DNA from: Clavibacter michiganensis
GTDB lineage: Bacteria > Actinomycetota > Actinomycetes > Actinomycetales > Microbacteriaceae
Direction: 5' to 3'
DNA length: 64,000 bases
NCBI GenBank assembly: GCA_002150995.1
Contig: MDHJ01000001.1
Coordinates: forward strand, 806,001-870,000
The translations under genes were made by a program, and so were the position numbers. Below, in pieces: positions 1-64,000 of the stretch. The number at the start of each line of letters is the position of its first letter. Within the stretch, counting starts at the first letter, position 1. The notes under the pieces were generated by a model that saw only the letters and a program-made list of their open reading frames with translations, was not told the DNA's origin and did not search any database.

Positions 1-300
1 CGCGGCGGGCATCGGGGATGGCGGCGGCTCGGCGGCCGGAAGGCGCGGACGCGGATGCGGCGGGCGTGGCGGTCATGGGTCCCCTCGAGGAGCGGGCGCC
101 ACGGCCGCCCGTCGCCTGTCCTGCTCGTCCGGTCAGGCGGACGGGCGGGCGGACGACGCGGGCGACGGACGGGCGCGTCGGTGCGGTCGTCCGGAACCTA
201 CGCGGGGGCCGCTCGGGGCGTCCACCGCGCCGCGGATACCCGAAAGCTTTCCCCTCGCCTCAGCCGGGGGAGGGGGCTCCCGCGGCGTAGCGTGCACGAC
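1..300. other. Gene-free window start
   Basis: I see no convincing gene here. Open frames are present on both strands, but they are arginine/proline-rich composition artefacts with no recognisable domain. A perfect 10-bp palindrome, GAAAGCTTTC, lies at 242-251. A TAGCGT hexamer at about 287-292 sits 8 bases before the ATG at 301. It could be a -10 element that would make the downstream transcript nearly leaderless, but I see no good -35 for it. Confidence 0.4.
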
Positions 301-1344
301 ATGATCCCCGGCGCCGCGTCCCTGTCCGTCCTCTACCTCGGCGGCACCGGCACCATCAGCGCCGCCTGCGTCCGGGCCTCGGTCGCCGCCGGCATGGACG
401 TCACCGTCGTCAACCGCGGCGCCGACGCGAGGGGTCGCGGCGTCCCGGCGGGCGTGACGACCCTCGTCGCCGACGTCCAGGATCCCGCCGCGCTCGCCGC
501 CGCCCTCGGCGACCGCACGTTCGACGCCGTCGTCGACTTCCTCTCCTTCGACGCCGCCGGCGCCGACCGCCGGGTCGCGTCGTTCGCCGGTCGCACGCGT
601 CAGTTCGTCGCCATCAGCTCCGCGTCGATCTACCGGAAGCCCGCTCTCCAGACCCCCATCACCGAGTCGACGCTCCGGGAGAACCCGTTCCTCGCCTACG
701 CCCGCGACAAGATCGCCATGGAGGACGCCTTCCTCCGCCATCACGCCGACAGTGACTTCCCCGTCGTGATCGTGCGCCCGTCGCACACGTACGACGAGGC
801 GAGCCCGCCGCTCGCCGGCGACTGGACGGTCGTGGACCGCATCGCGCGCGGCGAGGAGGTCGTGGTGCCGGGCGACGGCACCTCGCTCTGGACCCTGACG
901 CACGCCGACGACTTCGCGGTCGGCCTCGTCGGCATCCTCGGCGACGAGCGGGCCGTGGGCGAGGCGCTGCACATCACGAGTGACGACGTCCTCACGTGGG
1001 ACCGGATCCACCGCCTCGTCGCCGACGCCCTCGGCGTGGAGGCGCGCCTCGTGCACGTGCCCGCCGAGCAGTTCCCCGTCGTGGAGCCCGACTGGGGCTG
1101 GTCGGAGCTGGTGCTCGGCGACCTCTCCCACAGCGCGGTGTTCGACACGACCAGGATCCGGCGGCTCGTCCCGGCCTTCCAGCCGCGGATCCCGTTCCAC
1201 CTGGCCGTCCGCGGCATCGTCGCGTGGCGCGCCGCCCATCCGGAGCTCACCCGCCCGGACGCCGACACGGACCGCCGCATCTCCCGGCTCGTGGCCGCGA
1301 AGCACGCCGCCGACGAGGCCTACCGGGCGGCGGCGGAGCGCTAG
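301..1344 (+). CDS. NAD(P)-dependent epimerase/dehydratase family protein (extended SDR)
   Basis: The 347-residue protein begins with a Rossmann nucleotide-binding strand-loop, YLGGTGTISAACV (residues about 13-25). A short VVDFLSFD segment follows and a SSASIYRKP segment stands at the usual SDR active-site position, so it belongs to the NAD-dependent epimerase/dehydratase or isoflavone-reductase-like group. The substrate cannot be told from sequence. The frame is open further upstream to 55, but that extension is low-complexity, and the ATG at 301 starts just before the nucleotide-binding fold. There is no clear Shine-Dalgarno before 301. It appears to be a single-gene unit facing the TspO-like gene tail to tail. 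Confidence 0.8.
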   Translation: MIPGAASLSVLYLGGTGTISAACVRASVAAGMDVTVVNRGADARGRGVPAGVTTLVADVQDPAALAAALGDRTFDAVVDFLSFDAAGADRRVASFAGRTRQFVAISSASIYRKPALQTPITESTLRENPFLAYARDKIAMEDAFLRHHADSDFPVVIVRPSHTYDEASPPLAGDWTVVDRIARGEEVVVPGDGTSLWTLTHADDFAVGLVGILGDERAVGEALHITSDDVLTWDRIHRLVADALGVEARLVHVPAEQFPVVEPDWGWSELVLGDLSHSAVFDTTRIRRLVPAFQPRIPFHLAVRGIVAWRAAHPELTRPDADTDRRISRLVAAKHAADEAYRAAAER

Positions 1345-1381
1345 GGCACCGGCGCACCGGCGCGCTGGTGACGGAGGTCCG

Positions 1382-2197
1382 CTAGCGGCCGGCGACCGCA
1401 GGCCGAGTGGTGCGCCCCGCCCATTCGGCGCGCGTCCGGGCGATCAGCGTCACGACCACGACGGCGGCGGCCGCGACCAGCGCGGCGATGGCCGCGGGCG
1501 TCGAGAGCAGCTCGCCGCTGAGCCGCCCGACGGCGACCCAGGAGAGCCCCCAGGCGATCGCCGCGGTCGGCGCGAGGCGTCCGCCGTCGCGGAGCGCGAG
1601 CAGCACGCCCACCGCCCCGGCGACGAGGAGGAGCACGACGGCCCACGCGTCGCGGCCGGTCGTCCCCGGCTGGAAGCCGGAGGCGGTGAGGATCGAGGTG
1701 ATGTTCGCGATGGTCGCGACGCTCACCCAGCCGAGGTAGAGGCCCATGGTGCCGTCGAGCACGATGCCCTCGACGAGGGTCCGCGGCCGCGAGGCGAGGA
1801 GGGCGCGGAAGGTCCAGATCAGCGTCACGAGCAGCGCCACGATGACGACGCCGCTCAGCACGAGCAGGCCGGCCTGGGCGCTGAGGATCCACGCGGCGTT
1901 GAGCACGAGGGTGACGGCGACCGGGTAGCCGACGCGGCGCTGGCGCTCGTCGGCGCGCTGGGCGGGGAGCGCCTGCCAGATCGTGTACGCGACGAGGCCG
2001 AGGTAGATGACGCTCCAGATGGAGAAGGCCGGCCCGGCCGGTGCGACGGGCGTGTAGCTCGCGCTGAGCGCACCGCTCGAGGCGTTCTGGATGCTCTCGT
2101 CGCTGAACGCGCCGGAGCCGAACGCGGAGCCCACGATGGCGAACACCATGCTCGAGATGACGACGATCTGGCGGACGATGTCCTTCACGGTGCCCAT
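1382..2197 (-). CDS. TspO/MBR-related tryptophan-rich membrane protein
   Basis: This 271-residue protein has several hydrophobic helices. A Pro-Ala-Gly-Pro-Ala-Phe-Ser-Ile-Trp-Ser stretch near residue 54 and repeated aromatic/Trp positions match the TspO/MBR superfamily of membrane proteins, which bind porphyrins or other small hydrophobic ligands. It is longer than classical TspO (about 160 residues) and carries extra C-terminal helices, as in the actinobacterial long forms. A good GAGGAG ribosome site precedes the ATG at 2197. It is divergent from the MarR gene at 2279, and an inverted repeat between them suggests MarR control. The ligand is unknown. Confidence 0.65.
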   Translation of the reverse strand: MGTVKDIVRQIVVISSMVFAIVGSAFGSGAFSDESIQNASSGALSASYTPVAPAGPAFSIWSVIYLGLVAYTIWQALPAQRADERQRRVGYPVAVTLVLNAAWILSAQAGLLVLSGVVIVALLVTLIWTFRALLASRPRTLVEGIVLDGTMGLYLGWVSVATIANITSILTASGFQPGTTGRDAWAVVLLLVAGAVGVLLALRDGGRLAPTAAIAWGLSWVAVGRLSGELLSTPAAIAALVAAAAVVVVTLIARTRAEWAGRTTRPAVAGR

Positions 2198-2225
2198 GCG
2201 GCCTGCTCCTCTACGATGGGAATGT

Positions 2226-2250
2226 CAGCAGGCGGATAGTAAGCCTGCTG
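2226..2250. promoter_or_regulatory. Inverted repeat between TspO-like gene and marR, probable MarR operator
   Basis: Perfect 8-bp arms CAGCAGGC (2226-2233) and GCCTGCTG (2243-2250) flank a 9-base AT-richer core, GGATAGTAA. The core could supply -10 elements in both directions (TACTAT leftward, TAGTAA rightward). Its place in an 80-base divergent intergenic region next to a MarR gene is typical of an autoregulatory operator. Binding is inferred. Confidence 0.6.
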
Positions 2251-2278
2251 ATGATCACAGTAGCAGGGAGATGAGCTG

Positions 2279-2766
2279 ATGGCAGGAGAGGTGTCCGCGG
2301 AGGACCAGCTCGCCAGCTGGCCCACGGGTCGACTGCTCTCCACGGCCGCTCGGGCCGTCGAGCACGCGTGGGCCGAGGCGCTCGCGACCCTGGGGGTCAC
2401 GCACGCGGGGCTCATCGCGCTCCACCTCCTCCGCGACGGGCCGCTCAGCCAGATCCAGCTCGCGCGCTCCGCCCACGTCGAGACGCAGACCATGTCCCGC
2501 ACGCTCGAGCGCCTGGAGCGCGAGGGCCTGGTGTCCCGCGCGCCGGATCCCGACGACCGCCGCCGGCACGTCGTCGCCCGCACGGAGGCCGGCGCGGAGG
2601 CCTGGTCGCGCGCGCAGGACCTCGAGCGCGACGTGCTCCCCGAGCTCACCCGCTCCGAGGAGATGCGTCGCGGCCTCATCGACGTCATCCGCGCGGCTGG
2701 CCGGCCCGCGCCCGCCGCCCGGGAGCGGTCCCGCCCGCGCCCGCCGCCGCCCGGCCCGGACGATGA
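2279..2766 (+). CDS. MarR-family transcriptional regulator, 3' end probably frameshifted
   Basis: A winged-helix MarR domain spans residues about 20-135, with the recognition-helix region HVETQTMSRTLERLEREGLV and a wing containing DPDDRRRHV. The start at 2279 has an AGCAGGGAG ribosome site. As given, the frame shows no stop after residue 150 and runs on through the next gene to 3610, giving a non-homologous 443-residue reading. Removing one base from a true sequence near 2700-2760 would explain this: in the neighbouring frame the gene stops at 2764-2766, forming an ATGA overlap with the DUF2071 start. I therefore place the end at 2766. The shift is in the same direction as four other suspected errors in this window. 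Confidence 0.6.
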
Positions 2767-3509
2767 CCCGCCCCGCGGACCCGGTCTCCGCCGCCGCTCC
2801 CGACCTGCCCGGACGCGCGGTCATCCGCCAGCGGTGGAGCGACCTGGCCTTCGTGCACTGGCGCGTGGATCCCGCGCTCGTCGCCCCGCTCCTCCCGCCC
2901 GGCACGCGCCCCGACGTGCACGACGGCTCCAGCTGGGTCGGCCTCATCCCGTTCGTGCTGTCCCGCAGCGCCTTCCCGCCGCTGCCGGCCGTGCCGTGGG
3001 CCGGCACGTTCGCCGAGCTCAACGTCCGCCTCTACAGCGTCGGCGACGACGGCCGCCGGGGGGTCGTGTTCCGGTCCCTCGAGGCGGCGAAGCTCCTCCC
3101 GGTCATCGGCGCCCGCGTGGGCCTCGGCCTGCCCTACATGTGGGCGTCGATGACGCACGAGGAGCACGACGGCGTCGTCACCTACACGTCGCGTCGGCAC
3201 ACCGGCGCGCGCCCGTCGTCCCGCATCTCGGTGCGTCCCCTCGGCGAGGAGGTGGAGGGCGATCCGCTCGCCGACTTCCTCACGGCGCGCTGGGGCATGC
3301 ACGTGGCCCGCGGCGGCGTCACGCGCTACTGGCCGAACACGCACGACGCGTGGACGCTGGAGCGCGCGGAGCTCGTCGACCTCGACGACGAGCTGGTGGC
3401 GTCGGCCGGCCTTCCCGGGATCGTCGACCGCGCCCCGGACTCGGTGCTGTTCTCCCGCGGCGTGCGCACGGAGTTCGCGGGGCCGATGCGTCCCCGCGCC
3501 GACGCCTGA
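2763..3509 (+). CDS. DUF2071 (YqjF-like) family protein
   Basis: The 248-residue protein has the features of the DUF2071/YqjF family: an N-terminal WSDLAFVHWRVDPALVAPLLPPG segment, a middle region FAELNVRLYSV, and a beta-rich acetoacetate-decarboxylase-like fold implied by the family. No enzymatic role is established for the family. It overlaps the presumed end of marR by the ATGA tetranucleotide, so it is probably translated with it. It could be a target of that regulator. Its 3' end runs into a short tandem repeat. Confidence 0.75.
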   Translation: MTRPADPVSAAAPDLPGRAVIRQRWSDLAFVHWRVDPALVAPLLPPGTRPDVHDGSSWVGLIPFVLSRSAFPPLPAVPWAGTFAELNVRLYSVGDDGRRGVVFRSLEAAKLLPVIGARVGLGLPYMWASMTHEEHDGVVTYTSRRHTGARPSSRISVRPLGEEVEGDPLADFLTARWGMHVARGGVTRYWPNTHDAWTLERAELVDLDDELVASAGLPGIVDRAPDSVLFSRGVRTEFAGPMRPRADA

Positions 3510-3611
3510 CGCCCGACGCCGCACGGACGCCTGCCCCCCCGGCACCTGACGGACGCCTGACCCCCGGCACCGCACGGACGCCTGACGCCCGTCACCGCAT
3601 CGGCGTCTGAC
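3500..3611. repeat. Degenerate 25-26 bp tandem repeat at the end of the DUF2071 gene
   Basis: GACGCCTGA-like cores recur at 3501, 3526, 3552, 3577 and, degenerate, 3603, each separated by a G/C-rich filler containing CCGGCACCGCACG or a variant. The first copy overlaps the last codons and stop of the DUF2071 gene, so each complete unit carries a TGA. There are only about 4-5 copies and no constant spacer/repeat division, so this is a simple tandem duplication and not a CRISPR. Confidence 0.6.
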
Positions 3612-3662
3612 GTCCCGCCCTGTTAAGACGCGCCGGACCCGGCCGCGTGGCCGCGGTCCGCC

Positions 3663-5497
3663 TCAGCGGTCCTCGCGCGGCGTGCGCGTCGACCGGGCCT
3701 TCCCGCCCGCGAGCTCGTCGATGGTGATCGCCGCGCTGACGAGCGCGAGGTGGCTGAGGCCCTGCGGCAGGTTGCCGAGGAAGGAGTCGTCCGCGGCGTC
3801 GATCATCTCGGAGTAGAGGCCCACGTCGTTGCCGAGCGCGACCAGCTCGTCCATCAAGTCGTGCGCCTCGTCCATCCGGCCCACGCAGGCGAGCGCCCCC
3901 GCCATCCAGAAGCCGCAGGCCGTGAAGGTGCCCTCCTCCTCGGGCATGCCGGAGTAGCGGTACAGCAGCGGTCCGCGGCCGAGCTCGGACCGCAGCGCGT
4001 CGAGCGTCCGCGACATGCGCTCGCCGCGGTCGAAGCCGGAGATGGAGTGCAGGAGGATGCTCGCGTCGAGCCGCTGGCTGCCCGGGTGCATGACGTAGGC
4101 GCCGCGGCCCTCGTCCCAGCACTCCTCCTCGACCCAGGTGCGGATGCGGTCGCGCTCGGCCCGCCACCGGTCGGGCACGCCGGGGATCTGGCCGACCTCC
4201 GCGAGCTCGACCGCGCAGTCGAGCGCCTGCCAGCAGCCGAGCTTGGAGGTGGTGTAGTGCTGCTCGTCCTCGAGCTCCCACATGCCGGCGTCGCGACGCT
4301 GCCACATGTCGCAGGCGCGGTCGGCGAACGTGGCGAGGAGCCGGCCCGTGTCCGCGTCGAGCACGTTGCCGTCGCGGACGTAGGTGCGCACCACGTCGAA
4401 CAGGTCGCCGTACACGCCGAGCTGCAGCTGCGCCTGCGCGTCGTTCCCGTCGACCACAGGGCCGACGCCCCGCCAGCCCGGCACCTCCGGCTCGGTGCTG
4501 CCCTCGGGCACGCCGCCCTGCAGGGAGTAGAAGACGTGCAGGTCCGGTCCGTTGTCGCGGATCGTGCGGAGCATCCACGACACGGCGGCGTGGGTCTCCT
4601 CGCGGAGGCCGAACTTCACCAGCGCGTTCACGGTGTACGCGAGGTCCCGCACCCAGGCGAAGCGGTAGTCCCAGTTCTTGCCGCCGCCCATGCGCTCGGG
4701 GAGCGAGGTCGTCGCGGCCGCGGCGATGGATCCGGTGGGCGCGTGCACGAGCAGCTTGAGCGCGAGGGCGCTGCGCTGCACGGCGTCGGCCCACTCGCCC
4801 TCGTACCGGAACTCGGCGCTCCAGTTCTCCCAGTTGCGGATGGTGCGGTCGATGCCCTGGTCGACGATCTCGGGGTTCGGGATCCGCACGGGCTCGCGCT
4901 CGGTCCCCACCATCGTGATCATGTGGCGCGACCCCTTGCCCGTGGTGAAGGCCCCGGACAGGGACTGAGTGCCCGGCTCCGCGGGCCCGTGGTCGAAGCC
5001 GACGACCGCCAGCGTGACGCCGTCCACGCGGATCACGGGCCCGTTGTGGGTCGACTGCACCCACGGCGACGACGTGCCGAGCGCGGTGCCGGGCGCGACC
5101 AGCCAGCTCATCGCGACCGAGCCGCTCAGCCCCTCCACGCGGCGGCCGAGCTCGGACCACGGCAGGCGCCCGGCGACGCCGGTGATGAGCGCGTCCGTGA
5201 CCCGCACGCTCCGGACGCCGTGGTGAAGGTGGTCGTGAGCACGTTGGTCCCGGGGACGTAGGCCCGGGCGACCTCGAAGTCCTCGTCGGGACGCAGCGTG
5301 AAGCGCCCGCCGTGCGGCGCGTCGATGATCGCGGCGAACGCGGGCGGCGTGTGCAGGTCGGGCAGCGGGAGCCAGTCGATGTCGCCGTCCTCGGCGATGA
5401 GCGCGACCGTGCGTCCGTCCCCGATGGCGGCGTAGCTGCGGAGCGCGATGTAGCCGTCGATCCGCTCGGGGACGGGGCGGGATGCGGGCGTGGCCAT
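3663..5497 (-). pseudogene. GH15 glucoamylase/trehalase-like glycoside hydrolase, split by a one-base frameshift
   Basis: The N-terminal part, from ATG 5497, reads [20 protein letters not shown] and [11 protein letters not shown], the usual opening of actinobacterial GH15 proteins. After FTTASG at about 5208 the frame breaks. The rest continues in the next frame from about 5207 to 3663 with the family motifs NWDYRFAWVRD, FYSLQGG, QLQLGVYGD and EEGTFTACGFWMAGALA. Inserting one base at about 5207 restores an uninterrupted protein of about 611 residues, the family norm. Predicted role: hydrolysis of alpha-glucosidic bonds (trehalose, maltodextrin), in the cytoplasm because no signal peptide is seen. 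The single-base loss with no other damage suggests a sequence error. Confidence 0.8.
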
Positions 5498-5782
5498 GGG
5501 ACTCCTGTCGACGCCGGCAGGCGGGGCACCGACCCCTCCAGTATCCCCGGACACCCTGCGCCGGCCTGCGCGGGGGAGCCCCGAGGACATGACGGCTCGC
5601 CGTGCTCCCGGGCCGGCGGCGGCGGATCGGATCCCGCGCAAACCGTTTTCCATCACGTTCCGAATACGGCTGATGGGCCCGGAGCCAACCCGAACGGTTC
5701 CGGTCACCGCCCGTGGGACAGCGCCGTCCGCACGGGCCACCTCCTCTTCTCCCCGTCCTCGCGACGGGTGCAGGCTGGGCGC

Positions 5783-6315
5783 ATGACCCGACTCGAGGCC
5801 GTCCGCGGCGACATCACCCGGCAGGACGTGGACGCGATCGTCGACGCAGCCAATTCGTCCCTCCTCGGCGGCGGGGGAGTGGACGGCGCGATCCACCGCG
5901 CGGCCGGCCCCGAGCTCCTGGCGGCGTGCCGCCGCATCCGCGCCGACGACCTCCCCGACGGGCTGCCCGCGGGCGACGCCGTCGCGACCCCGGGCTTCCG
6001 GCTGCCCGCCCGGCACGTGATCCACACGGTCGGCCCGGTGTGGTCCGCGACCGACGACCGCACCGCCGTGCTCGCGAGCGCGTACGGCCGCTCCATCGAG
6101 GTGGCGGCCGGCCTCGGGATCCGCACCGTAGCCTTCCCGCGGTCTCGGCCGGCGTCTACGGCTGGCCGGTGGACGACGCCGCGCGCGTGGCGGTCGCCGC
6201 GGTGCGCGGGGCGCTCGCCGAGGGGCGGGGCCGCGGCCTCGAGCTCGTGCGCTTCGTGCTCTTCTCGGGCGAGGTGCTGGCCGCCTTCGAGGCGGCGCTC
6301 GCGGCGGACGACTGA
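5783..6315 (+). pseudogene. Macro-domain protein (ADP-ribose processing), split by a one-base frameshift
   Basis: The macro domain starts at ATG 5783: [20 protein letters not shown], then [22 protein letters not shown], the ADP-ribose-binding signature. After TVAFP, at about 6139, the frame breaks and the family continuation [18 protein letters not shown] is found one frame over, to the stop at 6315. Adding one G (TTC CCG GCG GTC) restores a 177-residue protein, the normal size for a stand-alone O-acetyl-ADP-ribose deacetylase. It is divergent from the GH15 gene, 285 bases away. A sequencing slip is more likely than true inactivation. Confidence 0.8.
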
Positions 6316-6420
6316 TCCACCGGGTCTGCCGATGACGGGAGGATGCCCGGCCCAGGGCGCGCGTCGGCGGCGGGAAGCAGGACGCCGGCCCTGCCGTCGA
6401 GGACGGGGACCGGCGTGATG

Positions 6421-6493
6421 TGCCTGGACGCGGCGTCGATCCGCGGACCTTTCGATTTTCAGTCGAACGCTCTACCAACTGAGCTACCCAGGC
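6421..6493 (-). tRNA. tRNA-Phe (GAA)
   Basis: The 73-base cloverleaf has acceptor GCCTGGG/TCCAGGC, D-stem GCTC/GAGC with loop AGTTGGTA, anticodon stem TTCGA/TCGAA with loop CTGAAAA (anticodon GAA), variable loop AGGTC, T-stem CGCGG/CCGCG and discriminator A. The T-loop reads ATCGACG, so the nearly universal T at position 54 is replaced by A. CCA is not encoded after the discriminator (next bases CAT), unlike the two neighbouring tRNA genes. It lies last in the minus-strand tRNA group. Confidence 0.9.
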
Positions 6494-6497
6494 GAGC

Positions 6498-6519
6498 GGG
6501 CGACTTCGAGAAGTCGCCC
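6498..6519. other. Strong hairpin 4 bases upstream of tRNA-Phe
   Basis: Perfect 9-bp arms GGGCGACTT (6498-6506) and AAGTCGCCC (6511-6519) enclose a CGAG tetraloop. In the minus-strand transcript it would sit just before the mature 5' end of tRNA-Phe (position 6493). It has no T-run in that direction. It may be a second terminator element, a processing signal, or the tail of the upstream terminator region. Confidence 0.55.
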
Positions 6520-6529
6520 ACATCGGACA

Positions 6530-6555
6530 GAAGCCCTCTCGTGTGAGAGGGCTTC
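6530..6555 (-). terminator. Terminator hairpin after tRNA-Asp
   Basis: Perfect 11-bp arms GAAGCCCTCTC (6530-6540) and GAGAGGGCTTC (6545-6555) with a 4-base loop lie 7 bases beyond the encoded CCA of tRNA-Asp in its direction of transcription. This is consistent with a Rho-independent stop for the Glu-Asp tRNA transcript, which would leave tRNA-Phe on its own promoter. Confidence 0.6.
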
Positions 6556-6562
6556 ACATCCG

Positions 6563-6639
6563 TGGCGACCCTGACGGGACTTGAACCCGCGACCTCCGCC
6601 GTGACAGGGCGGCACGCTAACCAGCTGCGCTACAGGGCC
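6563..6639 (-). tRNA. tRNA-Asp (GTC)
   Basis: The 74-base cloverleaf plus encoded CCA (6563-6565) has acceptor GGCCCTG paired with CAGGGTC (one G-T pair), discriminator G and anticodon loop CTGTCAC (anticodon GTC). The D-arm AGCGCAGCTGGTTAGCG and the T-arm with loop TTCAAGT are canonical. It follows tRNA-Glu by about 20 bases on the same strand and probably shares its promoter. Confidence 0.95.
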
Positions 6640-6659
6640 TTGCATGTCGATCTCTGCTG

Positions 6660-6735
6660 TGGTGACCCCAACGGGATTCGAACCCGTGTTAGCGCCGTGA
6701 AAGGGCGCCGTCCTAGGCCGCTAAACGATGGGGCC
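6660..6735 (-). tRNA. tRNA-Glu (TTC)
   Basis: The 73-base cloverleaf plus encoded CCA (6660-6662) has acceptor GGCCCCA paired with TGGGGTC, discriminator A and anticodon loop CTTTCAC (anticodon TTC). The D-arm contains TTTAGCGGCCTAGGA and the T-loop TTCGAAT is canonical. It is the first gene of the minus-strand tRNA group. Confidence 0.95.
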
Positions 6736-7120
6736 GCTCGCCCTGGTCTCCCAGGTCTGCAGCAACCGACACGTCAGCATAACCGCACTCCGGGCGAGGA
6801 CTCAAATCGGCGGGTCGGGCGACAGGGCGGTCCCCGCGGGCATGCGGATCGGACGGCGTGTCGCGCTCTCGGCGGCCGCGGGATCGCCGACACGTCCCGC
6901 GCGGTGCCCGGGCGTCCCCGGCCCCCGGGGTTAGCCTTCGCTCGACCCTCCCGGGAGGGGATCCCCGCGCGGATCCCCGCATCGTGCGCGCTGTGCGCCG
7001 AGGATCCCCGTTGCTACTGTGAGAGCCGGTGATGGTGTGGCGGATGAGATCCGCGGCACCCCGCCGGCCCCGCGGGGAGGCGCAGCCGGCCAGCCGGGCG
7101 ACACGATGATCGGGATCACC
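6736..7120. other. Intergenic region between tRNA-Glu and the M23 peptidase gene
   Basis: It holds the minus-strand tRNA promoter. On the plus strand TGTGCG (6992-6997), a 17-base gap and TACTGT (7015-7020) form a possible promoter for the cell-wall hydrolase genes. That would leave a leader of about 95 bases with G/C-rich hairpins (for example GCGGAT-GAG-ATCCGC at about 7039). I looked for a c-di-AMP (ydaO-type) riboswitch, common before such genes in actinobacteria, and could not recognise one. Confidence 0.35.
6776..6805 (-). promoter_or_regulatory. Probable promoter of the tRNA-Glu/Asp unit
   Basis: On the minus strand TTGAGT (6805-6800) is followed after 18 bases by TATGCT (6781-6776), a good vegetative sigma-factor promoter about 40 bases upstream of tRNA-Glu. 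This is the most AT-rich spot in the gene-free stretch between the tRNAs and the M23 gene. Confidence 0.55.
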
Positions 7121-8428
7121 ATGCAGACGGAACTCCACCGGAGCGAGCGCATCGCACGCGCCCCACGCACGCGCACGCGCACGCGCCTGGGCCGCCGCCG
7201 CGGCCTGCAGGCCGTCGTCGCGGTGCTCGCCGTCCTCCTCACCGGGTCGATCGCCGCCCCCGCCCACGCCGAGACGTTCGCCTCCTGGGACGACGTCCAG
7301 AAGGCGCGCGGGGACGAGCAGGCGCAGAAGGACCTGGTCCAGCGCATCACGGACGAGATCGCCGCCCTCGAGCAGCAGGTCACCGACGCGCAGGCGCTCG
7401 TCACGAAGCGCGGCGAGGAGCACGACGCCGCGCAGCAGGCCGCCGACGACAAGTACGAGGACACCGTCCAGCTGCAGCGGAAGGTCGACGCGGCGGACGA
7501 GAAGGCCACGCGCTCGCAGGAGCAGGCGGCGGGGCTCGCGAAGCAGCTCATGCGCTCCGGCGGGCAGAACCTCTCCGGCACCCTCCTGCTCAGCGAGGGC
7601 GACGGCACCGACGACCTCCTCGACAAGCTCGGCACGATGAGCAAGGTCGCCGCGAAGTCCGACCGGATCTACGTCATCGCCCTGCAGGACCGCAACGCCG
7701 CGAAGTCCCTCAGCGACCAGGCGCAGGTCGCGCTCACCGAGCTCGACGCCCTGAAGGCGGAGGCCGAGCGGCTCCTGGCGGAGGCCGCCGACGCGCAGGC
7801 GGCCCTCGAGACGGCGCTCGAGGAGCAGACCGTGCAGAAGGCGGACGCCGACGCGAAGCTCGCGGTGATGGCGGAGGACCGCGAGGCCACCGAGGACGAC
7901 TACCAGGCGGGCGTCCGCAAGCGCCAGGCCGAGGCCGACGCGCTCGCCGCCAGCCAGGGCCGCGCGGGCGGCGACGTCTCGCCCGGCCAGATCAGCGCGT
8001 CCGGCTGGACCGCCCCGCTCCCCGGCGCCTACACGAGCGGCTACTACGGCCCGCGCTTCCACCCCATCCAGCACCGCATGATCTTCCACGCCGGCGAGGA
8101 CCTCGTCCGCGGCGCCACGTGCGGCACCACCCAGTACGCGGTGCATTCCGGCACGGTCGTCTTCGCGGGATGGAACGGCGGCTACGGCAACTACATCCGC
8201 ATCGACCACGGCGGCGGCGTCTCCTCCGCCTACGGGCACATCGCCAACGGCGGCACGCTGGTGCGGAACGGGCAGCAGGTCGTCGCGGGCCAGCCCATCG
8301 CGATCACCGGCACCACCGGCGGCTCGACCGGCTGCCACTCCCACTTCGAGATCCGCCTGAACGGGAACCCCACCGACCCGGTGGCGTTCATGCACGGCCA
8401 GGGCGTCTCCATCACCAGCACGCACTGA
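7121..8428 (+). CDS. Secreted M23-family peptidoglycan endopeptidase with coiled coil
   Basis: The protein is about 435 residues. An arginine-rich n-region and hydrophobic core GLQAVVAVLAVLLTGSIAAP ending in AHA-ET form a signal peptide. A long charged coiled coil (residues about 55-285) follows, then a C-terminal LytM/M23 domain with the zinc ligands in HAGEDL (HxxxD) and HSHFEIR (HxH). It should cleave peptide cross-links in the wall, as the EnvC/RipA-like hydrolases used in division do. The start is uncertain: ATG 7121 and 7106 and GTG 7019 are in frame, and none has a strong ribosome site. It is followed almost immediately by the NlpC/P60 gene. Confidence 0.85.
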   Translation: MQTELHRSERIARAPRTRTRTRLGRRRGLQAVVAVLAVLLTGSIAAPAHAETFASWDDVQKARGDEQAQKDLVQRITDEIAALEQQVTDAQALVTKRGEEHDAAQQAADDKYEDTVQLQRKVDAADEKATRSQEQAAGLAKQLMRSGGQNLSGTLLLSEGDGTDDLLDKLGTMSKVAAKSDRIYVIALQDRNAAKSLSDQAQVALTELDALKAEAERLLAEAADAQAALETALEEQTVQKADADAKLAVMAEDREATEDDYQAGVRKRQAEADALAASQGRAGGDVSPGQISASGWTAPLPGAYTSGYYGPRFHPIQHRMIFHAGEDLVRGATCGTTQYAVHSGTVVFAGWNGGYGNYIRIDHGGGVSSAYGHIANGGTLVRNGQQVVAGQPIAITGTTGGSTGCHSHFEIRLNGNPTDPVAFMHGQGVSITSTH

Positions 8429-8441
8429 CATGAGGAACGAC

Positions 8442-9851
8442 ATGACCCACCTCCGCCCGACCACGGTCGTCATCTCCACGCTCGCCGTGGGCGCGATCGC
8501 GGTCTCCAGCGGCGTCGCTGCCCAGACCGCGTTCGCCGCAACCGACTACCCCTCGTGGGCCGACGTGCAGGCGGCGAAGGCGGACGAGGCGCAGACGCAG
8601 ACCGCCATCGAGCGCGTCACCGAGCTCGCGACGGGCCTCCAGGTGTCGGCCGACCAGGCGAACAAGGAGGCGATGATCGCGGGGGAGGCGTACGCGCAGG
8701 CCCAGGCGGCGCGCGACGCGCAGGCCGAGAAGCTCGAGCGACTGCAGAAGAAGGCCGACGAGGCCCAGGCCGCGGCGCTCACCAGCCGGATGCGCGCCGG
8801 CCTCCTCGCCAGCCACCTCGCGCGCGCGGGCGGTCAGGACATCACCGCGAGCCTCCTCGCCTCCGACGGCGACGACGCCGAGGAGCTGCTGCGCTCGCTC
8901 GGCACCATGTCGAAGCTCTCCGAGAGCACGCAGACCGTGTACGCGCAGGCCCTCTCGGACCGCAACAGCGCGGCGTCGCTCAGCGACCAGGCGCAGATCG
9001 CGAAGGACGAGCTCGCCCGTCTCGCCGACGAGGCGGAGGAGTCGCTGGCGGCGGCGAACGGCGCGGCCGCGACGGCCGCGGCCGCGGTGGCGGAGCAGAC
9101 GCGCAACAGCGACCAGCTCATCGCCCAGCTCGCGCTGCTGAAGGACTCCACGTCCGAGATCGAGGCCCAGTACGTCCAGAGCCTCACGCAGCCCGCCATC
9201 CCGGCAGCGGCGGCCCCGTCCCCGGGATCCGGCTCCACGGGGGGCGGTGCGTCGAGCGGCGGCGGAGCCTCGTCGGGTGGCGGCGGCGCCTCCACCGGCG
9301 GCGGCTCGAGCGCCCCCGCGCCGGCCCAGCCCGCGCCCCAGCAGCCGGCGCCCCAGCAGCCGGCACCCCAGCCCGCGCCGCAGCAGCCCTCGCGTCCGGC
9401 GCCTGCTCCCGCCCCGGCTCCGGCTCCCGCACCCGCCCCGGCTCCCGCGCCGGCCCCGGCTCCGGCCCCGTCCGGCAACGCCGCGCAGGTCGCCATCGCG
9501 TTCGCGAAGGCCCAGCTCGGCGAGCCGTACGTCCTCGGCGGCGCCGGCCCGAACCAGTGGGACTGCTCGGGCCTCGTGATGATGGCGTACCGGGCGGCCG
9601 GCATCGACGTCGGCAGCCACTCCGTGAGCTCGCAGTACAACCGGATGCAGGCGCAGGGCCGCCTCGTGCCGTTCTCGCAGCGCCAGGCCGGCGACATCGT
9701 CTTCTGGAACAGCGGCGGCGGGTTCTACCACGACGCCATCTCGCTCGGCGGGGACACCATCATCGCGGCGCCGAAGCCCGGCGACGTGGTCAAGATCCAG
9801 GGGCTCTGGGGCGGTCGCGACCTCATGCCCTACGTGGGCCGCCCGGGCTGA
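8442..9851 (+). CDS. Secreted NlpC/P60 peptidoglycan hydrolase (RipA-like)
   Basis: The protein is about 469 residues: a signal peptide ending near AAQTAFA-AT, a coiled coil starting YPSWADVQAAKADEAQTQ and closely resembling that of the preceding M23 protein, and a Gly/Ser then Ala-Pro-rich linker (residues about 250-340). The C-terminal NlpC/P60 domain has catalytic Cys in WDCSGLV and His in FYHDAISL. It is a likely D,L-endopeptidase acting on peptidoglycan stems. An ATG at 8430 is also in frame, but GAGG stands at the right distance only for 8442. It is the second gene of a two-gene operon, 13 bases after the M23 stop. Confidence 0.88.
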   Translation: MTHLRPTTVVISTLAVGAIAVSSGVAAQTAFAATDYPSWADVQAAKADEAQTQTAIERVTELATGLQVSADQANKEAMIAGEAYAQAQAARDAQAEKLERLQKKADEAQAAALTSRMRAGLLASHLARAGGQDITASLLASDGDDAEELLRSLGTMSKLSESTQTVYAQALSDRNSAASLSDQAQIAKDELARLADEAEESLAAANGAAATAAAAVAEQTRNSDQLIAQLALLKDSTSEIEAQYVQSLTQPAIPAAAAPSPGSGSTGGGASSGGGASSGGGGASTGGGSSAPAPAQPAPQQPAPQQPAPQPAPQQPSRPAPAPAPAPAPAPAPAPAPAPAPAPSGNAAQVAIAFAKAQLGEPYVLGGAGPNQWDCSGLVMMAYRAAGIDVGSHSVSSQYNRMQAQGRLVPFSQRQAGDIVFWNSGGGFYHDAISLGGDTIIAAPKPGDVVKIQGLWGGRDLMPYVGRPG

Positions 9852-9879
9852 TTCCGGCCCGCGCCGCGTCCCCGGCACC

Positions 9880-9933
9880 CACGACGACGCCCGCCGCACC
9901 CGCATCTGCTGCGGGTGGGCGGGCGTCGTCGTG
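9880..9933. terminator. Bidirectional terminator between NlpC/P60 gene and ppa
   Basis: A 16-bp perfect stem, CACGACGACGCCCGCC (9880-9895) with its complement (9918-9933), continues into an inner CACCCGCA/TGCGGGTG stem with a 5-base loop. It lies between two convergent genes and can serve both. Confidence 0.75.
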
Positions 9934-9950
9934 CGGGGTGCGGACGCGGG

Positions 9951-10478
9951 TCAGGCGTCCTCCTCCGGCTCGCCGGCGTGGCCGTCGTGGCCGCCCTCGG
10001 CCTGCAGCTTCTCGAAGCCGGCCTGCACGATGCGCTCGGCCTCGGCCGCGTCGCCCCAGCCCTCCGTCTTGACCCACTTGCCGGGCTCGAGGTCCTTGTA
10101 GCGCTCGAAGAAGTGCTCGATCTCGTTGCGGACCTGCTGCGGCACGTCCTCGATGTCCTGGATGTGGGCCCAGCGCGGGTCCTTCGCGGGGACGGTGATG
10201 ACCTTCGAGTCGATGCCGGCCTCGTCGCTCATGTTGAACACGCCCACGGGGCGGACGGCGACGCCGACGCCGGGGAAGACCGGGTACTCGAGCAGCACGA
10301 GCGCGTCGACGGGGTCCCCGTCGAGGCCGAGGGTGTTCTCGAAGTAGCCGTAGTCGGTGGGGTAGACGAACGACGTGAAGAGCACGCGGTCGAGGTACAC
10401 GCGGCCCGTCTCGTGGTCGACCTCGTACTTGTTGCGGGACCCCTTGGGGATTTCGACGACGACGTCGTAGCTGGCCAT
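9951..10478 (-). CDS. ppa: Inorganic pyrophosphatase
   Basis: This 175-residue soluble family I pyrophosphatase hydrolyses diphosphate to two phosphates and so pulls biosynthetic reactions forward. Family features seen: [13 protein letters not shown] near the N-terminus, [28 protein letters not shown] with the metal-binding aspartates (signature [10 protein letters not shown]), and VPAKDPRW. A short acidic/His C-terminal tail ([14 protein letters not shown]) is extra. The ATG at 10478 is preceded by an AGGAG ribosome site. It is divergent from tilS with only 54 bases between starts. Confidence 0.95.
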
Positions 10479-10532
10479 GCGTGTGCTCCTCGTGGTTCTG
10501 CCGTGGGCGGGATGCTGCCATAACGTTAGTGG

Positions 10533-11558
10533 ATGCCCTCCGAGCGCCCCCGTCTCACGTCCGCCGTCGCGGACCTCCGACGGGCGGTCCGGGAGGCCCT
10601 CGCCGAGCTGCCCGCGGCACCCGCCGGCCCCGTGCTCGTCGCGCTCTCGGGCGGCGCGGACTCCCTCGCCCTCGCGGCCGCGGCGGCCTTCGAGGGGCCG
10701 CGCGCGGGGGTCGCGGTCGGCGCCGTCGTGGTCGACCACGGGCTGCAGGAGGCCTCCGCGACGGTGGCCGCGGACGCGGCCGAGGCGGCGCGCGCCCTGG
10801 GACTCGACCCCGTCGTCGTGACGCGCGTCCGCGTCGACCCGCGCGGCGCCGGCCCCGAGGCCTCCGCGCGCGCCGCCCGCTACGCGGCCTTCGACGACGC
10901 GCTCCGCGGGACGGGATCCCGCGCCCTCCTCCTCGCGCACACGCTCGACGACCAGGCCGAGACCGTCCTGCTGGGGCTCGCCCGTGGATCCGGCGCCACG
11001 AGCCTGCACGGCATGCCCCGGTCGGCGCTCGCCCGCGAGGTCGACGCCCTCTACCTGCGGCCGCTGCTCGGGATCCGCGCGGCCACCACGCGCGCCGCCT
11101 GCGCCGACCAGGGCCTCGACCCGTGGCAGGACCCGCACAACGCCGACCCCGCGTACCGCCGCGTCCGCGTGCGCCACGACGTCCTGCCGGTCCTCGAGCG
11201 CGAGCTCGGCCCGGGCATCGCCGAGGCCCTCGCGCGCACGGCCGACCAGCTGCGCGAGGACGACGACGCGCTCGAGCTCTTCGCGGCCGAGATGGTCGAG
11301 GAGATCGCCGACCACGCCGAGGCCGGCATCTCGCTCGAGGTCGCCGCGCTCCGTGCCGCCCCGCCTGCGCTCCGGCACCGGCTGATCCGCCTCGCCGCCC
11401 GCGAGGAGTTCGCCGCGCACCTCTCCCGGACGCACGTGCTCGAGGTCGCGAGGCTCGTGACCGACTGGCACGGGCAGGGGCCGGTGGACCTGCCGGGCGT
11501 TAGGGTCGTACGCAAGGACGAGCTCATCGTCCTCAGCGCCAGGACGACGGAAGAGTGA
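10533..11558 (+). CDS. tilS: tRNA(Ile)-lysidine synthetase
   Basis: This 341-residue PP-loop ATPase makes lysidine at C34 of tRNA-Ile(CAU), allowing AUA decoding. The pyrophosphate-binding loop [10 protein letters not shown] is at residues about 38-47, followed by VVVDHGLQ and [21 protein letters not shown], all diagnostic of TilS. The protein is the short actinobacterial type with a small C-terminal region. The stop at 11558 is one base before the hpt start, so the two are coupled, an arrangement known as tilS-hpt-ftsH in many Gram-positive bacteria. Confidence 0.95.
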
Positions 11559-11559
11559 C

Positions 11560-12111
11560 ATGAGATCCACCGACATCGCCGACGACCTGACCGAGGTCCT
11601 GCACACCGAGGAGCAGATCCACGGACGGATCGCCGAGATGTGCCGCGAGATCGAGCGGGACTACGCGGGGGAGGAGCTCCTCCTCGTCGGCGTGCTGAAG
11701 GGCGCGGTCATGGTCATGGCCGACCTCGCCCGCGAGCTCGCCCTGCCGGTGCACATGGACTGGATGGCCGTCAGCTCCTACGGGTCGGGCACGAGGTCGA
11801 GCGGCGTCGTCCGCATCCTCAAGGACCTCGACGCCGACCTCACGGGCCGCCGCGTGCTCATCGTCGAGGACATCATCGACTCCGGCCTCACGCTCTCCTG
11901 GCTCCTCGCGAACCTCCGCTCCCGCGGCGCCGCGAGCGTCGAGGTCTGCGCCCTCCTCCGCAAGCCCGAGGCCGTGAAGATCGCGGTCGACGTGCGCTAC
12001 GTGGGCTTCGAGATCCCGAACGACTTCGTCATCGGCTACGGCCTCGACTTCGCCGAGCGGTACCGGAACCTGCGCGACGTGGCGATCCTCGCGCCGCACG
12101 TCTACAGCTGA
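11560..12111 (+). CDS. hpt: Hypoxanthine phosphoribosyltransferase
   Basis: This 183-residue purine-salvage enzyme converts hypoxanthine/guanine plus PRPP to IMP/GMP. The PRPP-binding signature is [15 protein letters not shown] (residues about 104-118), and the N-terminal [20 protein letters not shown] and the [24 protein letters not shown] segments are typical. It starts one base after tilS and lies upstream of ftsH, the conserved tilS-hpt-ftsH order. Confidence 0.95.
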
Positions 12112-12268
12112 CGCGCCCCTCTCCTCTTATCCGGCTCCAGGGCGGCGCACGTTCGGCTGGCGGCGAACACCGCGGCCACGCCCAGACAGCCGCTTGTATC
12201 CTCGAGACATCTCGTCGCCGTACGGCGCGGCACGGGCAGAAAGGTGTCGGGCCCGCGCCCCTACGCTC

Positions 12269-14269
<2,001 letters not shown>

Positions 14270-14273
14270 CCCG

Positions 14274-14864
14274 ATGGGCGTCGACAGGGCGCGCATCGAG
14301 GCGGCCGTGTCCGAGCTGATCCTGGCCATCGGCGAGGACCCGGGCCGGGAGGGTCTCGCGACCACCCCGGCCCGGGTCGCCGAGGCCTATGGCGAGTTCT
14401 TCGCGGGCGTCGGCACGGATCCGCTCCGGCACCTCCGGGAGACCTTCCCGCTCCCGGAGACGGCCGCGGCACCGCAGCCCGTCATCGTCACGGGCATCGC
14501 GTTCCGCTCGATCTGCGAGCACCACCTGCTCCCGTTCACGGGCGTCGCGCACCTGGCGTACGTGCCGGGGGAGCGCATCGTCGGCCTCGGCCGCCTGCCG
14601 CGCGTCGTGGACGACCTCGCCTCCCGCCCCCAGATGCAGGAGCGGCTCGGCGAGCAGATCGCCGAGGCGCTGGAGCACGGCCTCGGCGCCCGCGGCGTCG
14701 CGGTGATCCTCGACGCGACCCACGGCTGCGTCACCGCCCGCGGCACGCGCCAGGCCGGGAGCACCACCATCACCATCGCCGCGCGCGGGACGCTCGCCGA
14801 GGCCTCGGCGCGCGCCGAGGTGCTCGCGCTGCTGCCGGTCGCGGGCGGCCGGGACCGCCCGTGA
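14274..14864 (+). CDS. folE: GTP cyclohydrolase I
   Basis: This 196-residue enzyme catalyses the first step of folate synthesis, GTP to dihydroneopterin triphosphate. Visible signatures: GEDPGREGLATTPARVAEAY, the zinc-binding SICEHHLLPFTGVAH, and GLGRLPRVVDDLASRPQMQERL. A cysteine at the C-terminal zinc site is in THGCVTARG. It starts 4 bases after ftsH and its TGA overlaps the GTG of folP. Confidence 0.96.
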   Translation: MGVDRARIEAAVSELILAIGEDPGREGLATTPARVAEAYGEFFAGVGTDPLRHLRETFPLPETAAAPQPVIVTGIAFRSICEHHLLPFTGVAHLAYVPGERIVGLGRLPRVVDDLASRPQMQERLGEQIAEALEHGLGARGVAVILDATHGCVTARGTRQAGSTTITIAARGTLAEASARAEVLALLPVAGGRDRP

Positions 14865-15769
14865 CCCGCGACCCAGCGTCGCGCGCGCTCGTGATGGGGA
14901 TCCTCAACGCGACCCCCGACTCCTTCAGCGACGGCGGACGCCACCTCGCGCTCGACGACGCGCTCGCGCACGCCCGGCGGCTCGTGGCGGCCGGTGCCGA
15001 CGTCGTCGACGTGGGCGGGGAGTCGACCCGGCCGGGAGCCGGCCGAGTCGACCCCGCCGAGGAGCTCGCCCGGGTCCTGCCCGTCGTCCGGGAGCTGGCC
15101 GCCGAGGGCGTCGCCGTCAGCGTCGACACCATGCGCGCCGCGACGGCCGAGGCGTGCGTCGCCGTCGGCGCGCGCATCGTCAACGACGTCTCCGGGGGGC
15201 TGGCCGACCCGCGCATGGCGGCGGTCGTCGCGGGCGCCGAAGTCGACTACGTGGCCATGCACTGGCGGGGCCACAGCGACACGATGGCGGCACGGGCGTC
15301 GTACGCCGACACCGTCGGCGAGGTGCGCGAGGAGCTGCGCGTCCGCGTCGAGGCGCTGGTGGCGGCGGGTGTGGATCCCGCCCGCATCGTCCTCGATCCG
15401 GGCCTCGGCTTCGCGAAGGACGCGGCGCACGACTGGCAGCTCCTCGGATCCCTCGAGGCGTTCACCGGCCTCGGCCACCGCGTGCTCGTCGGCGCGTCCC
15501 GCAAGCGCTTCCTCGGCCGCCTGCTGCCCGAGGGCGCCGCCGTCGAGGACCGGGACGTGCCCACCGCCGTCGTCAGCGCGCTCTCCGCGCGCGCCGGGGC
15601 GTGGGCCGTGCGCGTGCACGACGTCGCGTCCACCCGCGCCGCGCTCGCGGTGGAGGAGGCGTGGTCCCGCGGGCTCGCCGAGGCCGGGCGCGCCGAGACC
15701 ATCCGCGCCGAGGCCGGGCGCGCGACCGCCGCCGTCGGGTCGGCGTCCGCCGCCGGTCTGTCAGAGTAG
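14861..15769 (+). CDS. folP: Dihydropteroate synthase
   Basis: This 302-residue TIM-barrel enzyme joins 6-hydroxymethyl-dihydropterin diphosphate to p-aminobenzoate and is the sulfonamide target. The two family signatures are MGILNATPDSFSDGG near residue 11 and DVGGESTRPGAG near residue 50. The DPGLGFAKDAAHDWQLL and VGASRKRFLG loops also match. It starts with GTG at 14861 overlapping folE by 4 bases. The C-terminal 25 residues are low-complexity Ala/Gly/Glu-rich and outside the domain. Confidence 0.95.
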   Translation: MTRDPASRALVMGILNATPDSFSDGGRHLALDDALAHARRLVAAGADVVDVGGESTRPGAGRVDPAEELARVLPVVRELAAEGVAVSVDTMRAATAEACVAVGARIVNDVSGGLADPRMAAVVAGAEVDYVAMHWRGHSDTMAARASYADTVGEVREELRVRVEALVAAGVDPARIVLDPGLGFAKDAAHDWQLLGSLEAFTGLGHRVLVGASRKRFLGRLLPEGAAVEDRDVPTAVVSALSARAGAWAVRVHDVASTRAALAVEEAWSRGLAEAGRAETIRAEAGRATAAVGSASAAGLSE

Positions 15770-15773
15770 GAGC

Positions 15774-16484
15774 ATGAGCGCCGTGAGCCAGGACCGTGTC
15801 GTCGTCTCCCCGCAGGGGCTGCTCGTGCGCATCGCCGTGGCCGCGCTCATCGCGTCGGTCGTCCTCGGCGCCGGGCTCACCTTCCCCGCCGACCTCGCCG
15901 GCGGCGCCGCCACGGCCGTCGTCGTCGTGAAGGCCGTCGCCGCCGTCCTCGGCCTCCTCGGATCGCTCGGCGCCGTCTACGCCTCCGTCGTGCTGCTGTC
16001 GCCGGTCCTCACCACCGCGGGAGCCGTCCTCTGGCCGGTCGCCGTGGTGCTCCTCGGCACCGCGCTGGGCATCGTCGGCGGCCTCCCCTTCGCCGCCACG
16101 GCCGACGACGGGGACGGGTCCCACGGGGTCCTCGGTCTCGTCGCCGCCGTGCTCGTCGTCCTCGGCATCGCCGCCGCCGTCGCGTGGGCCGTGGTGCAGC
16201 GCCGCGTGGCCCGCCTCGCCGCCACGGCCCGACGGGTCACCGAGACGGGGCGCCGGACCGCCGCCATCGTCACCGCCGTGCAGCGCCTCGACGGTTCCGG
16301 CGACGCCGTCCGCGCCCGCCTCACGGTGGCCTTCACCGACGCCGACGGCCGCGACCACCACGTGACCCGCACCGTCACCACGGCCGATCGCCTGCTGCCC
16401 GCCGTCGGCGGCAAGCTCCCGCTCTGGTACGACCCGACCGACCCGGGCGACCTCCCCTCCATCGTCGTGGGCCGCTCGTGGTGA
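15774..16484 (+). CDS. Membrane protein with DUF3592-like C-terminal domain, in the folate operon
   Basis: The 236-residue protein has about four hydrophobic helices (residues about 20-150). A soluble C-terminal segment follows: VRARLTVAFTDADGRDHHVT ... LPLWYDPTDPGDLPSI. The LPLWYDPTDP motif resembles DUF3592 proteins, a membrane-associated beta domain of unknown function. A good AGGAGC ribosome site precedes ATG 15774, 4 bases after folP, and the stop overlaps the folB-folK GTG. It has no known folate role, so its place between folP and folB is unexplained. Confidence 0.75.
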   Translation: MSAVSQDRVVVSPQGLLVRIAVAALIASVVLGAGLTFPADLAGGAATAVVVVKAVAAVLGLLGSLGAVYASVVLLSPVLTTAGAVLWPVAVVLLGTALGIVGGLPFAATADDGDGSHGVLGLVAAVLVVLGIAAAVAWAVVQRRVARLAATARRVTETGRRTAAIVTAVQRLDGSGDAVRARLTVAFTDADGRDHHVTRTVTTADRLLPAVGGKLPLWYDPTDPGDLPSIVVGRSW

Positions 16485-17374
16485 CCGCCCTCCCGAGCGA
16501 CCGCATCGTCCTCACCGGGCTCCGCGTCCACGCGCACCACGGCGTCCACGCGGCGGAGCGTCGCGACGGGCAGGCGTTCGTTATCGACGTCGAGGTCGCC
16601 CTCGACCTCGCCCCCGCAGGCGGCAGCGACGAGCTGGGCCGCACCCTGCACTACGGGGAGCTCGCCGAGGAGGTCGCGGCCGCCGTCGGGCGGGATCCCG
16701 TCGACCTCATCGAGACGCTGGCCGAGCGCGTCGCGGCGGTCGTGCTCGCGCACCCCGTCGCCCGGTCCGTGCGCGTCACCGTGCACAAGCCGGACGCGCC
16801 GATCGCCGTGCCGTTCGACGACGTCGCGGTCGTGATCGAGCGCGCGTCGACGCTCCCCGCCCCGGGCGCGCCCGTGCGCGCGGTCGTGGCGGTCGGGTCG
16901 AACCTCGGCGACCGACGGGCGACGATCGAGGACGCCGTCGCCCGCATCGGCCGGGTGCCCGGCCTCCGGGTCGTCCGCTCCTCCGAGCTCGTGGAGTCCG
17001 TCGCCGTGACGCCCGCCGGGGAGGACCCGACGAAGCCCGGCTACCTCAACGGCGTCGTCCTGGTCGACTCCGCCCTCGGCCCGCACGCGCTCCTCGACGA
17101 GCTGGCCGCCATCGAGCGCGAACTCGGCCGCGTGCGCGCGGAGCGCTGGGGCGACCGCACCATCGACCTCGACGTCGTCGCGTTCGGGGATGCGCGGATC
17201 CACGACGACCGCCTCACGCTCCCGCACCCGCGCGCCGCCGAGCGCGCCTTCGTCCTCGGACCCTGGCTGCAGGCCGATCCGGACGCGGAGCTGCCGGGCA
17301 GGGGTCGCGTGGACGCGCTGCTGCGCGAGCTCGAGGCCGCAGTGCCTGCGGGATCGGCCGGAGCCGGCCGATGA
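16481..17374 (+). CDS. folBK: Bifunctional dihydroneopterin aldolase / HPPK (FolB-FolK fusion)
   Basis: In this 297-residue fusion, residues 1-125 are FolB (IVLTGLRVHAHHGVHAAERRDGQ, catalytic lysine in VTVHKPDAPI), making 6-hydroxymethyl-dihydropterin. Residues 130-280 are FolK (VVAVGSNLGDRRATIEDAV and RWGDRTIDLDVVAFG), which pyrophosphorylates it for FolP. The GTG start at 16481 overlaps the preceding stop. The fused form is usual for many actinobacteria, and with folE and folP it completes the pterin branch. Confidence 0.93.
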   Translation: MTALPSDRIVLTGLRVHAHHGVHAAERRDGQAFVIDVEVALDLAPAGGSDELGRTLHYGELAEEVAAAVGRDPVDLIETLAERVAAVVLAHPVARSVRVTVHKPDAPIAVPFDDVAVVIERASTLPAPGAPVRAVVAVGSNLGDRRATIEDAVARIGRVPGLRVVRSSELVESVAVTPAGEDPTKPGYLNGVVLVDSALGPHALLDELAAIERELGRVRAERWGDRTIDLDVVAFGDARIHDDRLTLPHPRAAERAFVLGPWLQADPDAELPGRGRVDALLRELEAAVPAGSAGAGR

Positions 17375-17853
17375 CCCGCACGCGCTCCACCACCCTGGTC
17401 GCCCTGCTCATCGCGGGTGCGGCCGTCGGCTGGTTCGCCGAGAACGCGCTCCTCATGAGCGGGCGCGCGCTCCTCATCCCGCCGCTCACCCTCGGTGCCA
17501 CCCTCCTCATCGTCGGGATCGTCCTGCTCGCGCTGGCCCGTCCCATCCGACGCTCTACGCTCGGCCGCACGCCGGGCCGCGTCGACCCGTTCCGCGCCAC
17601 GCGCGTGGTGCTGCTCGCCAAGGCGTCGGCGCTCGCGGGGGCGCTGCTCACGGGGATCACGGGCGGGGTGCTGGCCTTCGTGCTGGCGCGGCCCGTGCTG
17701 CCCGGCGCGTCCTCCGTCGGGCTGGCGGTGGCCGGTACGGTGGGAGCGGTCGTCCTGCTCGTCGCCGGGCTGGTCGCCGAGCACTGGTGCACGGTCCCTC
17801 CCGACGACCGGGACGACACGCGTCCCGGGGACCCGGCGCGCGAGCTCTCCTAG
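17371..17853 (+). CDS. DUF3180 family membrane protein
   Basis: This 160-residue protein has four predicted helices (about residues 5-25, 33-57, 84-107, 115-136), typical of the actinobacterial DUF3180 family, which is regularly found directly after folK. The function is unknown. Its ATG overlaps the folBK stop by 4 bases. The C-terminal tail is short and charged. Confidence 0.85.
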   Translation: MTRTRSTTLVALLIAGAAVGWFAENALLMSGRALLIPPLTLGATLLIVGIVLLALARPIRRSTLGRTPGRVDPFRATRVVLLAKASALAGALLTGITGGVLAFVLARPVLPGASSVGLAVAGTVGAVVLLVAGLVAEHWCTVPPDDRDDTRPGDPARELS

Positions 17854-17885
17854 GCCCACCGCCGCACCCATCCCGAGGAGCCCCC

Positions 17886-18374
17886 GTGACCGCGAACGTC
17901 GACCCGCACGGCGTCTCGTGGCGCCGCGTCTCCCCGCGCCTCATCGGCGTCGAGCTGGTGGGCGGGGTGATCACCGCCCTCGTCCTCGGCGGCGTCGCCG
18001 CGTTCCTGTTCGCGGTCGAGGCGCCGCGGTGGCTGGCGATCGTGCTGGGCGCCGCCGCCCTCGTCGAGCTCGTGGTGACGCTCGTCGTCGTCCCGCGCCG
18101 GGTGCGCGCGATGGGCTACCAGCTGCGCGAGGACGACCTGGTCTTCCGCCGCGGCATCATGTGGACGCGCGTCGTCGCGGTGCCCTACGGCCGGATGCAG
18201 CTCGTGGACATCACGCGCGGCCCCGTCGGGCGGGCGCTCGGCCTCGCCGACCTCAAGCTCGTCACGGCGGCGGCGGCCGCGGCCATCCAGATCCCCGGCC
18301 TCACGAACGCGGACGCCGAGGAGCTGCGCGACCACCTGGTGGCCCTCGCCGAGACCCGCCGGGCCGGGCTGTGA
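17886..18374 (+). CDS. Bacterial PH-domain (bPH2, YdbS-like) membrane protein
   Basis: This 162-residue protein has two N-terminal helices (residues about 20-60) and then a bPH2/YdbS domain: AMGYQLREDDLVFRRGIMWTRVVAVPYGRMQLVDITRGPVGRALGL. YdbS/YdbT pairs occur in many Gram-positives and their role is not settled. GTG 17886 is chosen because GAGGAG sits just upstream. Its stop overlaps the GTG of the larger paralog, which it probably works with. Confidence 0.85.
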   Translation: MTANVDPHGVSWRRVSPRLIGVELVGGVITALVLGGVAAFLFAVEAPRWLAIVLGAAALVELVVTLVVVPRRVRAMGYQLREDDLVFRRGIMWTRVVAVPYGRMQLVDITRGPVGRALGLADLKLVTAAAAAAIQIPGLTNADAEELRDHLVALAETRRAGL

Positions 18375-20362
18375 CCGACCCGACGCCCCGGGAGCCGGAC
18401 TCCGCGCGCTCGGCGTGGAGCCACGGATCCCCGGACGGGTCCGCCGACGCCGCCGGCCCGGACGCGCCCGCCGGCCCGGATGCGCACGCCGGCCCGCACG
18501 CGCCCGCCGGCCCGGACGCGCATGCCAGTCCCACCGAGCACGCCGTCCCCGCCGCGGAGGCGCGCATCGCGGAGGAGCTGACGGACGGCGACTGGCACCG
18601 CCTGCACCCCGCGACGCCGCTGCTGCGCGGCGGCATCGTCTTCCTCGTCGTCATCGGCTTCCTCCTGTCGTCCCTGCGCGAGCAGCTCGTGGAGCAGTTC
18701 GTGCCCGGTCAGCGGCGCGACGGCGAGCAGGACCTCATCCCGATGCTCGTCGAGACCGGCAGCCTGATCTGGGTGATCCTCGGCCTCCTCGCCTTCACCC
18801 TGCTCGCGGTCGGGGTCTCGTACCTGTCGTGGCGCATGCACACCTTCCGCGTCACGGAGGAGACCGTGGAGGTGCGCAGCGGCATCCTCTCGCGCACGAA
18901 CCGGCGGGCCCGGCTCGACCGGATCCAGGGCGTCAACATCGTGCGTCCGGTCGTCGCCCGCCTGATCGGCGCGGCGAAGCTCGAGATCCAGGTCGCCGGC
19001 AACGACGCCAACCTGCCGCTGCAGTACCTCCGTTCGCGCGACGCGGACGCGTTCCGGCTCCGTGTCCTCCGCCTCGCGTCGGGCGCGCGCGCCGAGGCGG
19101 CCGGATCCCGTCCGGCCGCCGCGTCCGCCCCGGCCGGCGCCGCCCGCGGCTTCGTGGGCGCCCGCGTCGACGACTTCCTCGCGCCCGAGCTCGATCCCGA
19201 CGCCGCGCCGCCGCAGTCGGTCGTGCGCATCCCGATCCCGCGCCTCGTGGGCGCCGTGCTCCTGTCGGCGCCCACGGTCGTCCTCGTGCTGTTCGTGGTG
19301 GTCGGGATCCCGCTCATCGTGCGCTTCGAGGCCTGGTACCTGCTCGTGCCGCTCCTGCCGACCCTCCTCGGATCCGCCGGGTTCTTCGTGCGGCGCATCA
19401 CGCGCTCGCTCCGCTACAGCGTCGCCGGCACGCCCGACGGCGTCCGCGTGGGCTTCGGCCTGCTGTCGACGAGCAACGACACCATCCCGCCCGGCCGGAT
19501 CCACGCGGTCGAGGTCGTCCAGCCGCTCCTCTGGCGGGCCGCCGGCTGGTGGGAGATCCGCATCACGCGCGCCTCGCACTCGTCCGCGCCCGGCGCCGCG
19601 GGGCAGCAGAACACGTCGATCCTGCCCGTGGGCGACCGCCGCGACGTGGACCGCGTGCTCGGCCTCGTGCTCCCCGACCTCGTGGGCGAGCAGGCGCTCG
19701 CGCTCGTCGACGTGGGCATGACCGGCCGCGGCGGAGCCGACGACGGCTTCACGACGTCGCCGCGACGCGCGCGGATCCTCAAGCCCTTCTCCTGGCGCCG
19801 CACCGGGTTCGCGGTCGACGCGTCCGCCTTCCTCGTCCGCCGCGGCGTGATCTGGCGCCGCCTCGTGATCGTGCCGCACGCCCGCACCCAGGGCGTCGAC
19901 CTCACGCAGGGCCCGATCGACCGCCGCCTCGACCTCGTGTCGGTCCGCGCCGCCACGGTCGCGGGTCCCGTCGACACGCGGCTCGGCGCCATCGACCGCG
20001 CCACCGGGATGGAGCTCTCCACCCGCCTCGTCGCGGCGGCGGTCGCGTCCGCCCGCTCCGACACGTCCGCGCACTGGGGCGCCGGGGCGGGGGACTGGCC
20101 GGCGCCGGGCTCCGAGGCCGTCGCGCCCACTGCGCCCGCCACGGACCAGCGGCCCGGCGTCGAGCCCGCGGCGTCCGCGCCGTCCGCCGCCGCCGATGCC
20201 GCCGACGCCGCATGGCCGCCTCCGCCCGCCCCCACCGCCACCCCGGAGACCGCGTCCGACGCCGCTCTGGCATCCGAGCCCGACGCCACCCCGGAGGCCG
20301 CGTCCGACGCCGCCCCGGCATCCGCCCCCCGCCACCGCTCCACCCCCGAGGACCCCGCGTGA
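18371..20362 (+). CDS. Multi-domain bacterial PH-domain (YdbT-like) membrane protein
   Basis: This 663-residue YdbT-type protein has a Pro/Ala-rich N-terminal tail with four hexapeptide repeats and two helix pairs (residues about 96-145 and 290-335). It has three bPH2 repeats, recognised by TVEVRSGILSRTNRRARLDRIQGVNI, VRVGFGLLSTSNDTIPPGRIHAVEVVQ and FLVRRGVIWRRLVIVPHARTQGVDLTQGP. The last 100 residues are low-complexity Ala/Pro. It is coupled to the smaller PH protein upstream and to the DUF2520 gene downstream by 4-bp overlaps. Confidence 0.85.
   Translation: MTDPTPREPDSARSAWSHGSPDGSADAAGPDAPAGPDAHAGPHAPAGPDAHASPTEHAVPAAEARIAEELTDGDWHRLHPATPLLRGGIVFLVVIGFLLSSLREQLVEQFVPGQRRDGEQDLIPMLVETGSLIWVILGLLAFTLLAVGVSYLSWRMHTFRVTEETVEVRSGILSRTNRRARLDRIQGVNIVRPVVARLIGAAKLEIQVAGNDANLPLQYLRSRDADAFRLRVLRLASGARAEAAGSRPAAASAPAGAARGFVGARVDDFLAPELDPDAAPPQSVVRIPIPRLVGAVLLSAPTVVLVLFVVVGIPLIVRFEAWYLLVPLLPTLLGSAGFFVRRITRSLRYSVAGTPDGVRVGFGLLSTSNDTIPPGRIHAVEVVQPLLWRAAGWWEIRITRASHSSAPGAAGQQNTSILPVGDRRDVDRVLGLVLPDLVGEQALALVDVGMTGRGGADDGFTTSPRRARILKPFSWRRTGFAVDASAFLVRRGVIWRRLVIVPHARTQGVDLTQGPIDRRLDLVSVRAATVAGPVDTRLGAIDRATGMELSTRLVAAAVASARSDTSAHWGAGAGDWPAPGSEAVAPTAPATDQRPGVEPAASAPSAAADAADAAWPPPPAPTATPETASDAALASEPDATPEAASDAAPASAPRHRSTPEDPA
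18452..18523 (+). repeat. Four 18-bp coding repeats in the YdbT-like gene
   Basis: Units beginning GCCGGCCC at 18452, 18470, 18488 and 18506 encode the hexapeptides AGPDAP, AGPDAH, AGPHAP and AGPDAH. The repeat is confined to the cytosolic N-terminal tail and is likely length-variable between strains. Confidence 0.8.
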
Positions 20363-21120
20363 GCTCCCCGTCCCAGCGCTCCGGACGCCTCGGCGTCGGC
20401 ATCGTGGGCGCCGGCCGCGTGGGCCCGGTCCTCGGCGCGGCGCTCGCGGGCGCGGGTCATGCCATCACGGGCATCTCGGCGGTGTCGGCGGCGAGCCGCG
20501 AGCGCGCCGACTCGATGCTCCCCGGCGTCCCCGTCCTCGCGATCCCGGAGCTCATCGAGCGCAGCGAGCTCGTCGTCCTCGCCGTCCCGGATGCCGAGCT
20601 GCCGGGTCTCGTCGCGGGGCTCGCGGCCACGGGCGCGTGGCAGGCCGGCCAGCTCGTCGTGCACACGTCGGCGGCGCACGGGATCCAGGTCCTCGCGCCC
20701 GCGTTCGCCGCCGGCATCATCCCGCTCGCGATCCACCCGGCCATGTCGTTCACCGGCACGAGCATGGACCTCGGCCGGATGGCGGAGAGCTGGTTCGCCG
20801 TCACCGCGCCCGCGCCCGTGCTCCCCATCGCGCAGGTGCTCGTGGTGGAGATGGGCGGCGAGCCCGTCGTCGTGGAGGAGCGCGACCGCGCGGCGTACGC
20901 CGAGGCCATCGCGACGGCCACGACGTTCTCCACGGCGATCGTCGACCAGGCGGCGGGCCTCCTCGCCGGCATCGGCGTCGAGGAGCCCGGCCGCGTACTC
21001 GGCCCGCTGATCCGCTCCGCCGTGGACGACGCCCTCCGCCGCTCCTCCCCGTCGGGCGGGGCGCGCCTCACGACGCGCGACGTGCCGCCGCCGGCGGACG
21101 AGGGCGGCGCACCGCACTAA
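20359..21120 (+). CDS. Rossmann-like / DUF2520 domain protein
   Basis: In this 253-residue protein the N-terminal NAD(P)-binding fold [23 protein letters not shown] is followed by [14 protein letters not shown] and the HTSAAHG and IHPAMSFTG motifs. Its C-terminal helical domain, DUF2520, is like that of ketopantoate reductase or 6-phosphogluconate dehydrogenases. It is consistently found before panC in actinobacteria, so a link to pantothenate synthesis has been suggested, but the reaction is not established. GTG 20359 overlaps the previous stop. Confidence 0.85.
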
Positions 21121-21162
21121 CCTGGCGTGTCCGCGTCCCGAGCACCCGAGGAGCCCGAAGGC

Positions 21163-22041
21163 ATGTCGAACCCCGCGCCCGTCGTCGTCACCGGCATCGC
21201 CGAGCTGCGCGCCCGCATCCGCGACCACCGTTCCGCGCGCGCCGCCGCCGCCGAGGCGTCGACCGTCGTGCTCGTGCCCACCATGGGCGCGCTGCACGAC
21301 GGGCACCTGGCGCACGCCCGCCGGGCCCGCGAGCTCGGGTCGCTGGTCGTCGTCTCGGTCTTCGTCAACCCGCTCCAGTTCGGCGCCGGCGAGGACCTCG
21401 ACGCCTACCCCCGCACCCTCGACGCCGACGTCGCCGCCCTCGCGGGGACCGGGGTCGACCTCGTGTTCGCCCCCTCGGCCGCCGAGATGTACCCGGACGG
21501 CCCCGCCCGCATCCGCGTCACCGGCGGATCCGTCGCGCTCACCCTCGAGGGGCGCTCCCGTCCCGGCCACTTCGACGGCATGCTCACGGTCGTGGCGAAG
21601 CTGCTGCACATCGCGACGCCCGACGTGGCGACGTTCGGCCGGAAGGACGCCCAGCAGCTGCACCTCGTCCGCCGCATGGTGCGCGACCTCGACCTCCCGG
21701 TCCGCGTCGAGGACCTGGAGACCGTCCGCGAGCCCGACGGCCTCGCCCTCTCCAGCCGCAACCGCTACCTCGACGACCGGGAGCGCCGCGCCGCGCGGGT
21801 CCTGCCCGCGGCCCTCGAGGCCGCCCAGAGCGCCGGGTCCCGCGGCATCGACGCCGTCATCGCGGCGGCGCAGTCGGTCGTCATGGGCGAGCCCGCGGTG
21901 TCCCTCGACTACTTCCAGGTGGTGGATCCCACGACCTTCGAGACCGTGGACGACGGCTTCCGCGGCGTCGCGCTCGCCGTCATCGCCGCCCGCGTCGGCA
22001 GCACGCGCCTCATCGACAACGAGACCGTCGTCATCGCCTGA
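21163..22041 (+). CDS. panC: Pantoate--beta-alanine ligase (pantothenate synthetase)
   Basis: This 292-residue cytidylyltransferase-fold enzyme joins pantoate and beta-alanine using ATP. Signatures: [21 protein letters not shown] with the HIGH-like [31 protein letters not shown] and [10 protein letters not shown]. The ATG at 21163, after GAGGAG, is preferred to an in-frame ATG-like start at 21127. No panD (aspartate decarboxylase) follows; the next gene is lysS. Confidence 0.93.
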
Positions 22042-22150
22042 CCCGGGCGGGCCGGCCCGTGCCGGCGTGCCCGGGCCCCGCCGGCACCTGCGAGAATCGA
22101 GGGAGGCCGACCGGCCGCCCGCCCCACGACCCGCGAGGATCCGTCCGCAC

Positions 22151-23698
22151 ATGACCGACACCCCCGGAACGCCCGCGACGCCCGAGAACCCCACCGCCCC
22201 GGCCCCGGGCGGCGAGGGGTCCGCCGAGGACATCGCCGAGCAGAAGGCCGTGCGCCTCGCGAAGCGCGACCGCCTCAACGCCGAGGGCGGCCTCGGCGGC
22301 GGCGCGTACCCCGTGCAGGTCCCGGTGACGACGACCATCCCGGCCGTCCGCGCGGAGTTCGGGCACCTGGCGCCGGCCGAGGAGACCGACCACGTCGTCG
22401 GCATCGCGGGGCGCGTCGTCCACTACCGCAACACCGGCAAGCTGTGCTTCGCGACGCTGCAGGCCGGCGACGGCACGCGGATCCAGGCCATGGTCTCGCT
22501 CGCCGAGGTCGGCGACGAGGCGCTCGCCGCGTGGAAGGAGCTCGTCGACCTCGGCGACCACGTCTTCGTCGCCGGCCGGGTCATCGCCAGCCGCAAGGGC
22601 GAGCTGTCCGTCATGGCCACCGAGTGGCGCATCGCGAGCAAGGCGCTCCTGCCCCTGCCGAACCTGCACTCCGAGCTCTCCGACGAGACCCGCGTCCGCA
22701 GCCGCTACCTCGACCTCATCGTGCGCGACCAGGCGCGGAGGAACGTCCTCGACCGCGCCAAGGTGAACGCGTCCATGCGCGAGACCTTCCGCCTCCGCGG
22801 CTACGTCGAGGTCGAGACGCCCATGCTCCAGGTCATGCACGGCGGCGCCTCCGCGCGTCCGTTCGTCACGCACTCCAACGCCTTCGACACGGAGATGTAC
22901 CTCCGCATCGCGCCCGAGCTGTACCTGAAGCGCGCGGTCGTGGGCGGCATCGACCGCGTCTTCGAGATCAACCGCAACTTCCGCAACGAGGGCGCCGACT
23001 CCACGCACAGCCCGGAGTTCGCGATGCTCGAGGCCTACGAGGCGTACGGCGACTACACCTCCATCGCCGAGCTCACGCAGACGCTCGTGCAGGACGCCGC
23101 CATGGCGGTCGCCGGGAGCCACGTCGTCACGTGGGCCGACGGCACGGAGTACGACCTCGGCGGCGAGTGGGACCGCATCTCCATGTACGGCTCGCTGAGC
23201 GCGGCAGCCGGCGTGGAGGTCACGCCCGCCACCACCGTCGACGAGCTGCAGGCCATCGCCGACCGCGAGGGCGTCGTCGTGCCGCTGAGCACGCACGGCA
23301 AGCTCGTGGAGGAGCTCTGGGAGCACTTCGTGAAGGGCGGCCTCGAGCGCCCGACCTTCGTGCTCGACTTCCCCGTGGAGACCTCGCCCCTCACGCGCGC
23401 GCACCGCTCCATCGAGGGCGTCGTCGAGAAGTGGGACCTCTACATCCGCGGCTTCGAGCTGGCCACCGGCTACTCCGAGCTGGTCGATCCGGTCGTGCAG
23501 CGCGAGCGCTTCCTCGACCAGGCCCGCCAGTCGGCGCGCGGCGACGACGAGGCGATGCCGCTCGACGAGGAGTTCCTCCGCGCGCTCGAGCACGGCATGC
23601 CGCCCTCGGGCGGCATGGGCATGGGGGTCGACCGGCTCCTCATGGCCATCACCGGCCTCGGCATCCGCGAGACCATCCTGTTCCCCCTAGTGAAGTAG
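22151..23698 (+). CDS. lysS: Lysyl-tRNA synthetase, class II
   Basis: The 515-residue enzyme charges tRNA-Lys. An N-terminal OB-fold anticodon-binding domain (residues about 75-180) precedes the class II core: motif 2 region [20 protein letters not shown] and motif 3 [16 protein letters not shown] near the C-terminus. The Pro/Ala-rich 25-residue N-terminal leader is dispensable-looking. There are about 110 bases from panC, so it may have its own promoter. Confidence 0.95.
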
Positions 23699-23704
23699 GC
23701 GACC

Positions 23705-23830
23705 ATGCCCCTCGGCCCGAACGGCACCGACCCCAAGAAGCCCACCACCGCGCGCTACGCGCTCTGGATCATCGTCGGCGGCATCGCCGTCGTCATGATC
23801 GGCCAGGGCGTCTACGGCATCCTCACGTAG
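23705..23830 (+). CDS. Small single-pass membrane protein (41 aa)
   Basis: ATG 23705 opens MPLGPNGTDPKKPTTARYAL and then a hydrophobic helix, WIIVGGIAVVMIGQGVYGIL. The gene begins 6 bases after the lysS stop and is followed by a second mini-protein. The basic N-terminal segment and single helix suggest a membrane-anchored peptide. I recognise no family. The regular codon use and tight position support a real gene. Confidence 0.55.
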   Translation: MPLGPNGTDPKKPTTARYALWIIVGGIAVVMIGQGVYGILT

Positions 23831-23851
23831 AGCACGGCGTATCCTCCTCAC

Positions 23852-24034
23852 ATGGATGCTTTCTGGGCGAGCGCGATCTGGTCGCTCCTCCCCACCCTCG
23901 GCGTGGGCCTGATCTTCTGGTTCATCATGCGCGCGGTCATCCAGGCCGACAAGCAGGAGCGGAAGGCGTACGCGGCCATCGAGGCCAAGGAGCGCGCCCG
24001 CATGGGCGTGCCCGCGCCCGAGGCCGACCGCTAG
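23852..24034 (+). CDS. Small single-pass membrane protein (60 aa)
   Basis: The 60-residue protein has one transmembrane helix (SLLPTLGVGLIFWFIMRAVI, residues about 12-31) and a basic/charged cytosolic tail containing ADKQERKAYAAIEAKERARM. It lies between lysS and clpC, as do similar small proteins in related genomes. The function is unknown. A short G/C-rich, repeat-like spacer separates it from clpC. Confidence 0.65.
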   Translation: MDAFWASAIWSLLPTLGVGLIFWFIMRAVIQADKQERKAYAAIEAKERARMGVPAPEADR

Positions 24035-24249
24035 CCCGTCCGGCTGCCGCACCGGCCCCCGCGCCGGCACCGGCCCCGCGCCTGCCCCGGCCCTGCGCCT
24101 GCCCCGGCGGAGGCCCTCCGGACCGCCTGCCGCACCACCCGCCGCATCGCGTCACGCCCACGGCGAACAGGGGCATGCACTGCCGGGACCCGTCGTTACT
24201 CTCTACATATCGGCACCGGCCCCCTGCCCCGGTGCCCAGGGAGATACAG

Positions 24250-26760
<2,511 letters not shown>

Positions 26761-26775
26761 TCACCGGCTCCGCAC

Positions 26776-26815
26776 CGACGGCCCGTCGTCCCCGAGAGGG
26801 GGCGGCGGGCCGTCG
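26776..26815 (+). terminator. Terminator after clpC
   Basis: A long inverted repeat, 26776-26793 with 26798-26815 around a GAGA loop (core CGACGGCCCG / CGGGCCGTCG), begins 16 bases after the clpC stop. It is the expected Rho-independent stop, although the usual T-run is weak as is common at this GC content. Confidence 0.65.
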
Positions 26816-26920
26816 GCCGTCTCCCGGGGCATCCGCCGAGCGGCGCGCGGCTGTCGCGTCCGTCCGCCGCGGGGCAGGATGGACGGGGGCGGAACCGCCC
26901 CACGAAGGAGATGCTCGCTG

Positions 26921-27808
26921 ATGAGAATTGCCGTCACCGGAGGCTCGGGGAAGCTCGGCCGCCACGTCGTGGCCGACCTGCGCGCCCACGGACACGAAGT
27001 CACCAACATCGACCAGGTGGGGGAGCGCGGATCCGGCTACGTCCGCGTCGACACCACCGACTACGGCCAGGTGGTCGACGCCGTGTTCGGCGTGCAGGAC
27101 CTGCACGACGGGTTCGACGCGATCGTGCACCTCGCCGCGATCCCGGCCCCCGCGATCCTGAGCGACGTGGCCACCTTCCACAACAACATGCTCACGAGCT
27201 TCAACGTGTTCCAGGCCGCGCGCCGGGCGGGCATCACGAAGATCGTCTACGCGTCGAGCGAGACCGTGCTCGGTCTGCCGTTCGACGTGCCGCCGCCGTA
27301 CCTCCCCGTGGACGAGGAGTACCCGGCGCAGCCGAACAGCACCTACTCGCTGGTGAAGCACCTCGAGGAGCAGATGGCCATCGAGCTGTGCCGCTGGGAT
27401 CCCGAGCTGCAGGTCACGGCGCTGCGCTTCTCGAACGTCATGGACGTCGACGACTACGACGCGTTCCCCGGCTACGACGCCGACGCGCTCGCGCGCAAGT
27501 GGAACCTGTGGGGCTACATCGACGGCCGCGACGGCGCCCAGGCCGTCCGCAAGGCGCTCGAGCACGACGGCCGCGGCTTCGACCGCTTCATCGTCGCCAA
27601 CGCCGACACCGTGATGAGCCGCTCGAGCGCGGAGCTGGCCGCGGAGGTCTTCCCCGGCGTCGAGGTCACCCGGGAGCTGGGGGAGCACGAGACCCTGCTG
27701 TCGATCGACAAGGCGCGCCGGATCCTCGGCTACGAGCCCGAGCACACCTGGCGCGACCACGCGCCGGCCGAGACGGGCGACGACCCGGTCGCCGGTCACC
27801 CGTCGTGA
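26921..27808 (+). CDS. NAD-dependent epimerase/dehydratase family protein
   Basis: This 295-residue extended SDR has GGSGKLGRHVV (nucleotide binding), IVHLAAIPAP, YASSETVLG, and the catalytic YxxxK in TYSLVKH. It is probably a sugar or nucleotide-sugar oxidoreductase/epimerase; the substrate is not evident. ATG 26921 has AAGGAG 10 bases upstream. It is followed 10 bases later by an aldo/keto reductase gene, so the two may act on a related carbonyl or sugar substrate. Confidence 0.85.
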   Translation: MRIAVTGGSGKLGRHVVADLRAHGHEVTNIDQVGERGSGYVRVDTTDYGQVVDAVFGVQDLHDGFDAIVHLAAIPAPAILSDVATFHNNMLTSFNVFQAARRAGITKIVYASSETVLGLPFDVPPPYLPVDEEYPAQPNSTYSLVKHLEEQMAIELCRWDPELQVTALRFSNVMDVDDYDAFPGYDADALARKWNLWGYIDGRDGAQAVRKALEHDGRGFDRFIVANADTVMSRSSAELAAEVFPGVEVTRELGEHETLLSIDKARRILGYEPEHTWRDHAPAETGDDPVAGHPS

Positions 27809-27818
27809 GCGCCGCGTC

Positions 27819-28796
27819 ATGAGGTACGTGCGCCTGGGCAGCACGGGCACCGAGGTCTCGGCCATCGCCCTCGGCTGCATGAGCTACGGCGAGCCGACGC
27901 GCGGCGGTCACGCGTGGACGCTCGGCGAGGAGGACTCGCTCCCGCTGATCCGCCGTGCGGTGGAGCTCGGCATCACGTTCTTCGACACCGCGAACGTGTA
28001 CTCCGACGGGTCGAGCGAGGAGATCACGGGCCGGGCCCTGAAGGAGCTCACGCGGCGCGAGGAGGTGGTCATCGCCACCAAGGTGCACGGCGCCATGGGG
28101 GAGGGGCCGAACTCGCGCGGGCTGTCGCGCAAGCACATCATGTGGCAGATCGACGAGAGCCTCCGGCGCCTCGGGACCGACTACGTGGACCTGTACCAGA
28201 TCCACCGGTTCGACCCCGCGACGCCGCTGGAGGAGACGCTCGAGGCGCTCGACGACCTCGTGCGCGCCGGCAAGGTGCGCTACCTCGGCGCCTCGTCGAT
28301 GGATGCGTGGCGCTTCGCGAAGGCGCTGCACCTCCAGCGCGCGAACGGCTGGGCGCGCTTCGTCACCATGCAGGACCACTACAACCTCGTGAACCGCGAG
28401 GAGGAGCGCGAGATGCTGCCCCTCTGCGTGGACGAGGGCGTGGGCTCCCTGCCGTGGAGCCCGCTCGCCCGCGGCCGGCTCACGCGCGACTGGGACGCGA
28501 CGACCGACCGCAGCGAGACGGACGAGTTCGGCAAGACGCTCTACGCGGCCCAGGAGGGCTCGGACCGCCGGGTCGCCGCCGCCGTCGCGGAGGTCGCCGA
28601 GGCGCGCGGGGTCCCGCGCGCGCAGGTGGCGCTCGCATGGGTGTCGCGGAACCCCGTCGTCACCGCGCCCATCGTGGGCGGCACGAAGGTGTCGCACATC
28701 GAGGACGCGGTCGCGTCCCTGGACCTCCAGCTCACGGACGACGAGGTCGCCCGGCTCGAGGAGCACTACGTGCCGCACGCGGTCGTCGGGTACTGA
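27819..28796 (+). CDS. Aldo/keto reductase
   Basis: In this 325-residue NADPH-dependent TIM-barrel oxidoreductase, family signatures are ALGCMSYGEPT, FFDTANVYSDGSSEEITGRAL (Asp and Tyr of the tetrad), ATKVHG (Lys) and YQIHRFDPATP (His). The sequence type resembles the YajO-like group. The substrate is unknown. It lies 10 bases after the epimerase gene and probably forms a two-gene unit with it. Confidence 0.9.
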   Translation: MRYVRLGSTGTEVSAIALGCMSYGEPTRGGHAWTLGEEDSLPLIRRAVELGITFFDTANVYSDGSSEEITGRALKELTRREEVVIATKVHGAMGEGPNSRGLSRKHIMWQIDESLRRLGTDYVDLYQIHRFDPATPLEETLEALDDLVRAGKVRYLGASSMDAWRFAKALHLQRANGWARFVTMQDHYNLVNREEEREMLPLCVDEGVGSLPWSPLARGRLTRDWDATTDRSETDEFGKTLYAAQEGSDRRVAAAVAEVAEARGVPRAQVALAWVSRNPVVTAPIVGGTKVSHIEDAVASLDLQLTDDEVARLEEHYVPHAVVGY

Positions 28797-28910
28797 ACGG
28801 CGTCCGGACGGCCCGCCCAGGGTCGTCCGGACGCACCGCCCGGCGCCCCTGGGCGGTGCCCGCATCCGCGAGTAGCGTCGCCGTCACACCACGACGGCGA
28901 GGGGATCGAC

Positions 28911-30464
28911 ATGACCGGCGACGGACTCTCCACCATCCGCACCGACATCCCCGCGAGGATGGACCGGCTGCCGTGGGCGCGCTGGCACTGGCTCATCGTG
29001 GTGGGGCTCGGCACGGTCTGGATCCTCGACGGGCTCGAGGTCACCATCATCGGCGCCATCGGCAGCCGCCTCACCGACCCCGAGGCGGGACTCGGCCTGT
29101 CCCCGTCGGACATCGGCCTCGCCGCGGCGATCTACGTGGCGGGCGCCTGCGTCGGCTCCCTCGTCTTCGGCCACCTCACCGACCGGTTCGGGCGGAAGAG
29201 GCTGTTCATCGCGACGCTCGGCCTGTACCTGCTCGCGACCGTCGCCACGGCGTTCTCGTTCGACCCCGTCTTCTTCTTCGTCTGCCGCTTCCTCACGGGC
29301 GCGGGCATCGGGGGCGAGTACGCGGCCATCAACTCCGCCATCGACGAGCTGATCCCCGCCCGGCGCCGCGGCATGGTCGACCTCGCCATCAACGGCTCGT
29401 ACTGGCTGGGCGCGGCCTTCGGGGCCGTGATCTCCGTGCTGCTGCTCAACGAGTCCTTCCTCGCGGCGGACGTCGGCTGGCGCGTGGCCTTCGGCCTGGG
29501 TGCGGTGCTCGGCGTCGTGATCCTGCTGGTCCGCCGCAACGTCCCCGAGTCACCCCGCTGGATGTCCATCCACGGGAAGGACGAGGAGGCGGAGCGCCTC
29601 GTGGGGGAGATCGAGACGAGGATCGAGGAGGAGACCGGCTCCCGGCTCCCGGCGACCGACCCCGACGAGGACTTCCTCGAGATCCGCCAGCGCCGCAGCA
29701 TCGGCTTCGGCGAGATCGCGCGGGTCGCGGTCACGCGCTACCCGAAGCGGTTCGTGCTGGGCCTGTCGCTGTTCACCGGGCAGGCGTTCCTCTACAACGC
29801 GGTCTTCTTCACCTACTCGCTCGTGCTCAGCCAGCTCCTCGACGTGCCGGACGACGTGGTGCCGTGGGCGCTCGTGCCCATCGCCCTCGGCAACTTCGCC
29901 GGGCCGCTGACCCTCGGTCGGCTGTTCGACAGCATCGGCCGGAAGGTCATGATCTCGATCTCCTACATCGGCTCCGGGGTGCTCCTCGTCGTGACGGCGC
30001 TGCTCTTCCGGGCGGAGGTGCTCGACCCCGTCTCCCTCACCGCCTGCTGGGTGGTCGTGTTCTTCCTCGCGTCGTGCGGCGCGAGCGCGGCCTACCTGAC
30101 CGTGAGCGAGATCTTCCCGATGGAGACGCGGGCCATGGCGATCGCCTTCTTCTACGCGCTGGGGACCGGCCTCGGCGGCATCGTCGGCCCGCTGCTGTTC
30201 GGCCGGCTCGTGGAGGACAGCATCGGCGCGGTCGCGAACGGCTACCTGATCGGTGCGGGGCTGATGATCGGCGCGGGACTCGTCGAGGTCGTCCTCGGCG
30301 TCGAGGCGGCCGGCCGGTCGCTCGAGGACATCGCGGCGCCGCTCAGCTCCACGGAGGGGGCGTCGTCCGACGGGGGCGGGGACGGGGACGCGGCCGCGCA
30401 CCGCCCCGGGGCGGACGGTGCGGCGGACGGCGCGGCGGGCGGAGCGCCGGGCGACGAGCGCTGA
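28911..30464 (+). CDS. MFS transporter, sugar-porter/aromatic-acid type
   Basis: This 517-residue protein has twelve predicted helices and the major-facilitator loop motif GHLTDRFGRKRLF between helices 2 and 3, with a second related loop LGRLFDSIGRKVM after helix 8. An extended cytosolic loop (residues about 205-255) and a low-complexity C-terminal tail are present. The substrate is unknown. A TAGCGT hexamer at about 28873 is a possible -10. GAGGGG precedes ATG 28911. Confidence 0.85.
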   Translation: MTGDGLSTIRTDIPARMDRLPWARWHWLIVVGLGTVWILDGLEVTIIGAIGSRLTDPEAGLGLSPSDIGLAAAIYVAGACVGSLVFGHLTDRFGRKRLFIATLGLYLLATVATAFSFDPVFFFVCRFLTGAGIGGEYAAINSAIDELIPARRRGMVDLAINGSYWLGAAFGAVISVLLLNESFLAADVGWRVAFGLGAVLGVVILLVRRNVPESPRWMSIHGKDEEAERLVGEIETRIEEETGSRLPATDPDEDFLEIRQRRSIGFGEIARVAVTRYPKRFVLGLSLFTGQAFLYNAVFFTYSLVLSQLLDVPDDVVPWALVPIALGNFAGPLTLGRLFDSIGRKVMISISYIGSGVLLVVTALLFRAEVLDPVSLTACWVVVFFLASCGASAAYLTVSEIFPMETRAMAIAFFYALGTGLGGIVGPLLFGRLVEDSIGAVANGYLIGAGLMIGAGLVEVVLGVEAAGRSLEDIAAPLSSTEGASSDGGGDGDAAAHRPGADGAADGAAGGAPGDER

Positions 30465-30485
30465 TCCGGTCGCCGCGGAGCCGAC

Positions 30486-30514
30486 TTGCGCGGCGCCCGC
30501 CGACCCCCTACTCT
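30486..30514 (+). promoter_or_regulatory. Promoter of the rplJ-rplL operon
   Basis: TTGCGC (30486-30491), a 17-base spacer and TACTCT (30509-30514) form a good vegetative promoter. It gives an untranslated leader of roughly 235 bases before rplJ, the expected length for a ribosomal-protein leader. Confidence 0.6.
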
Positions 30515-30524
30515 GAACGGAGCC

Positions 30525-30756
30525 ACAGACCGCTGGTCGTCGGCGTGCCTCCGTGAGGGGATGCGCCGGACGAAGGTTCACTCAGGTGAAGGCCCGCGCA
30601 GGTGATCGAAGCACGATGCAGCGCATGCCCTGAGGGCCTGCGCGGCACTCCCGCTCCGGCCTCCTGTGCCGGAGCGTTCTCCATGTGTGCAGCCGGGGGC
30701 TGCCAGCACCTCGCACCGCTTCCGCGGTGTCGGGGAACCACGTGATAAGGAGTGCC
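30525..30756 (+). promoter_or_regulatory. Putative L10 leader with attenuator-like hairpin
   Basis: The untranslated leader before rplJ holds a strong hairpin, CGCTCCGGC (30652-30660) / GCCGGAGCG (30668-30676), followed by TTCT. It looks like an intrinsic attenuator. Further pairing potential surrounds GCAGCCGGGGGCTGC (about 30689-30703). In other bacteria L10-L12 binds such a leader to control its own operon. That role here is inferred from position and structure only. Confidence 0.45.
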
Positions 30757-31272
30757 ATGGCGAACAAGGAAGCCTCGGTCGCCGAGCTCGCGGAGAAGTT
30801 CCGCAGCTCGAACGCCGTACTGCTCACCGAGTACCGCGGTCTCACCGTTGCCCAGCTCAAGCAGCTGCGGAAGAGCATCAGTGCAGACGCGACCTACGCC
30901 GTGGTGAAGAACACGCTGACCAAGATCGCGGCGAACCAGGCGGGGATCTCGTCGTTCGACGACGAGCTCGTCGGCCCGTCCGCGATCGCGTTCGTGCACG
31001 GCGACACCGTCGCCGTGGCGAAGGCGCTGCGCACCTTCACCAAGGCCAACCCTCTTCTCGTCGTGAAGGGCGGTTACTTCGATGGCAACCCCCTGACGGC
31101 GGACGAGGTGAACAAGCTCGCCGACCTCGAGTCGCGGGAGGTGCTGCTGGGCAAGCTCGCCGGCGCCTTCAAGGCCTCGCTCTTCGGCGCGGCGTACCTG
31201 TTCAACGCACCGCTCTCGCAGGCCGTACGCACCGTCGAGGCGCTGCGCGAGAAGCAGGAATCGGCTCAGTAG
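30757..31272 (+). CDS. rplJ: 50S ribosomal protein L10
   Basis: This 171-residue L10, base of the L7/L12 stalk, opens [20 protein letters not shown] and continues with [17 protein letters not shown] and [13 protein letters not shown], all typical. ATG 30757 is preceded by AAGGAG. The C-terminal helix that carries L12 dimers is present. The operon contains only rplJ and rplL here; rplK-rplA are not adjacent. Confidence 0.97.
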
Positions 31273-31347
31273 CACCCCTCGGGTCCCATTCCCGGGGCGC
31301 GATGCACTGAACCCAAGAGACACCACACCAACCCAAGGAGATACATC

Positions 31348-31731
31348 ATGGCAAAGCTCTCTAACGACGAGCTCATCGAGGCCTTCAAGGAGCTCACGCT
31401 CATCGAGCTCAGCGACTTCGTCAAGAAGTTCGAGGAGGTCTTCGAGGTCACCGCCGCGGCCCCCGTCGCCGCTGCCGCCGCCCCCGGCGCCGCTGCCCCC
31501 GCCGAGGAGGTCGAGGAGAAGACCGCGTTCGACGTCATCCTCGAGGCTGCCGGCGACAAGAAGATCCAGGTCATCAAGGAGGTGCGCGCCCTCACGAGCC
31601 TCGGTCTCGGTGAGGCGAAGGCCCTCGTCGACGGAGCCCCCAAGGCCGTCCTGGAGGGCGCCAACAAGGAGGCCGCCGACAAGGCCAAGGCCCAGCTCGA
31701 GGCCGCGGGCGCGACGGTCACCGTCAAGTAG
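31348..31731 (+). CDS. rplL: 50S ribosomal protein L7/L12
   Basis: In this 127-residue protein an N-terminal dimerisation region ([20 protein letters not shown]), an Ala-rich hinge (residues about 40-55) and the C-terminal factor-binding domain [24 protein letters not shown] match L7/L12. An AAGGAGATACATC ribosome site precedes the ATG. It lies 75 bases after rplJ in the same operon. Confidence 0.97.
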
Positions 31732-31752
31732 CTCGCACCACCGCACAGCGCT

Positions 31753-31786
31753 CAGGGCGCCGATCCCCCCGGGGGTCGGCGCCCTG
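31753..31786. terminator. Terminator after rplL
   Basis: Arms CAGGGCGCCGA (31753-31763) and TCGGCGCCCTG (31776-31786), extended inside by a C-run/G-run pair, lie 21 bases beyond rplL. The convergent LuxR-type gene ends 90 bases further on, so the hairpin can serve both. Confidence 0.7.
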
Positions 31787-31875
31787 CGTCGTCCCCGGAG
31801 GCGGGGGACGAGCGGAGCCCGGTCGGACAGAGGGACCCGGTCCGCCCGAAGCCCCCGGCGAGCCCGAGGGGCCGC

Positions 31876-33498
31876 TCAGGCGGAGGTGTCCGGTCGGAGG
31901 TCGTGGCCGAGGGCGCGAGCCCGCTCGACGGCCTCCGCGCGGCTCGAGGCCTCGAGCTTCCGGTACACGCTCCGCACGTGCGACTTCACCGTGTTCGGGG
32001 AGATGAAGAGCCGACCGGCGATCTGCGCGACGGTCAGCCCGTCGGCGAGGCACGCGACGATCACCCGCTCCCGCTCGCTCAGCGGGTCGATGCGCACCGC
32101 CGCCGCGGGTCCGCGGTCGGCCCGCATGCCCTCGAGCATCCGCCGCACCTCCGGGAGCTGGTCGCGGTCCAGCGCCCGCTCGAGCAGGGCGGCGGAGGCG
32201 GCGGCGGGGAAGACCGCGAACGGCCGGAGGATCCCCGTCGACGTGGCGAGGCGGGCCGCCTGGTCGTACGCGTGGTCGCCGCGGGCGGGGTCGCCCAGGC
32301 CGCTGTGCGCGGCCGCGACCACGAGCAGGACGTCGCCGAGCGTGCGGCCGGAGTGCGCGTCGCCGATCTCCAGGCAGTCCGCCATCTCCGTCAGGGCGCC
32401 CTGGTGGTCGTCCGCGAGCACCCGCAGGCGGCCCGCGACCATGGCCGGGCACGTCGAGTGGCGCTCGGTCGGCGTCAGGGTGCGCACCAGGTCCCAGGCC
32501 GCCGCCGTCTGGCCGAGGTGCGCCAGCAGCGAGGCGCGCAGGGAGTCGCGCATGACCGGCAGCGGCCCCTGCTCCGGCCAGGCCGTGCCGAGGTCGTGGA
32601 GCCGACGGAGGTGGTCCAGCGCATCGAGCCGGAGGCCGTGGATGGCGGCGACCGTCGCCTCCGCGTACAGCCCGAGGAGCTCCCAGTCCGTGCCGGTGCA
32701 CGCCGGCCGGAGGTCGTCGAGGAGGGCGAGCGCGTCCTCGCGGCGCGTCTCGTCCACCGCGAGGAGCGTGGCCGCGATCTCGGCGGGCGCGCGGAACCCG
32801 CTGTGCGCGAGCGCGGTGCCCGCCCCCTCGTCGGTCAGGAGGGCCCGGGCACGGCCGACGAGCTCGCGCGCCTCCGCCATGTCGCCCAGGCAGTAGGCGA
32901 CGTAGGCGAGCGCGCCGCGGCACTCGAGCCGGTCCGTGAGCACGAGATGGCGCGCCGAGAGCGCCTCGGCGGTGCGCAGCTCATCCCGCGCCGCCGTGAA
33001 GGCGCCCAGGTGCACGAGCACGAGCCCCTGCTGGAGCGCGACGGCGGCCTGCAGGGAGATGCGGGCGCTGAGCGGCAGGCCCCGCTCGGTGTCGAGTATC
33101 CGCCGTGCCTCGCGGAGGGACGCGCGCGCCTCGTCGAGGCGGCCCACCCGGCGGTCTCCCGCGGCGCGGTGGACGAGCACCGCGGCGCGCACGATCGGGG
33201 TCGGCGGGGGGTCCTCGGTGAGCAGGAGGTCGACGGCGGAGCGGTAGGGGAGGGACGCCCGGCGGTCGGTCTCGGACGTGCCGCGGTAGGTGGCGGCGAT
33301 GCCCGCGACCAGCCACGCGTCGTGCTCCCACGCCGCCGGGGCGATGCGGTCGTAGAGGTCGCGGACGCGGTGCGGGTGCAGGTCGACGTGCCGCGGCCAG
33401 GCGGTGGCCATGACGCGCGCCGCCGCCTGGTCGTCCCCGCGCGCGAGCGCCTCGTCGACGGCGCGCTCCAGGGCCTCGACGGTCGTGGTCTCGGCCAT
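31876..33498 (-). CDS. LuxR-family transcriptional regulator with TPR-like N-terminal region
   Basis: In this 540-residue protein about 460 residues of helical, TPR-like repeats are followed by a LuxR/FixJ HTH domain at the C-terminus: LSERERVIVACLADGLTVAQIAGRLFISPNTVKSHVRSVYRKL. There is no P-loop ATPase domain as in MalT/LAL regulators, so it looks like the sensor-plus-HTH half of that family. The signal is unknown. ATG 33498 is chosen because the in-frame extension upstream is proline/arginine-rich filler. It is divergent from the MarR gene at 33685. Confidence 0.8.
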   Translation of the reverse strand: MAETTTVEALERAVDEALARGDDQAAARVMATAWPRHVDLHPHRVRDLYDRIAPAAWEHDAWLVAGIAATYRGTSETDRRASLPYRSAVDLLLTEDPPPTPIVRAAVLVHRAAGDRRVGRLDEARASLREARRILDTERGLPLSARISLQAAVALQQGLVLVHLGAFTAARDELRTAEALSARHLVLTDRLECRGALAYVAYCLGDMAEARELVGRARALLTDEGAGTALAHSGFRAPAEIAATLLAVDETRREDALALLDDLRPACTGTDWELLGLYAEATVAAIHGLRLDALDHLRRLHDLGTAWPEQGPLPVMRDSLRASLLAHLGQTAAAWDLVRTLTPTERHSTCPAMVAGRLRVLADDHQGALTEMADCLEIGDAHSGRTLGDVLLVVAAAHSGLGDPARGDHAYDQAARLATSTGILRPFAVFPAAASAALLERALDRDQLPEVRRMLEGMRADRGPAAAVRIDPLSERERVIVACLADGLTVAQIAGRLFISPNTVKSHVRSVYRKLEASSRAEAVERARALGHDLRPDTSA

Positions 33499-33649
33499 GG
33501 CGGCTCCCGGGGGCGGTGGCCGGAGCGGATCCGGCCCTACGGGTCTCACGCTAGGTCCCCGACGGGCGCGGCACGGCCTCGGACGGCATCCGGTGTCGCG
33601 GGAGGGACCCCCAGCTCGGGGGTGCCCGCGGGGTGCCGCCGCCGACTGC

Positions 33650-33684
33650 TCGACATATGCATAGCCTTGCTATATGATTGACGC
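33650..33684 (+). promoter_or_regulatory. Promoter and probable MarR operator; predicted leaderless transcript
   Basis: TCGACA (33650-33655), a 17-base spacer and TATGAT (33673-33678) place the expected transcription start at or next to the ATG at 33685, so the message is probably leaderless. The same AT-rich patch holds overlapping inverted repeats, CATAT/ATATG (33654-33658, 33672-33676) and ATAGC/GCTAT (33661-33665, 33669-33673), fitting a MarR-type operator across the promoter. Confidence 0.6.
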
Positions 33685-34140
33685 ATGACGACGACAGCAC
33701 CGGACCTCCGCGCCGTCCTCGGCGACCTGGTCACGGCCGGCCACCGGCTCACGCGCCTCGCCGCGCACGAGGTCGGCGGCACGAGCTCGCCCGCCGTGTG
33801 GCGGACGCTCTCGGTGCTCGTCACCTGGCCCGGCGGCATGCGCCTCGGCGCCCTCGCCGAGCACAGCCGGGTCTCGCAGCCCACGACCACCAAGATCGTG
33901 CGCTCGCTCGTCGGGCAGGGCTGGATCGCGCAGGTCACGGACCCGTCCGACGCGCGCGCCACGCTCCTCGAGATCACGCCGGCCGGCCGGGCCGCGCTCG
34001 ACGACTGGCGCGACCGGCTCGCGACCGCCCTCGTCCCGCGCTTCGCCGACCTCCCGGCCGATGACGTGGCCCTGCTCGCGCGCGCCGTCGAGCTCGTCAT
34101 GGCGCGCCTCGACGGCGCCCCCGCGCCCGCCGACGCCTGA
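33685..34140 (+). CDS. MarR-family transcriptional regulator
   Basis: In this 151-residue winged-helix regulator the helix-turn-helix is LAEHSRVSQPTTTKIVRSLVGQGW, and the wing contains DPSDARATLLEITPAG. It lies 65 bases upstream of an MFS carrier in the same direction, so it is likely a local repressor of a drug or metabolite exporter. No ribosome site is visible, in line with the predicted leaderless message. Confidence 0.88.
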   Translation: MTTTAPDLRAVLGDLVTAGHRLTRLAAHEVGGTSSPAVWRTLSVLVTWPGGMRLGALAEHSRVSQPTTTKIVRSLVGQGWIAQVTDPSDARATLLEITPAGRAALDDWRDRLATALVPRFADLPADDVALLARAVELVMARLDGAPAPADA

Positions 34141-34205
34141 CCGCACCACCGGCCGCACTCCGGCCTTCCCCACCCGCACCGATCCCAGGAGGCGACACCG
34201 CACCC

Positions 34206-35438
34206 GTGTCCACCCAGCCGCACGCGTCGTTCCGCGACATCTTCCGCCAGCCCCGCTCCGTCTTCGCCGTCGCCTTCGCCTGCGTCATCGCGTTCATGGG
34301 CATCGGGCTCGTCGACCCGATCCTCCCCGCCATCGCCGAGAGCCTCGACGCCACCGCCACGCAGACGGAGCTGCTGTTCACGAGCTACCTGCTCGTCACC
34401 GGCCTCGCCATGCTCATCACCAGCTGGATCTCCAGCCGCATCGGCGCCAAGCGCACCCTCCTCATCGGCCTCGCGATCATCGTCGTCTTCGCGGCCGCCG
34501 CCGGCCTCTCGCAGGACGTGGAGTCGGTCATCGGCTTCCGCGCCGGCTGGGGCCTCGGCAACGCCCTCTTCATCTCGACGGCCCTCGCCACCATCGTCGG
34601 ATCGGCCTCGGGCGGCACCGCCTCGGCGATCATGCTCTACGAGGCGGCGCTCGGCCTCGGCATCGCGGTCGGTCCGCTGCTCGGCGGCCTCCTCGGCAGC
34701 TGGAGCTGGCGCGGCCCGTTCTTCGGCACCGCGACCCTCATGGCGGTCGGCTTCATCGCGATCCTCGCGCTGCTCGGCAAGGACGACGGACCCCGCTCGC
34801 CCATGCGCCTGTCCGCGCCCCTGCGCGCGCTGCGGACGCCCGCGCTCGCCGTGCTGGCGGCGGCCGCGCTGTTCTACAACATCGGCTTCTTCGTGCTCCT
34901 CGCCTACACGCCGTTCCCCCTGGGCTTCGACGCGATCGGCCTCGGCCTCACCTTCTTCGGCTGGGGCGTCGGCCTCGCCATCACCTCCGTGCTCGTCGCG
35001 CCGCTGCTGACCCGGCGGATGGCGCGCACGTCCGTGCTGCGCCTCGTGCTGCCGCTGCTCGCCGTCGACCTCGCCGCGGCGGGGCTCGTGGTCCGGTCGG
35101 CGCCCGGGCTCGTGGTGTGCGTCATCGTCGGCGGGCTCCTCCTCGGGGTCCTCAACACCGTCCTCACCGAGTGCGTGATGGAGGCCACCGACCACCCGCG
35201 GAGCGTCGCCTCGTCGGCCTACTCGTCGGTGCGGTTCCTCGGCGGCGCCATCGCGCCCCCCGCGGCCACGGAGCTCGCGCGGCTCTTCACCGACTCCGCG
35301 CCGTACTACGCCGCCGCCGGATCCGTGCTCGTCGCCCTCGTGATCGTCGTGGCCGGCCACCGCTGGCTCCGCCGCGTCGACGCGCAGCCGGTCGACGCCC
35401 TCGAGGAGGCGCAGGCGGTCACCGCCGGCGACGCCTGA
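34206..35438 (+). CDS. MFS transporter (drug-efflux type)
   Basis: This 410-residue protein has twelve predicted helices. The N-terminal half contains MGIGLVDPILPAIAESL, typical of the DHA1-type multidrug-efflux subfamily, and the loop SRIGAKRTLLIGLA. It starts with GTG at 34206 after an AGGAGG ribosome site. Pairing with the upstream MarR gene suggests induction by an exported compound, whose identity is unknown. Confidence 0.85.
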   Translation: MSTQPHASFRDIFRQPRSVFAVAFACVIAFMGIGLVDPILPAIAESLDATATQTELLFTSYLLVTGLAMLITSWISSRIGAKRTLLIGLAIIVVFAAAAGLSQDVESVIGFRAGWGLGNALFISTALATIVGSASGGTASAIMLYEAALGLGIAVGPLLGGLLGSWSWRGPFFGTATLMAVGFIAILALLGKDDGPRSPMRLSAPLRALRTPALAVLAAAALFYNIGFFVLLAYTPFPLGFDAIGLGLTFFGWGVGLAITSVLVAPLLTRRMARTSVLRLVLPLLAVDLAAAGLVVRSAPGLVVCVIVGGLLLGVLNTVLTECVMEATDHPRSVASSAYSSVRFLGGAIAPPAATELARLFTDSAPYYAAAGSVLVALVIVVAGHRWLRRVDAQPVDALEEAQAVTAGDA

Positions 35439-35478
35439 CCGCGGCTCGCGCCGGACGCGCCCCCGGTCCCGATCGCGC

Positions 35479-36498
35479 TCAGCGCGCCGTCGGGGCCGGG
35501 GGCGCGGTCGTGCTGGTGCGCGCGGCGAAGTCCACGGGCATGGTCACGGTGCGCTCCGCGGCCCCGCCCGGGGCGAGCCCCTCGAGCACCATGCCGACCG
35601 CCGCCCGGCCCTGCAGCCGCGGGTGCTGCTGCACGGTGGTGAGCCCGAACAGGGGCGCGAGCGCGTGCCCGTCGATGCCCGCGACGGAGAGCTCGGCCGG
35701 GACGGCTATCCCCAGCTGCCGCGCCGCGAGGATCGTCCCGATCGCGATCTCGTCGGAGGCCGCGAAGACCGCCGTCGGCCGGGTCCGCGGGTCGGCGAGG
35801 AGCGCCATCGCCGAGCGGAAGCCGCCGTCGATCGTGAACTCGGCCGTCGCGAAGCGCGCCTCGAGGCCGCGCGGATCCGCCTCCATGGCCGCCCGGTAGC
35901 CCGCGAGCCGCTTCGCGTGCACGAAGAACGCCATCTGCGCGTGCAGGTCGCCGCCGAGGTGCACCACGCGCGCGTGACCGAGGCTCAGGAGGTGCTCGGT
36001 GGCGAGCCGCGCGGCCGCCTCGTCGTCGATGCTGAGCGTGCTCATGCCCTCGACGGGCCCGCCGATGCCGACCAGCGGCTTGTCGAGCGAGCGGAGCCGC
36101 ACGACCTCCGTCGGCGTGAGGGCGACGCTCACGGCGATGACCGCGTCCACGCGCTTGCGCACGAGGAAGTACTCGAAGACCTTCCGGCGCTGCTCCGGAT
36201 CGGCGGTGAGGCGGTACAGCGTGAGGTCGTAGTCGGCCTCGATGAGCGCCTCCTCGATGCCCTCGAGGAGCTCCGCGAAGAACCAGCGGTTGATGAACGG
36301 CAGCACCACGCCGACGTTCTTGGACTGCCCGGTGACGAGGCTCGACGCGTTGGAGGAGACGACGTAGCCGATCTCCGCGGCCGCCTCGGACACGCGGGCC
36401 CGCGTGGCGGGGGAGACGTAGCCCCGGCCGCTGAGCGCGCGGGACGCGGTGGCCTTCGAGACCCCGGCCAGGCGCGCGACGTCGGCGATGGCGCTCAT
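35479..36498 (-). CDS. LacI-family regulator of the adjacent alpha-glucoside-type transporter
   Basis: In this 339-residue protein the HTH is at the N-terminus (IADVARLAGVSKATASRALS, recognition positions Lys, Ala and Arg), followed by the hinge helix region NASSLVTGQSKNVGVVLP and a periplasmic-binding-like effector domain. GAGGGAGCG precedes ATG 36498. It is divergent from the ABC operon at 36811, and related palindromes lie before both transcription units, indicating repression of transporter and self. The likely inducer is an alpha-glucoside, inferred from the transporter. Confidence 0.88.
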   Translation of the reverse strand: MSAIADVARLAGVSKATASRALSGRGYVSPATRARVSEAAAEIGYVVSSNASSLVTGQSKNVGVVLPFINRWFFAELLEGIEEALIEADYDLTLYRLTADPEQRRKVFEYFLVRKRVDAVIAVSVALTPTEVVRLRSLDKPLVGIGGPVEGMSTLSIDDEAAARLATEHLLSLGHARVVHLGGDLHAQMAFFVHAKRLAGYRAAMEADPRGLEARFATAEFTIDGGFRSAMALLADPRTRPTAVFAASDEIAIGTILAARQLGIAVPAELSVAGIDGHALAPLFGLTTVQQHPRLQGRAAVGMVLEGLAPGGAAERTVTMPVDFAARTSTTAPPAPTAR

Positions 36499-36550
36499 CG
36501 CGCTCCCTCCCTCGGGTCCCGCGGCGCCCCGTCGCGCCGGTCGCGCGCGC

Positions 36551-36564
36551 TGGAAGCGGTTCCA
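36551..36564. promoter_or_regulatory. LacI-type operator near its own gene
   Basis: TGGAA-GCGG-TTCCA is a near-perfect palindrome 53 bases upstream of the regulator start. It shares its outer half-sites with the operator at the ABC promoter, so it is probably an autoregulatory site. Confidence 0.6.
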
Positions 36565-36658
36565 GGAAGCGCGGGGGCCGAGTCCGATGATGGACCATCG
36601 GCACCGGCGGCGCACGCGCCGTGCCGGAGAAGTAGACCGTTTCGTTACCTGATCCGGC

Positions 36659-36706
36659 TTGCCGTCGCCTGCGAGCTCCCCTACATTGACCTGTGGAACC
36701 GGTTCC
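36659..36706 (+). promoter_or_regulatory. Promoter and LacI operator of the alpha-glucoside-type ABC operon
   Basis: TTGCCG (36659-36664), a 17-base spacer and TACATT (36682-36687) form a good promoter. The perfect 12-bp palindrome GGAACCGGTTCC (36695-36706) covers the expected start of transcription, where bound repressor would block initiation. Confidence 0.7.
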
Positions 36707-36810
36707 CTACAGCAGGGGAGATCGACCAGGCGACGGCGCCTCACCCGCCGACGCACGCAGCACAGGACGGCGGGGTGGACCCGCATCCACTCGATGAAGA
36801 GGAGACGCAC

Positions 36811-38172
36811 ATGGGCCACGCCCTATTCCGACGTCGCTTCGTGGCACCCCTCGCAGCGGTCGGCATCGCCGGCCTCGCGCTGACGGGCTGCACGGGCGAC
36901 ATCGCCGCTGAGGACCAGGCGGACACCGACTGCTCGCCGTACTCGTCGTACGGCACGTTCGACGGCGCCGAGGTCAGCATCGGCGGCACCATCCAGGACG
37001 ACGAGGCCGACCGCCTCGTCGAGTCCTGGAAGGACTTCCAGACCTGCACGGGCATCACCGTGAACTACCAGGGCACGAAGGAGTTCGAGGCGCAGATCGC
37101 GGTCCTCGCGGAGGGCGACTCCGCCCCCGACATCGGCATCATCCCGCAGCCCGGCCTCTTCAACGTGCTCGCGTCGAAGGGCTACCTCCAGGCCGCCCCC
37201 GCCGCGGTCGAGGAGAACGTCGACGCCAACTGGTCCCCCGACTGGAAGGGCTACGGCACCGTCGACGGCACCTTCTACGGCGCGCCGCTCATGGCGAGCG
37301 TCAAGGGCTACGTCTGGTACTCCCCGTCGGAGTTCGAGGAGAAGGGCTACGAGGTCCCGAAGACGACCTCCGAGCTCATGGACCTCACGGCCGCCATCGC
37401 GGCCGACGGCGACCACAAGCCGTGGTGCGTCGGCATCGGCTCCGGCGACGCCACCGGCTGGCCGGGCACCGACTGGATCGAGGACTACGTCCTCCGCGAG
37501 GCCGGCCCGGAGACCTACGACAAGTGGGTCACGCACGAGATCCCGTTCAACGACCCGGCCATCGCCGCGGCGTTCGACAGCGTGGGGGAGATCATCAAGA
37601 ACCCCGACTACGTCAACGGCGGCCTGGGCGACGTCTCGTCCATCATCTCCACCGAGTTCGGCGACGCCGGCCTCCCCATCCTCGATGGCGAGTGCTCGCT
37701 CCACCACCAGGCCTCGTTCTACGAGGGCTTCTGGAAGAAGGCCGACGGCACCGACGCGAAGGTCTCGCCCGACGGCGACGTCTACGCGTTCCTCCTGCCG
37801 CCCACGAACGAGGGCGACGCCACGGCGGTCACCGGCGGCGGCGAGCTCGTCGGCGCCTTCAAGTCGAGCGACGAGATCACCGCGGTGCTCTCGTACCTGT
37901 CCAGCGACACCTGGGCGAACAACCGGGTCTCGCTCGGCGGCGTCATCAGCGCGAACAAGGGGCTCGACCCCGCGAACGCGTCGAGCGACATCCTGAAGCA
38001 GAGCATCGAGATCCTGCAGGACCCGAACGCCACGTTCCGCTTCGACGGCTCGGACCTCATGCCCGGCGCGGTCGGCACCGACTCCTTCTGGAAGGGCATC
38101 GTCGGCTGGCTGAGCGGCGACTCCACCCAGAAGACGGTCGACGCCATCGAGTCGAGCTGGCCCGCGTCCTGA
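36811..38172 (+). CDS. aglE: Sugar ABC transporter substrate-binding lipoprotein (AglE-like)
   Basis: In this 453-residue protein the signal peptide ends at lipobox LALTGC (Cys at about residue 26), and the mature protein is a family 1 solute-binding protein (GGTIQDDEADRLVESWKDF, IVGWLSGDS...). With its two permease neighbours it matches the Agl alpha-glucoside uptake systems, so maltose, trehalose or sucrose-like ligands are likely. Gene symbol assigned by similarity of the whole operon. It is separated from the permease by a strong hairpin. Confidence 0.8.
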   Translation: MGHALFRRRFVAPLAAVGIAGLALTGCTGDIAAEDQADTDCSPYSSYGTFDGAEVSIGGTIQDDEADRLVESWKDFQTCTGITVNYQGTKEFEAQIAVLAEGDSAPDIGIIPQPGLFNVLASKGYLQAAPAAVEENVDANWSPDWKGYGTVDGTFYGAPLMASVKGYVWYSPSEFEEKGYEVPKTTSELMDLTAAIAADGDHKPWCVGIGSGDATGWPGTDWIEDYVLREAGPETYDKWVTHEIPFNDPAIAAAFDSVGEIIKNPDYVNGGLGDVSSIISTEFGDAGLPILDGECSLHHQASFYEGFWKKADGTDAKVSPDGDVYAFLLPPTNEGDATAVTGGGELVGAFKSSDEITAVLSYLSSDTWANNRVSLGGVISANKGLDPANASSDILKQSIEILQDPNATFRFDGSDLMPGAVGTDSFWKGIVGWLSGDSTQKTVDAIESSWPAS

Positions 38173-38229
38173 TCCACCGCCGGCCCTGACCGGGCCGGCA
38201 CCGGTCCCCGCCCTCCGGCGGGACCCGGC

Positions 38230-38255
38230 GGGGCCGCCGCGCACGCGGCGGCCCC
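38230..38255 (+). other. Intergenic hairpin between binding-protein and permease genes
   Basis: Perfect 11-bp arms GGGGCCGCCGC (38230-38240) and GCGGCGGCCCC (38245-38255) with a GCAC loop follow the aglE-like gene. Such structures commonly stabilise the binding-protein message or partly stop transcription, so that binding protein exceeds permease. Confidence 0.6.
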
Positions 38256-38292
38256 GCTCCCATCCCACCCCGACCCGAAGGGCGAGACGTCC

Positions 38293-39264
38293 ATGACGAC
38301 CGCTGATCTGATCGGCAAGATCCTCCAGGTGGTGGCCGCGCTGGCCGTCTTCGCCGTGGTGATCGGGCTGATCCTGTTCCTCATCGACAAGGCGCCGAAG
38401 CGCGGCAAGGACTGGGTGCAGCTCGCGGCCTTCGTCCTCCCCGCGCTGATCCTGCTCGCCGTCGGCCTCATCTACCCGGCGTTCCGCACGACGCTCCTCG
38501 CCTTCCGCGACAACACGGGCGAGTGGGCCGGGTTCGACAACTTCGTGTGGATGTTCACCCAGCCGTCGGCGCTCCGCACGCTGCTCAACACGGTCATCTG
38601 GGTGATCTTCGTCCCGCTCCTCTCCACCGCCATCGGACTCGCCTACGCCGTCTTCATCGACAAGTCGCGGGGCGAGAAGTACTTCAAGGCCCTCGTCTTC
38701 ATGCCGATGGCCATCTCCTTCGTGGGCGCCGGCATCATCTGGCGCTTCGTCTACGACTACAAGTCGGGCGACAACGAGCAGATCGGCCTCCTCAACCAGA
38801 TCCTCGTCTGGCTCGGCCAGCAGCCCGTGCAGTGGCTGCAGACCTCGCCCATCAACACGGCGCTGCTCATCATCGTGATGATCTGGATCCAGACCGGCTT
38901 CGCCATGGTCGTCCTCTCCGCGAGCATCAAGGGCGTGCCCACCGAGCAGCTCGAGGCCGCGCAGCTCGACGGCACCAACGCCTGGGAGCGGTTCCTCAAC
39001 GTCACCCTCCCCGGCATCCGCGGGTCGCTGGTCGTGGTGGTCACCACCATCTCCATCGCCACGCTGAAGGTCTTCGACATCGTCCGCACCATGACCGCGG
39101 GCAACTTCGAGACGAGCGTCATCGCCAACGAGATGTACACGCAGGCGTTCCGCGCCGGCGAGCAGGGCCGAGGGTCCGCCCTCGCGATCGTGCTGTTCCT
39201 CATGGTGCTGCCGATCGTCATCTACAACGTCCGCGTCATGAGCAAGCAGAAGGAGATCCGATGA
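38293..39264 (+). CDS. aglF: Sugar ABC transporter permease (AglF-like)
   Basis: In this 323-residue MalF-type permease, six core helices follow an N-terminal extra helix pair. The EAA loop that contacts the ATPase reads EQLEAAQLDGTNAWERFLNVTLP. The N-terminal FVLPALILLAVGLIYPAFRT and the WIIFVPL... region match AglF proteins. Its stop overlaps the start of the second permease (ATGA). Confidence 0.85.
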   Translation: MTTADLIGKILQVVAALAVFAVVIGLILFLIDKAPKRGKDWVQLAAFVLPALILLAVGLIYPAFRTTLLAFRDNTGEWAGFDNFVWMFTQPSALRTLLNTVIWVIFVPLLSTAIGLAYAVFIDKSRGEKYFKALVFMPMAISFVGAGIIWRFVYDYKSGDNEQIGLLNQILVWLGQQPVQWLQTSPINTALLIIVMIWIQTGFAMVVLSASIKGVPTEQLEAAQLDGTNAWERFLNVTLPGIRGSLVVVVTTISIATLKVFDIVRTMTAGNFETSVIANEMYTQAFRAGEQGRGSALAIVLFLMVLPIVIYNVRVMSKQKEIR

Positions 39265-40250
39265 GCGTCGCACCCCCCGACCTCCCGGTCGCCGACCGCG
39301 GGACCCGCCGCGGCGCCATCGAGCAGGCCGCATCGGTCGGCGCGAAGAGCCGTCGCGTCAAGAACCGCCTCACGTCGCGCCGCGCGACCGCCGCCGCCCT
39401 CATCATCGCGGTGCTCTGGACGCTGCCCACCTTCGGGCTGTTCGTCTCCTCGTTCCGCCCGGCCGGCCTCATCCAGACCACCGGCTGGTGGACCATCTTC
39501 CAGAACCCGGGCTTCACGCTCGACAACTACCAGGACGTGCTGCTCTCGACGTCCCAGTCGTCGCCGCAGCTCGGCTCGTACTTCGTGAACTCGCTCGCCA
39601 TCGCCATCCCGGCGACCCTGTTCCCGCTCGTCATCGCGTCCATGGCCGCGTACGCGTTCGCGTGGATCAAGTTCAAGGGCTCGAACTTCCTGTTCGTGCT
39701 GATCTTCGCGCTGCAGATCGTGCCGCTGCAGATGGCGCTCATCCCGCTGCTGCAGATGTTCACGCGCACCCTGCGGCCGCTGCAGGAGGCCGTGCACTCG
39801 GTCATCCCGATCATCCCCGACCAGGGCTACCTGCCGGTGTGGGTGGCGCACACGATCTTCGCGCTGCCGCTCGCGATCTTCCTGCTGCACAACTTCATCT
39901 CGGAGATCCCGGGCGAGGTCATCGAGGCGGCCCGGGTCGACGGCGCGAGCCACGGCCAGGTGTTCTTCCGCATCGTGCTGCCGCTGGCCCTCCCGGCCAT
40001 CGCGTCGTTCGCGATCTTCCAGTTCCTGTGGGTGTGGAACGACCTGCTCGTGGCGCTCATCTTCTCCGGCGGCACCGCGGACGTGGCGCCGCTCACGCAG
40101 CGCCTGGCGGAGCTCACGGGGACGCGCGGGCAGGACTGGCAGCGGCTCACCGCCGCCGCGTTCGTCTCGCTCATCGTGCCGCTCATCGTGTTCTTCAGCC
40201 TCCAGCGCTACTTCGTGCGCGGCCTGCTGGCGGGGTCCACGAAGGGCTGA
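39261..40250 (+). CDS. aglG: Sugar ABC transporter permease (AglG-like)
   Basis: In this 329-residue MalG-type permease the EAA loop is GEVIEAARVDGASHGQVFFRIVLP, and the length and C-terminal RYFVRGLLAGSTKG ending are those of AglG. An AAGGAG site within the aglF end precedes ATG 39261. No ATP-binding subunit or glucosidase gene follows, so the system presumably uses a shared MsiK-type ATPase encoded elsewhere. Confidence 0.85.
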   Translation: MSVAPPDLPVADRGTRRGAIEQAASVGAKSRRVKNRLTSRRATAAALIIAVLWTLPTFGLFVSSFRPAGLIQTTGWWTIFQNPGFTLDNYQDVLLSTSQSSPQLGSYFVNSLAIAIPATLFPLVIASMAAYAFAWIKFKGSNFLFVLIFALQIVPLQMALIPLLQMFTRTLRPLQEAVHSVIPIIPDQGYLPVWVAHTIFALPLAIFLLHNFISEIPGEVIEAARVDGASHGQVFFRIVLPLALPAIASFAIFQFLWVWNDLLVALIFSGGTADVAPLTQRLAELTGTRGQDWQRLTAAAFVSLIVPLIVFFSLQRYFVRGLLAGSTKG

Positions 40251-40267
40251 TCCGCCCGCGCGCCACC

Positions 40268-40305
40268 ACGGCCCGGTCGTCCGCTCACGCGGGCGGCCGG
40301 GCCGT
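40268..40305 (+). terminator. Terminator after the aglEFG-like operon
   Basis: Arms ACGGCCCGG (40268-40276) and CCGGGCCGT (40297-40305) enclose an inner CCGC/GCGG stem. The structure begins 18 bases after the last permease stop. Confidence 0.6.
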
Positions 40306-40364
40306 CGCCGTGCGCGCCGCGGGCGTGGTCGGGAGCGATCCCCCACGGGCGTAAAATCGCCGGA

Positions 40365-42254
40365 ATGACGAGGATGGGCGACATCGCCGCGGGCGGCGGG
40401 ATGCGTGGAGGGGGCGGACGCCCCGGGCGGGTGAGCGCGGCCGACGCCGACGCCCAGCGCGCGGCCAACGCCCAGGCGCCGAGGGTCGAGAACCTGCTCG
40501 GGCGCATCGCGGAGCTGTTCCGGCCGCACCGCCGCGCGCTGACGCTCACGGTCGTGCTCGTGCTCGTCGGCGCGGGGCTCACGGTGGTCCCGCCGCTGCT
40601 CACGCAGCAGGCGTTCGACCGCGGCCTCTTCCCGCCCACGGGCGGCCCCGACATCCCGGTGCTCGTGGAGCTCGTCTCCATCATGATCGTGGTGTGGGTC
40701 GCCGGCGCCGGGCTCGGCGTCTGGCAGACGTTCCTCACCGCCACCGTCGGCAACCGCGTCATGGGATCCATGCGCGTCGACCTGTTCCGGCACCTGCAGA
40801 GCATGGAGCTCGGCTTCTTCACGCGCACGAAGACCGGCGTGATCCAGTCGCGTCTCCAGAACGACGTGGGCGGCGTGGCCGCGGTCCTCACCAACACGGT
40901 CTCGAGCGTGCTCGGCAACACCGTCACCGTCATCGCGGCGCTCGTGGCGATGCTCGTGCTCAACTGGCAGCTGACCCTCGTCGCCGTCGTGCTCATGCCG
41001 GTCCTCGTGGTCGCGCAGCGCCGCGTCGGGCAGGTGCGCGCGCGCATCGCGTCGCGGACGCAGGAGTCCCTGTCGGACATGACCGCGATCACCCAGGAGA
41101 CCCTGTCGGTCTCCGGCATCCTGCTGTCCAAGAGCTTCAACCGCCAGGGCGCCGAGACCGAGCGCTACGAGGCCGAGAACCGCACGCAGATCCGGCTGCA
41201 GGTGAGCCAGCAGATGAGCGGGCAGTGGTTCTTCGCGCTCGTGCAGATCTTCCTCTCCATCATCCCGGCCATCGTCTACGTGGTCGCCGGGTTCCTCATC
41301 ACGGGCGGCGTCAGCATCACGGCGGGCACGATCGTGGCGTTCACGACCGTGCAGGCGCGCCTCATGTGGCCGCTCATCGGCCTCATGCGGGTCGCGCTCG
41401 ACCTGCAGACCTCGGGCGCCCTGTTCGCCCGCATCTTCGAGTACCTCGACCTCGAGCCCGCCATCCGCGACCGGCACGACGCGCGTCCGGTGCCCGCCGG
41501 TCCCGCGCTCGGCCGCGTCGCGTTCGACGACGTGCGCTTCTCCTACCCGGACACGCGACCCGGCGAGCGGCCCACCCTCGACGGCATGTCGTTCGAGATC
41601 CAGCCCGGCCAGTTCGCGGCGTTCGTCGGCCCCTCGGGCGCCGGCAAGACCACCGTGTCGTACCTGATCCCGCGGTTCCACGACGTGACCGGCGGCCGGG
41701 TGCTGTTCTCCGGCGAGGACGTGCGCGACCTCCAGCAGGAGTCGCTGCTGGAGAACATCGGCATCGTGAGCCAGGAGACGTACCTCTTCCACGCCACCAT
41801 CGGCGAGAACCTGCGCTACGCCCGGCCGGGCGTCACGCAGGAGCAGGTCGAGCAGGCGGCCCGGGCGGCGAACATCCACCAGACCATCGAGTCGTTCCCC
41901 GACGGCTACGACACCCTGGTGGGGGAGCGGGGCTACCGGCTCTCGGGCGGCGAGAAGCAGCGCATCGCGATCGCGCGGGTGCTGCTGAAGGACCCGGCCG
42001 TGCTCATCCTCGACGAGGCCACGAGCGCCCTCGACTCCATCTCGGAGCGCGTCGTGCAGCAGGCGCTCGACACGGCCTCCCGCGGCCGCACCACCATCGC
42101 CATCGCCCACCGCCTCTCGACCGTGGTCGACGCCGACGTGATCTTCGTGGTCGTGGCCGGCCGCATCGTGGAGCAGGGCACGCACGCGGAGCTGCTGGCA
42201 CGCCGCGGCGAGTACGCGCGCCTCTACAGCGACCAGCGCACCGAGGCCGCCTGA
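40365..42254 (+). CDS. ABC transporter, fused permease and ATP-binding domains (exporter type)
   Basis: This 629-residue half-transporter has six helices (residues about 55-345) followed by a nucleotide-binding domain with Walker A GPSGAGKT, signature LSGGEKQR, Walker B VLILDEATSALD and switch His in AIAHRLSTV. It is MsbA/LmrA-like and should act as a homodimer exporting a lipid or drug; the substrate is unknown. A TAAAAT hexamer at 40352-40357 lies 7 bases before ATG 40365, which may mean a leaderless message. Confidence 0.9.
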   Translation: MTRMGDIAAGGGMRGGGGRPGRVSAADADAQRAANAQAPRVENLLGRIAELFRPHRRALTLTVVLVLVGAGLTVVPPLLTQQAFDRGLFPPTGGPDIPVLVELVSIMIVVWVAGAGLGVWQTFLTATVGNRVMGSMRVDLFRHLQSMELGFFTRTKTGVIQSRLQNDVGGVAAVLTNTVSSVLGNTVTVIAALVAMLVLNWQLTLVAVVLMPVLVVAQRRVGQVRARIASRTQESLSDMTAITQETLSVSGILLSKSFNRQGAETERYEAENRTQIRLQVSQQMSGQWFFALVQIFLSIIPAIVYVVAGFLITGGVSITAGTIVAFTTVQARLMWPLIGLMRVALDLQTSGALFARIFEYLDLEPAIRDRHDARPVPAGPALGRVAFDDVRFSYPDTRPGERPTLDGMSFEIQPGQFAAFVGPSGAGKTTVSYLIPRFHDVTGGRVLFSGEDVRDLQQESLLENIGIVSQETYLFHATIGENLRYARPGVTQEQVEQAARAANIHQTIESFPDGYDTLVGERGYRLSGGEKQRIAIARVLLKDPAVLILDEATSALDSISERVVQQALDTASRGRTTIAIAHRLSTVVDADVIFVVVAGRIVEQGTHAELLARRGEYARLYSDQRTEAA

Positions 42255-42266
42255 GCCGGCGCCCCT

Positions 42267-42306
42267 CCCCGACGACGGACCGCCCCGCCCCGACGACGGA
42301 CCGCCC
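42267..42306. repeat. Direct repeat, two 19-base copies
   Basis: CCCCGACGACGGACCGCCC occurs at 42267-42285 and again at 42288-42306. The second copy forms the left part of the terminator hairpin that follows. Confidence 0.75.
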
Positions 42307-42329
42307 GCCCGCGAGGCGGACGGGCGGTC
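42299..42329. terminator. Bidirectional terminator between the ABC exporter and DUF305 genes
   Basis: Arms 42299-42312 and 42316-42329 (outer pair GACCGCCCG / CGGGCGGTC, inner CCGC/GCGG, one mismatch, GAG loop) lie between convergent genes. Confidence 0.7.
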
Positions 42330-42354
42330 GGGCACACAGGGGCGCGACGCGCGG

Positions 42355-43122
42355 TCAGGACCGGGCGTCGAGGAGCTGCTGCATGTAGAGGATCTCCTTG
42401 TCCTGCACCGTGACCATGCCCGTGGCGAGGTCGGTGACGAGGGGGTTCCTCGACCGGTCGAGGAGGGCCTGGGCCATCTCCACGCCGCCACGGTGGTGGG
42501 CGATCATGAGGGTGAGGTACTTCCTCTCGGCGTCCACGCCCGTGAGCCCCCGCAGCTCGTCGAGGTCGGCCTGCGACGCGAGGCCCGGCATGGTGGCGCC
42601 GGGGGTCATGTCCATCGACCCGTGATCGGTCCGGCCGTCGAGCGTGGGGAGGGTCATCCACGTCATGCGCGCCTGCGACGGCGCCTGGTCGAGGCCCCAG
42701 GAGGTGAGGAACGCGTACATCTGGCCGGCCTGCTGCGACTGCGCCTGGGCGATGTCCTGCGCGATGAGCTTCACCTCGGGGTCGTCCGTGCGGTCGATGA
42801 TCAGCAGCGACATCTGCACGGCCTGCTCGTGGTGCACCTGCATGTCGCGGGAGAACCCCGCCTCCGCGCTGTTGGTGCTCGGCGTCAGGGCCGAGACGGG
42901 CGCGGTGACGCGGCCGACGAGCAGTCCGGCGACGACCAGGGCGACCGCCACGATGCCGGCGGCCAGGCCGATGCGGATGCGGCGTCCCCGGGCGCGCGCC
43001 TGGTCGCCGTGCGCGATGAGGCCCTCGAGCTCCTCCTCGCGGATGTCGTCGTCCGGGACGTGGTCGATCACCACGTCCGCGTCACCGTCGCGCCCGGAGG
43101 CGTCGACCCCGCGATCCGCCAC
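42355..43122 (-). CDS. DUF305 family membrane-anchored protein
   Basis: This 255-residue protein has a single transmembrane helix (residues about 47-67, IGLAAGIVAVALVVAGLLVG) and an extracytoplasmic four-helix DUF305 domain. The hallmark His/Met-rich motifs are MQVHHEQAVQMSLL and MIAHHRGGVEMAQ. DUF305 proteins such as CopM have been linked to copper binding; that role here is inference. The GTG start at 43122 follows 2 bases after the DUF3105 stop, so the two genes form a translationally coupled pair. Confidence 0.85.
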   Translation of the reverse strand: MADRGVDASGRDGDADVVIDHVPDDDIREEELEGLIAHGDQARARGRRIRIGLAAGIVAVALVVAGLLVGRVTAPVSALTPSTNSAEAGFSRDMQVHHEQAVQMSLLIIDRTDDPEVKLIAQDIAQAQSQQAGQMYAFLTSWGLDQAPSQARMTWMTLPTLDGRTDHGSMDMTPGATMPGLASQADLDELRGLTGVDAERKYLTLMIAHHRGGVEMAQALLDRSRNPLVTDLATGMVTVQDKEILYMQQLLDARS

Positions 43123-43124
43123 GA

Positions 43125-43868
43125 TCAGCCGACCCGGCCCTCGCCCTCGAGCGCGCCGGTGCACGCGGCGCCGGCCTCGGGGGCGTCGGGGCTCTTCCAG
43201 TACTTGGCCATGAAGTCCTTGATGCGCTGGTCGTCGACCGAGTCGACCTTCACCTGCGCGCCCCAGGCGGAGAGGGCGATGGGGGTGTCGATGCCCTCGT
43301 AGGGGGACATGGTGACGTAGCCGCCGAACGACTCCGCGTACTTCTGCAGGTTCGAGAGGTCGTCGCCGGTGACCTGGTCGGCGTCGTAGGTGATCCACAC
43401 GGCGCCGTGCTCGAGGTCGTGCACCGCGTTCTCGTTCGGCTGCGGCTGGTCGTAGACGCCGCAGTTCAGCCACATGGCGTTGTGCTCGCCACCGGCCGGC
43501 GGGCTCATGCCCTGGTACTTGGCGGCGTAGTCGACCGTGCCCTGCACGTGCGTGCTGGGGAGCGACTCCCACGTCTGCAGGCCCTGGATGGTGATGTCGT
43601 CCGGATCCTGCTTCGGCGTGCCGCTGGAGACGACCACGCCGATGACGATCGCGACGACGGCGACCGCGGCCACGGATCCCGTGATGATGCCGACGAGGCG
43701 GTTGCGACGCGCGCGGTCCTGCTGCTTCTTCAGCGCGGCCACCTTCTCGGCGCGGCGCGCCTCCCGCTGCTGCTTGACCGTGAGGTCCTTCTGGGCCTGC
43801 TTGGCGGTCGGCGGGACGGGCCGTCCGCTCGTGTCGCCGGAGGGCGTGGTGTCGTCGCGTCGCGCCAC
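43125..43868 (-). CDS. DUF3105 family membrane-anchored protein
   Basis: This 247-residue protein has a Lys/Arg-rich cytosolic N-terminal segment, one helix (residues about 60-82, LVGIITGSVAAVAVVAIVIG), and then a DUF3105 domain with [38 protein letters not shown] and a C-terminal cysteine. GTG 43868 is favoured by the AGAAGGA ribosome site; the frame is open to 44030 but without homology-like sequence. It is paired with DUF305, with which it is often neighboured in actinobacteria. The function is unknown. Confidence 0.82.
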   Translation of the reverse strand: MARRDDTTPSGDTSGRPVPPTAKQAQKDLTVKQQREARRAEKVAALKKQQDRARRNRLVGIITGSVAAVAVVAIVIGVVVSSGTPKQDPDDITIQGLQTWESLPSTHVQGTVDYAAKYQGMSPPAGGEHNAMWLNCGVYDQPQPNENAVHDLEHGAVWITYDADQVTGDDLSNLQKYAESFGGYVTMSPYEGIDTPIALSAWGAQVKVDSVDDQRIKDFMAKYWKSPDAPEAGAACTGALEGEGRVG

Positions 43869-43953
43869 GGATGGTCCTTCTCTGCTGGGGGAACGTGGGG
43901 CCAGGGTAACGGTCGGGGCTGGGCGCCCCCTGCTGGAGCGGACCGGCGCCCCC

Positions 43954-43982
43954 GTAACAGCGCGTACGGGCGCGCCTACACT
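43954..43982 (+). promoter_or_regulatory. Probable promoter of cbs-metB
   Basis: GTAACA (43954-43959), a 17-base spacer and TACACT (43977-43982) lie 54 bases before the cbs start. The -10 is good and the -35 moderate. Confidence 0.45.
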
Positions 43983-44035
43983 GGACGGGCGGTCCCGTCG
44001 GATCGCGCACCTCAGAGCCGGGAGCCCCACCTCAC

Positions 44036-45400
44036 GTGAAGTACGCCGACACGATCCTCGACCTCATCGGGAACACCCCGCTCGTCAAGCTGAACCGGGT
44101 GGTCGAGGGCATCCAGGCGACCGTGCTGGTGAAGGTCGAGTACCTGAACCCCGGCGGCAGCGCGAAGGACCGCATCGCGACCCGCATCATCGACGCCGCC
44201 GAGCGCGACGGGAAGCTGCAGCCCGGCGGCACGATCGTCGAGCCCACGTCCGGCAACACCGGCGTCGGCCTCGCGCTCGTCGCCCAGCAGCGCGGCTACC
44301 GCTGCGTGTTCGTCCTGCCGGACAAGGTCGGGGAGGACAAGCGGAACGTCCTCACGGCGTACGGCGCCGAGATCGTCGTCACGCCCACCTCCGTGGCGCC
44401 CGACCACCCCGACTCCTACTACTCGGTGAGCGACCGGCTCGCGCGCGAGATCCCGGGCGCGTTCAAGCCCGACCAGTACTCCAACCCGAACGGGCCGCTC
44501 AGCCACTACGAGACCACGGGTCCGGAGATCTGGCGCGACACCGAGGGGGAGATCACCCACTTCGTGGCGGGCGTCGGGACCGGCGGCACCATCAGCGGCG
44601 TCGGCCGCTACCTCAAGGAGGTGTCGGAGGGGCGCGTGCGCATCGTCGGCGCCGACCCCGAGGGCTCGGTGTACTCCGGCGGCACCGGCCGCCCGTACCT
44701 CGTCGAGGGCGTGGGGGAGGACTTCTGGCCGGCGGCCTACGACCCCGACGTGGTCGACGAGGTCATCGCGTCGAGCGACCAGGAGTCGTTCGACATGACG
44801 CTCCGGCTCGCGCGCGAGGAGGGGCTGCTCGTCGGCGGGTCGAGCGGCATGGCGGTCGTCTCCGCCCTCAAGGCCGCGAAGGACCTCGGCCCCGACGACG
44901 TCATGGTCGTCCTCCTGCCCGACGGCGGCCGCGGCTACCTCGGCAAGATCTTCAACGAGCGGTGGATGCGCTCCTACGGGTTCGCGAAGGTGTCCGGCGA
45001 GCGCACGGTCGCCGACGTGATGAGCGCGAAGACCGGCAGCCTGCCGGACCTCGTGCACGCGCACCCGAACGACACCATCCGCGACGCCATCCGCATCATG
45101 ACCGAGTACGACGTCTCGCAGCTGCCGGTCCTCGCGGCCGAGCCCCCCGTCGTCATGGGCGAGGTGGCGGGGGCCGTGGACGAGCGCAGCCTGCTGGAGC
45201 TGGTGTTCAGCGGCCGCGCGCAGCTGTCCGACCAGGTGGGGCCGTTCGCCGGCGACGCCTTCGGCCTCATCGGCGTCAACGAGACCGTGCCCGAGGCGTG
45301 GCGCGCGCTCGGATCCGCCGACGCGCTCATGGTGAGCGACGGCGGCAAGCCCGTCGGCGTCATCACCCGGCACGACCTCCTGACCTACCTCACCGACTGA
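44036..45400 (+). CDS. cbs: Cystathionine beta-synthase
   Basis: In this 454-residue PLP enzyme, serine plus homocysteine gives cystathionine, the first step of reverse transsulfuration. The PLP lysine is in LNPGGSAKDRIA (Lys44), the phosphate-binding loop is GTGGTISG, and EPTSGNTGVGLA is the substrate loop. The C-terminal pair of CBS domains (residues about 320-454) distinguishes it from plain cysteine synthase. GTG start 44036. The metB gene follows after 47 bases. Confidence 0.92.
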   Translation: MKYADTILDLIGNTPLVKLNRVVEGIQATVLVKVEYLNPGGSAKDRIATRIIDAAERDGKLQPGGTIVEPTSGNTGVGLALVAQQRGYRCVFVLPDKVGEDKRNVLTAYGAEIVVTPTSVAPDHPDSYYSVSDRLAREIPGAFKPDQYSNPNGPLSHYETTGPEIWRDTEGEITHFVAGVGTGGTISGVGRYLKEVSEGRVRIVGADPEGSVYSGGTGRPYLVEGVGEDFWPAAYDPDVVDEVIASSDQESFDMTLRLAREEGLLVGGSSGMAVVSALKAAKDLGPDDVMVVLLPDGGRGYLGKIFNERWMRSYGFAKVSGERTVADVMSAKTGSLPDLVHAHPNDTIRDAIRIMTEYDVSQLPVLAAEPPVVMGEVAGAVDERSLLELVFSGRAQLSDQVGPFAGDAFGLIGVNETVPEAWRALGSADALMVSDGGKPVGVITRHDLLTYLTD

Positions 45401-45447
45401 TCCGCCGGCCGAGGCCCGCGATCCCCCGACGCACAGAGACGAGCACC

Positions 45448-46619
45448 GTGAGCGACAAGCACGACTTCGACACCCGCGCGATCCACGCCGGGCAGGACCC
45501 GGATCCCATCACGGGCGCCGTGATCCCGCCCCTCTACCTGACGAGCACGTTCGTCCAGGACGGCATCGGCGGCCTCCGCGGCGGCTACGAGTACGCGCGG
45601 AGCGCCAACCCCACGCGCACCGGCCTGCAGGAGCTCCTCGCGTCGCTCGAGCGGGGCCGCCACGCGTTCTCGTTCGCCTCCGGCCTCGCGGCCGAGGACA
45701 CCCTGCTGCGCGCGATCACCCGTCCGGGCGACCGCATCGTGCTGAGCGACGACGTGTACGGCGGCACCTACCGCCTGCTCACGCGCGTCCTGGGCGAATG
45801 GGGCGTCGTCGTGGAGACCGTCGACATGAGCGACCTCGCCGCGGTGGAGCGGGTCCTCGGGTCCGGCCCCGCGAAGGTCCTCTGGGTCGAGACGCCCAGC
45901 AACCCGCTCATGAAGATCAGCGACATCCGCGCGCTCGCCGACCTCGGGCACGCGGCCGGCGCCACCGTGGTCGTCGACAACACCTTCGCCTCGCCGTACC
46001 TGCAGCAGCCGCTCACGCTCGGCGCCGACGTGGTCGTGCACTCCACCACGAAGTACCTCGGCGGGCACTCCGACGTGCTCGGGGGCGCGCTGATCCTCGA
46101 CGACGATGAGCTGGCGGAGAAGGTCGGCTTCCTGCAGTTCGCCGTCGGCGCCGTCTCCGGCCCCATGGACGCGTGGCTCACCACGCGGGGCATCAAGACC
46201 CTCGCCGTGCGCGTCGAGCGCCACTCCTCCAACGCGGAGGAGATCGCCGCGTTCCTGCAGCAGCACCCCGACGTGACGGCCGTGCACTACCCGGGCCTGC
46301 CCGAGCACCCGGGCCACGACATCGCGAAGTCGCAGATGTCGGGCTTCGGCGGCATGATCTCGTTCCAGGTGCGCGGGGAGCGAAGGCCGCGCGCCGCGTC
46401 GTGGAGGGGACCCGCGTCTTCCAGCTCGCGGAGTCGCTGGGCGGCGTCGAGTCGCTCATCAGCTACCCGTCCGAGATGACGCACGCGTCCGTCAAGGGCA
46501 CCCCGCTGGAGGTGCCGGACGACCTCGTGCGCCTGTCGGTCGGCATCGAGGCGGTCGAGGACCTCGTGGTCGACCTCGAGCGCGCGCTCGGCAAGGCGCT
46601 CAAGCAGGGCAAGCACTAG
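45448..46619 (+). pseudogene. metB: Cystathionine gamma-synthase/lyase, split by a one-base frameshift
   Basis: The first 310 codons from GTG 45448 give a normal Cys/Met-metabolism PLP enzyme: FDTRAIHAGQDPDPITGAVI, YEYARSANPTRTGLQELLA and the PLP lysine in VHSTTKYLGGHSDVLGG. In a GGGG run at 46375-46378 the frame breaks, and the family ending KAARRVVEGTRVFQLAESLG ... YPSEMTHASV is in the next frame to 46619. One added G restores about 390 residues. With cbs next door it completes transsulfuration; whether it works as synthase or lyase cannot be decided from sequence. The break is probably a sequence error. Confidence 0.85.
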
Positions 46620-46634
46620 GCGCGGGGCACGGGC

Positions 46635-46672
46635 GGGGCGTCGGCGCGGATCCGTCCGCGCACCGACGTCCC
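46635..46672. terminator. Bidirectional terminator between metB and rnhA
   Basis: Arms 46635-46650 and 46655-46672 (GTCGG-CGCGGA with TCCGCG and CCGAC, one unpaired base) with a TCCG loop lie between the convergent genes. Confidence 0.6.
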
Positions 46673-46694
46673 TGCCGTGCGGCCGGTCGTCCGC

Positions 46695-47459
46695 TCAGGG
46701 GAGCAGGAGCCGCACGGCCTCGTCGACGCTCACGCCGCGGTCCCGCGCGTGGGCGCTGAGCCGGGCCATCGCGTCGCGGTCGAGCGCGATCGTGAGGGTG
46801 GTGTCGCCGGGCTCCGGCGCCGCCTCCTCGTCGAACGCGTCGAAGTCGAACAGGCCGGGCTGCGCGGGGGCCTCCGCCTCCAGCTCCTCGGCGGCGGCGA
46901 CGACGGGATCGGCCGCGCGCGCGGCGTCCGCCTCCACGGCCGCGGCCTCGGAGGCCGCGTCGGCGTCACCCGGGTCGGCCGGGTCGTCGGCGGCGTGACC
47001 GGCCCAGCCGGGCCCCGCCGGGATGGCGCTGCGGCCCTGGAAGGCGGTCGCCACGGCGCGTGCGCGCACGTCGGCGGCCTCGTTCAGCGGGTGGTTCGCG
47101 TGCCCCTTGACCCACTCGAAGCGGTAGCGCCGGCCCTGGATCTCGGCGTCGATCTCCTTGAGCAGCTCCACGTTGAGCACCGGCTTGCCGTCGCCCTTCC
47201 GCCAGCCCTTGCGCTTCCACCCGGGCATCCACTTCGTCACCGAGTTGATGACGTACTGGCTGTCGCAGAGCACGAGGAGGTCGTCGTCGAGGTGGGCGGT
47301 CGCGCGGAACAGCTCGAGCACGGCCTTGAGCTCGCCCTGGTTGTTCGTGGCGTGCGCCCAGCCGCCCGCGGCCCAGTGCTCGTCGTCGACGTACCAGGCC
47401 CATCCGGCGGGGCCGGGGTTGCCGAGCGCGGATCCGTCTGCCGCGGCGGTGATCGTCAC
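46695..47459 (-). CDS. rnhA: Ribonuclease HI with C-terminal extension
   Basis: In this 254-residue protein the first 150 residues are RNase HI, which degrades RNA in RNA-DNA hybrids. Active-site acids lie in AADGSALGNPG (Asp), NNQGELKAV (Glu), LLCDSQYVINS (Asp) and NEAADVRARA (Asp), with WVKGHANHPLN before the last. About 100 extra residues follow: an Ala/Asp/Glu-rich linker, PAQPGLFDFDAFDEE, and a terminal TLTIALDRDAMARLSAHARDRG... that resembles a ribbon-helix-helix fold. GTG 47459 is preceded by GAGGCACC. Confidence 0.85.
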   Translation of the reverse strand: MTITAAADGSALGNPGPAGWAWYVDDEHWAAGGWAHATNNQGELKAVLELFRATAHLDDDLLVLCDSQYVINSVTKWMPGWKRKGWRKGDGKPVLNVELLKEIDAEIQGRRYRFEWVKGHANHPLNEAADVRARAVATAFQGRSAIPAGPGWAGHAADDPADPGDADAASEAAAVEADAARAADPVVAAAEELEAEAPAQPGLFDFDAFDEEAAPEPGDTTLTIALDRDAMARLSAHARDRGVSVDEAVRLLLP

Positions 47460-47567
47460 AGGTGGTGCCTCTCGTCGGTGGACGACCAGTCTGCCGCAGG
47501 GCGACGACCCGCCACGCCGCGCGTCCCGTGGGCCCGCTGGACCGTCGCAGGCACTCGTCATCCCGCG

Positions 47568-47594
47568 TGTGACTGTCACATGTGACAATGTGAC
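47568..47594. promoter_or_regulatory. Cluster of LacI-type operator half-sites upstream of the arabinose-locus regulator
   Basis: TGTGA-CTG-TCACA (47568-47580) overlaps the perfect palindrome TGTCACATGTGACA (47574-47587) and a further TGTGA (47590-47594). They lie 55-80 bases upstream of the lacI-type gene at 47649, a likely autoregulatory site related to that at the araB promoter. Confidence 0.65.
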
Positions 47595-47648
47595 AGCTGC
47601 GCCGCACGGCGCCGCAGGGGCACGGGCCCCGCACGAGGACGAGGGTCG

Positions 47649-48671
47649 ATGATGACGACGGAGACGCCGCGCGGACGCGCGCCCAGCATCCGCGACGTCG
47701 CGCGCCTCGCCGGCGTCTCGCACCAGACCGTCTCCCGCGTGCTCAACGACTCGCCCTCCCTGCGCGCCGAGACCCGCCAGCGCGTGCTCGACGTGATGGA
47801 GCAGGTGCAGTACCGGCCGAACCGCGCCGCCCGCGCGCTCGTCACGAGCCGCTCGCGCACCATCGGGGTCCTCACCTCGCAGAGCTCGCAGTACGGGCCG
47901 GCCTCCTCGATCGCGGCCATCGAGGCGGCGGCGCGCGAGGCCGGGTACCTGGTCACGACCACGAACCTCGCGTCGTCCGACGAAGCCGCGATCCAGGTCG
48001 CGCTCGGCCACCTCGTGGAGCAGGCCGTGGAGGGGCTCGTGGTCGTCGCGCCCCAGGTCCGCGTCCGCGAGGTCATCGCCAGCATGTCGCTCGACGTGCC
48101 GTACGTGACCATGCAGAGCGACGGAGTCGGGGACGCGCATGCGCTCAGCGTCGACCAGATCGCCGGTGCCCGGCTCGCCACGCGCCACCTGCTGGACCTC
48201 GGCCACCGGGACATCTACCACCTCGCCGGCCCCCAGGACTGGATCGAGGCGGAGGCGCGCATGCGCGGCTTCCTCGACGCGATGTCGGCGGCCGACGTGC
48301 CCACCACGGCGCCGATCCTCGGCGACTGGACCGCGGAGTTCGGCTACTACGCGGGCCGGGAGATGCTGCGCCTCCGCGACTTCACCGCGATCTTCTCCAG
48401 CAACGACCAGATGGCGCTCGGCCTCATCCACGCCGTCCGCGACGCCGGGCTCGACGTGCCGCGGGACGTCAGCATCGTCGGCTTCGACGACATCCCCGAG
48501 GCGGCGCACTTCTGGCCGCCCCTCACGACGGTGCGCCAGGACTTCGCCGAGGTCGGGCGCCGCTCGGTGGCTCTCCTGCTCGACGGGATGGGCGGCTCGG
48601 GCGACCGCTACAGCGGCACGATCATGCCCGAGCTCGTCGTCCGGGCGTCCACGGGACCGCCCTCGTCCTGA
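47649..48671 (+). CDS. LacI-family regulator of the arabinose locus
   Basis: In this 340-residue protein the HTH SIRDVARLAGVSHQTVSRVLN has recognition residues His, Gln and Arg, close to Tyr-Gln-Arg of LacI. The hinge is NRAARALVTSRSRTIGVLT and the effector domain ends with LTTVRQDFAEVGRRSV. It lies directly upstream of araB in the same direction. Sites with TGTGA/TCACA half-sites, as in the lac operator, occur upstream of both its own gene and araB, so it is a likely arabinose-responsive repressor. Confidence 0.88.
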   Translation: MMTTETPRGRAPSIRDVARLAGVSHQTVSRVLNDSPSLRAETRQRVLDVMEQVQYRPNRAARALVTSRSRTIGVLTSQSSQYGPASSIAAIEAAAREAGYLVTTTNLASSDEAAIQVALGHLVEQAVEGLVVVAPQVRVREVIASMSLDVPYVTMQSDGVGDAHALSVDQIAGARLATRHLLDLGHRDIYHLAGPQDWIEAEARMRGFLDAMSAADVPTTAPILGDWTAEFGYYAGREMLRLRDFTAIFSSNDQMALGLIHAVRDAGLDVPRDVSIVGFDDIPEAAHFWPPLTTVRQDFAEVGRRSVALLLDGMGGSGDRYSGTIMPELVVRASTGPPSS

Positions 48672-48742
48672 CCGCCGGGCGACCGGCAGGCTCCCGATCC
48701 GGGCCGCCGCCACCCCATTCCGAGGGGTCCGGCCGTCTCGGC

Positions 48743-48800
48743 TTGACAGGTCGATCGTCCGGGTGTGAGAGTGACATCCGCCGATGTGACCGTTCACATC
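48743..48800 (+). promoter_or_regulatory. araB promoter region with LacI-type operators
   Basis: A consensus TTGACA (48743-48748) is followed by a poorly conserved -10 region that overlaps TGTGAGAGTGACA (48764-48776). A clear palindrome, GATGTGA-CCGT-TCACATC (48783-48800), lies just downstream. Its TGTGA-N4-TCACA geometry is that of the symmetric lac operator. Repressor binding here would block initiation. Confidence 0.65.
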
Positions 48801-48849
48801 CCGCGCGGCCTTCCCGGGCCGCACTGCATCAGACGAAGGAGTCGATCCC

Positions 48850-50571
48850 GTGCCCAGTGCCCCTGCCCCCCGCGATGCCGAGGCCGGCCAGGCTCCGCAG
48901 AGCGAGAGCGCTCCGCGGTCCGAGCAGTACGTCATCGGGGTCGACTACGGCACCCTCTCCGGCCGCGCCGTCGTCGTGCGCGTATCGGACGGCGTCGAGC
49001 TCGGATCCGGCGTCCTCGACTACCCGCACGCGGTCATGGACGACACGCTCGCCGCGACCGGCGCGCAGCTCCCGCCCGAGTGGGCCCTGCAGGTGCCGAG
49101 CGACTACGTCGACGTCCTGAAGCAGGCGGTTCCCGCCGCCATCCGCGAGGCCGGCATCGACCCCGCCCGCGTCATCGGCATCGGCACCGACTTCACGGCC
49201 TGCACCATGGTCCCCACCCTCGCCGACGGCACGCCGCTCAACGAGGTCGAGGGCTTCGCCGACCGCCCCCACGCCTACGTCAAGCTCTGGAAGCACCACG
49301 CCGCGCAGTCGCACGCCGACCGCATCAACGCGCTGGCCGAGGAGCGCGGCGAGAGGTGGCTCGCCCGCTACGGCGGCCTCATCTCGAGCGAGTGGGAGTT
49401 CGCCAAGGGCCTCCAGCTCCTCGAGGAGGACCCCGAGCTCTACGGCCTCATGGACCACTGGGTCGAGGCGGCCGACTGGATCGTGTGGCAGCTCACCGGC
49501 TCCTACGTCCGGAACGCCTGCACCGCCGGCTACAAGGGCATCCTGCAGGACGGCGAGTACCCCACCCGCGAGTTCCTCGGGGCGCTCAACCCGGACTTCG
49601 CCTCCTTCGCCGAGGACAAGGTCGCCCACGAGATCGGCCAGCTCGGCTCCGCGGCCGGCACCCTGTCGGCCGAGGCCGCCGCCTGGACGGGCCTCCCGGA
49701 GGGCATCGCGGTCGCGGTCGGCAACGTCGACGCGCACGTGACCGCCCCCGTCGCCCGCGCGGTCGAGCCCGGCCAGATGGTCGCCATCATGGGCACGAGC
49801 ACCTGCCACGTGATGAACAGCGACGTGCTCACCGAGGTCCCCGGCATGTGCGGCGTGGTCGACGGCGGCATCGTCTCGGGCCTCTACGGCTACGAGGCCG
49901 GCCAGTCCGGCGTGGGCGACATCTTCGCCTGGTACGTCAAGAACCAGGTCCCGGCGCGCTACGCCGAGGAGGCCGCCGCGGCCGGCAAGAGCGTGCACCA
50001 GCACCTCACCGACCTCGCGGCCGACCAGCCCGTCGGCGGCCACGGACTCGTCGCGCTCGACTGGCACTCCGGCAACCGCTCGGTCCTCGTCGACCACGAG
50101 CTCTCCGGCCTCGTCGTCGGCACGACGCTCACCACCCGCACCGAGGAGGTCTACCGGGCGCTGCTCGAGGCCACCGCGTTCGGCACCCGCAAGATCGTCG
50201 AGACGTTCGGCGCCTCGGGCGTCCCCGTCACCGAGTTCATCGTGGCGGGCGGCCTGCTGAAGAACGCGTTCCTCATGCAGGCGTACAGCGACATCCTCCG
50301 CCTCCCCATCTCGGTCATCACGAGCGAGCAGGGCCCCGCGCTGGGCTCCGCGATCCACGCGGCCGTCGCCGCCGGCGCCTACCCCGACGTCCGCGTCGCG
50401 GGCGACGCCATGGGCAAGGTCGAGCGCGGCCGCTACCAGCCGGACGAGGAGCGGTCGCTCGCCTACGACCGCCTGTACGAGGAGTACTCGACGCTGCACG
50501 ACTACTTCGGTCGCGGCGCCAACGACGTCATGAAGCGCCTCAAGTCGCTGAAGAGGGAGGCCCGCGCGTGA
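48850..50571 (+). CDS. araB: L-ribulokinase
   Basis: This 573-residue FGGY-family kinase phosphorylates L-ribulose. The N-terminal ATPase fold begins [28 protein letters not shown], the [11 protein letters not shown] phosphate-2-like loop and the C-terminal [17 protein letters not shown] with the FGGY signature region all match AraB. GTG 48850 follows a GAAGGAG ribosome site. Its TGA overlaps the araD GTG, first gene of araB-araD-araA. Confidence 0.95.
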
Positions 50572-51278
50572 GCACCTACGCACCCGAGATCGAGGTCGCG
50601 GTCGCCCGCGTCCGCTCCGAGGTCTCCCGCCTGCACGCGGAGCTCGTGCGCTACGGGCTCGTGGTCTGGACCGGCGGCAACGTCTCCGGACGCGTCCCCG
50701 GCGCCGACCTCTTCGTGATCAAGCCGTCGGGCGTGAGCTACGACGACCTGAGCCCCGAGAACATGATCCTCTGCGACCTCGACGGCAACGTCATCCCGGA
50801 CACCCCGGGCTCCCGCAACGCGCCCTCGAGCGACACGGCGGCCCACGCGTACGTCTACCGCAACATGCCCGAGGTGGGCGGCGTGGTCCACACGCACTCC
50901 ACCTACGCGGTGGCGTGGGCGGCACGTCGCGAGCCCATCCCGTGCGTGATCACCGCCATGGCCGACGAGTTCGGCGGCGAGATCCCCGTCGGCCCGTTCG
51001 CCATCATCGGCGACGACTCGATCGGCCGCGGCATCGTGGAGACCCTCACCGGCCACCGCTCCCGCGCCGTGCTGATGGCGGGCCACGGCCCGTTCACCAT
51101 CGGCAAGGACGCGAAGGACGCCGTGAAGGCGGCAGTCATGGTCGAGGACGTGGCGCGCACCGTGCACATCTCCCGCCAGCTGGGCGAGCCGACCCCCCTC
51201 CCCGTGGAGGCCGTCGACTCCCTGTTCGACCGCTACCAGAACGTCTACGGACAAGCACCCCAAGGAGCCCTGAAGTGA
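50568..51278 (+). CDS. araD: L-ribulose-5-phosphate 4-epimerase
   Basis: This 236-residue class II aldolase-family, zinc-dependent epimerase converts L-ribulose 5-phosphate to D-xylulose 5-phosphate. Substrate-loop motifs are TGGNVSGR and [10 protein letters not shown], and the zinc histidines are in [12 protein letters not shown] with a further His in ARTVHIS. It overlaps araB and araA by 4 bases on either side, so the three are translationally coupled. Confidence 0.95.
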
Positions 51279-52792
51279 GCCGCATCACCACGTCCCTCGA
51301 CCACTACGAGGTCTGGTTCCTCACCGGCAGCCAGAACCTGTACGGCGAGGAGACCCTCCAGCAGGTCGCCGAGCAGTCGCAGGAGATCGCCCGGCAGCTC
51401 GAGGAGGCGTCGGACGTCCCCGTCCGCGTCGTGTGGAAGCCCGTCCTCAAGGACTCCGACAGCATCCGCCGCATGGCCCTCGAGGCCAACGCGAGCGACC
51501 GCACCATCGGCCTCATCGCCTGGATGCACACGTTCAGCCCCGCGAAGATGTGGATCCAGGGCCTCGACGCCCTCCAGAAGCCGTTCCTGCACCTGCACAC
51601 GCAGGCCAACGTCGCGCTGCCCTGGAGCAGCATCGACATGGACTTCATGAACCTCAACCAGGCCGCGCACGGCGACCGCGAGTTCGGCTACATCCAGTCG
51701 CGGCTCGGCGTCACCCGCAAGACCGTCGTCGGCCACGTCAGCACCGAGTCCGTCCGCACGAGCATCGCCACCTGGATGCGCGCCGCCGCCGGCTGGGCCG
51801 CCGTCCACGAGCTCAAGGTCGCCCGCTTCGGCGACAACATGCGCTACGTCGCCGTCACCGAGGGCGACAAGACGGAGGCCGAGCTCAAGTTCGGCGTCAG
51901 CGTCAACACCTGGGGCGTCAACGACCTCGTCGAGCGCGTGGACGCGGCGACCGACGCCGAGATCGACGCGCTGGTCGACGAGTACGAGGAGCTCTACGAC
52001 ATCGCTCCCGAGCTGCGGCGCGGCGCCGAGCGCCACGAGTCGCTCCGCTACGGCGCGGCCATCGAGGTCGGGCTCCGCTCGTTCCTCGAGGAGGGCGGCT
52101 TCGGCGCCTTCACCACGAGCTTCGAGGACCTCGGCGGGCTCCGCCAGCTCCCCGGCCTCGCGGTCCAGCGCCTCATGGCCGAGGGCTACGGCTTCGGCGC
52201 CGAGGGCGACTGGAAGACGGCCGTCCTCATCCGCGCGGCGAAGGTGATGGGCGCGGGACTCCCCGGCGGTGCGAGCCTCATGGAGGACTACACGTACCAC
52301 CTCGTCCCGGGCGAGGAGAAGATCCTCGGTGCCCACATGCTCGAGGTCTGCCCGACGCTCACCACGAGCCGTCCGAGCCTCGAGATCCACCCGCTCGGCA
52401 TCGGGGGCCGCGAGGACCCGGTGCGCCTCGTCTTCGACACCGACCCCGGCCCTGCGGTCGTCGTCGCCATGTCGGACATGCGCGACCGCTTCCGCATCGT
52501 CGCCAACGTCGTGGAGGTCGTGCCGCTCGACGAGCCCCTCCCGAACCTGCCCGTCGCCCGTGCCGTGTGGAAGCCCGCACCGGACTTCGCGACGAGCGCC
52601 GCGGCCTGGCTCACCGCCGGGGCCGCCCACCACACGGTCATGAGCACGCAGGTCGGCGTCGAGGTCTTCGAGGACTTCGCCGAGATCGCGCGCACGGAGC
52701 TCCTCGTCATCGACGAGGACACGACCCTCAAGGGTTTCACCAAGGAAGTCCGCTGGAACCAGGCGTACCACCGCCTGGCCCAGGGCCTGTAA
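51275..52792 (+). CDS. araA: L-arabinose isomerase
   Basis: This 505-residue manganese-dependent enzyme interconverts L-arabinose and L-ribulose. [55 protein letters not shown] and [23 protein letters not shown] are family hallmarks including the metal-site Glu and His residues. GTG start 51275, inside the araD end. The ChvE-type binding-protein gene follows after 76 bases. Confidence 0.96.
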
Positions 52793-52868
52793 CACCCACA
52801 CCAGGGGTGCGGACCCGGCGCAGATGCCGGATCCGCGTCTCACAGCAGCAGTACGAAAGGACACGACC

Positions 52869-53999
52869 GTGAAGATGAAGAAGGTCCTCGTCGGCATCGC
52901 CGCCACGAGCATCGCCCTCTCCCTCGCCGCCTGCTCCGGCGGCGGCGGAGGCCGCGGCGGCGCCGCCGCCGATGGCGAGGTGAACCCCGCCGACACCCTC
53001 GTCGGCGTCGCCATGCCGACCAAGACCAGCGAGCGCTGGGTCGACGACGGCAACAACGTGCAGAAGCAGCTCACCGACCTGGGCTACCAGGTCGACCTGC
53101 AGTACGCGAACGACAAGGTCCAGGACCAGATCTCGCAGATCGAGACGATGCTGAACAAGGGCGCCAAGGCCCTCATCGTCGCCTCGATCGACGGCACCGC
53201 GCTGACCCAGGTCCTCAAGACCGCGGCCGACGACGGCGTCAAGGTCATCGCGTACGACCGCCTGATCAACGGCACCGAGGACGTCGACTACTACACGACG
53301 TTCGACAACCAGCAGGTCGGCGTGCTCCAGGGCAACTCCCTCCTGCAGGGCATGGGCCTCGTCGACGCCGACGGCAACAGCACCGGCAGCACCGAGAAGA
53401 AGACCATCGAGATCTTCGCGGGCAGCCCGGACGACAACAACGCGCTGTTCTTCTACGACGGCGCGATGTCGGTCCTCAAGCCGTTCCTCGACTCGGGCCA
53501 GGTCACGATCGGCTCCGGCCAGTCGGAGTTCAGCCAGGTCGCGATCCAGCAGTGGAAGCTCGAGGGCGCCCAGGCGCGCATGGAGAACCTCCTCAGCGGC
53601 TCGTATGGCGGCGGCCAGCAGCTCGACGGCGTGCTCTCGCCCTACGACGGCCTGTCGCGCGGCGTGATCAACGCCCTGCGCTCGAGCGGCACGGCGGACG
53701 ACGCCATGCCGATCATCACGGGCCAGGACGGCGAGAAGGCATCCGACAAGCTCATCCTCGACGGCGTCCAGTACTCGACGATCTTCAAGGACACGCGCCT
53801 CCTCGGCGCCGAGGCCGTCACCATGGTCGACGACCTGCTGAAGGGCGAGACCCCGGACGCGCCCGACACCTACGACAACAAGGTGAAGGACGTCCCGACC
53901 AAGCAGTTCCCCCCGGTCACCGTCACGAAGGACAACCTCATCGAGGTCATCGTCGACAGCGGCTACTACACGCAGGACGAGATCGACAAGGGCGAGTAG
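52869..53999 (+). CDS. chvE: Multiple-sugar-binding lipoprotein (ChvE-like)
   Basis: In this 376-residue protein the signal peptide ends in lipobox LSLAAC (Cys at about residue 21) with a Gly-rich spacer. The mature protein is a family 2 periplasmic-binding domain ([45 protein letters not shown]) close to ChvE, the monosaccharide receptor. GTG 52869 follows GAAAGGAC. Placement after araBDA suggests import of L-arabinose and perhaps xylose. Confidence 0.85.
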
Positions 54000-54034
54000 T
54001 CCTCACCCGCACCGCACGAAGCGCGGTGCACCCG

Positions 54035-54102
54035 GCCGGTCGACGCTCGCGTCGACCGGCCTCCCCCCGGCTCGGGCCGGCCGTGCACCACGGCCGGCCC
54101 GA
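54035..54102 (+). other. Two tandem perfect hairpins between chvE-like and ATPase genes
   Basis: Arms GGCCGGTCGACG/CGTCGACCGGCC (54035-54046, 54051-54062, loop CTCG) are followed by CGGGCCGGCCGTG/CACGGCCGGCCCG (54074-54086, 54090-54102, loop CAC). They probably protect or limit the message so that the binding protein is made in excess, as at the aglE-aglF junction. Confidence 0.65.
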
Positions 54103-54181
54103 CCCCCGGGTGGCGCTCACCCGCCGCCCGGAGCACCACCGCCGGGCACCCGGCACCACCATCCACAAAGCGAGGCAGGCC

Positions 54182-55711
54182 ATGGCCAACCACATTCTCG
54201 AGATGCGCGGCATCACCAAGACGTTCCCCGGCGTCAAGGCGCTGCAGGACGTCAATCTCGAGGTCACGCGCGGCACGTGCCACGCGATCTGCGGCGAGAA
54301 CGGCGCCGGGAAGTCGACCCTCATGAAGGTCCTCTCCGGCGTGTACCCCGCGGGCTCCTACGACGGCGACATCGTCCTCGAGGACGAGGTCGTCAAGTTC
54401 TCCAACATCCGCGACAGCGAGAAGTCGGGCGTGGTGATCATCCACCAGGAGCTCGCGCTCAGCCCCTACCTCTCCATCGCGGAGAACATCTTCCTCGGCA
54501 ACGAGATCTCCAAGGGCGGCTTCATCGACTGGAACGCCACCAACCTCGAGGCCGCGAAGCTCCTCGCCCGCGTCGGGCTGAACGACAACCCGGCGACGCG
54601 GATCGCCGACATCGGCGTCGGCAAGCAGCAGCTCGTGGAGATCGCGAAGGCGCTCTCGAAGGAGGTGAAGCTCCTCATCCTCGACGAGCCCACCGCCGCG
54701 CTCAACGACGAGGACTCCGCCCACCTGCTCGACCTGATCAAGCACCTCAAGGGCCAGGGCATCACGAGCATCATCATCAGCCACAAGCTGAACGAGATCA
54801 AGGCGATCGCCGACGCGGTGACGATCATCCGCGACGGCAAGACCATCGAGACCCTCGACCTCGAGCGCGACTCCATCAGCGAGGAGCGCATCATCAAGGG
54901 CATGGTCGGCCGCGACCTGCAGAGCCGCTACCCCGACCGCACCCCGGACATCGGCGAGGAGGTGCTGCGCATCGAGGACTGGACGGTCCACCACCCGCAG
55001 GAGCACTCCCGCGTCATCGTCGACCACGCGAACCTCAACGTCCGCGCGGGCGAGGTCGTCGGCATCGCCGGCCTCATGGGCGCGGGCCGCACCGAGCTCG
55101 CGATGAGCGTCTTCGGCCGGTCCTACGGGGCCAACATCTCCGGGAAGCTGTACAAGCACGGCAAGGAGATCACCGCGCGCACGGTGGGGGAGGCCATCAA
55201 GAACGGCCTCGCGTACGCCACCGAGGACCGCAAGCACTACGGCCTCAACCTCATCGACGACATCAAGCGCAACGTCTCCGGCGCGGCGCTCGAGAAGCTG
55301 GCAAAGGCCGGCTGGGTGGACGCGAACGAGGAGTACGTGGTGGCCGACGGCTACCGCAAGTCCATGAACATCAAGGCGCCGAGCGTCGGGTCCATCACCG
55401 GGAAGCTCTCCGGCGGGAACCAGCAGAAGGTCGTCCTGTCGAAGTGGATGTTCTCCGACCCGGACGTGCTGATCCTCGACGAGCCCACCCGCGGCATCGA
55501 CGTCGGCGCGAAGTACGAGATCTACACGATCATCAACTCGCTCGCCGCGCAGGGCAAGGCCGTCATCGTCATCTCCAGCGAGCTGCCCGAGCTGCTCGGC
55601 ATCTGCGACCGCATCTACGCCCTCTCCGCCGGGCGGATCACGGGCCAGCTCCCGATCGCCGAGGCGACCCCCGAGAGCCTCATGACCTACATGACCAAGG
55701 AAAAGGAATAG
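54182..55711 (+). CDS. gguA: Sugar ABC transporter ATP-binding protein (GguA/MglA type)
   Basis: This 509-residue tandem ATPase has a first domain with Walker [10 protein letters not shown] and Walker [12 protein letters not shown], and a second, divergent domain with GLMGAGRTE, signature LSGGNQQKV and [14 protein letters not shown]. This two-domain form energises monosaccharide uptake with family 2 binding proteins. ATG 54182 is preceded by GCGAGGCAGGC. The permease gene starts 5 bases after its stop. Confidence 0.9.
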
Positions 55712-55716
55712 TCACC

Positions 55717-56904
55717 ATGTCCAGTCTCAGCACAGTGGCGGGATTCCTCGTCAGCCGCCTCCGGCAGATCGGCATCTTCATCGCGCTGGTCGCCATCGTG
55801 GTGCTGTTCCAGATCCTGACCGACGGGACGCTCCTCGAGCCCCGCAACGTCACCAGCATCGTCGTCCAGAACGCGTACATCCTGATCCTCGCGATCGGCA
55901 TGGTGATGATCATCATCGCCGGCCACATCGACCTGTCGGTCGGGTCGGTCGTCGCCCTGGTCGGCGCCGTCTCCGGCGTGTTCGCCGTCAACTGGGGCTG
56001 GCCCTGGTGGGCGTCGATCATCGCGAGCCTCGTGGTCGGCGGCCTCATCGGCGCCTGGCAGGGCTTCTGGGTGGCGTACGTCGGGATCCCCGCGTTCATC
56101 GTGACCCTCGCGGGCATGCTGACGTTCCGCGGCCTCGCCCAGATCGTCCTCGACAACCGCCCCATCACGCCGTTCCCGGACGAGTACGTGGCGGTCGGCG
56201 CCGGCTTCCTGCCCGACCCCTCGGACGGCACGTCGTACCTGGAGTGGGTCACCGTCACCCTCGGCGCCCTCGCGGCCGTGTTCCTCGTCGCCCAGCAGCT
56301 GCGCGAGCGCCGTGCCCGCGTGAAGCTGAACCTCGAGGACGAGCCCTTCGCCTGGTTCATCACGAAGCTCGCCTTCATCGCGGTCCTCGTGCTCGGCATC
56401 ACGTACCTGCTCGCCAGCTACCAGGGCACGCCGATCGTGCTGGTCATCCTCGCGGTGCTGGTGCTCGTCTACACGGCGGTGATGAACCGCAGCATCTTCG
56501 GCCGTCACATCTACGCTCGAGGCGGCAACCTCAACGCCGCGCAGCTGTCCGGCATCAACACGAAGCGCGTGGACTTCCTGCTCTTCGTCAACATGGGCTT
56601 CCTCGCCGCCCTCGCGGGCATCGCCTTCACCGCCCGCAGCAACTCGGCCCTCCCGGGCGCCGGCAACGGCTTCGAGCTCGACGCCATCGCCGCGGTGTTC
56701 ATCGGCGGCGCGGCCGTGACCGGCGGCATCGGCACCGTGACCGGGGCCATGGTCGGTGGTCTCATCATGGGCGTGCTGAACAACGGCATGTCGCTGCTCG
56801 GCCTCGGCACGGAGTACCAGTCGCTCATCAAGGGCCTCGTGCTCCTGCTGGCCGTCGCGTTCGACGTGTTCAACAAGAGCCGTGGAGCCAAGTCCGCGAC
56901 CTGA
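55717..56904 (+). CDS. gguB: Sugar ABC transporter permease (GguB type)
   Basis: This 395-residue branched permease has about ten helices. GHIDLSVGSVVALVGAVSGV and GGNLNAAQLSGINTKRVDFLLFVNMG are the family signatures, and the long central insertion (residues about 165-205) is characteristic of GguB/XylH-like members. It ends the arabinose-locus operon, followed by a strong terminator. Confidence 0.9.
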   Translation: MSSLSTVAGFLVSRLRQIGIFIALVAIVVLFQILTDGTLLEPRNVTSIVVQNAYILILAIGMVMIIIAGHIDLSVGSVVALVGAVSGVFAVNWGWPWWASIIASLVVGGLIGAWQGFWVAYVGIPAFIVTLAGMLTFRGLAQIVLDNRPITPFPDEYVAVGAGFLPDPSDGTSYLEWVTVTLGALAAVFLVAQQLRERRARVKLNLEDEPFAWFITKLAFIAVLVLGITYLLASYQGTPIVLVILAVLVLVYTAVMNRSIFGRHIYARGGNLNAAQLSGINTKRVDFLLFVNMGFLAALAGIAFTARSNSALPGAGNGFELDAIAAVFIGGAAVTGGIGTVTGAMVGGLIMGVLNNGMSLLGLGTEYQSLIKGLVLLLAVAFDVFNKSRGAKSAT

Positions 56905-56933
56905 TCCACCCGCATGACCTGCGCTCCGGCGCG

Positions 56934-56974
56934 GACGAGGGGCCCGGCATCCGAGAGGATGCTGGGCCCTCGTC
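56934..56974 (+). terminator. Terminator after the sugar ABC operon
   Basis: Arms 56934-56952 and 56957-56974 (GACGAGGG...GCATCC with GGATGC...CCTCGTC, one bulge and one wobble, GAGA loop) lie 30 bases after the permease stop. This separates the arabinose operon from the following cassette of unknown genes. Confidence 0.75.
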
Positions 56975-57075
56975 GTCGGCGACCCCGCTCGGGCATCCGC
57001 ACGCCACAGGTCCGGGCCCAGGACCGCCTGTGCACTCTTTGGGACACGATCGTCTGCGCCCGATACGTTTCGGCT

Positions 57076-57696
57076 GTGAGACCTACCGTCGGAACCAGTT
57101 CCCACCGTCCCCGTCGATACCCCGCGCGGGCACCGAGTCGCCGCGCGACGGCGTGCCTCGGCGTCGCCACGGCCCTCGTCTTCGCGTCGACGTCGGCGCT
57201 GCCGGCGCAGGCCCGAGAGATCCCCGTCGGCACACACGGACCGGGGCTCAGCGCCGCGTCCACCGTCGTCCCGCTCGATGCCGCTCGCATCGAGGACCTG
57301 GTCGGCGAGCTGGAGGCCTCGCACCTGCCACGCGCCGCTGCGGAGGGGTCGGAGGGCATGCTGACGAACTTCTCCCTGGGCCACGGAGTCAGCATCGCGG
57401 TGCCCTCGGCTTCCGGGGAACGCGCGGATGCCGCCGTGTCGGCGTCGCTCATCGGCGCGGGCTGGGAGAGGGGCCCCGGCGTGTACGTCTCGTTCGACAA
57501 GACGGATCAGGAGGCCCTGTCCGCGGGGGTCGGCGCCGCGCTCGGCGTCGCCATCTGCGCCGCAGGGCCGGTCGCCTGTGGGATCGCGACGGTGGTCATC
57601 GCCGCTGCTGCCGTATACGTGGTGAAGCGGGGACTGTGCTCGGGAAGGCGGGAGCTGAGGATCTACGCCTCGACCTTGCAGGGTCGTCGTGTCTGA
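57076..57696 (+). CDS. Unrecognised secreted protein with C-terminal hydrophobic, Cys-containing segment
   Basis: In this 206-residue protein a basic n-region is followed by the signal core CLGVATALVFASTSALPAQA (cleavage before REIPV). The mature part is about 155 residues, beginning with a polar region and ending in YVSFDKTDQEALSAGVG, a helix-like ICAAGPVACGIATVVIAAAAV and a short basic tail with a third Cys (KRGLCSGRRELRIY). I recognise no family. The layout recalls secreted hydrophobic bacteriocin-like peptides, which is a guess. GTG 57076 gives a proper signal peptide. Codons such as AGG, AGA, GCT and GTA are commoner than in neighbours. Confidence 0.6.
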   Translation: MRPTVGTSSHRPRRYPARAPSRRATACLGVATALVFASTSALPAQAREIPVGTHGPGLSAASTVVPLDAARIEDLVGELEASHLPRAAAEGSEGMLTNFSLGHGVSIAVPSASGERADAAVSASLIGAGWERGPGVYVSFDKTDQEALSAGVGAALGVAICAAGPVACGIATVVIAAAAVYVVKRGLCSGRRELRIYASTLQGRRV

Positions 57697-57771
57697 CGCG
57701 TCATCGTGCGTCGATGCCATAGACGTAGAGGACCCGCCGGGTGTCGAGCATCACGATGAGGACAGGACGAG

Positions 57772-57945
57772 ATGAAGGCGCCTCTGCTCATCTGGATCGT
57801 CGGCTCCGCTGCGGTGCTGATCGTGGGATGGATCCTCGAGGGAGGGGATGGCGAGCGGTACGCATCGGTCGTCGCCGTGCCACTGGTCATCGTGTTCATG
57901 CTCTCCCTGGTGTCGAGATCGAGGCGGCGGCGTCCGCCCACGTGA
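57772..57945 (+). CDS. Small two-helix membrane protein (57 aa), unknown
   Basis: ATG 57772 gives MKAPLLIWIVGSAAVLIVGW, then a short acidic loop (ILEGGDGERY), a second helix ASVVAVPLVIVFMLSLV and a basic tail RSRRRRPPT. AGGACGAG precedes the start. Two helices with a positive C-terminus after a secreted peptide gene would suit an immunity or accessory protein, but no family is recognised. Confidence 0.5.
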   Translation: MKAPLLIWIVGSAAVLIVGWILEGGDGERYASVVAVPLVIVFMLSLVSRSRRRRPPT

Positions 57946-58028
57946 TGGCCGCGGCGCGGTGCCGGCGCAGACGCGCTCGACGACCGCGGCAGGGAGGCCC
58001 GACAGACCGCACGACGAGGAGGGGGACG

Positions 58029-58439
58029 ATGCACAAGCGAACAGCATCCACCGTGGTCGTCGCGACGGTCCTGGTGACCGCATCCGTGTGGCGTGTCGTC
58101 GACCAGGGCGGTGACCCGGTCAGGGCGGCCGTCGTCGCGGCCGTCTCGATGGCAGGACCCGTCACGGTCCTGGTCGTGAGACGCAGGAGAACGCGTCGCG
58201 GGGCCGACGATCGGGAGCATGCGCTGGCGGCGGAGGTGCAGAGCCGGGTGCTCCGCGACACCCTCGTGGTGCTGACGGTCGCGATCCTCGTCGGCGTCGT
58301 CCAGCCCGGCATCAGCGCCGCGCTCATGGCGTGCGGGGTGCTCCTGGTCGCCCTCGCGGACTTCCGGCTGCGGTACTCCCACGCTCGCTGCACGCGTCGA
58401 GCCCTCCCGGCCGCCCGGTCCTCAGCGGCCCCCTCGTGA
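58029..58439 (+). CDS. Small membrane protein (136 aa), unknown
   Basis: ATG 58029, with a strong GAGGAGGGGG ribosome site, encodes about four hydrophobic segments (residues about 8-24, 31-50, 75-92, 93-110) separated by a very basic loop, VVRRRRTRRG. The C-terminal tail is basic and Ala/Pro-rich. No family is recognised. It is the third gene of the unknown cassette and ends 110 bases before the convergent xylA. Confidence 0.55.
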   Translation: MHKRTASTVVVATVLVTASVWRVVDQGGDPVRAAVVAAVSMAGPVTVLVVRRRRTRRGADDREHALAAEVQSRVLRDTLVVLTVAILVGVVQPGISAALMACGVLLVALADFRLRYSHARCTRRALPAARSSAAPS

Positions 58440-58549
58440 TCCTCTCCGCGGGCCTCGGCACGACGATCGCGACGCGCGGACGACGAGAGCCGCCCCCGTG
58501 ATCCGGGAGCGGCTCTCGTGTGGTGCGGCCGTGCCGCGGGCGGGGTGCG

Positions 58550-59743
58550 CTAGGAGCGCGCGCCCATGAGGTGCTCGAGCGCCAGCTGGTTGAGGCGCAC
58601 GAAGCCGAAGCCCTTGCCGTCGAAGTACTCGTCGGCCGCGAAGTCCTCGTAGGAGGAGCGGTCGGCGAGGATGTCGTCGTAGGACTCGCCCTCGTTCAGC
58701 GTCGGGGTGTCGATCTCGGCGACCTTGGCGGCGGCGAGCGCCTCCTGGACCTCGGGGTCGGCGCGGAACGCCTGCGCGCGCTCCTTGAGGAGCAGGTACA
58801 TGCGCATGTTCGCTGCGGCGGAGTCCCACACGCCCGTGATGTCCTCGGTGCGGCTCGGCTTGTAGTCGAAGTGACGGGGGCCGTCGTAGGAGCGGCCGCC
58901 GCCCACGCCGCCGTTCTCCAGCAGGTCGACGAGCGAGAACGCGTTCTGCAGGTCGCCGTGCCCGAAGACGAGGTCCTGGTCGTACTTGATGCCGCGCTGG
59001 CCGTTGAGGTCGATGTGGAAGAGCTTGCCCTGGTACAGCGCCTGCATGATGCCGGCGGTGAAGTTGAGGCCCGCCATCTGCTCGTGGCCCACCTCGGGGT
59101 TCACGCCCACGAGCTCGGGGCGCTCGAGGGTCTCGATGAAGGCGAGCGCGTGGCCGAGAGTCGGCAGCAGGATGTCGCCGCGGGGCTCGTTGGGCTTCGG
59201 CTCGATGGCGAAGCGGATGTCGTAGCCCTTGTCGGTGACGTAGTCGCCGAGGAGGTTGACGGCCTCGCGGTAGCGCTCGAGCGCGCCGCGGACGTCCTTG
59301 GCGGAGTCGTACTCGGCGCCCTCGCGGCCGCCCCACATCACGAACGTCTGGGCACCGAGCTCGGCGGCGAGGTCGATGTTGCGGAGGACCTTGCGGATCG
59401 CGAAGCGGCGGACCGCGCGGTCGTTGCTGGTGAAGCCGCCGTCCTTGAAGACGGGGGCGGAGAAGAGGTTCGTGGTGACCATCGGCACGACGATGCCGGT
59501 GTCGCTGAGCGCGCCCTTGAGGCGGTCGATCTGCTTCTGGCGCTCGGCGTCGGTCGAGCCGAACGCGAAGAGGTCGTCGTCGTGGAAGGTGAGGCCGTAG
59601 GCGCCGAGCTCCGAGATGCGCTCCACGCCCTCGACGACGTCGAGGTCGGCGCGGGTCGGGCCGCCGAAGGGGTCGGCCCCCGTGTAGCCGATGGTCCAGA
59701 GTCCGAACGAGAACTTGTCCTCGCGGGTGGGGGTGAGCGCCAT
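58550..59743 (-). CDS. xylA: Xylose isomerase
   Basis: This 397-residue TIM-barrel enzyme interconverts D-xylose and D-xylulose (also glucose/fructose in vitro). The actinobacterial class I type is shown by [17 protein letters not shown], the catalytic histidine region [30 protein letters not shown], the metal ligands in [14 protein letters not shown] and [28 protein letters not shown] precedes ATG 59743. No xylulokinase gene adjoins it; the neighbour is a divergent aldo/keto reductase. Confidence 0.96.
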
Positions 59744-59773
59744 GGTGTCTCCTGTCAGCGTCGTCGATGATTT

Positions 59774-59788
59774 GTTGCTCTGTACAAC
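59774..59788. promoter_or_regulatory. Possible operator between xylA and the aldo/keto reductase gene
   Basis: GTTG (59774-59777) and CAAC (59785-59788) form a short inverted repeat with a 7-base centre in an AT-rich patch. A TATAGCGT sequence follows at about 59791, which could be a rightward -10. It resembles ROK-type XylR sites only loosely. Confidence 0.3.
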
Positions 59789-59839
59789 CTATAGCGTGGC
59801 AGGGCTCGGCACAATGCGGCGGGGGGCAGACTCGCAGGC

Positions 59840-60816
59840 ATGGACCTCGACGACGCGACCACGCATCCCTCCGCCACGACCACGCGCTACGGCCGCACCG
59901 GGATCGAGGTGCCGGCGATCTGCATCGGCACCTCCGGCTGGGGCCCAGCCCGGTCGGGGAGGACGAGGCGGCCCGCGACGCGCGCATCACCGAGCTCGCC
60001 GCGGCCATCGTCGACGGCCCGCTCCGGTTCCTCGACACCTCCAACATCTACGGCGGCGGCGAGTCCGAGGCGCTCGTCGGACGGCCCCTGGCGGACGGTC
60101 GCTCGCTCGCCGACCGGCTCGTGATCCAGACCAAGGTGGACCGCGACGCCCGCACCGGCGACTTCTCCGGCGACCGCATGCGGCGCAGCATCGAGGAGTC
60201 GCTGACGCGCCTCGGCGTCGACCGCGTGCCCGTGCTCATGCTGCACGACCCCGAGAACACGACGTTCGAGGCGGCCACGTCGCCCGGCGGTCCCGTGGAG
60301 GCGCTCCTCGCGATCCGCGACGCGGGCCTCGCGGACAGCATCGGCATCTCCGGCGGCGACGTGCACCTCATCCAGCGCTTCGTGGAGCTCGACGTGTTCG
60401 ACGCGCTCATCACGCACAACCGCGCGACCCTCCTCGACGACTCGGCCGCCGCGCTGCTCGAGGCGGCGGGCGCCCGCGACATGGGCGTCACGAACGCGGC
60501 GCCGTACGGCGGCGGGATCCTCACCGGCGACCCGGCCCAGGCGTCGACCTACGGGTACGGCCCGGCCCGGCCCGCGGTGGCCGAGGCGGCCCGGCTGATG
60601 GGGGAGGCGTGCGCCCGGCACGGCGTGCCTCTGGCGGCCGCGGCGCTGCAGGCGAGCATGCGCGATGCGCGCGTGCACTCGACGGTGGTGGGCATCTCGT
60701 CGGCGGCGCGCCTCGCGACGACCCTGGAGCTCGCCGCGGTGCCCGTGCCGGAGGAGCTGTGGGCGGAGCTCGCCGAGCTGCGGCCGGCGCCGGCGGAGTG
60801 GATCGACGCGCGCTGA
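59840..60816 (+). pseudogene. Aldo/keto reductase, split by a one-base frameshift
   Basis: From ATG 59840 the protein begins TTRYGRTGIEVPAICIGTSGWGP. At a GGGCCC run (59941-59946) the frame breaks, and the rest, SPVGEDEAARDARITELAAA ... RFLDTSNIYGGGESEALVG ... LVIQTKVDRDARTG ... VLMLHDPENTTFE, is one frame over and runs to 60816. Adding one C restores about 325 residues with the aldo/keto reductase tetrad (Asp and Tyr in LDTSNIY, Lys in QTKVD, His in MLHDP). The type resembles L-fucose/D-threo-aldose dehydrogenase-like reductases. The break is likely a sequence error. Confidence 0.8.
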
Positions 60817-60886
60817 GGGGCGGCGCCGTGGCGCGCGGCCGCCGCGATGTCGGCGGCCGTGCCCGAGTGCACGATGCGACCTTGTG

Positions 60887-60939
60887 CGAAGCGCTTCGAT
60901 GACCTAGCGTGGTGTCCGTTCGGATCATCGAAGCGCTTA
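60887..60939. promoter_or_regulatory. Two LacI-type operators upstream of the third LacI gene
   Basis: CGAAGCGCTTCG (60887-60898) is a perfect 12-bp palindrome, and TCGAAGCGCTTA (60928-60939) repeats it with one end altered. Between them CTAGCGT (about 60904) may be the -10. The arrangement fits autorepression by the gene at 60957. Confidence 0.7.
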
Positions 60940-60956
60940 GACGACGGAGTCACCGC

Positions 60957-62006
60957 ATGGCCACCATCCACGACGTCGCGCGCGTCGCCGGGGTGTCCAT
61001 CAGCACCGTGTCGTACGCGCTCTCCGGCAAGAGGTCCATCACCGCCGCCACGCGAGCCCGCATCGACCGGGCCGTCGCGGAGCTCGGCTACCGGCCGAAC
61101 GCGGGGGCGCGGATGCTCGCCGGGAGCCGCACGAGCATCATCGCGCTCACCGCGCCCATGCACGGCGACACGCACCCGCCGGCGCTCATGTCGTTCGTGC
61201 TGGCCGTGGTCACCGCCGCCCGCTCCTACGACTACGACGTGCTGCTGCTCACGCAGGACGACTCGCTCTCCGGCCTCCGCCGCGTCGCGTCGAGCTCGCT
61301 CGTCGACGGCATCGTGATGATGGACGTGGCGGTCGAGGACGAGCGCGTCCCCGTCCTCCGCGACCTCGACCTGCCCTCGGCGCTCATCGGGATCCCGCAC
61401 GAGACGGCCGGCCTCACCTGCGTCGACCTCGACTTCGAGGCCGCGGCCGACCTCGCCGTCGGGCGCCTCGTCGACCTGGGACACGAGTCCGTGGGGATGC
61501 TCGGCCACTCCCAGCACCTCTACGACCGCGGGTCGAACTTCGCGCCGCGCTTCCGCGACGGCTACCTCGCCGCGGGCGCCGCCCGGGGGATCCGGACCGC
61601 CTTCCACACGACCGAGTCGACCAGGGAGGCCGTGACCGCCGCCCTCGACGCGGTGCGCGCGGAGCTCCCCGACCTCTCGGCCCTCGTGCTCAACTGCAAC
61701 GAGAACGTGCACTCGATCCTGCTCGAGCTGCTGCGCGAGCGAGGCGTGCGCGTGCCGGAGGACCTGTCCCTCGTCTCCGCCTGCTCCAGCTTCCCGACCG
61801 ACCACCTCGTGCCGCCGCTCGACGTCATCCCGCTGCCCGCGGCGGACCAGGGCCGGCGGGCCGTCGAGCTCCTCATGGAGCGGCTCGACGGACGCGGCGA
61901 GCCCCACGTGGAGCTCATCCCGCCCGAGTACCGGCCGCTCGGGTCCACCGCGGCGCCCGCGGCGCGCGACGCGGCGGCACCGGCGCCCGCGACCGCCGCG
62001 GCCTGA
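60957..62006 (+). CDS. LacI-family regulator of the downstream sugar ABC operon
   Basis: In this 349-residue protein the HTH is TIHDVARVAGVSISTVSYALSGK (recognition residues Ile, Ser and Tyr), the hinge GARMLAGSRTSIIALTAP, and then comes an effector-binding domain. Palindromes of the CGAAGCGCTTCG type lie before this gene and before the binding-protein gene at 62116, so it should control both. ATG 60957 is preferred to the open frame from 60909 because the ACGGAG ribosome site and HTH position fit. The C-terminal tail is Ala/Pro-rich. Confidence 0.88.
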   Translation: MATIHDVARVAGVSISTVSYALSGKRSITAATRARIDRAVAELGYRPNAGARMLAGSRTSIIALTAPMHGDTHPPALMSFVLAVVTAARSYDYDVLLLTQDDSLSGLRRVASSSLVDGIVMMDVAVEDERVPVLRDLDLPSALIGIPHETAGLTCVDLDFEAAADLAVGRLVDLGHESVGMLGHSQHLYDRGSNFAPRFRDGYLAAGAARGIRTAFHTTESTREAVTAALDAVRAELPDLSALVLNCNENVHSILLELLRERGVRVPEDLSLVSACSSFPTDHLVPPLDVIPLPAADQGRRAVELLMERLDGRGEPHVELIPPEYRPLGSTAAPAARDAAAPAPATAAA

Positions 62007-62077
62007 CCGCCCGACCCGCCCGACCTGCCCGACCCGTCCACCCCCCGACCGCACGACCCCCCATCCGAACGCCCATC

Positions 62078-62093
62078 GTCGAAACGCTTCGAC
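62078..62093. promoter_or_regulatory. LacI-type operator before the third sugar ABC operon
   Basis: GTCGAAACGCTTCGAC is a near-perfect 16-base palindrome 23 bases upstream of the binding-protein start and shares CGAA-N-CGCTTCG with the two sites before the regulator. AAGGAAG at 62104 is the ribosome site. Confidence 0.7.
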
Positions 62094-62115
62094 GCATCGC
62101 CTCAAGGAAGAAGCC

Positions 62116-63414
62116 ATGAACCCACGCAGGATCCTCACCTCGCTCGCCGCCGTCAGCGTCGGCGCCCTCCTCCTCGGCGGCTGCTCCGCCTCCGGGGGCG
62201 GCGACTCCGCCGCCGGCGGGAAGGTCACCCTCGACTTCTGGTCGTGGGCCCCGAACACGCAGGAGCTCGTCGACACCTGGAACGCCGCCAACCCCGACGT
62301 GCAGGTGAAGTACACCGACGCCGGCGGCGGGCGCGACTCGTCCGCCAAGCTGCTCACCGCCAGCCGCGCCGGCAACGCGCCCGACCTGTCCGCGGTCGAG
62401 TACACGACCCTCCCGTCGCTCATCGTCGCCGACGTGCCGCTCGACATCACCGAGCAGGTCGCCGACGTCCAGGACGCCTACACCGAGGGCACCTGGGAGC
62501 AGGTCACCTTCGACGACCACGTCTTCGCCCTCCCGCAGGACGTCGGCCCGATGGCGCTCGTCTACCGCAGCGACCTCCTCGAGCAGTGGGGCATCCCCGT
62601 GCCCACCACCTGGGCCGAGTTCGCCGACGCCGCGCAGAAGGTGCGCGACGCCGACCCCGAGGCGTACATCGCGAGCATCCCCGCCGACCAGTTCGGCTTC
62701 TTCGCGGGCGTCGCCACGCAGGCCGGCGCCTCCTGGTGGGACATCTCCGGCAGCACCTGGTCCGTCGGCATCGGCGACGAGCCGTCGCTCGAGGTCGCCG
62801 ACTACTTCCAGGACCTCGCCGACCGCGACCTCATCAGCACCGACCCGATCCTCACCCCGGAGTGGAACGCGAAGGCGAACGCCGGCAAGTTCCTGTCGTG
62901 GCCGTCGGCGCTCTGGGCGCCCGGCGTGATCGAGGGCGTCGCGCCCGACACCATCGGGAAGTGGTCGATGAGCCCGCTGCCCGAGTGGACGCCCGGCGAG
63001 GCGGCCGTGGCGTACCAGGGCGGATCCGGCGTCATCGTGACGAAGGGATCCGAGCACCCGGAGGAGGCCGCGGCCTTCGCCAAGTGGCTGAACGCCAGCG
63101 ACGAGGGCGCGGAGCTCGTGCTGAACGTGCAGAACGGGTACCCGGCCGCCGTCAGCGGCCAGGAGGCCGCCGCCGAGAGCGCGCCGCCGGCCCTCATGCC
63201 GCAGCAGACCGACTACTACCGCATCGCCGCGGACATCTCGTCCGACACCATCCCGGTCACCTGGGGCCCGAACGTCAACGTCGCCGAGACGGCCATGACC
63301 GACGCGCTCAACAAGGCGATCTCCGACGGCACCCCGTGGCGTGACGCGTTCACCGCGGTGCAGGCGACCGTGGAGGCGGACATGACGAAGTCCGGCTTCA
63401 CCGTGGCCGACTGA
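62116..63414 (+). CDS. Sugar ABC transporter substrate-binding lipoprotein
   Basis: In this 432-residue protein the signal peptide ends in lipobox LLLGGC (Cys about residue 24), followed by a Gly/Ser linker and a family 1 solute-binding fold starting VTLDFWSWAPNTQELVDTWN and containing LLTASRAGNAPDLSAVEYTT. The substrate is unknown but probably an oligo- or monosaccharide. The permease gene begins 11 bases after the stop, without the long hairpin-bearing gap seen in the other two sugar operons. Confidence 0.88.
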   Translation: MNPRRILTSLAAVSVGALLLGGCSASGGGDSAAGGKVTLDFWSWAPNTQELVDTWNAANPDVQVKYTDAGGGRDSSAKLLTASRAGNAPDLSAVEYTTLPSLIVADVPLDITEQVADVQDAYTEGTWEQVTFDDHVFALPQDVGPMALVYRSDLLEQWGIPVPTTWAEFADAAQKVRDADPEAYIASIPADQFGFFAGVATQAGASWWDISGSTWSVGIGDEPSLEVADYFQDLADRDLISTDPILTPEWNAKANAGKFLSWPSALWAPGVIEGVAPDTIGKWSMSPLPEWTPGEAAVAYQGGSGVIVTKGSEHPEEAAAFAKWLNASDEGAELVLNVQNGYPAAVSGQEAAAESAPPALMPQQTDYYRIAADISSDTIPVTWGPNVNVAETAMTDALNKAISDGTPWRDAFTAVQATVEADMTKSGFTVAD

Positions 63415-63425
63415 CGGAGGCGCCC

Positions 63426-64000
63426 GTGACCACCACGCCCGTCGCCGCGGCGCAGGCGGCCGAGCCCCGGCGCACGCCGGTCGCACGGGGCGGCACCCGC
63501 CGCCGCCCCGTGCGGTGGGCGCCGTACCTGTTCGCCGCGCCCGCCGTGATCCTCTTCGTCGTCTTCATGCTCGTGCCGATCGTCTACGCGGCGTGGCTGA
63601 GCCTGCAGACCTACCGCCTCGAGGGCGGCGGCATCCTCGGCACGCGCGTGCAGGTGTTCGCCGGGCTCGACAACTACGCGGCCGTCCTCTCCGACCCCGA
63701 GCTCACCGCCGGCTTCGGCCGGCTCGCGATCTACGGGATCATCTCCGTGCCGCTGACCCTCGGCCTCGCGCTGCTGTTCGCGCTCATGCTCGACGTGCCC
63801 GCCGCCCGGGCGACCCGGTTCGCGCGCACGGCGATCTTCATCCCGTACGCGGTGCCCGGCGTGGTCGCGGCGCTCCTCTGGGGCTTCATGTACCTGCCCG
63901 GGACGAGCCCGTTCTCGGCCGTGTCCGAGGCCCTCGGCGGCGGCGCGATCCCGTTCCTCGGCGAGCCCGCGATCTACGCCTCCGTCGCGAACATCGCGAT
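63426..64000 (+). CDS. Sugar ABC transporter permease (MalF/UgpA type), cut by window end
   Basis: The 5' part, about 191 codons from GTG 63426, is open to the end of the window. After a basic N-terminus come helix 1 APYLFAAPAVILFVVFMLVP and the typical FAGLDNYAAVLSDPEL segment, then helices LAIYGIISVPLTLGLALLFA and TAIFIPYAVPGVVAALLWGF. These match the first half of a MalF/UgpA-type inner-membrane permease. The EAA loop would lie beyond the window. A GGAGG ribosome site overlaps the stop region of the binding-protein gene. Confidence 0.88.
   Translation, partial: MTTTPVAAAQAAEPRRTPVARGGTRRRPVRWAPYLFAAPAVILFVVFMLVPIVYAAWLSLQTYRLEGGGILGTRVQVFAGLDNYAAVLSDPELTAGFGRLAIYGIISVPLTLGLALLFALMLDVPAARATRFARTAIFIPYAVPGVVAALLWGFMYLPGTSPFSAVSEALGGGAIPFLGEPAIYASVANIA

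What the first reader, a model, noticed from the sequence alone, without database searches (positions are those of the whole stretch)
57076..58439. Unrecognised three-gene cassette: secreted hydrophobic Cys protein plus two small membrane proteins
Between the arabinose operon terminator and xylA lie three genes with no family I recognise. The first encodes a signal-peptide protein whose mature C-terminus is a hydrophobic ICAAGPVACGIATVVIAAAAV segment ending in a Cys-containing basic tail. The second and third encode a 57-residue two-helix and a 136-residue multi-helix membrane protein. Rare-type codons (AGG, AGA, GCT, GTA) are more frequent than in the flanking genes. Secreted hydrophobic peptide plus tiny membrane partners is the layout of many bacteriocin/immunity sets, so this may be an acquired antagonism or envelope-stress cassette.
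Basis: partly seen in the sequence, partly recalled or inferred. Interest (0 to 1): 0.62.

Follow-up and report, generated by a model that had tools for sequence, protein, structure and literature searches.

The report
Unstudied bacterial toxin–immunity gene cassette
Between two sugar-metabolism genes this plant-associated bacterium carries a swappable set of small genes that looks like an unstudied secreted antibacterial protein plus the membrane proteins that protect its maker, possibly one source of the long-known killing between Clavibacter species.

Summary
In detail: three genes at 57076-57696 (P1, 206 aa, secreted), 57772-57945 (P2, 57 aa, two membrane segments) and 58029-58439 (P3, 136 aa, four segments) lie between gguB and xylA, with the oddest codon use of 49 window genes. 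No known family matches convincingly. The genus is Clavibacter. In 18 genus genomes the gguB-xylA interval holds P1 plus partner in 6 (one P1 frameshifted), a partner without P1 in 5, neither in 7, P1 alone in 0. Flanks differ at dS 0.12-0.25, the window's P1 and P2 at 1.5-2.1. P1 belongs to a family with a four-cysteine hydrophobic C-terminal domain; 37 of 40 members counted are followed at once by a 57-136 aa membrane protein, against 11 of 143 control genes. P3 relatives are followed by, or fused to, an XRE regulator. Best reading: a Sec-secreted, membrane-acting bacteriocin with cognate membrane immunity, working like SDP/SdpI or geobacillin 26 but a member of neither by profile. The window's P1 lacks the fourth cysteine and may be impaired. 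Activity is untested.

The parts
57076..57696 (+). P1: secreted 206-aa protein, proposed bacteriocin precursor
57076..57213 (+). predicted signal peptide of P1 (residues 1-46, AQA motif; assigned by eye, no signal-peptide predictor was available)
   Evidence: sequence; hydrophobic core 26-42
57352..57696 (+). C-terminal core domain of P1 (three helices and six strands in the model, the first two strands at low confidence; Cys161, Cys168, Cys188; Arg where the 24 other aligned rows have the fourth Cys)
57568..57630 (+). long hydrophobic helix of P1 (residues 165-185)
57772..57945 (+). P2: 57-aa protein with two membrane segments and a basic C-tail, proposed immunity protein
58029..58439 (+). 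P3: 136-aa protein with four membrane segments; relatives are followed by, or fused to, an XRE helix-turn-helix; proposed second immunity protein without its regulator
58331..58501 (+). overlapping frame whose last ~26 residues resemble the orphan P2-type proteins of G010 and G013; possible remnant of a further partner gene (weak: part of the match is the shared inverted repeat)
58483..58519 (.). perfect 11-bp inverted repeat, recognisable in 5 of the 6 other intervals aligned; right boundary of the variable interval, probable terminator (not flagged by the terminator scan, which wants a T-run)
   Evidence: sequence; alignment

Best explanation
A secreted bacteriocin with cognate membrane immunity proteins, housed at a site where cassettes are exchanged between Clavibacter species. 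Inferred mechanism: P1 is exported by Sec and the signal peptide removed; outside, the C-terminal domain closes disulfides around a hydrophobic helical hairpin and inserts into the membrane of related cells, depolarising or permeabilising it; the N-terminal half of the mature protein acts as a soluble pro-domain or receptor-binding part. P2 (and P3) sit in the producer's membrane, bind the inserted helix and block it. P3-type proteins linked to an XRE regulator probably also report toxin binding to transcription, as SdpI is thought to do with SdpR (recalled). Shown: the gene pair, its conservation, constraint on both genes, allelic replacement at a fixed site, partner-only loci. Inferred: export, disulfides, killing, protection, sensing. 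The window's own P1 lacks the fourth conserved cysteine, so this copy may be weakened or in early decay while its partner genes are kept.
For: 37 of 40 P1-family members (27 of 30 clusters at 70% identity) are followed on the same strand, start within -30 to +160 nt, by a 50-140 aa hydrophobic ORF, against 11 of 143 control genes (Fisher 1.3e-19); with the hydropathy cut used first, 25 of 40 members and 17 of 30 clusters against 9 of 143 (1.3e-9). Of 22 members outside Clavibacter 19 have a partner, and in 16 of these 19 the most upstream start overlaps P1. Partner similarity tracks P1 similarity (Mantel r 0.45, 0 of 2000 permutations as high, 27 pairs). At gguB-xylA in 18 genomes: P1+partner 6, partner only 5, neither 7, P1 only 0. 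dS of the window's P1 and P2 to alleles at the same site is 1.5-2.1 against 0.12-0.25 for xylA and gguB. Foreign-type codons. Four Cys in 38 of 40 members. HTH_3 above cut-off in the separate XRE genes after P3 in G015 and G016 (2 of 2) and in 3 of 4 P3-XRE fusions. Clavibacter bacteriocins acting between species are long described (passages of PMC11748494 and PMC12628682).
Against: No homology to any proven bacteriocin: Geo26A profile best E 0.033 in 2 of 25 members, no hit in the window's genome; no SdpC profile match. A distant branch with the same C-terminal domain (7 members, L099-L102 and L104-L106; hhalign probability 97 on five of them) has no such partner, and the one member measured has ordinary GC3 (0.961). 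Three paired-branch members lack a partner (L043, L067, L129). No dN/dS above 1, so no sign of an arms race by point mutation. P1 of G017, one of the six at this site, is frameshifted. Fold searches were uninformative. No export or activity data. The control genes come only from the window and fetched Clavibacter loci, and the hydropathy cut was relaxed after the first look.
Confidence: 0.7

Rival explanations
1. Envelope component: P1 is a secreted structural or stress protein that docks on P2/P3 as membrane anchors; no killing is involved.
For: The partner is a membrane protein in all 37 pairs found (by the search criterion itself); the partner-less distant branch sits in similar neighbourhoods, with ordinary GC3 in the one member measured.
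Against: A structural pair does not readily explain partner-only loci in 5 of 18 genomes, absence of both in 7 of 18, or replacement of alleles between little-changed neighbours.
Confidence: 0.13
2. Peptide signalling: P1 is a secreted signal and P3 (with the XRE regulator beside or fused to it) its membrane receptor-regulator.
For: XRE gene after P3 in G015 and G016, and P3-XRE fusions in G001, G003, G007 and G016.
Against: The ~57-90 aa partners are too short for a regulator domain beside two membrane segments, and outside Clavibacter mostly overlap P1; in G001, G003 and G007 the fusions stand at this site without P1.
Confidence: 0.09
3. Plant-directed secreted factor carried by a plant-associated genus.
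For: The genus is Clavibacter; P1 has a signal peptide by eye and hydropathy.
Against: Cognate small membrane partners, overlapping genes, partner-only loci, and members in 7 other genera of the family fit antagonism between bacteria better; nothing seen in the sequence points to a plant target.
Confidence: 0.05

Closest known systems
SDP/SdpC with SdpI-SdpR, and YIT with YitQ (Bacillus subtilis)
   Same: Secreted toxin with a hydrophobic C-terminal region; integral membrane protein as anti-toxin; regulator gene beside the immunity gene; homologues at several genome positions, each group with a different C-terminal domain, and YitQ without similarity to SdpI; strains that keep only sdpRI (passages of PMC6818787).
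   Different: No SdpC match in the NCBIfam scans of P1 and its relatives; no SdpB above its cut-off in any of 18 genus genomes; no SdpI-family match; four conserved Cys here; P3-XRE in one chain in four genomes.
Geobacillin 26 / alicyclobacillin 24 (Geo26 family, class III)
   Different: Only 2 of 25 core sequences give a weak profile match, best E 0.033; no match in the window's genome; the words immunity and cysteine do not occur in that paper's main text, so its partner gene and cysteines cannot be compared.
Lactococcin 972 family, e.g. mediterrocin
   Same: Sec signal peptide, short mature protein, membrane protein in the cluster presumed to give immunity (passages of PMC12345188).
   Different: Beta-stranded, with a seven-segment DUF1430 immunity candidate and an ABC protein; no profile match here.
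Clavibacter bacteriocins CN1/CN2 and those of bacteriocin typing
   Same: Made in the same genus, act mainly between species and only marginally within (passages of PMC11748494), as a cassette that differs between species would.
   Different: No gene for CN1/CN2 is named in the passages read; the link to this cassette is a proposal.

Membership tests
SdpC (SDP) family | match to the NCBIfam SdpC model (accession TIGR04032 recalled; its presence in the library not checked) | tested here: not met
   P1 scanned at E up to 1, and 15 plus 25 family members at E up to 0.1, without an SdpC match
SdpC (SDP) family | SdpB partner | tested here: not met
   TIGR04033: weak matches in 18 of 18 genus genomes, 0 of 18 above cut-off; G012 just below (177.3 of 178.4 bits); none at the gguB-xylA site
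SdpC (SDP) family | SdpA partner | not tested
   no search made
SdpI immunity family | Pfam/NCBIfam match of P2 or P3 | tested here: not met
Geobacillin 26 family | NF035925 above its cut-off | tested here: not met
   2 of 25 cores at best E 0.033; 0 of 394 class genomes above cut-off, window genome without a match at E 0.01
Geobacillin 26 family | Sec signal peptide and C-terminal transmembrane helix (feature from PMC13176240) | tested here: met
   by hydropathy and eye only: core 26-42 with AQA motif and segment 167-183; helix 165-185 in the models
Lactococcin 972 family | profile match in Pfam or NCBIfam | tested here: not met
Bacteriocin with immunity protein (functional kind) | toxin gene linked to a cognate partner gene; partner kept without toxin | tested here: met
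   37 of 40 with partner; P1+partner 6, partner only 5, P1 only 0 of 18 genomes
Bacteriocin with immunity protein (functional kind) | kills related bacteria; the partner protects | not testable with these tools
   needs expression and spot assays

The most novel reading that the evidence does not exclude
A so far undescribed family of disulfide-bonded, Sec-secreted membrane bacteriocins of Microbacteriaceae, exchanged as cassettes at fixed chromosomal sites, which underlies the classical interspecies bacteriocin typing of Clavibacter; in one branch the immunity protein is fused to its own XRE repressor, so that one membrane chain both blocks the toxin and reports its presence to transcription.
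Probability: 0.35. Interest if true: 0.75.

Novelty: new variant of a known kind. Interest (0 to 1): 0.6.

Why it matters
Bacteriocin typing of Clavibacter is decades old (Gross and Vidaver 1979 is in the reference lists of both papers), with activity mostly between species; the passages read name no gene for CN1 or CN2. This cassette differs between species at one fixed site and predicts which genomes hold toxin plus protection, protection only, or neither, so the question becomes directly testable. It would also add an actinobacterial toxin family without a profile, and an immunity protein fused to a regulator would be a neat one-chain sensor.

Tried and rejected
Known families: Pfam and NCBIfam gave nothing above cut-off for P1, P2, P3 or the P1 relatives scanned; PHROGs nothing for P1-P3, PADLOC one weak match of P2 (E 0.04); PDB sequences were searched with P1-family profiles only, best E 0.21 and 0.11. 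Weak hits (MauE, Cation_efflux, CwsA, DUF202, MakA, Ntox22/25) were judged compositional. Fold search of two AlphaFold2 models (pLDDT 67 and 80): best Foldseek E 0.63 and 2.4, best VIA Z 3.7 and 4.1, no guidance. The match in G054 (L052) lies in a different long ORF and was rejected as chance; it was left out of the 40-member count, as were the seven partner-less distant relatives (L099-L102, L104-L106), the interrupted L103 and the window genome's second distant relative L132. Hits of P3 in G078 and G089 (E 4e-4) were not pursued. Plasmid searches with three P1-family proteins: no match. First scan of named genome contigs with P1: nothing. Phylum search: only the window's genome, 1 of 396, but at most 11 candidates per genome were scored, so rarity is not proven; class 5 of 394 (8 scored) and family 18 of 299 (11 scored) carry the same limit. 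Diversifying selection: not seen. Promoter and terminator scan: nothing. CmmAMP1, an antimicrobial protein of C. michiganensis that I recall, is in no held paper, so a relation could not be checked. Literature: the listings showed no description of this family; only PMC12345188, PMC6818787, PMC13176240, PMC8868475, PMC12628682 and PMC11748494 were opened, by passages; most subscription papers are not held.

Full report
What is there. Three plus-strand genes fill the 1645-bp interval between gguB (end of an ara/chvE-gguAB type operon; gene names recalled from the families) and xylA. P1 (57076-57696) has a signal peptide (by eye and hydropathy) and a mature part with strands in its N-terminal half and a C-terminal domain. 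An AlphaFold2 model of the last 114 residues, made with 25 rows, has mean pLDDT 80, and 93-94 over residues 81-114: helices at 50-57, 61-69 and 73-93 with short strands before and after. P2 has two hydrophobic segments and a basic tail, P3 four segments. The host genome is one contig of 3.27 Mb. The species of the window is not known.

Is it more than chance. P1 and P2 are under constraint as proteins: between G004, G009 and G017, dN/dS is 0.13-0.28 for P1 and 0.18-0.32 for P2.

The site. All 18 genus genomes have gguB and xylA, separated by an interval of 160 to 10069 bp. It holds: P1+P2 in G004, G009 and G017 (in G017 P1 is frameshifted); P1+P3 plus a separate XRE gene in G015 and G016 (G016 also has a P3-XRE fusion and, by eye, a transposase fragment); P1+P2+P3 in the window; a P2-type gene alone in G010 and G013; P3-XRE fusions without P1 in G001, G007 and G003 (in G003 with about 10 kb of other genes and a second, partial copy); nothing in G002, G006, G008, G011 and G014 (160-234 bp); an unrelated 394-aa ORF in AT-rich DNA in G012; other genes in G005. 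So P1+partner 6, partner only 5, neither 7, P1 only 0 of 18. Neighbours are 92-99% identical in protein, P1 alleles 33-54% to the window's; dS of the window's P1 and P2 to the others is 1.5-2.1 against 0.12-0.25 for xylA and gguB. The window's allele and the others were therefore most likely exchanged, not diverged in place. In G015 a fragment like the 3' end of xylA lies at the far edge of the cassette, a possible trace of such an exchange.

The family. A single-sequence search finds P1 relatives in 12 of 99 related genomes, 9 of them in the genus, the window's own included (one of the other three, G054, rejected). Profile searches find 12 of 18 in the genus (including weak distant ones), 18 of 299 in the family, 5 of 394 in the class and 1 of 396 in the phylum; the last three scored only 8-11 candidates per genome. 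The C-terminal domain has a Y-[IV]-x-[FL]-N/D-x-x-[DE]-Q-like motif and four cysteines, the second and third 20 residues apart in 32 of 38 members and 21-22 in six; 38 of 40 members have four or more cysteines, the window has three (Arg at the fourth) and L070, a partial frame, three.

The partner rule. For 40 members (30 clusters at 70% identity) I asked for a same-strand ORF of 50-140 aa with a 19-residue hydropathy peak of 1.8 or more, starting -30 to +160 nt from the P1 stop: 37 of 40 members, 27 of 30 clusters; control 11 of 143 confidently called genes (Fisher on clusters 1.3e-19). With a peak of 2.2: 25 of 40 members, 17 of 30 clusters against 9 of 143 (1.3e-9). I had used 2.2 first and relaxed it to 1.8 after seeing partners with lower peaks, so the second figure is the unadjusted one. 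Outside Clavibacter 19 of 22 members have a partner, in 16 of the 19 overlapping P1 if the most upstream start is used. Partners and their relatives fall into eleven groups by BLAST linkage at E 1e-3, yet partner similarity follows P1 similarity (Mantel r 0.45, 0 of 2000; shared descent may account for part). Exceptions are L043 (no start codon at its N-terminus), L067 (near a transposase-like gene by eye) and L129; and the distant branch of seven (L099-L102, L104-L106), which shares the domain (hhalign probability 97, E 1e-10, five of the seven in the alignment) but has no such partner and, in the one member measured, GC3 0.96.

P2 and P3. P2 resembles the N-terminal half of P3-type proteins through the orphan proteins of G010 and G013 (33-36% identity; E 3e-5 to 6e-8 in a small database with composition correction off, so weak for membrane proteins). 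P3-type proteins are followed by a separate XRE gene in G015 and G016 (HTH_3 57.6 and 61.2 bits, cut-off 23) and fused to an XRE domain in G001, G003, G007 and G016 (HTH_3 above cut-off in 3 of 4; G001 below, 18.2 bits). The window's P3 has no such part; its 3' end runs into what may be the tail of a further P2-type gene (weak).

How it works, and how sure. A secreted hydrophobic cysteine-containing domain, a membrane protein next to it, partner-only genomes and cassette exchange between related species together fit a bacteriocin with immunity best (0.70). The mechanism by analogy: SDP is a hydrophobic toxin that collapses the proton motive force, with the membrane protein SdpI as anti-toxin and a co-encoded repressor; YIT has an unrelated membrane anti-toxin; some strains keep only sdpRI (passages of PMC6818787). 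Geo26 and Ali24 are Sec-secreted, about 240 aa, with a predicted C-terminal membrane helix and a membrane-directed, narrow action (passages of PMC13176240). P1 belongs to neither family by profile. The missing cysteine suggests that the window's own toxin may be weakened, which is the point on which this copy could mislead.

What is known in print. Clavibacter bacteriocins are described as acting mainly between species, with CN1 and CN2 in C. nebraskensis (passages of PMC11748494), and typing by spot assay is in use (passages of PMC12628682). The listings of my searches showed no paper describing this gene family.

Noticed in passing
L057 (G012), 1293-2477: The same interval in G012 holds AT-rich DNA (GC 0.56) with a 394-aa ORF without a match to the P1 or partner families; not identified.
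   Followed up: partly
L049 (G003), 5604-15672: About 10 kb with what look by eye like sugar hydrolase, ABC transporter and glycosyltransferase genes lies between two P3-XRE genes at the same site, so the site also takes larger inserts.
   Followed up: no
L036 (G015), 5365-5499: A fragment resembling the 3' end of xylA (73% over 51 aa) lies at the far edge of the cassette.
   Followed up: no
G012:C1:2914952-2915764: An SdpB-like gene just below the family cut-off (177.3 of 178.4 bits), suggesting a separate SDP-type system in one genus member.
   Followed up: partly
L132 (G000:C1:325361-325630, outside the window): A second, distant relative of P1 (194 aa) in the window's own genome, followed by a 147-aa membrane protein of another type.
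   Followed up: partly
L100, L101, L104, L105: Distant P1 relatives sit in similar neighbourhoods, between two genes for similar ~133-aa proteins.
   Followed up: no
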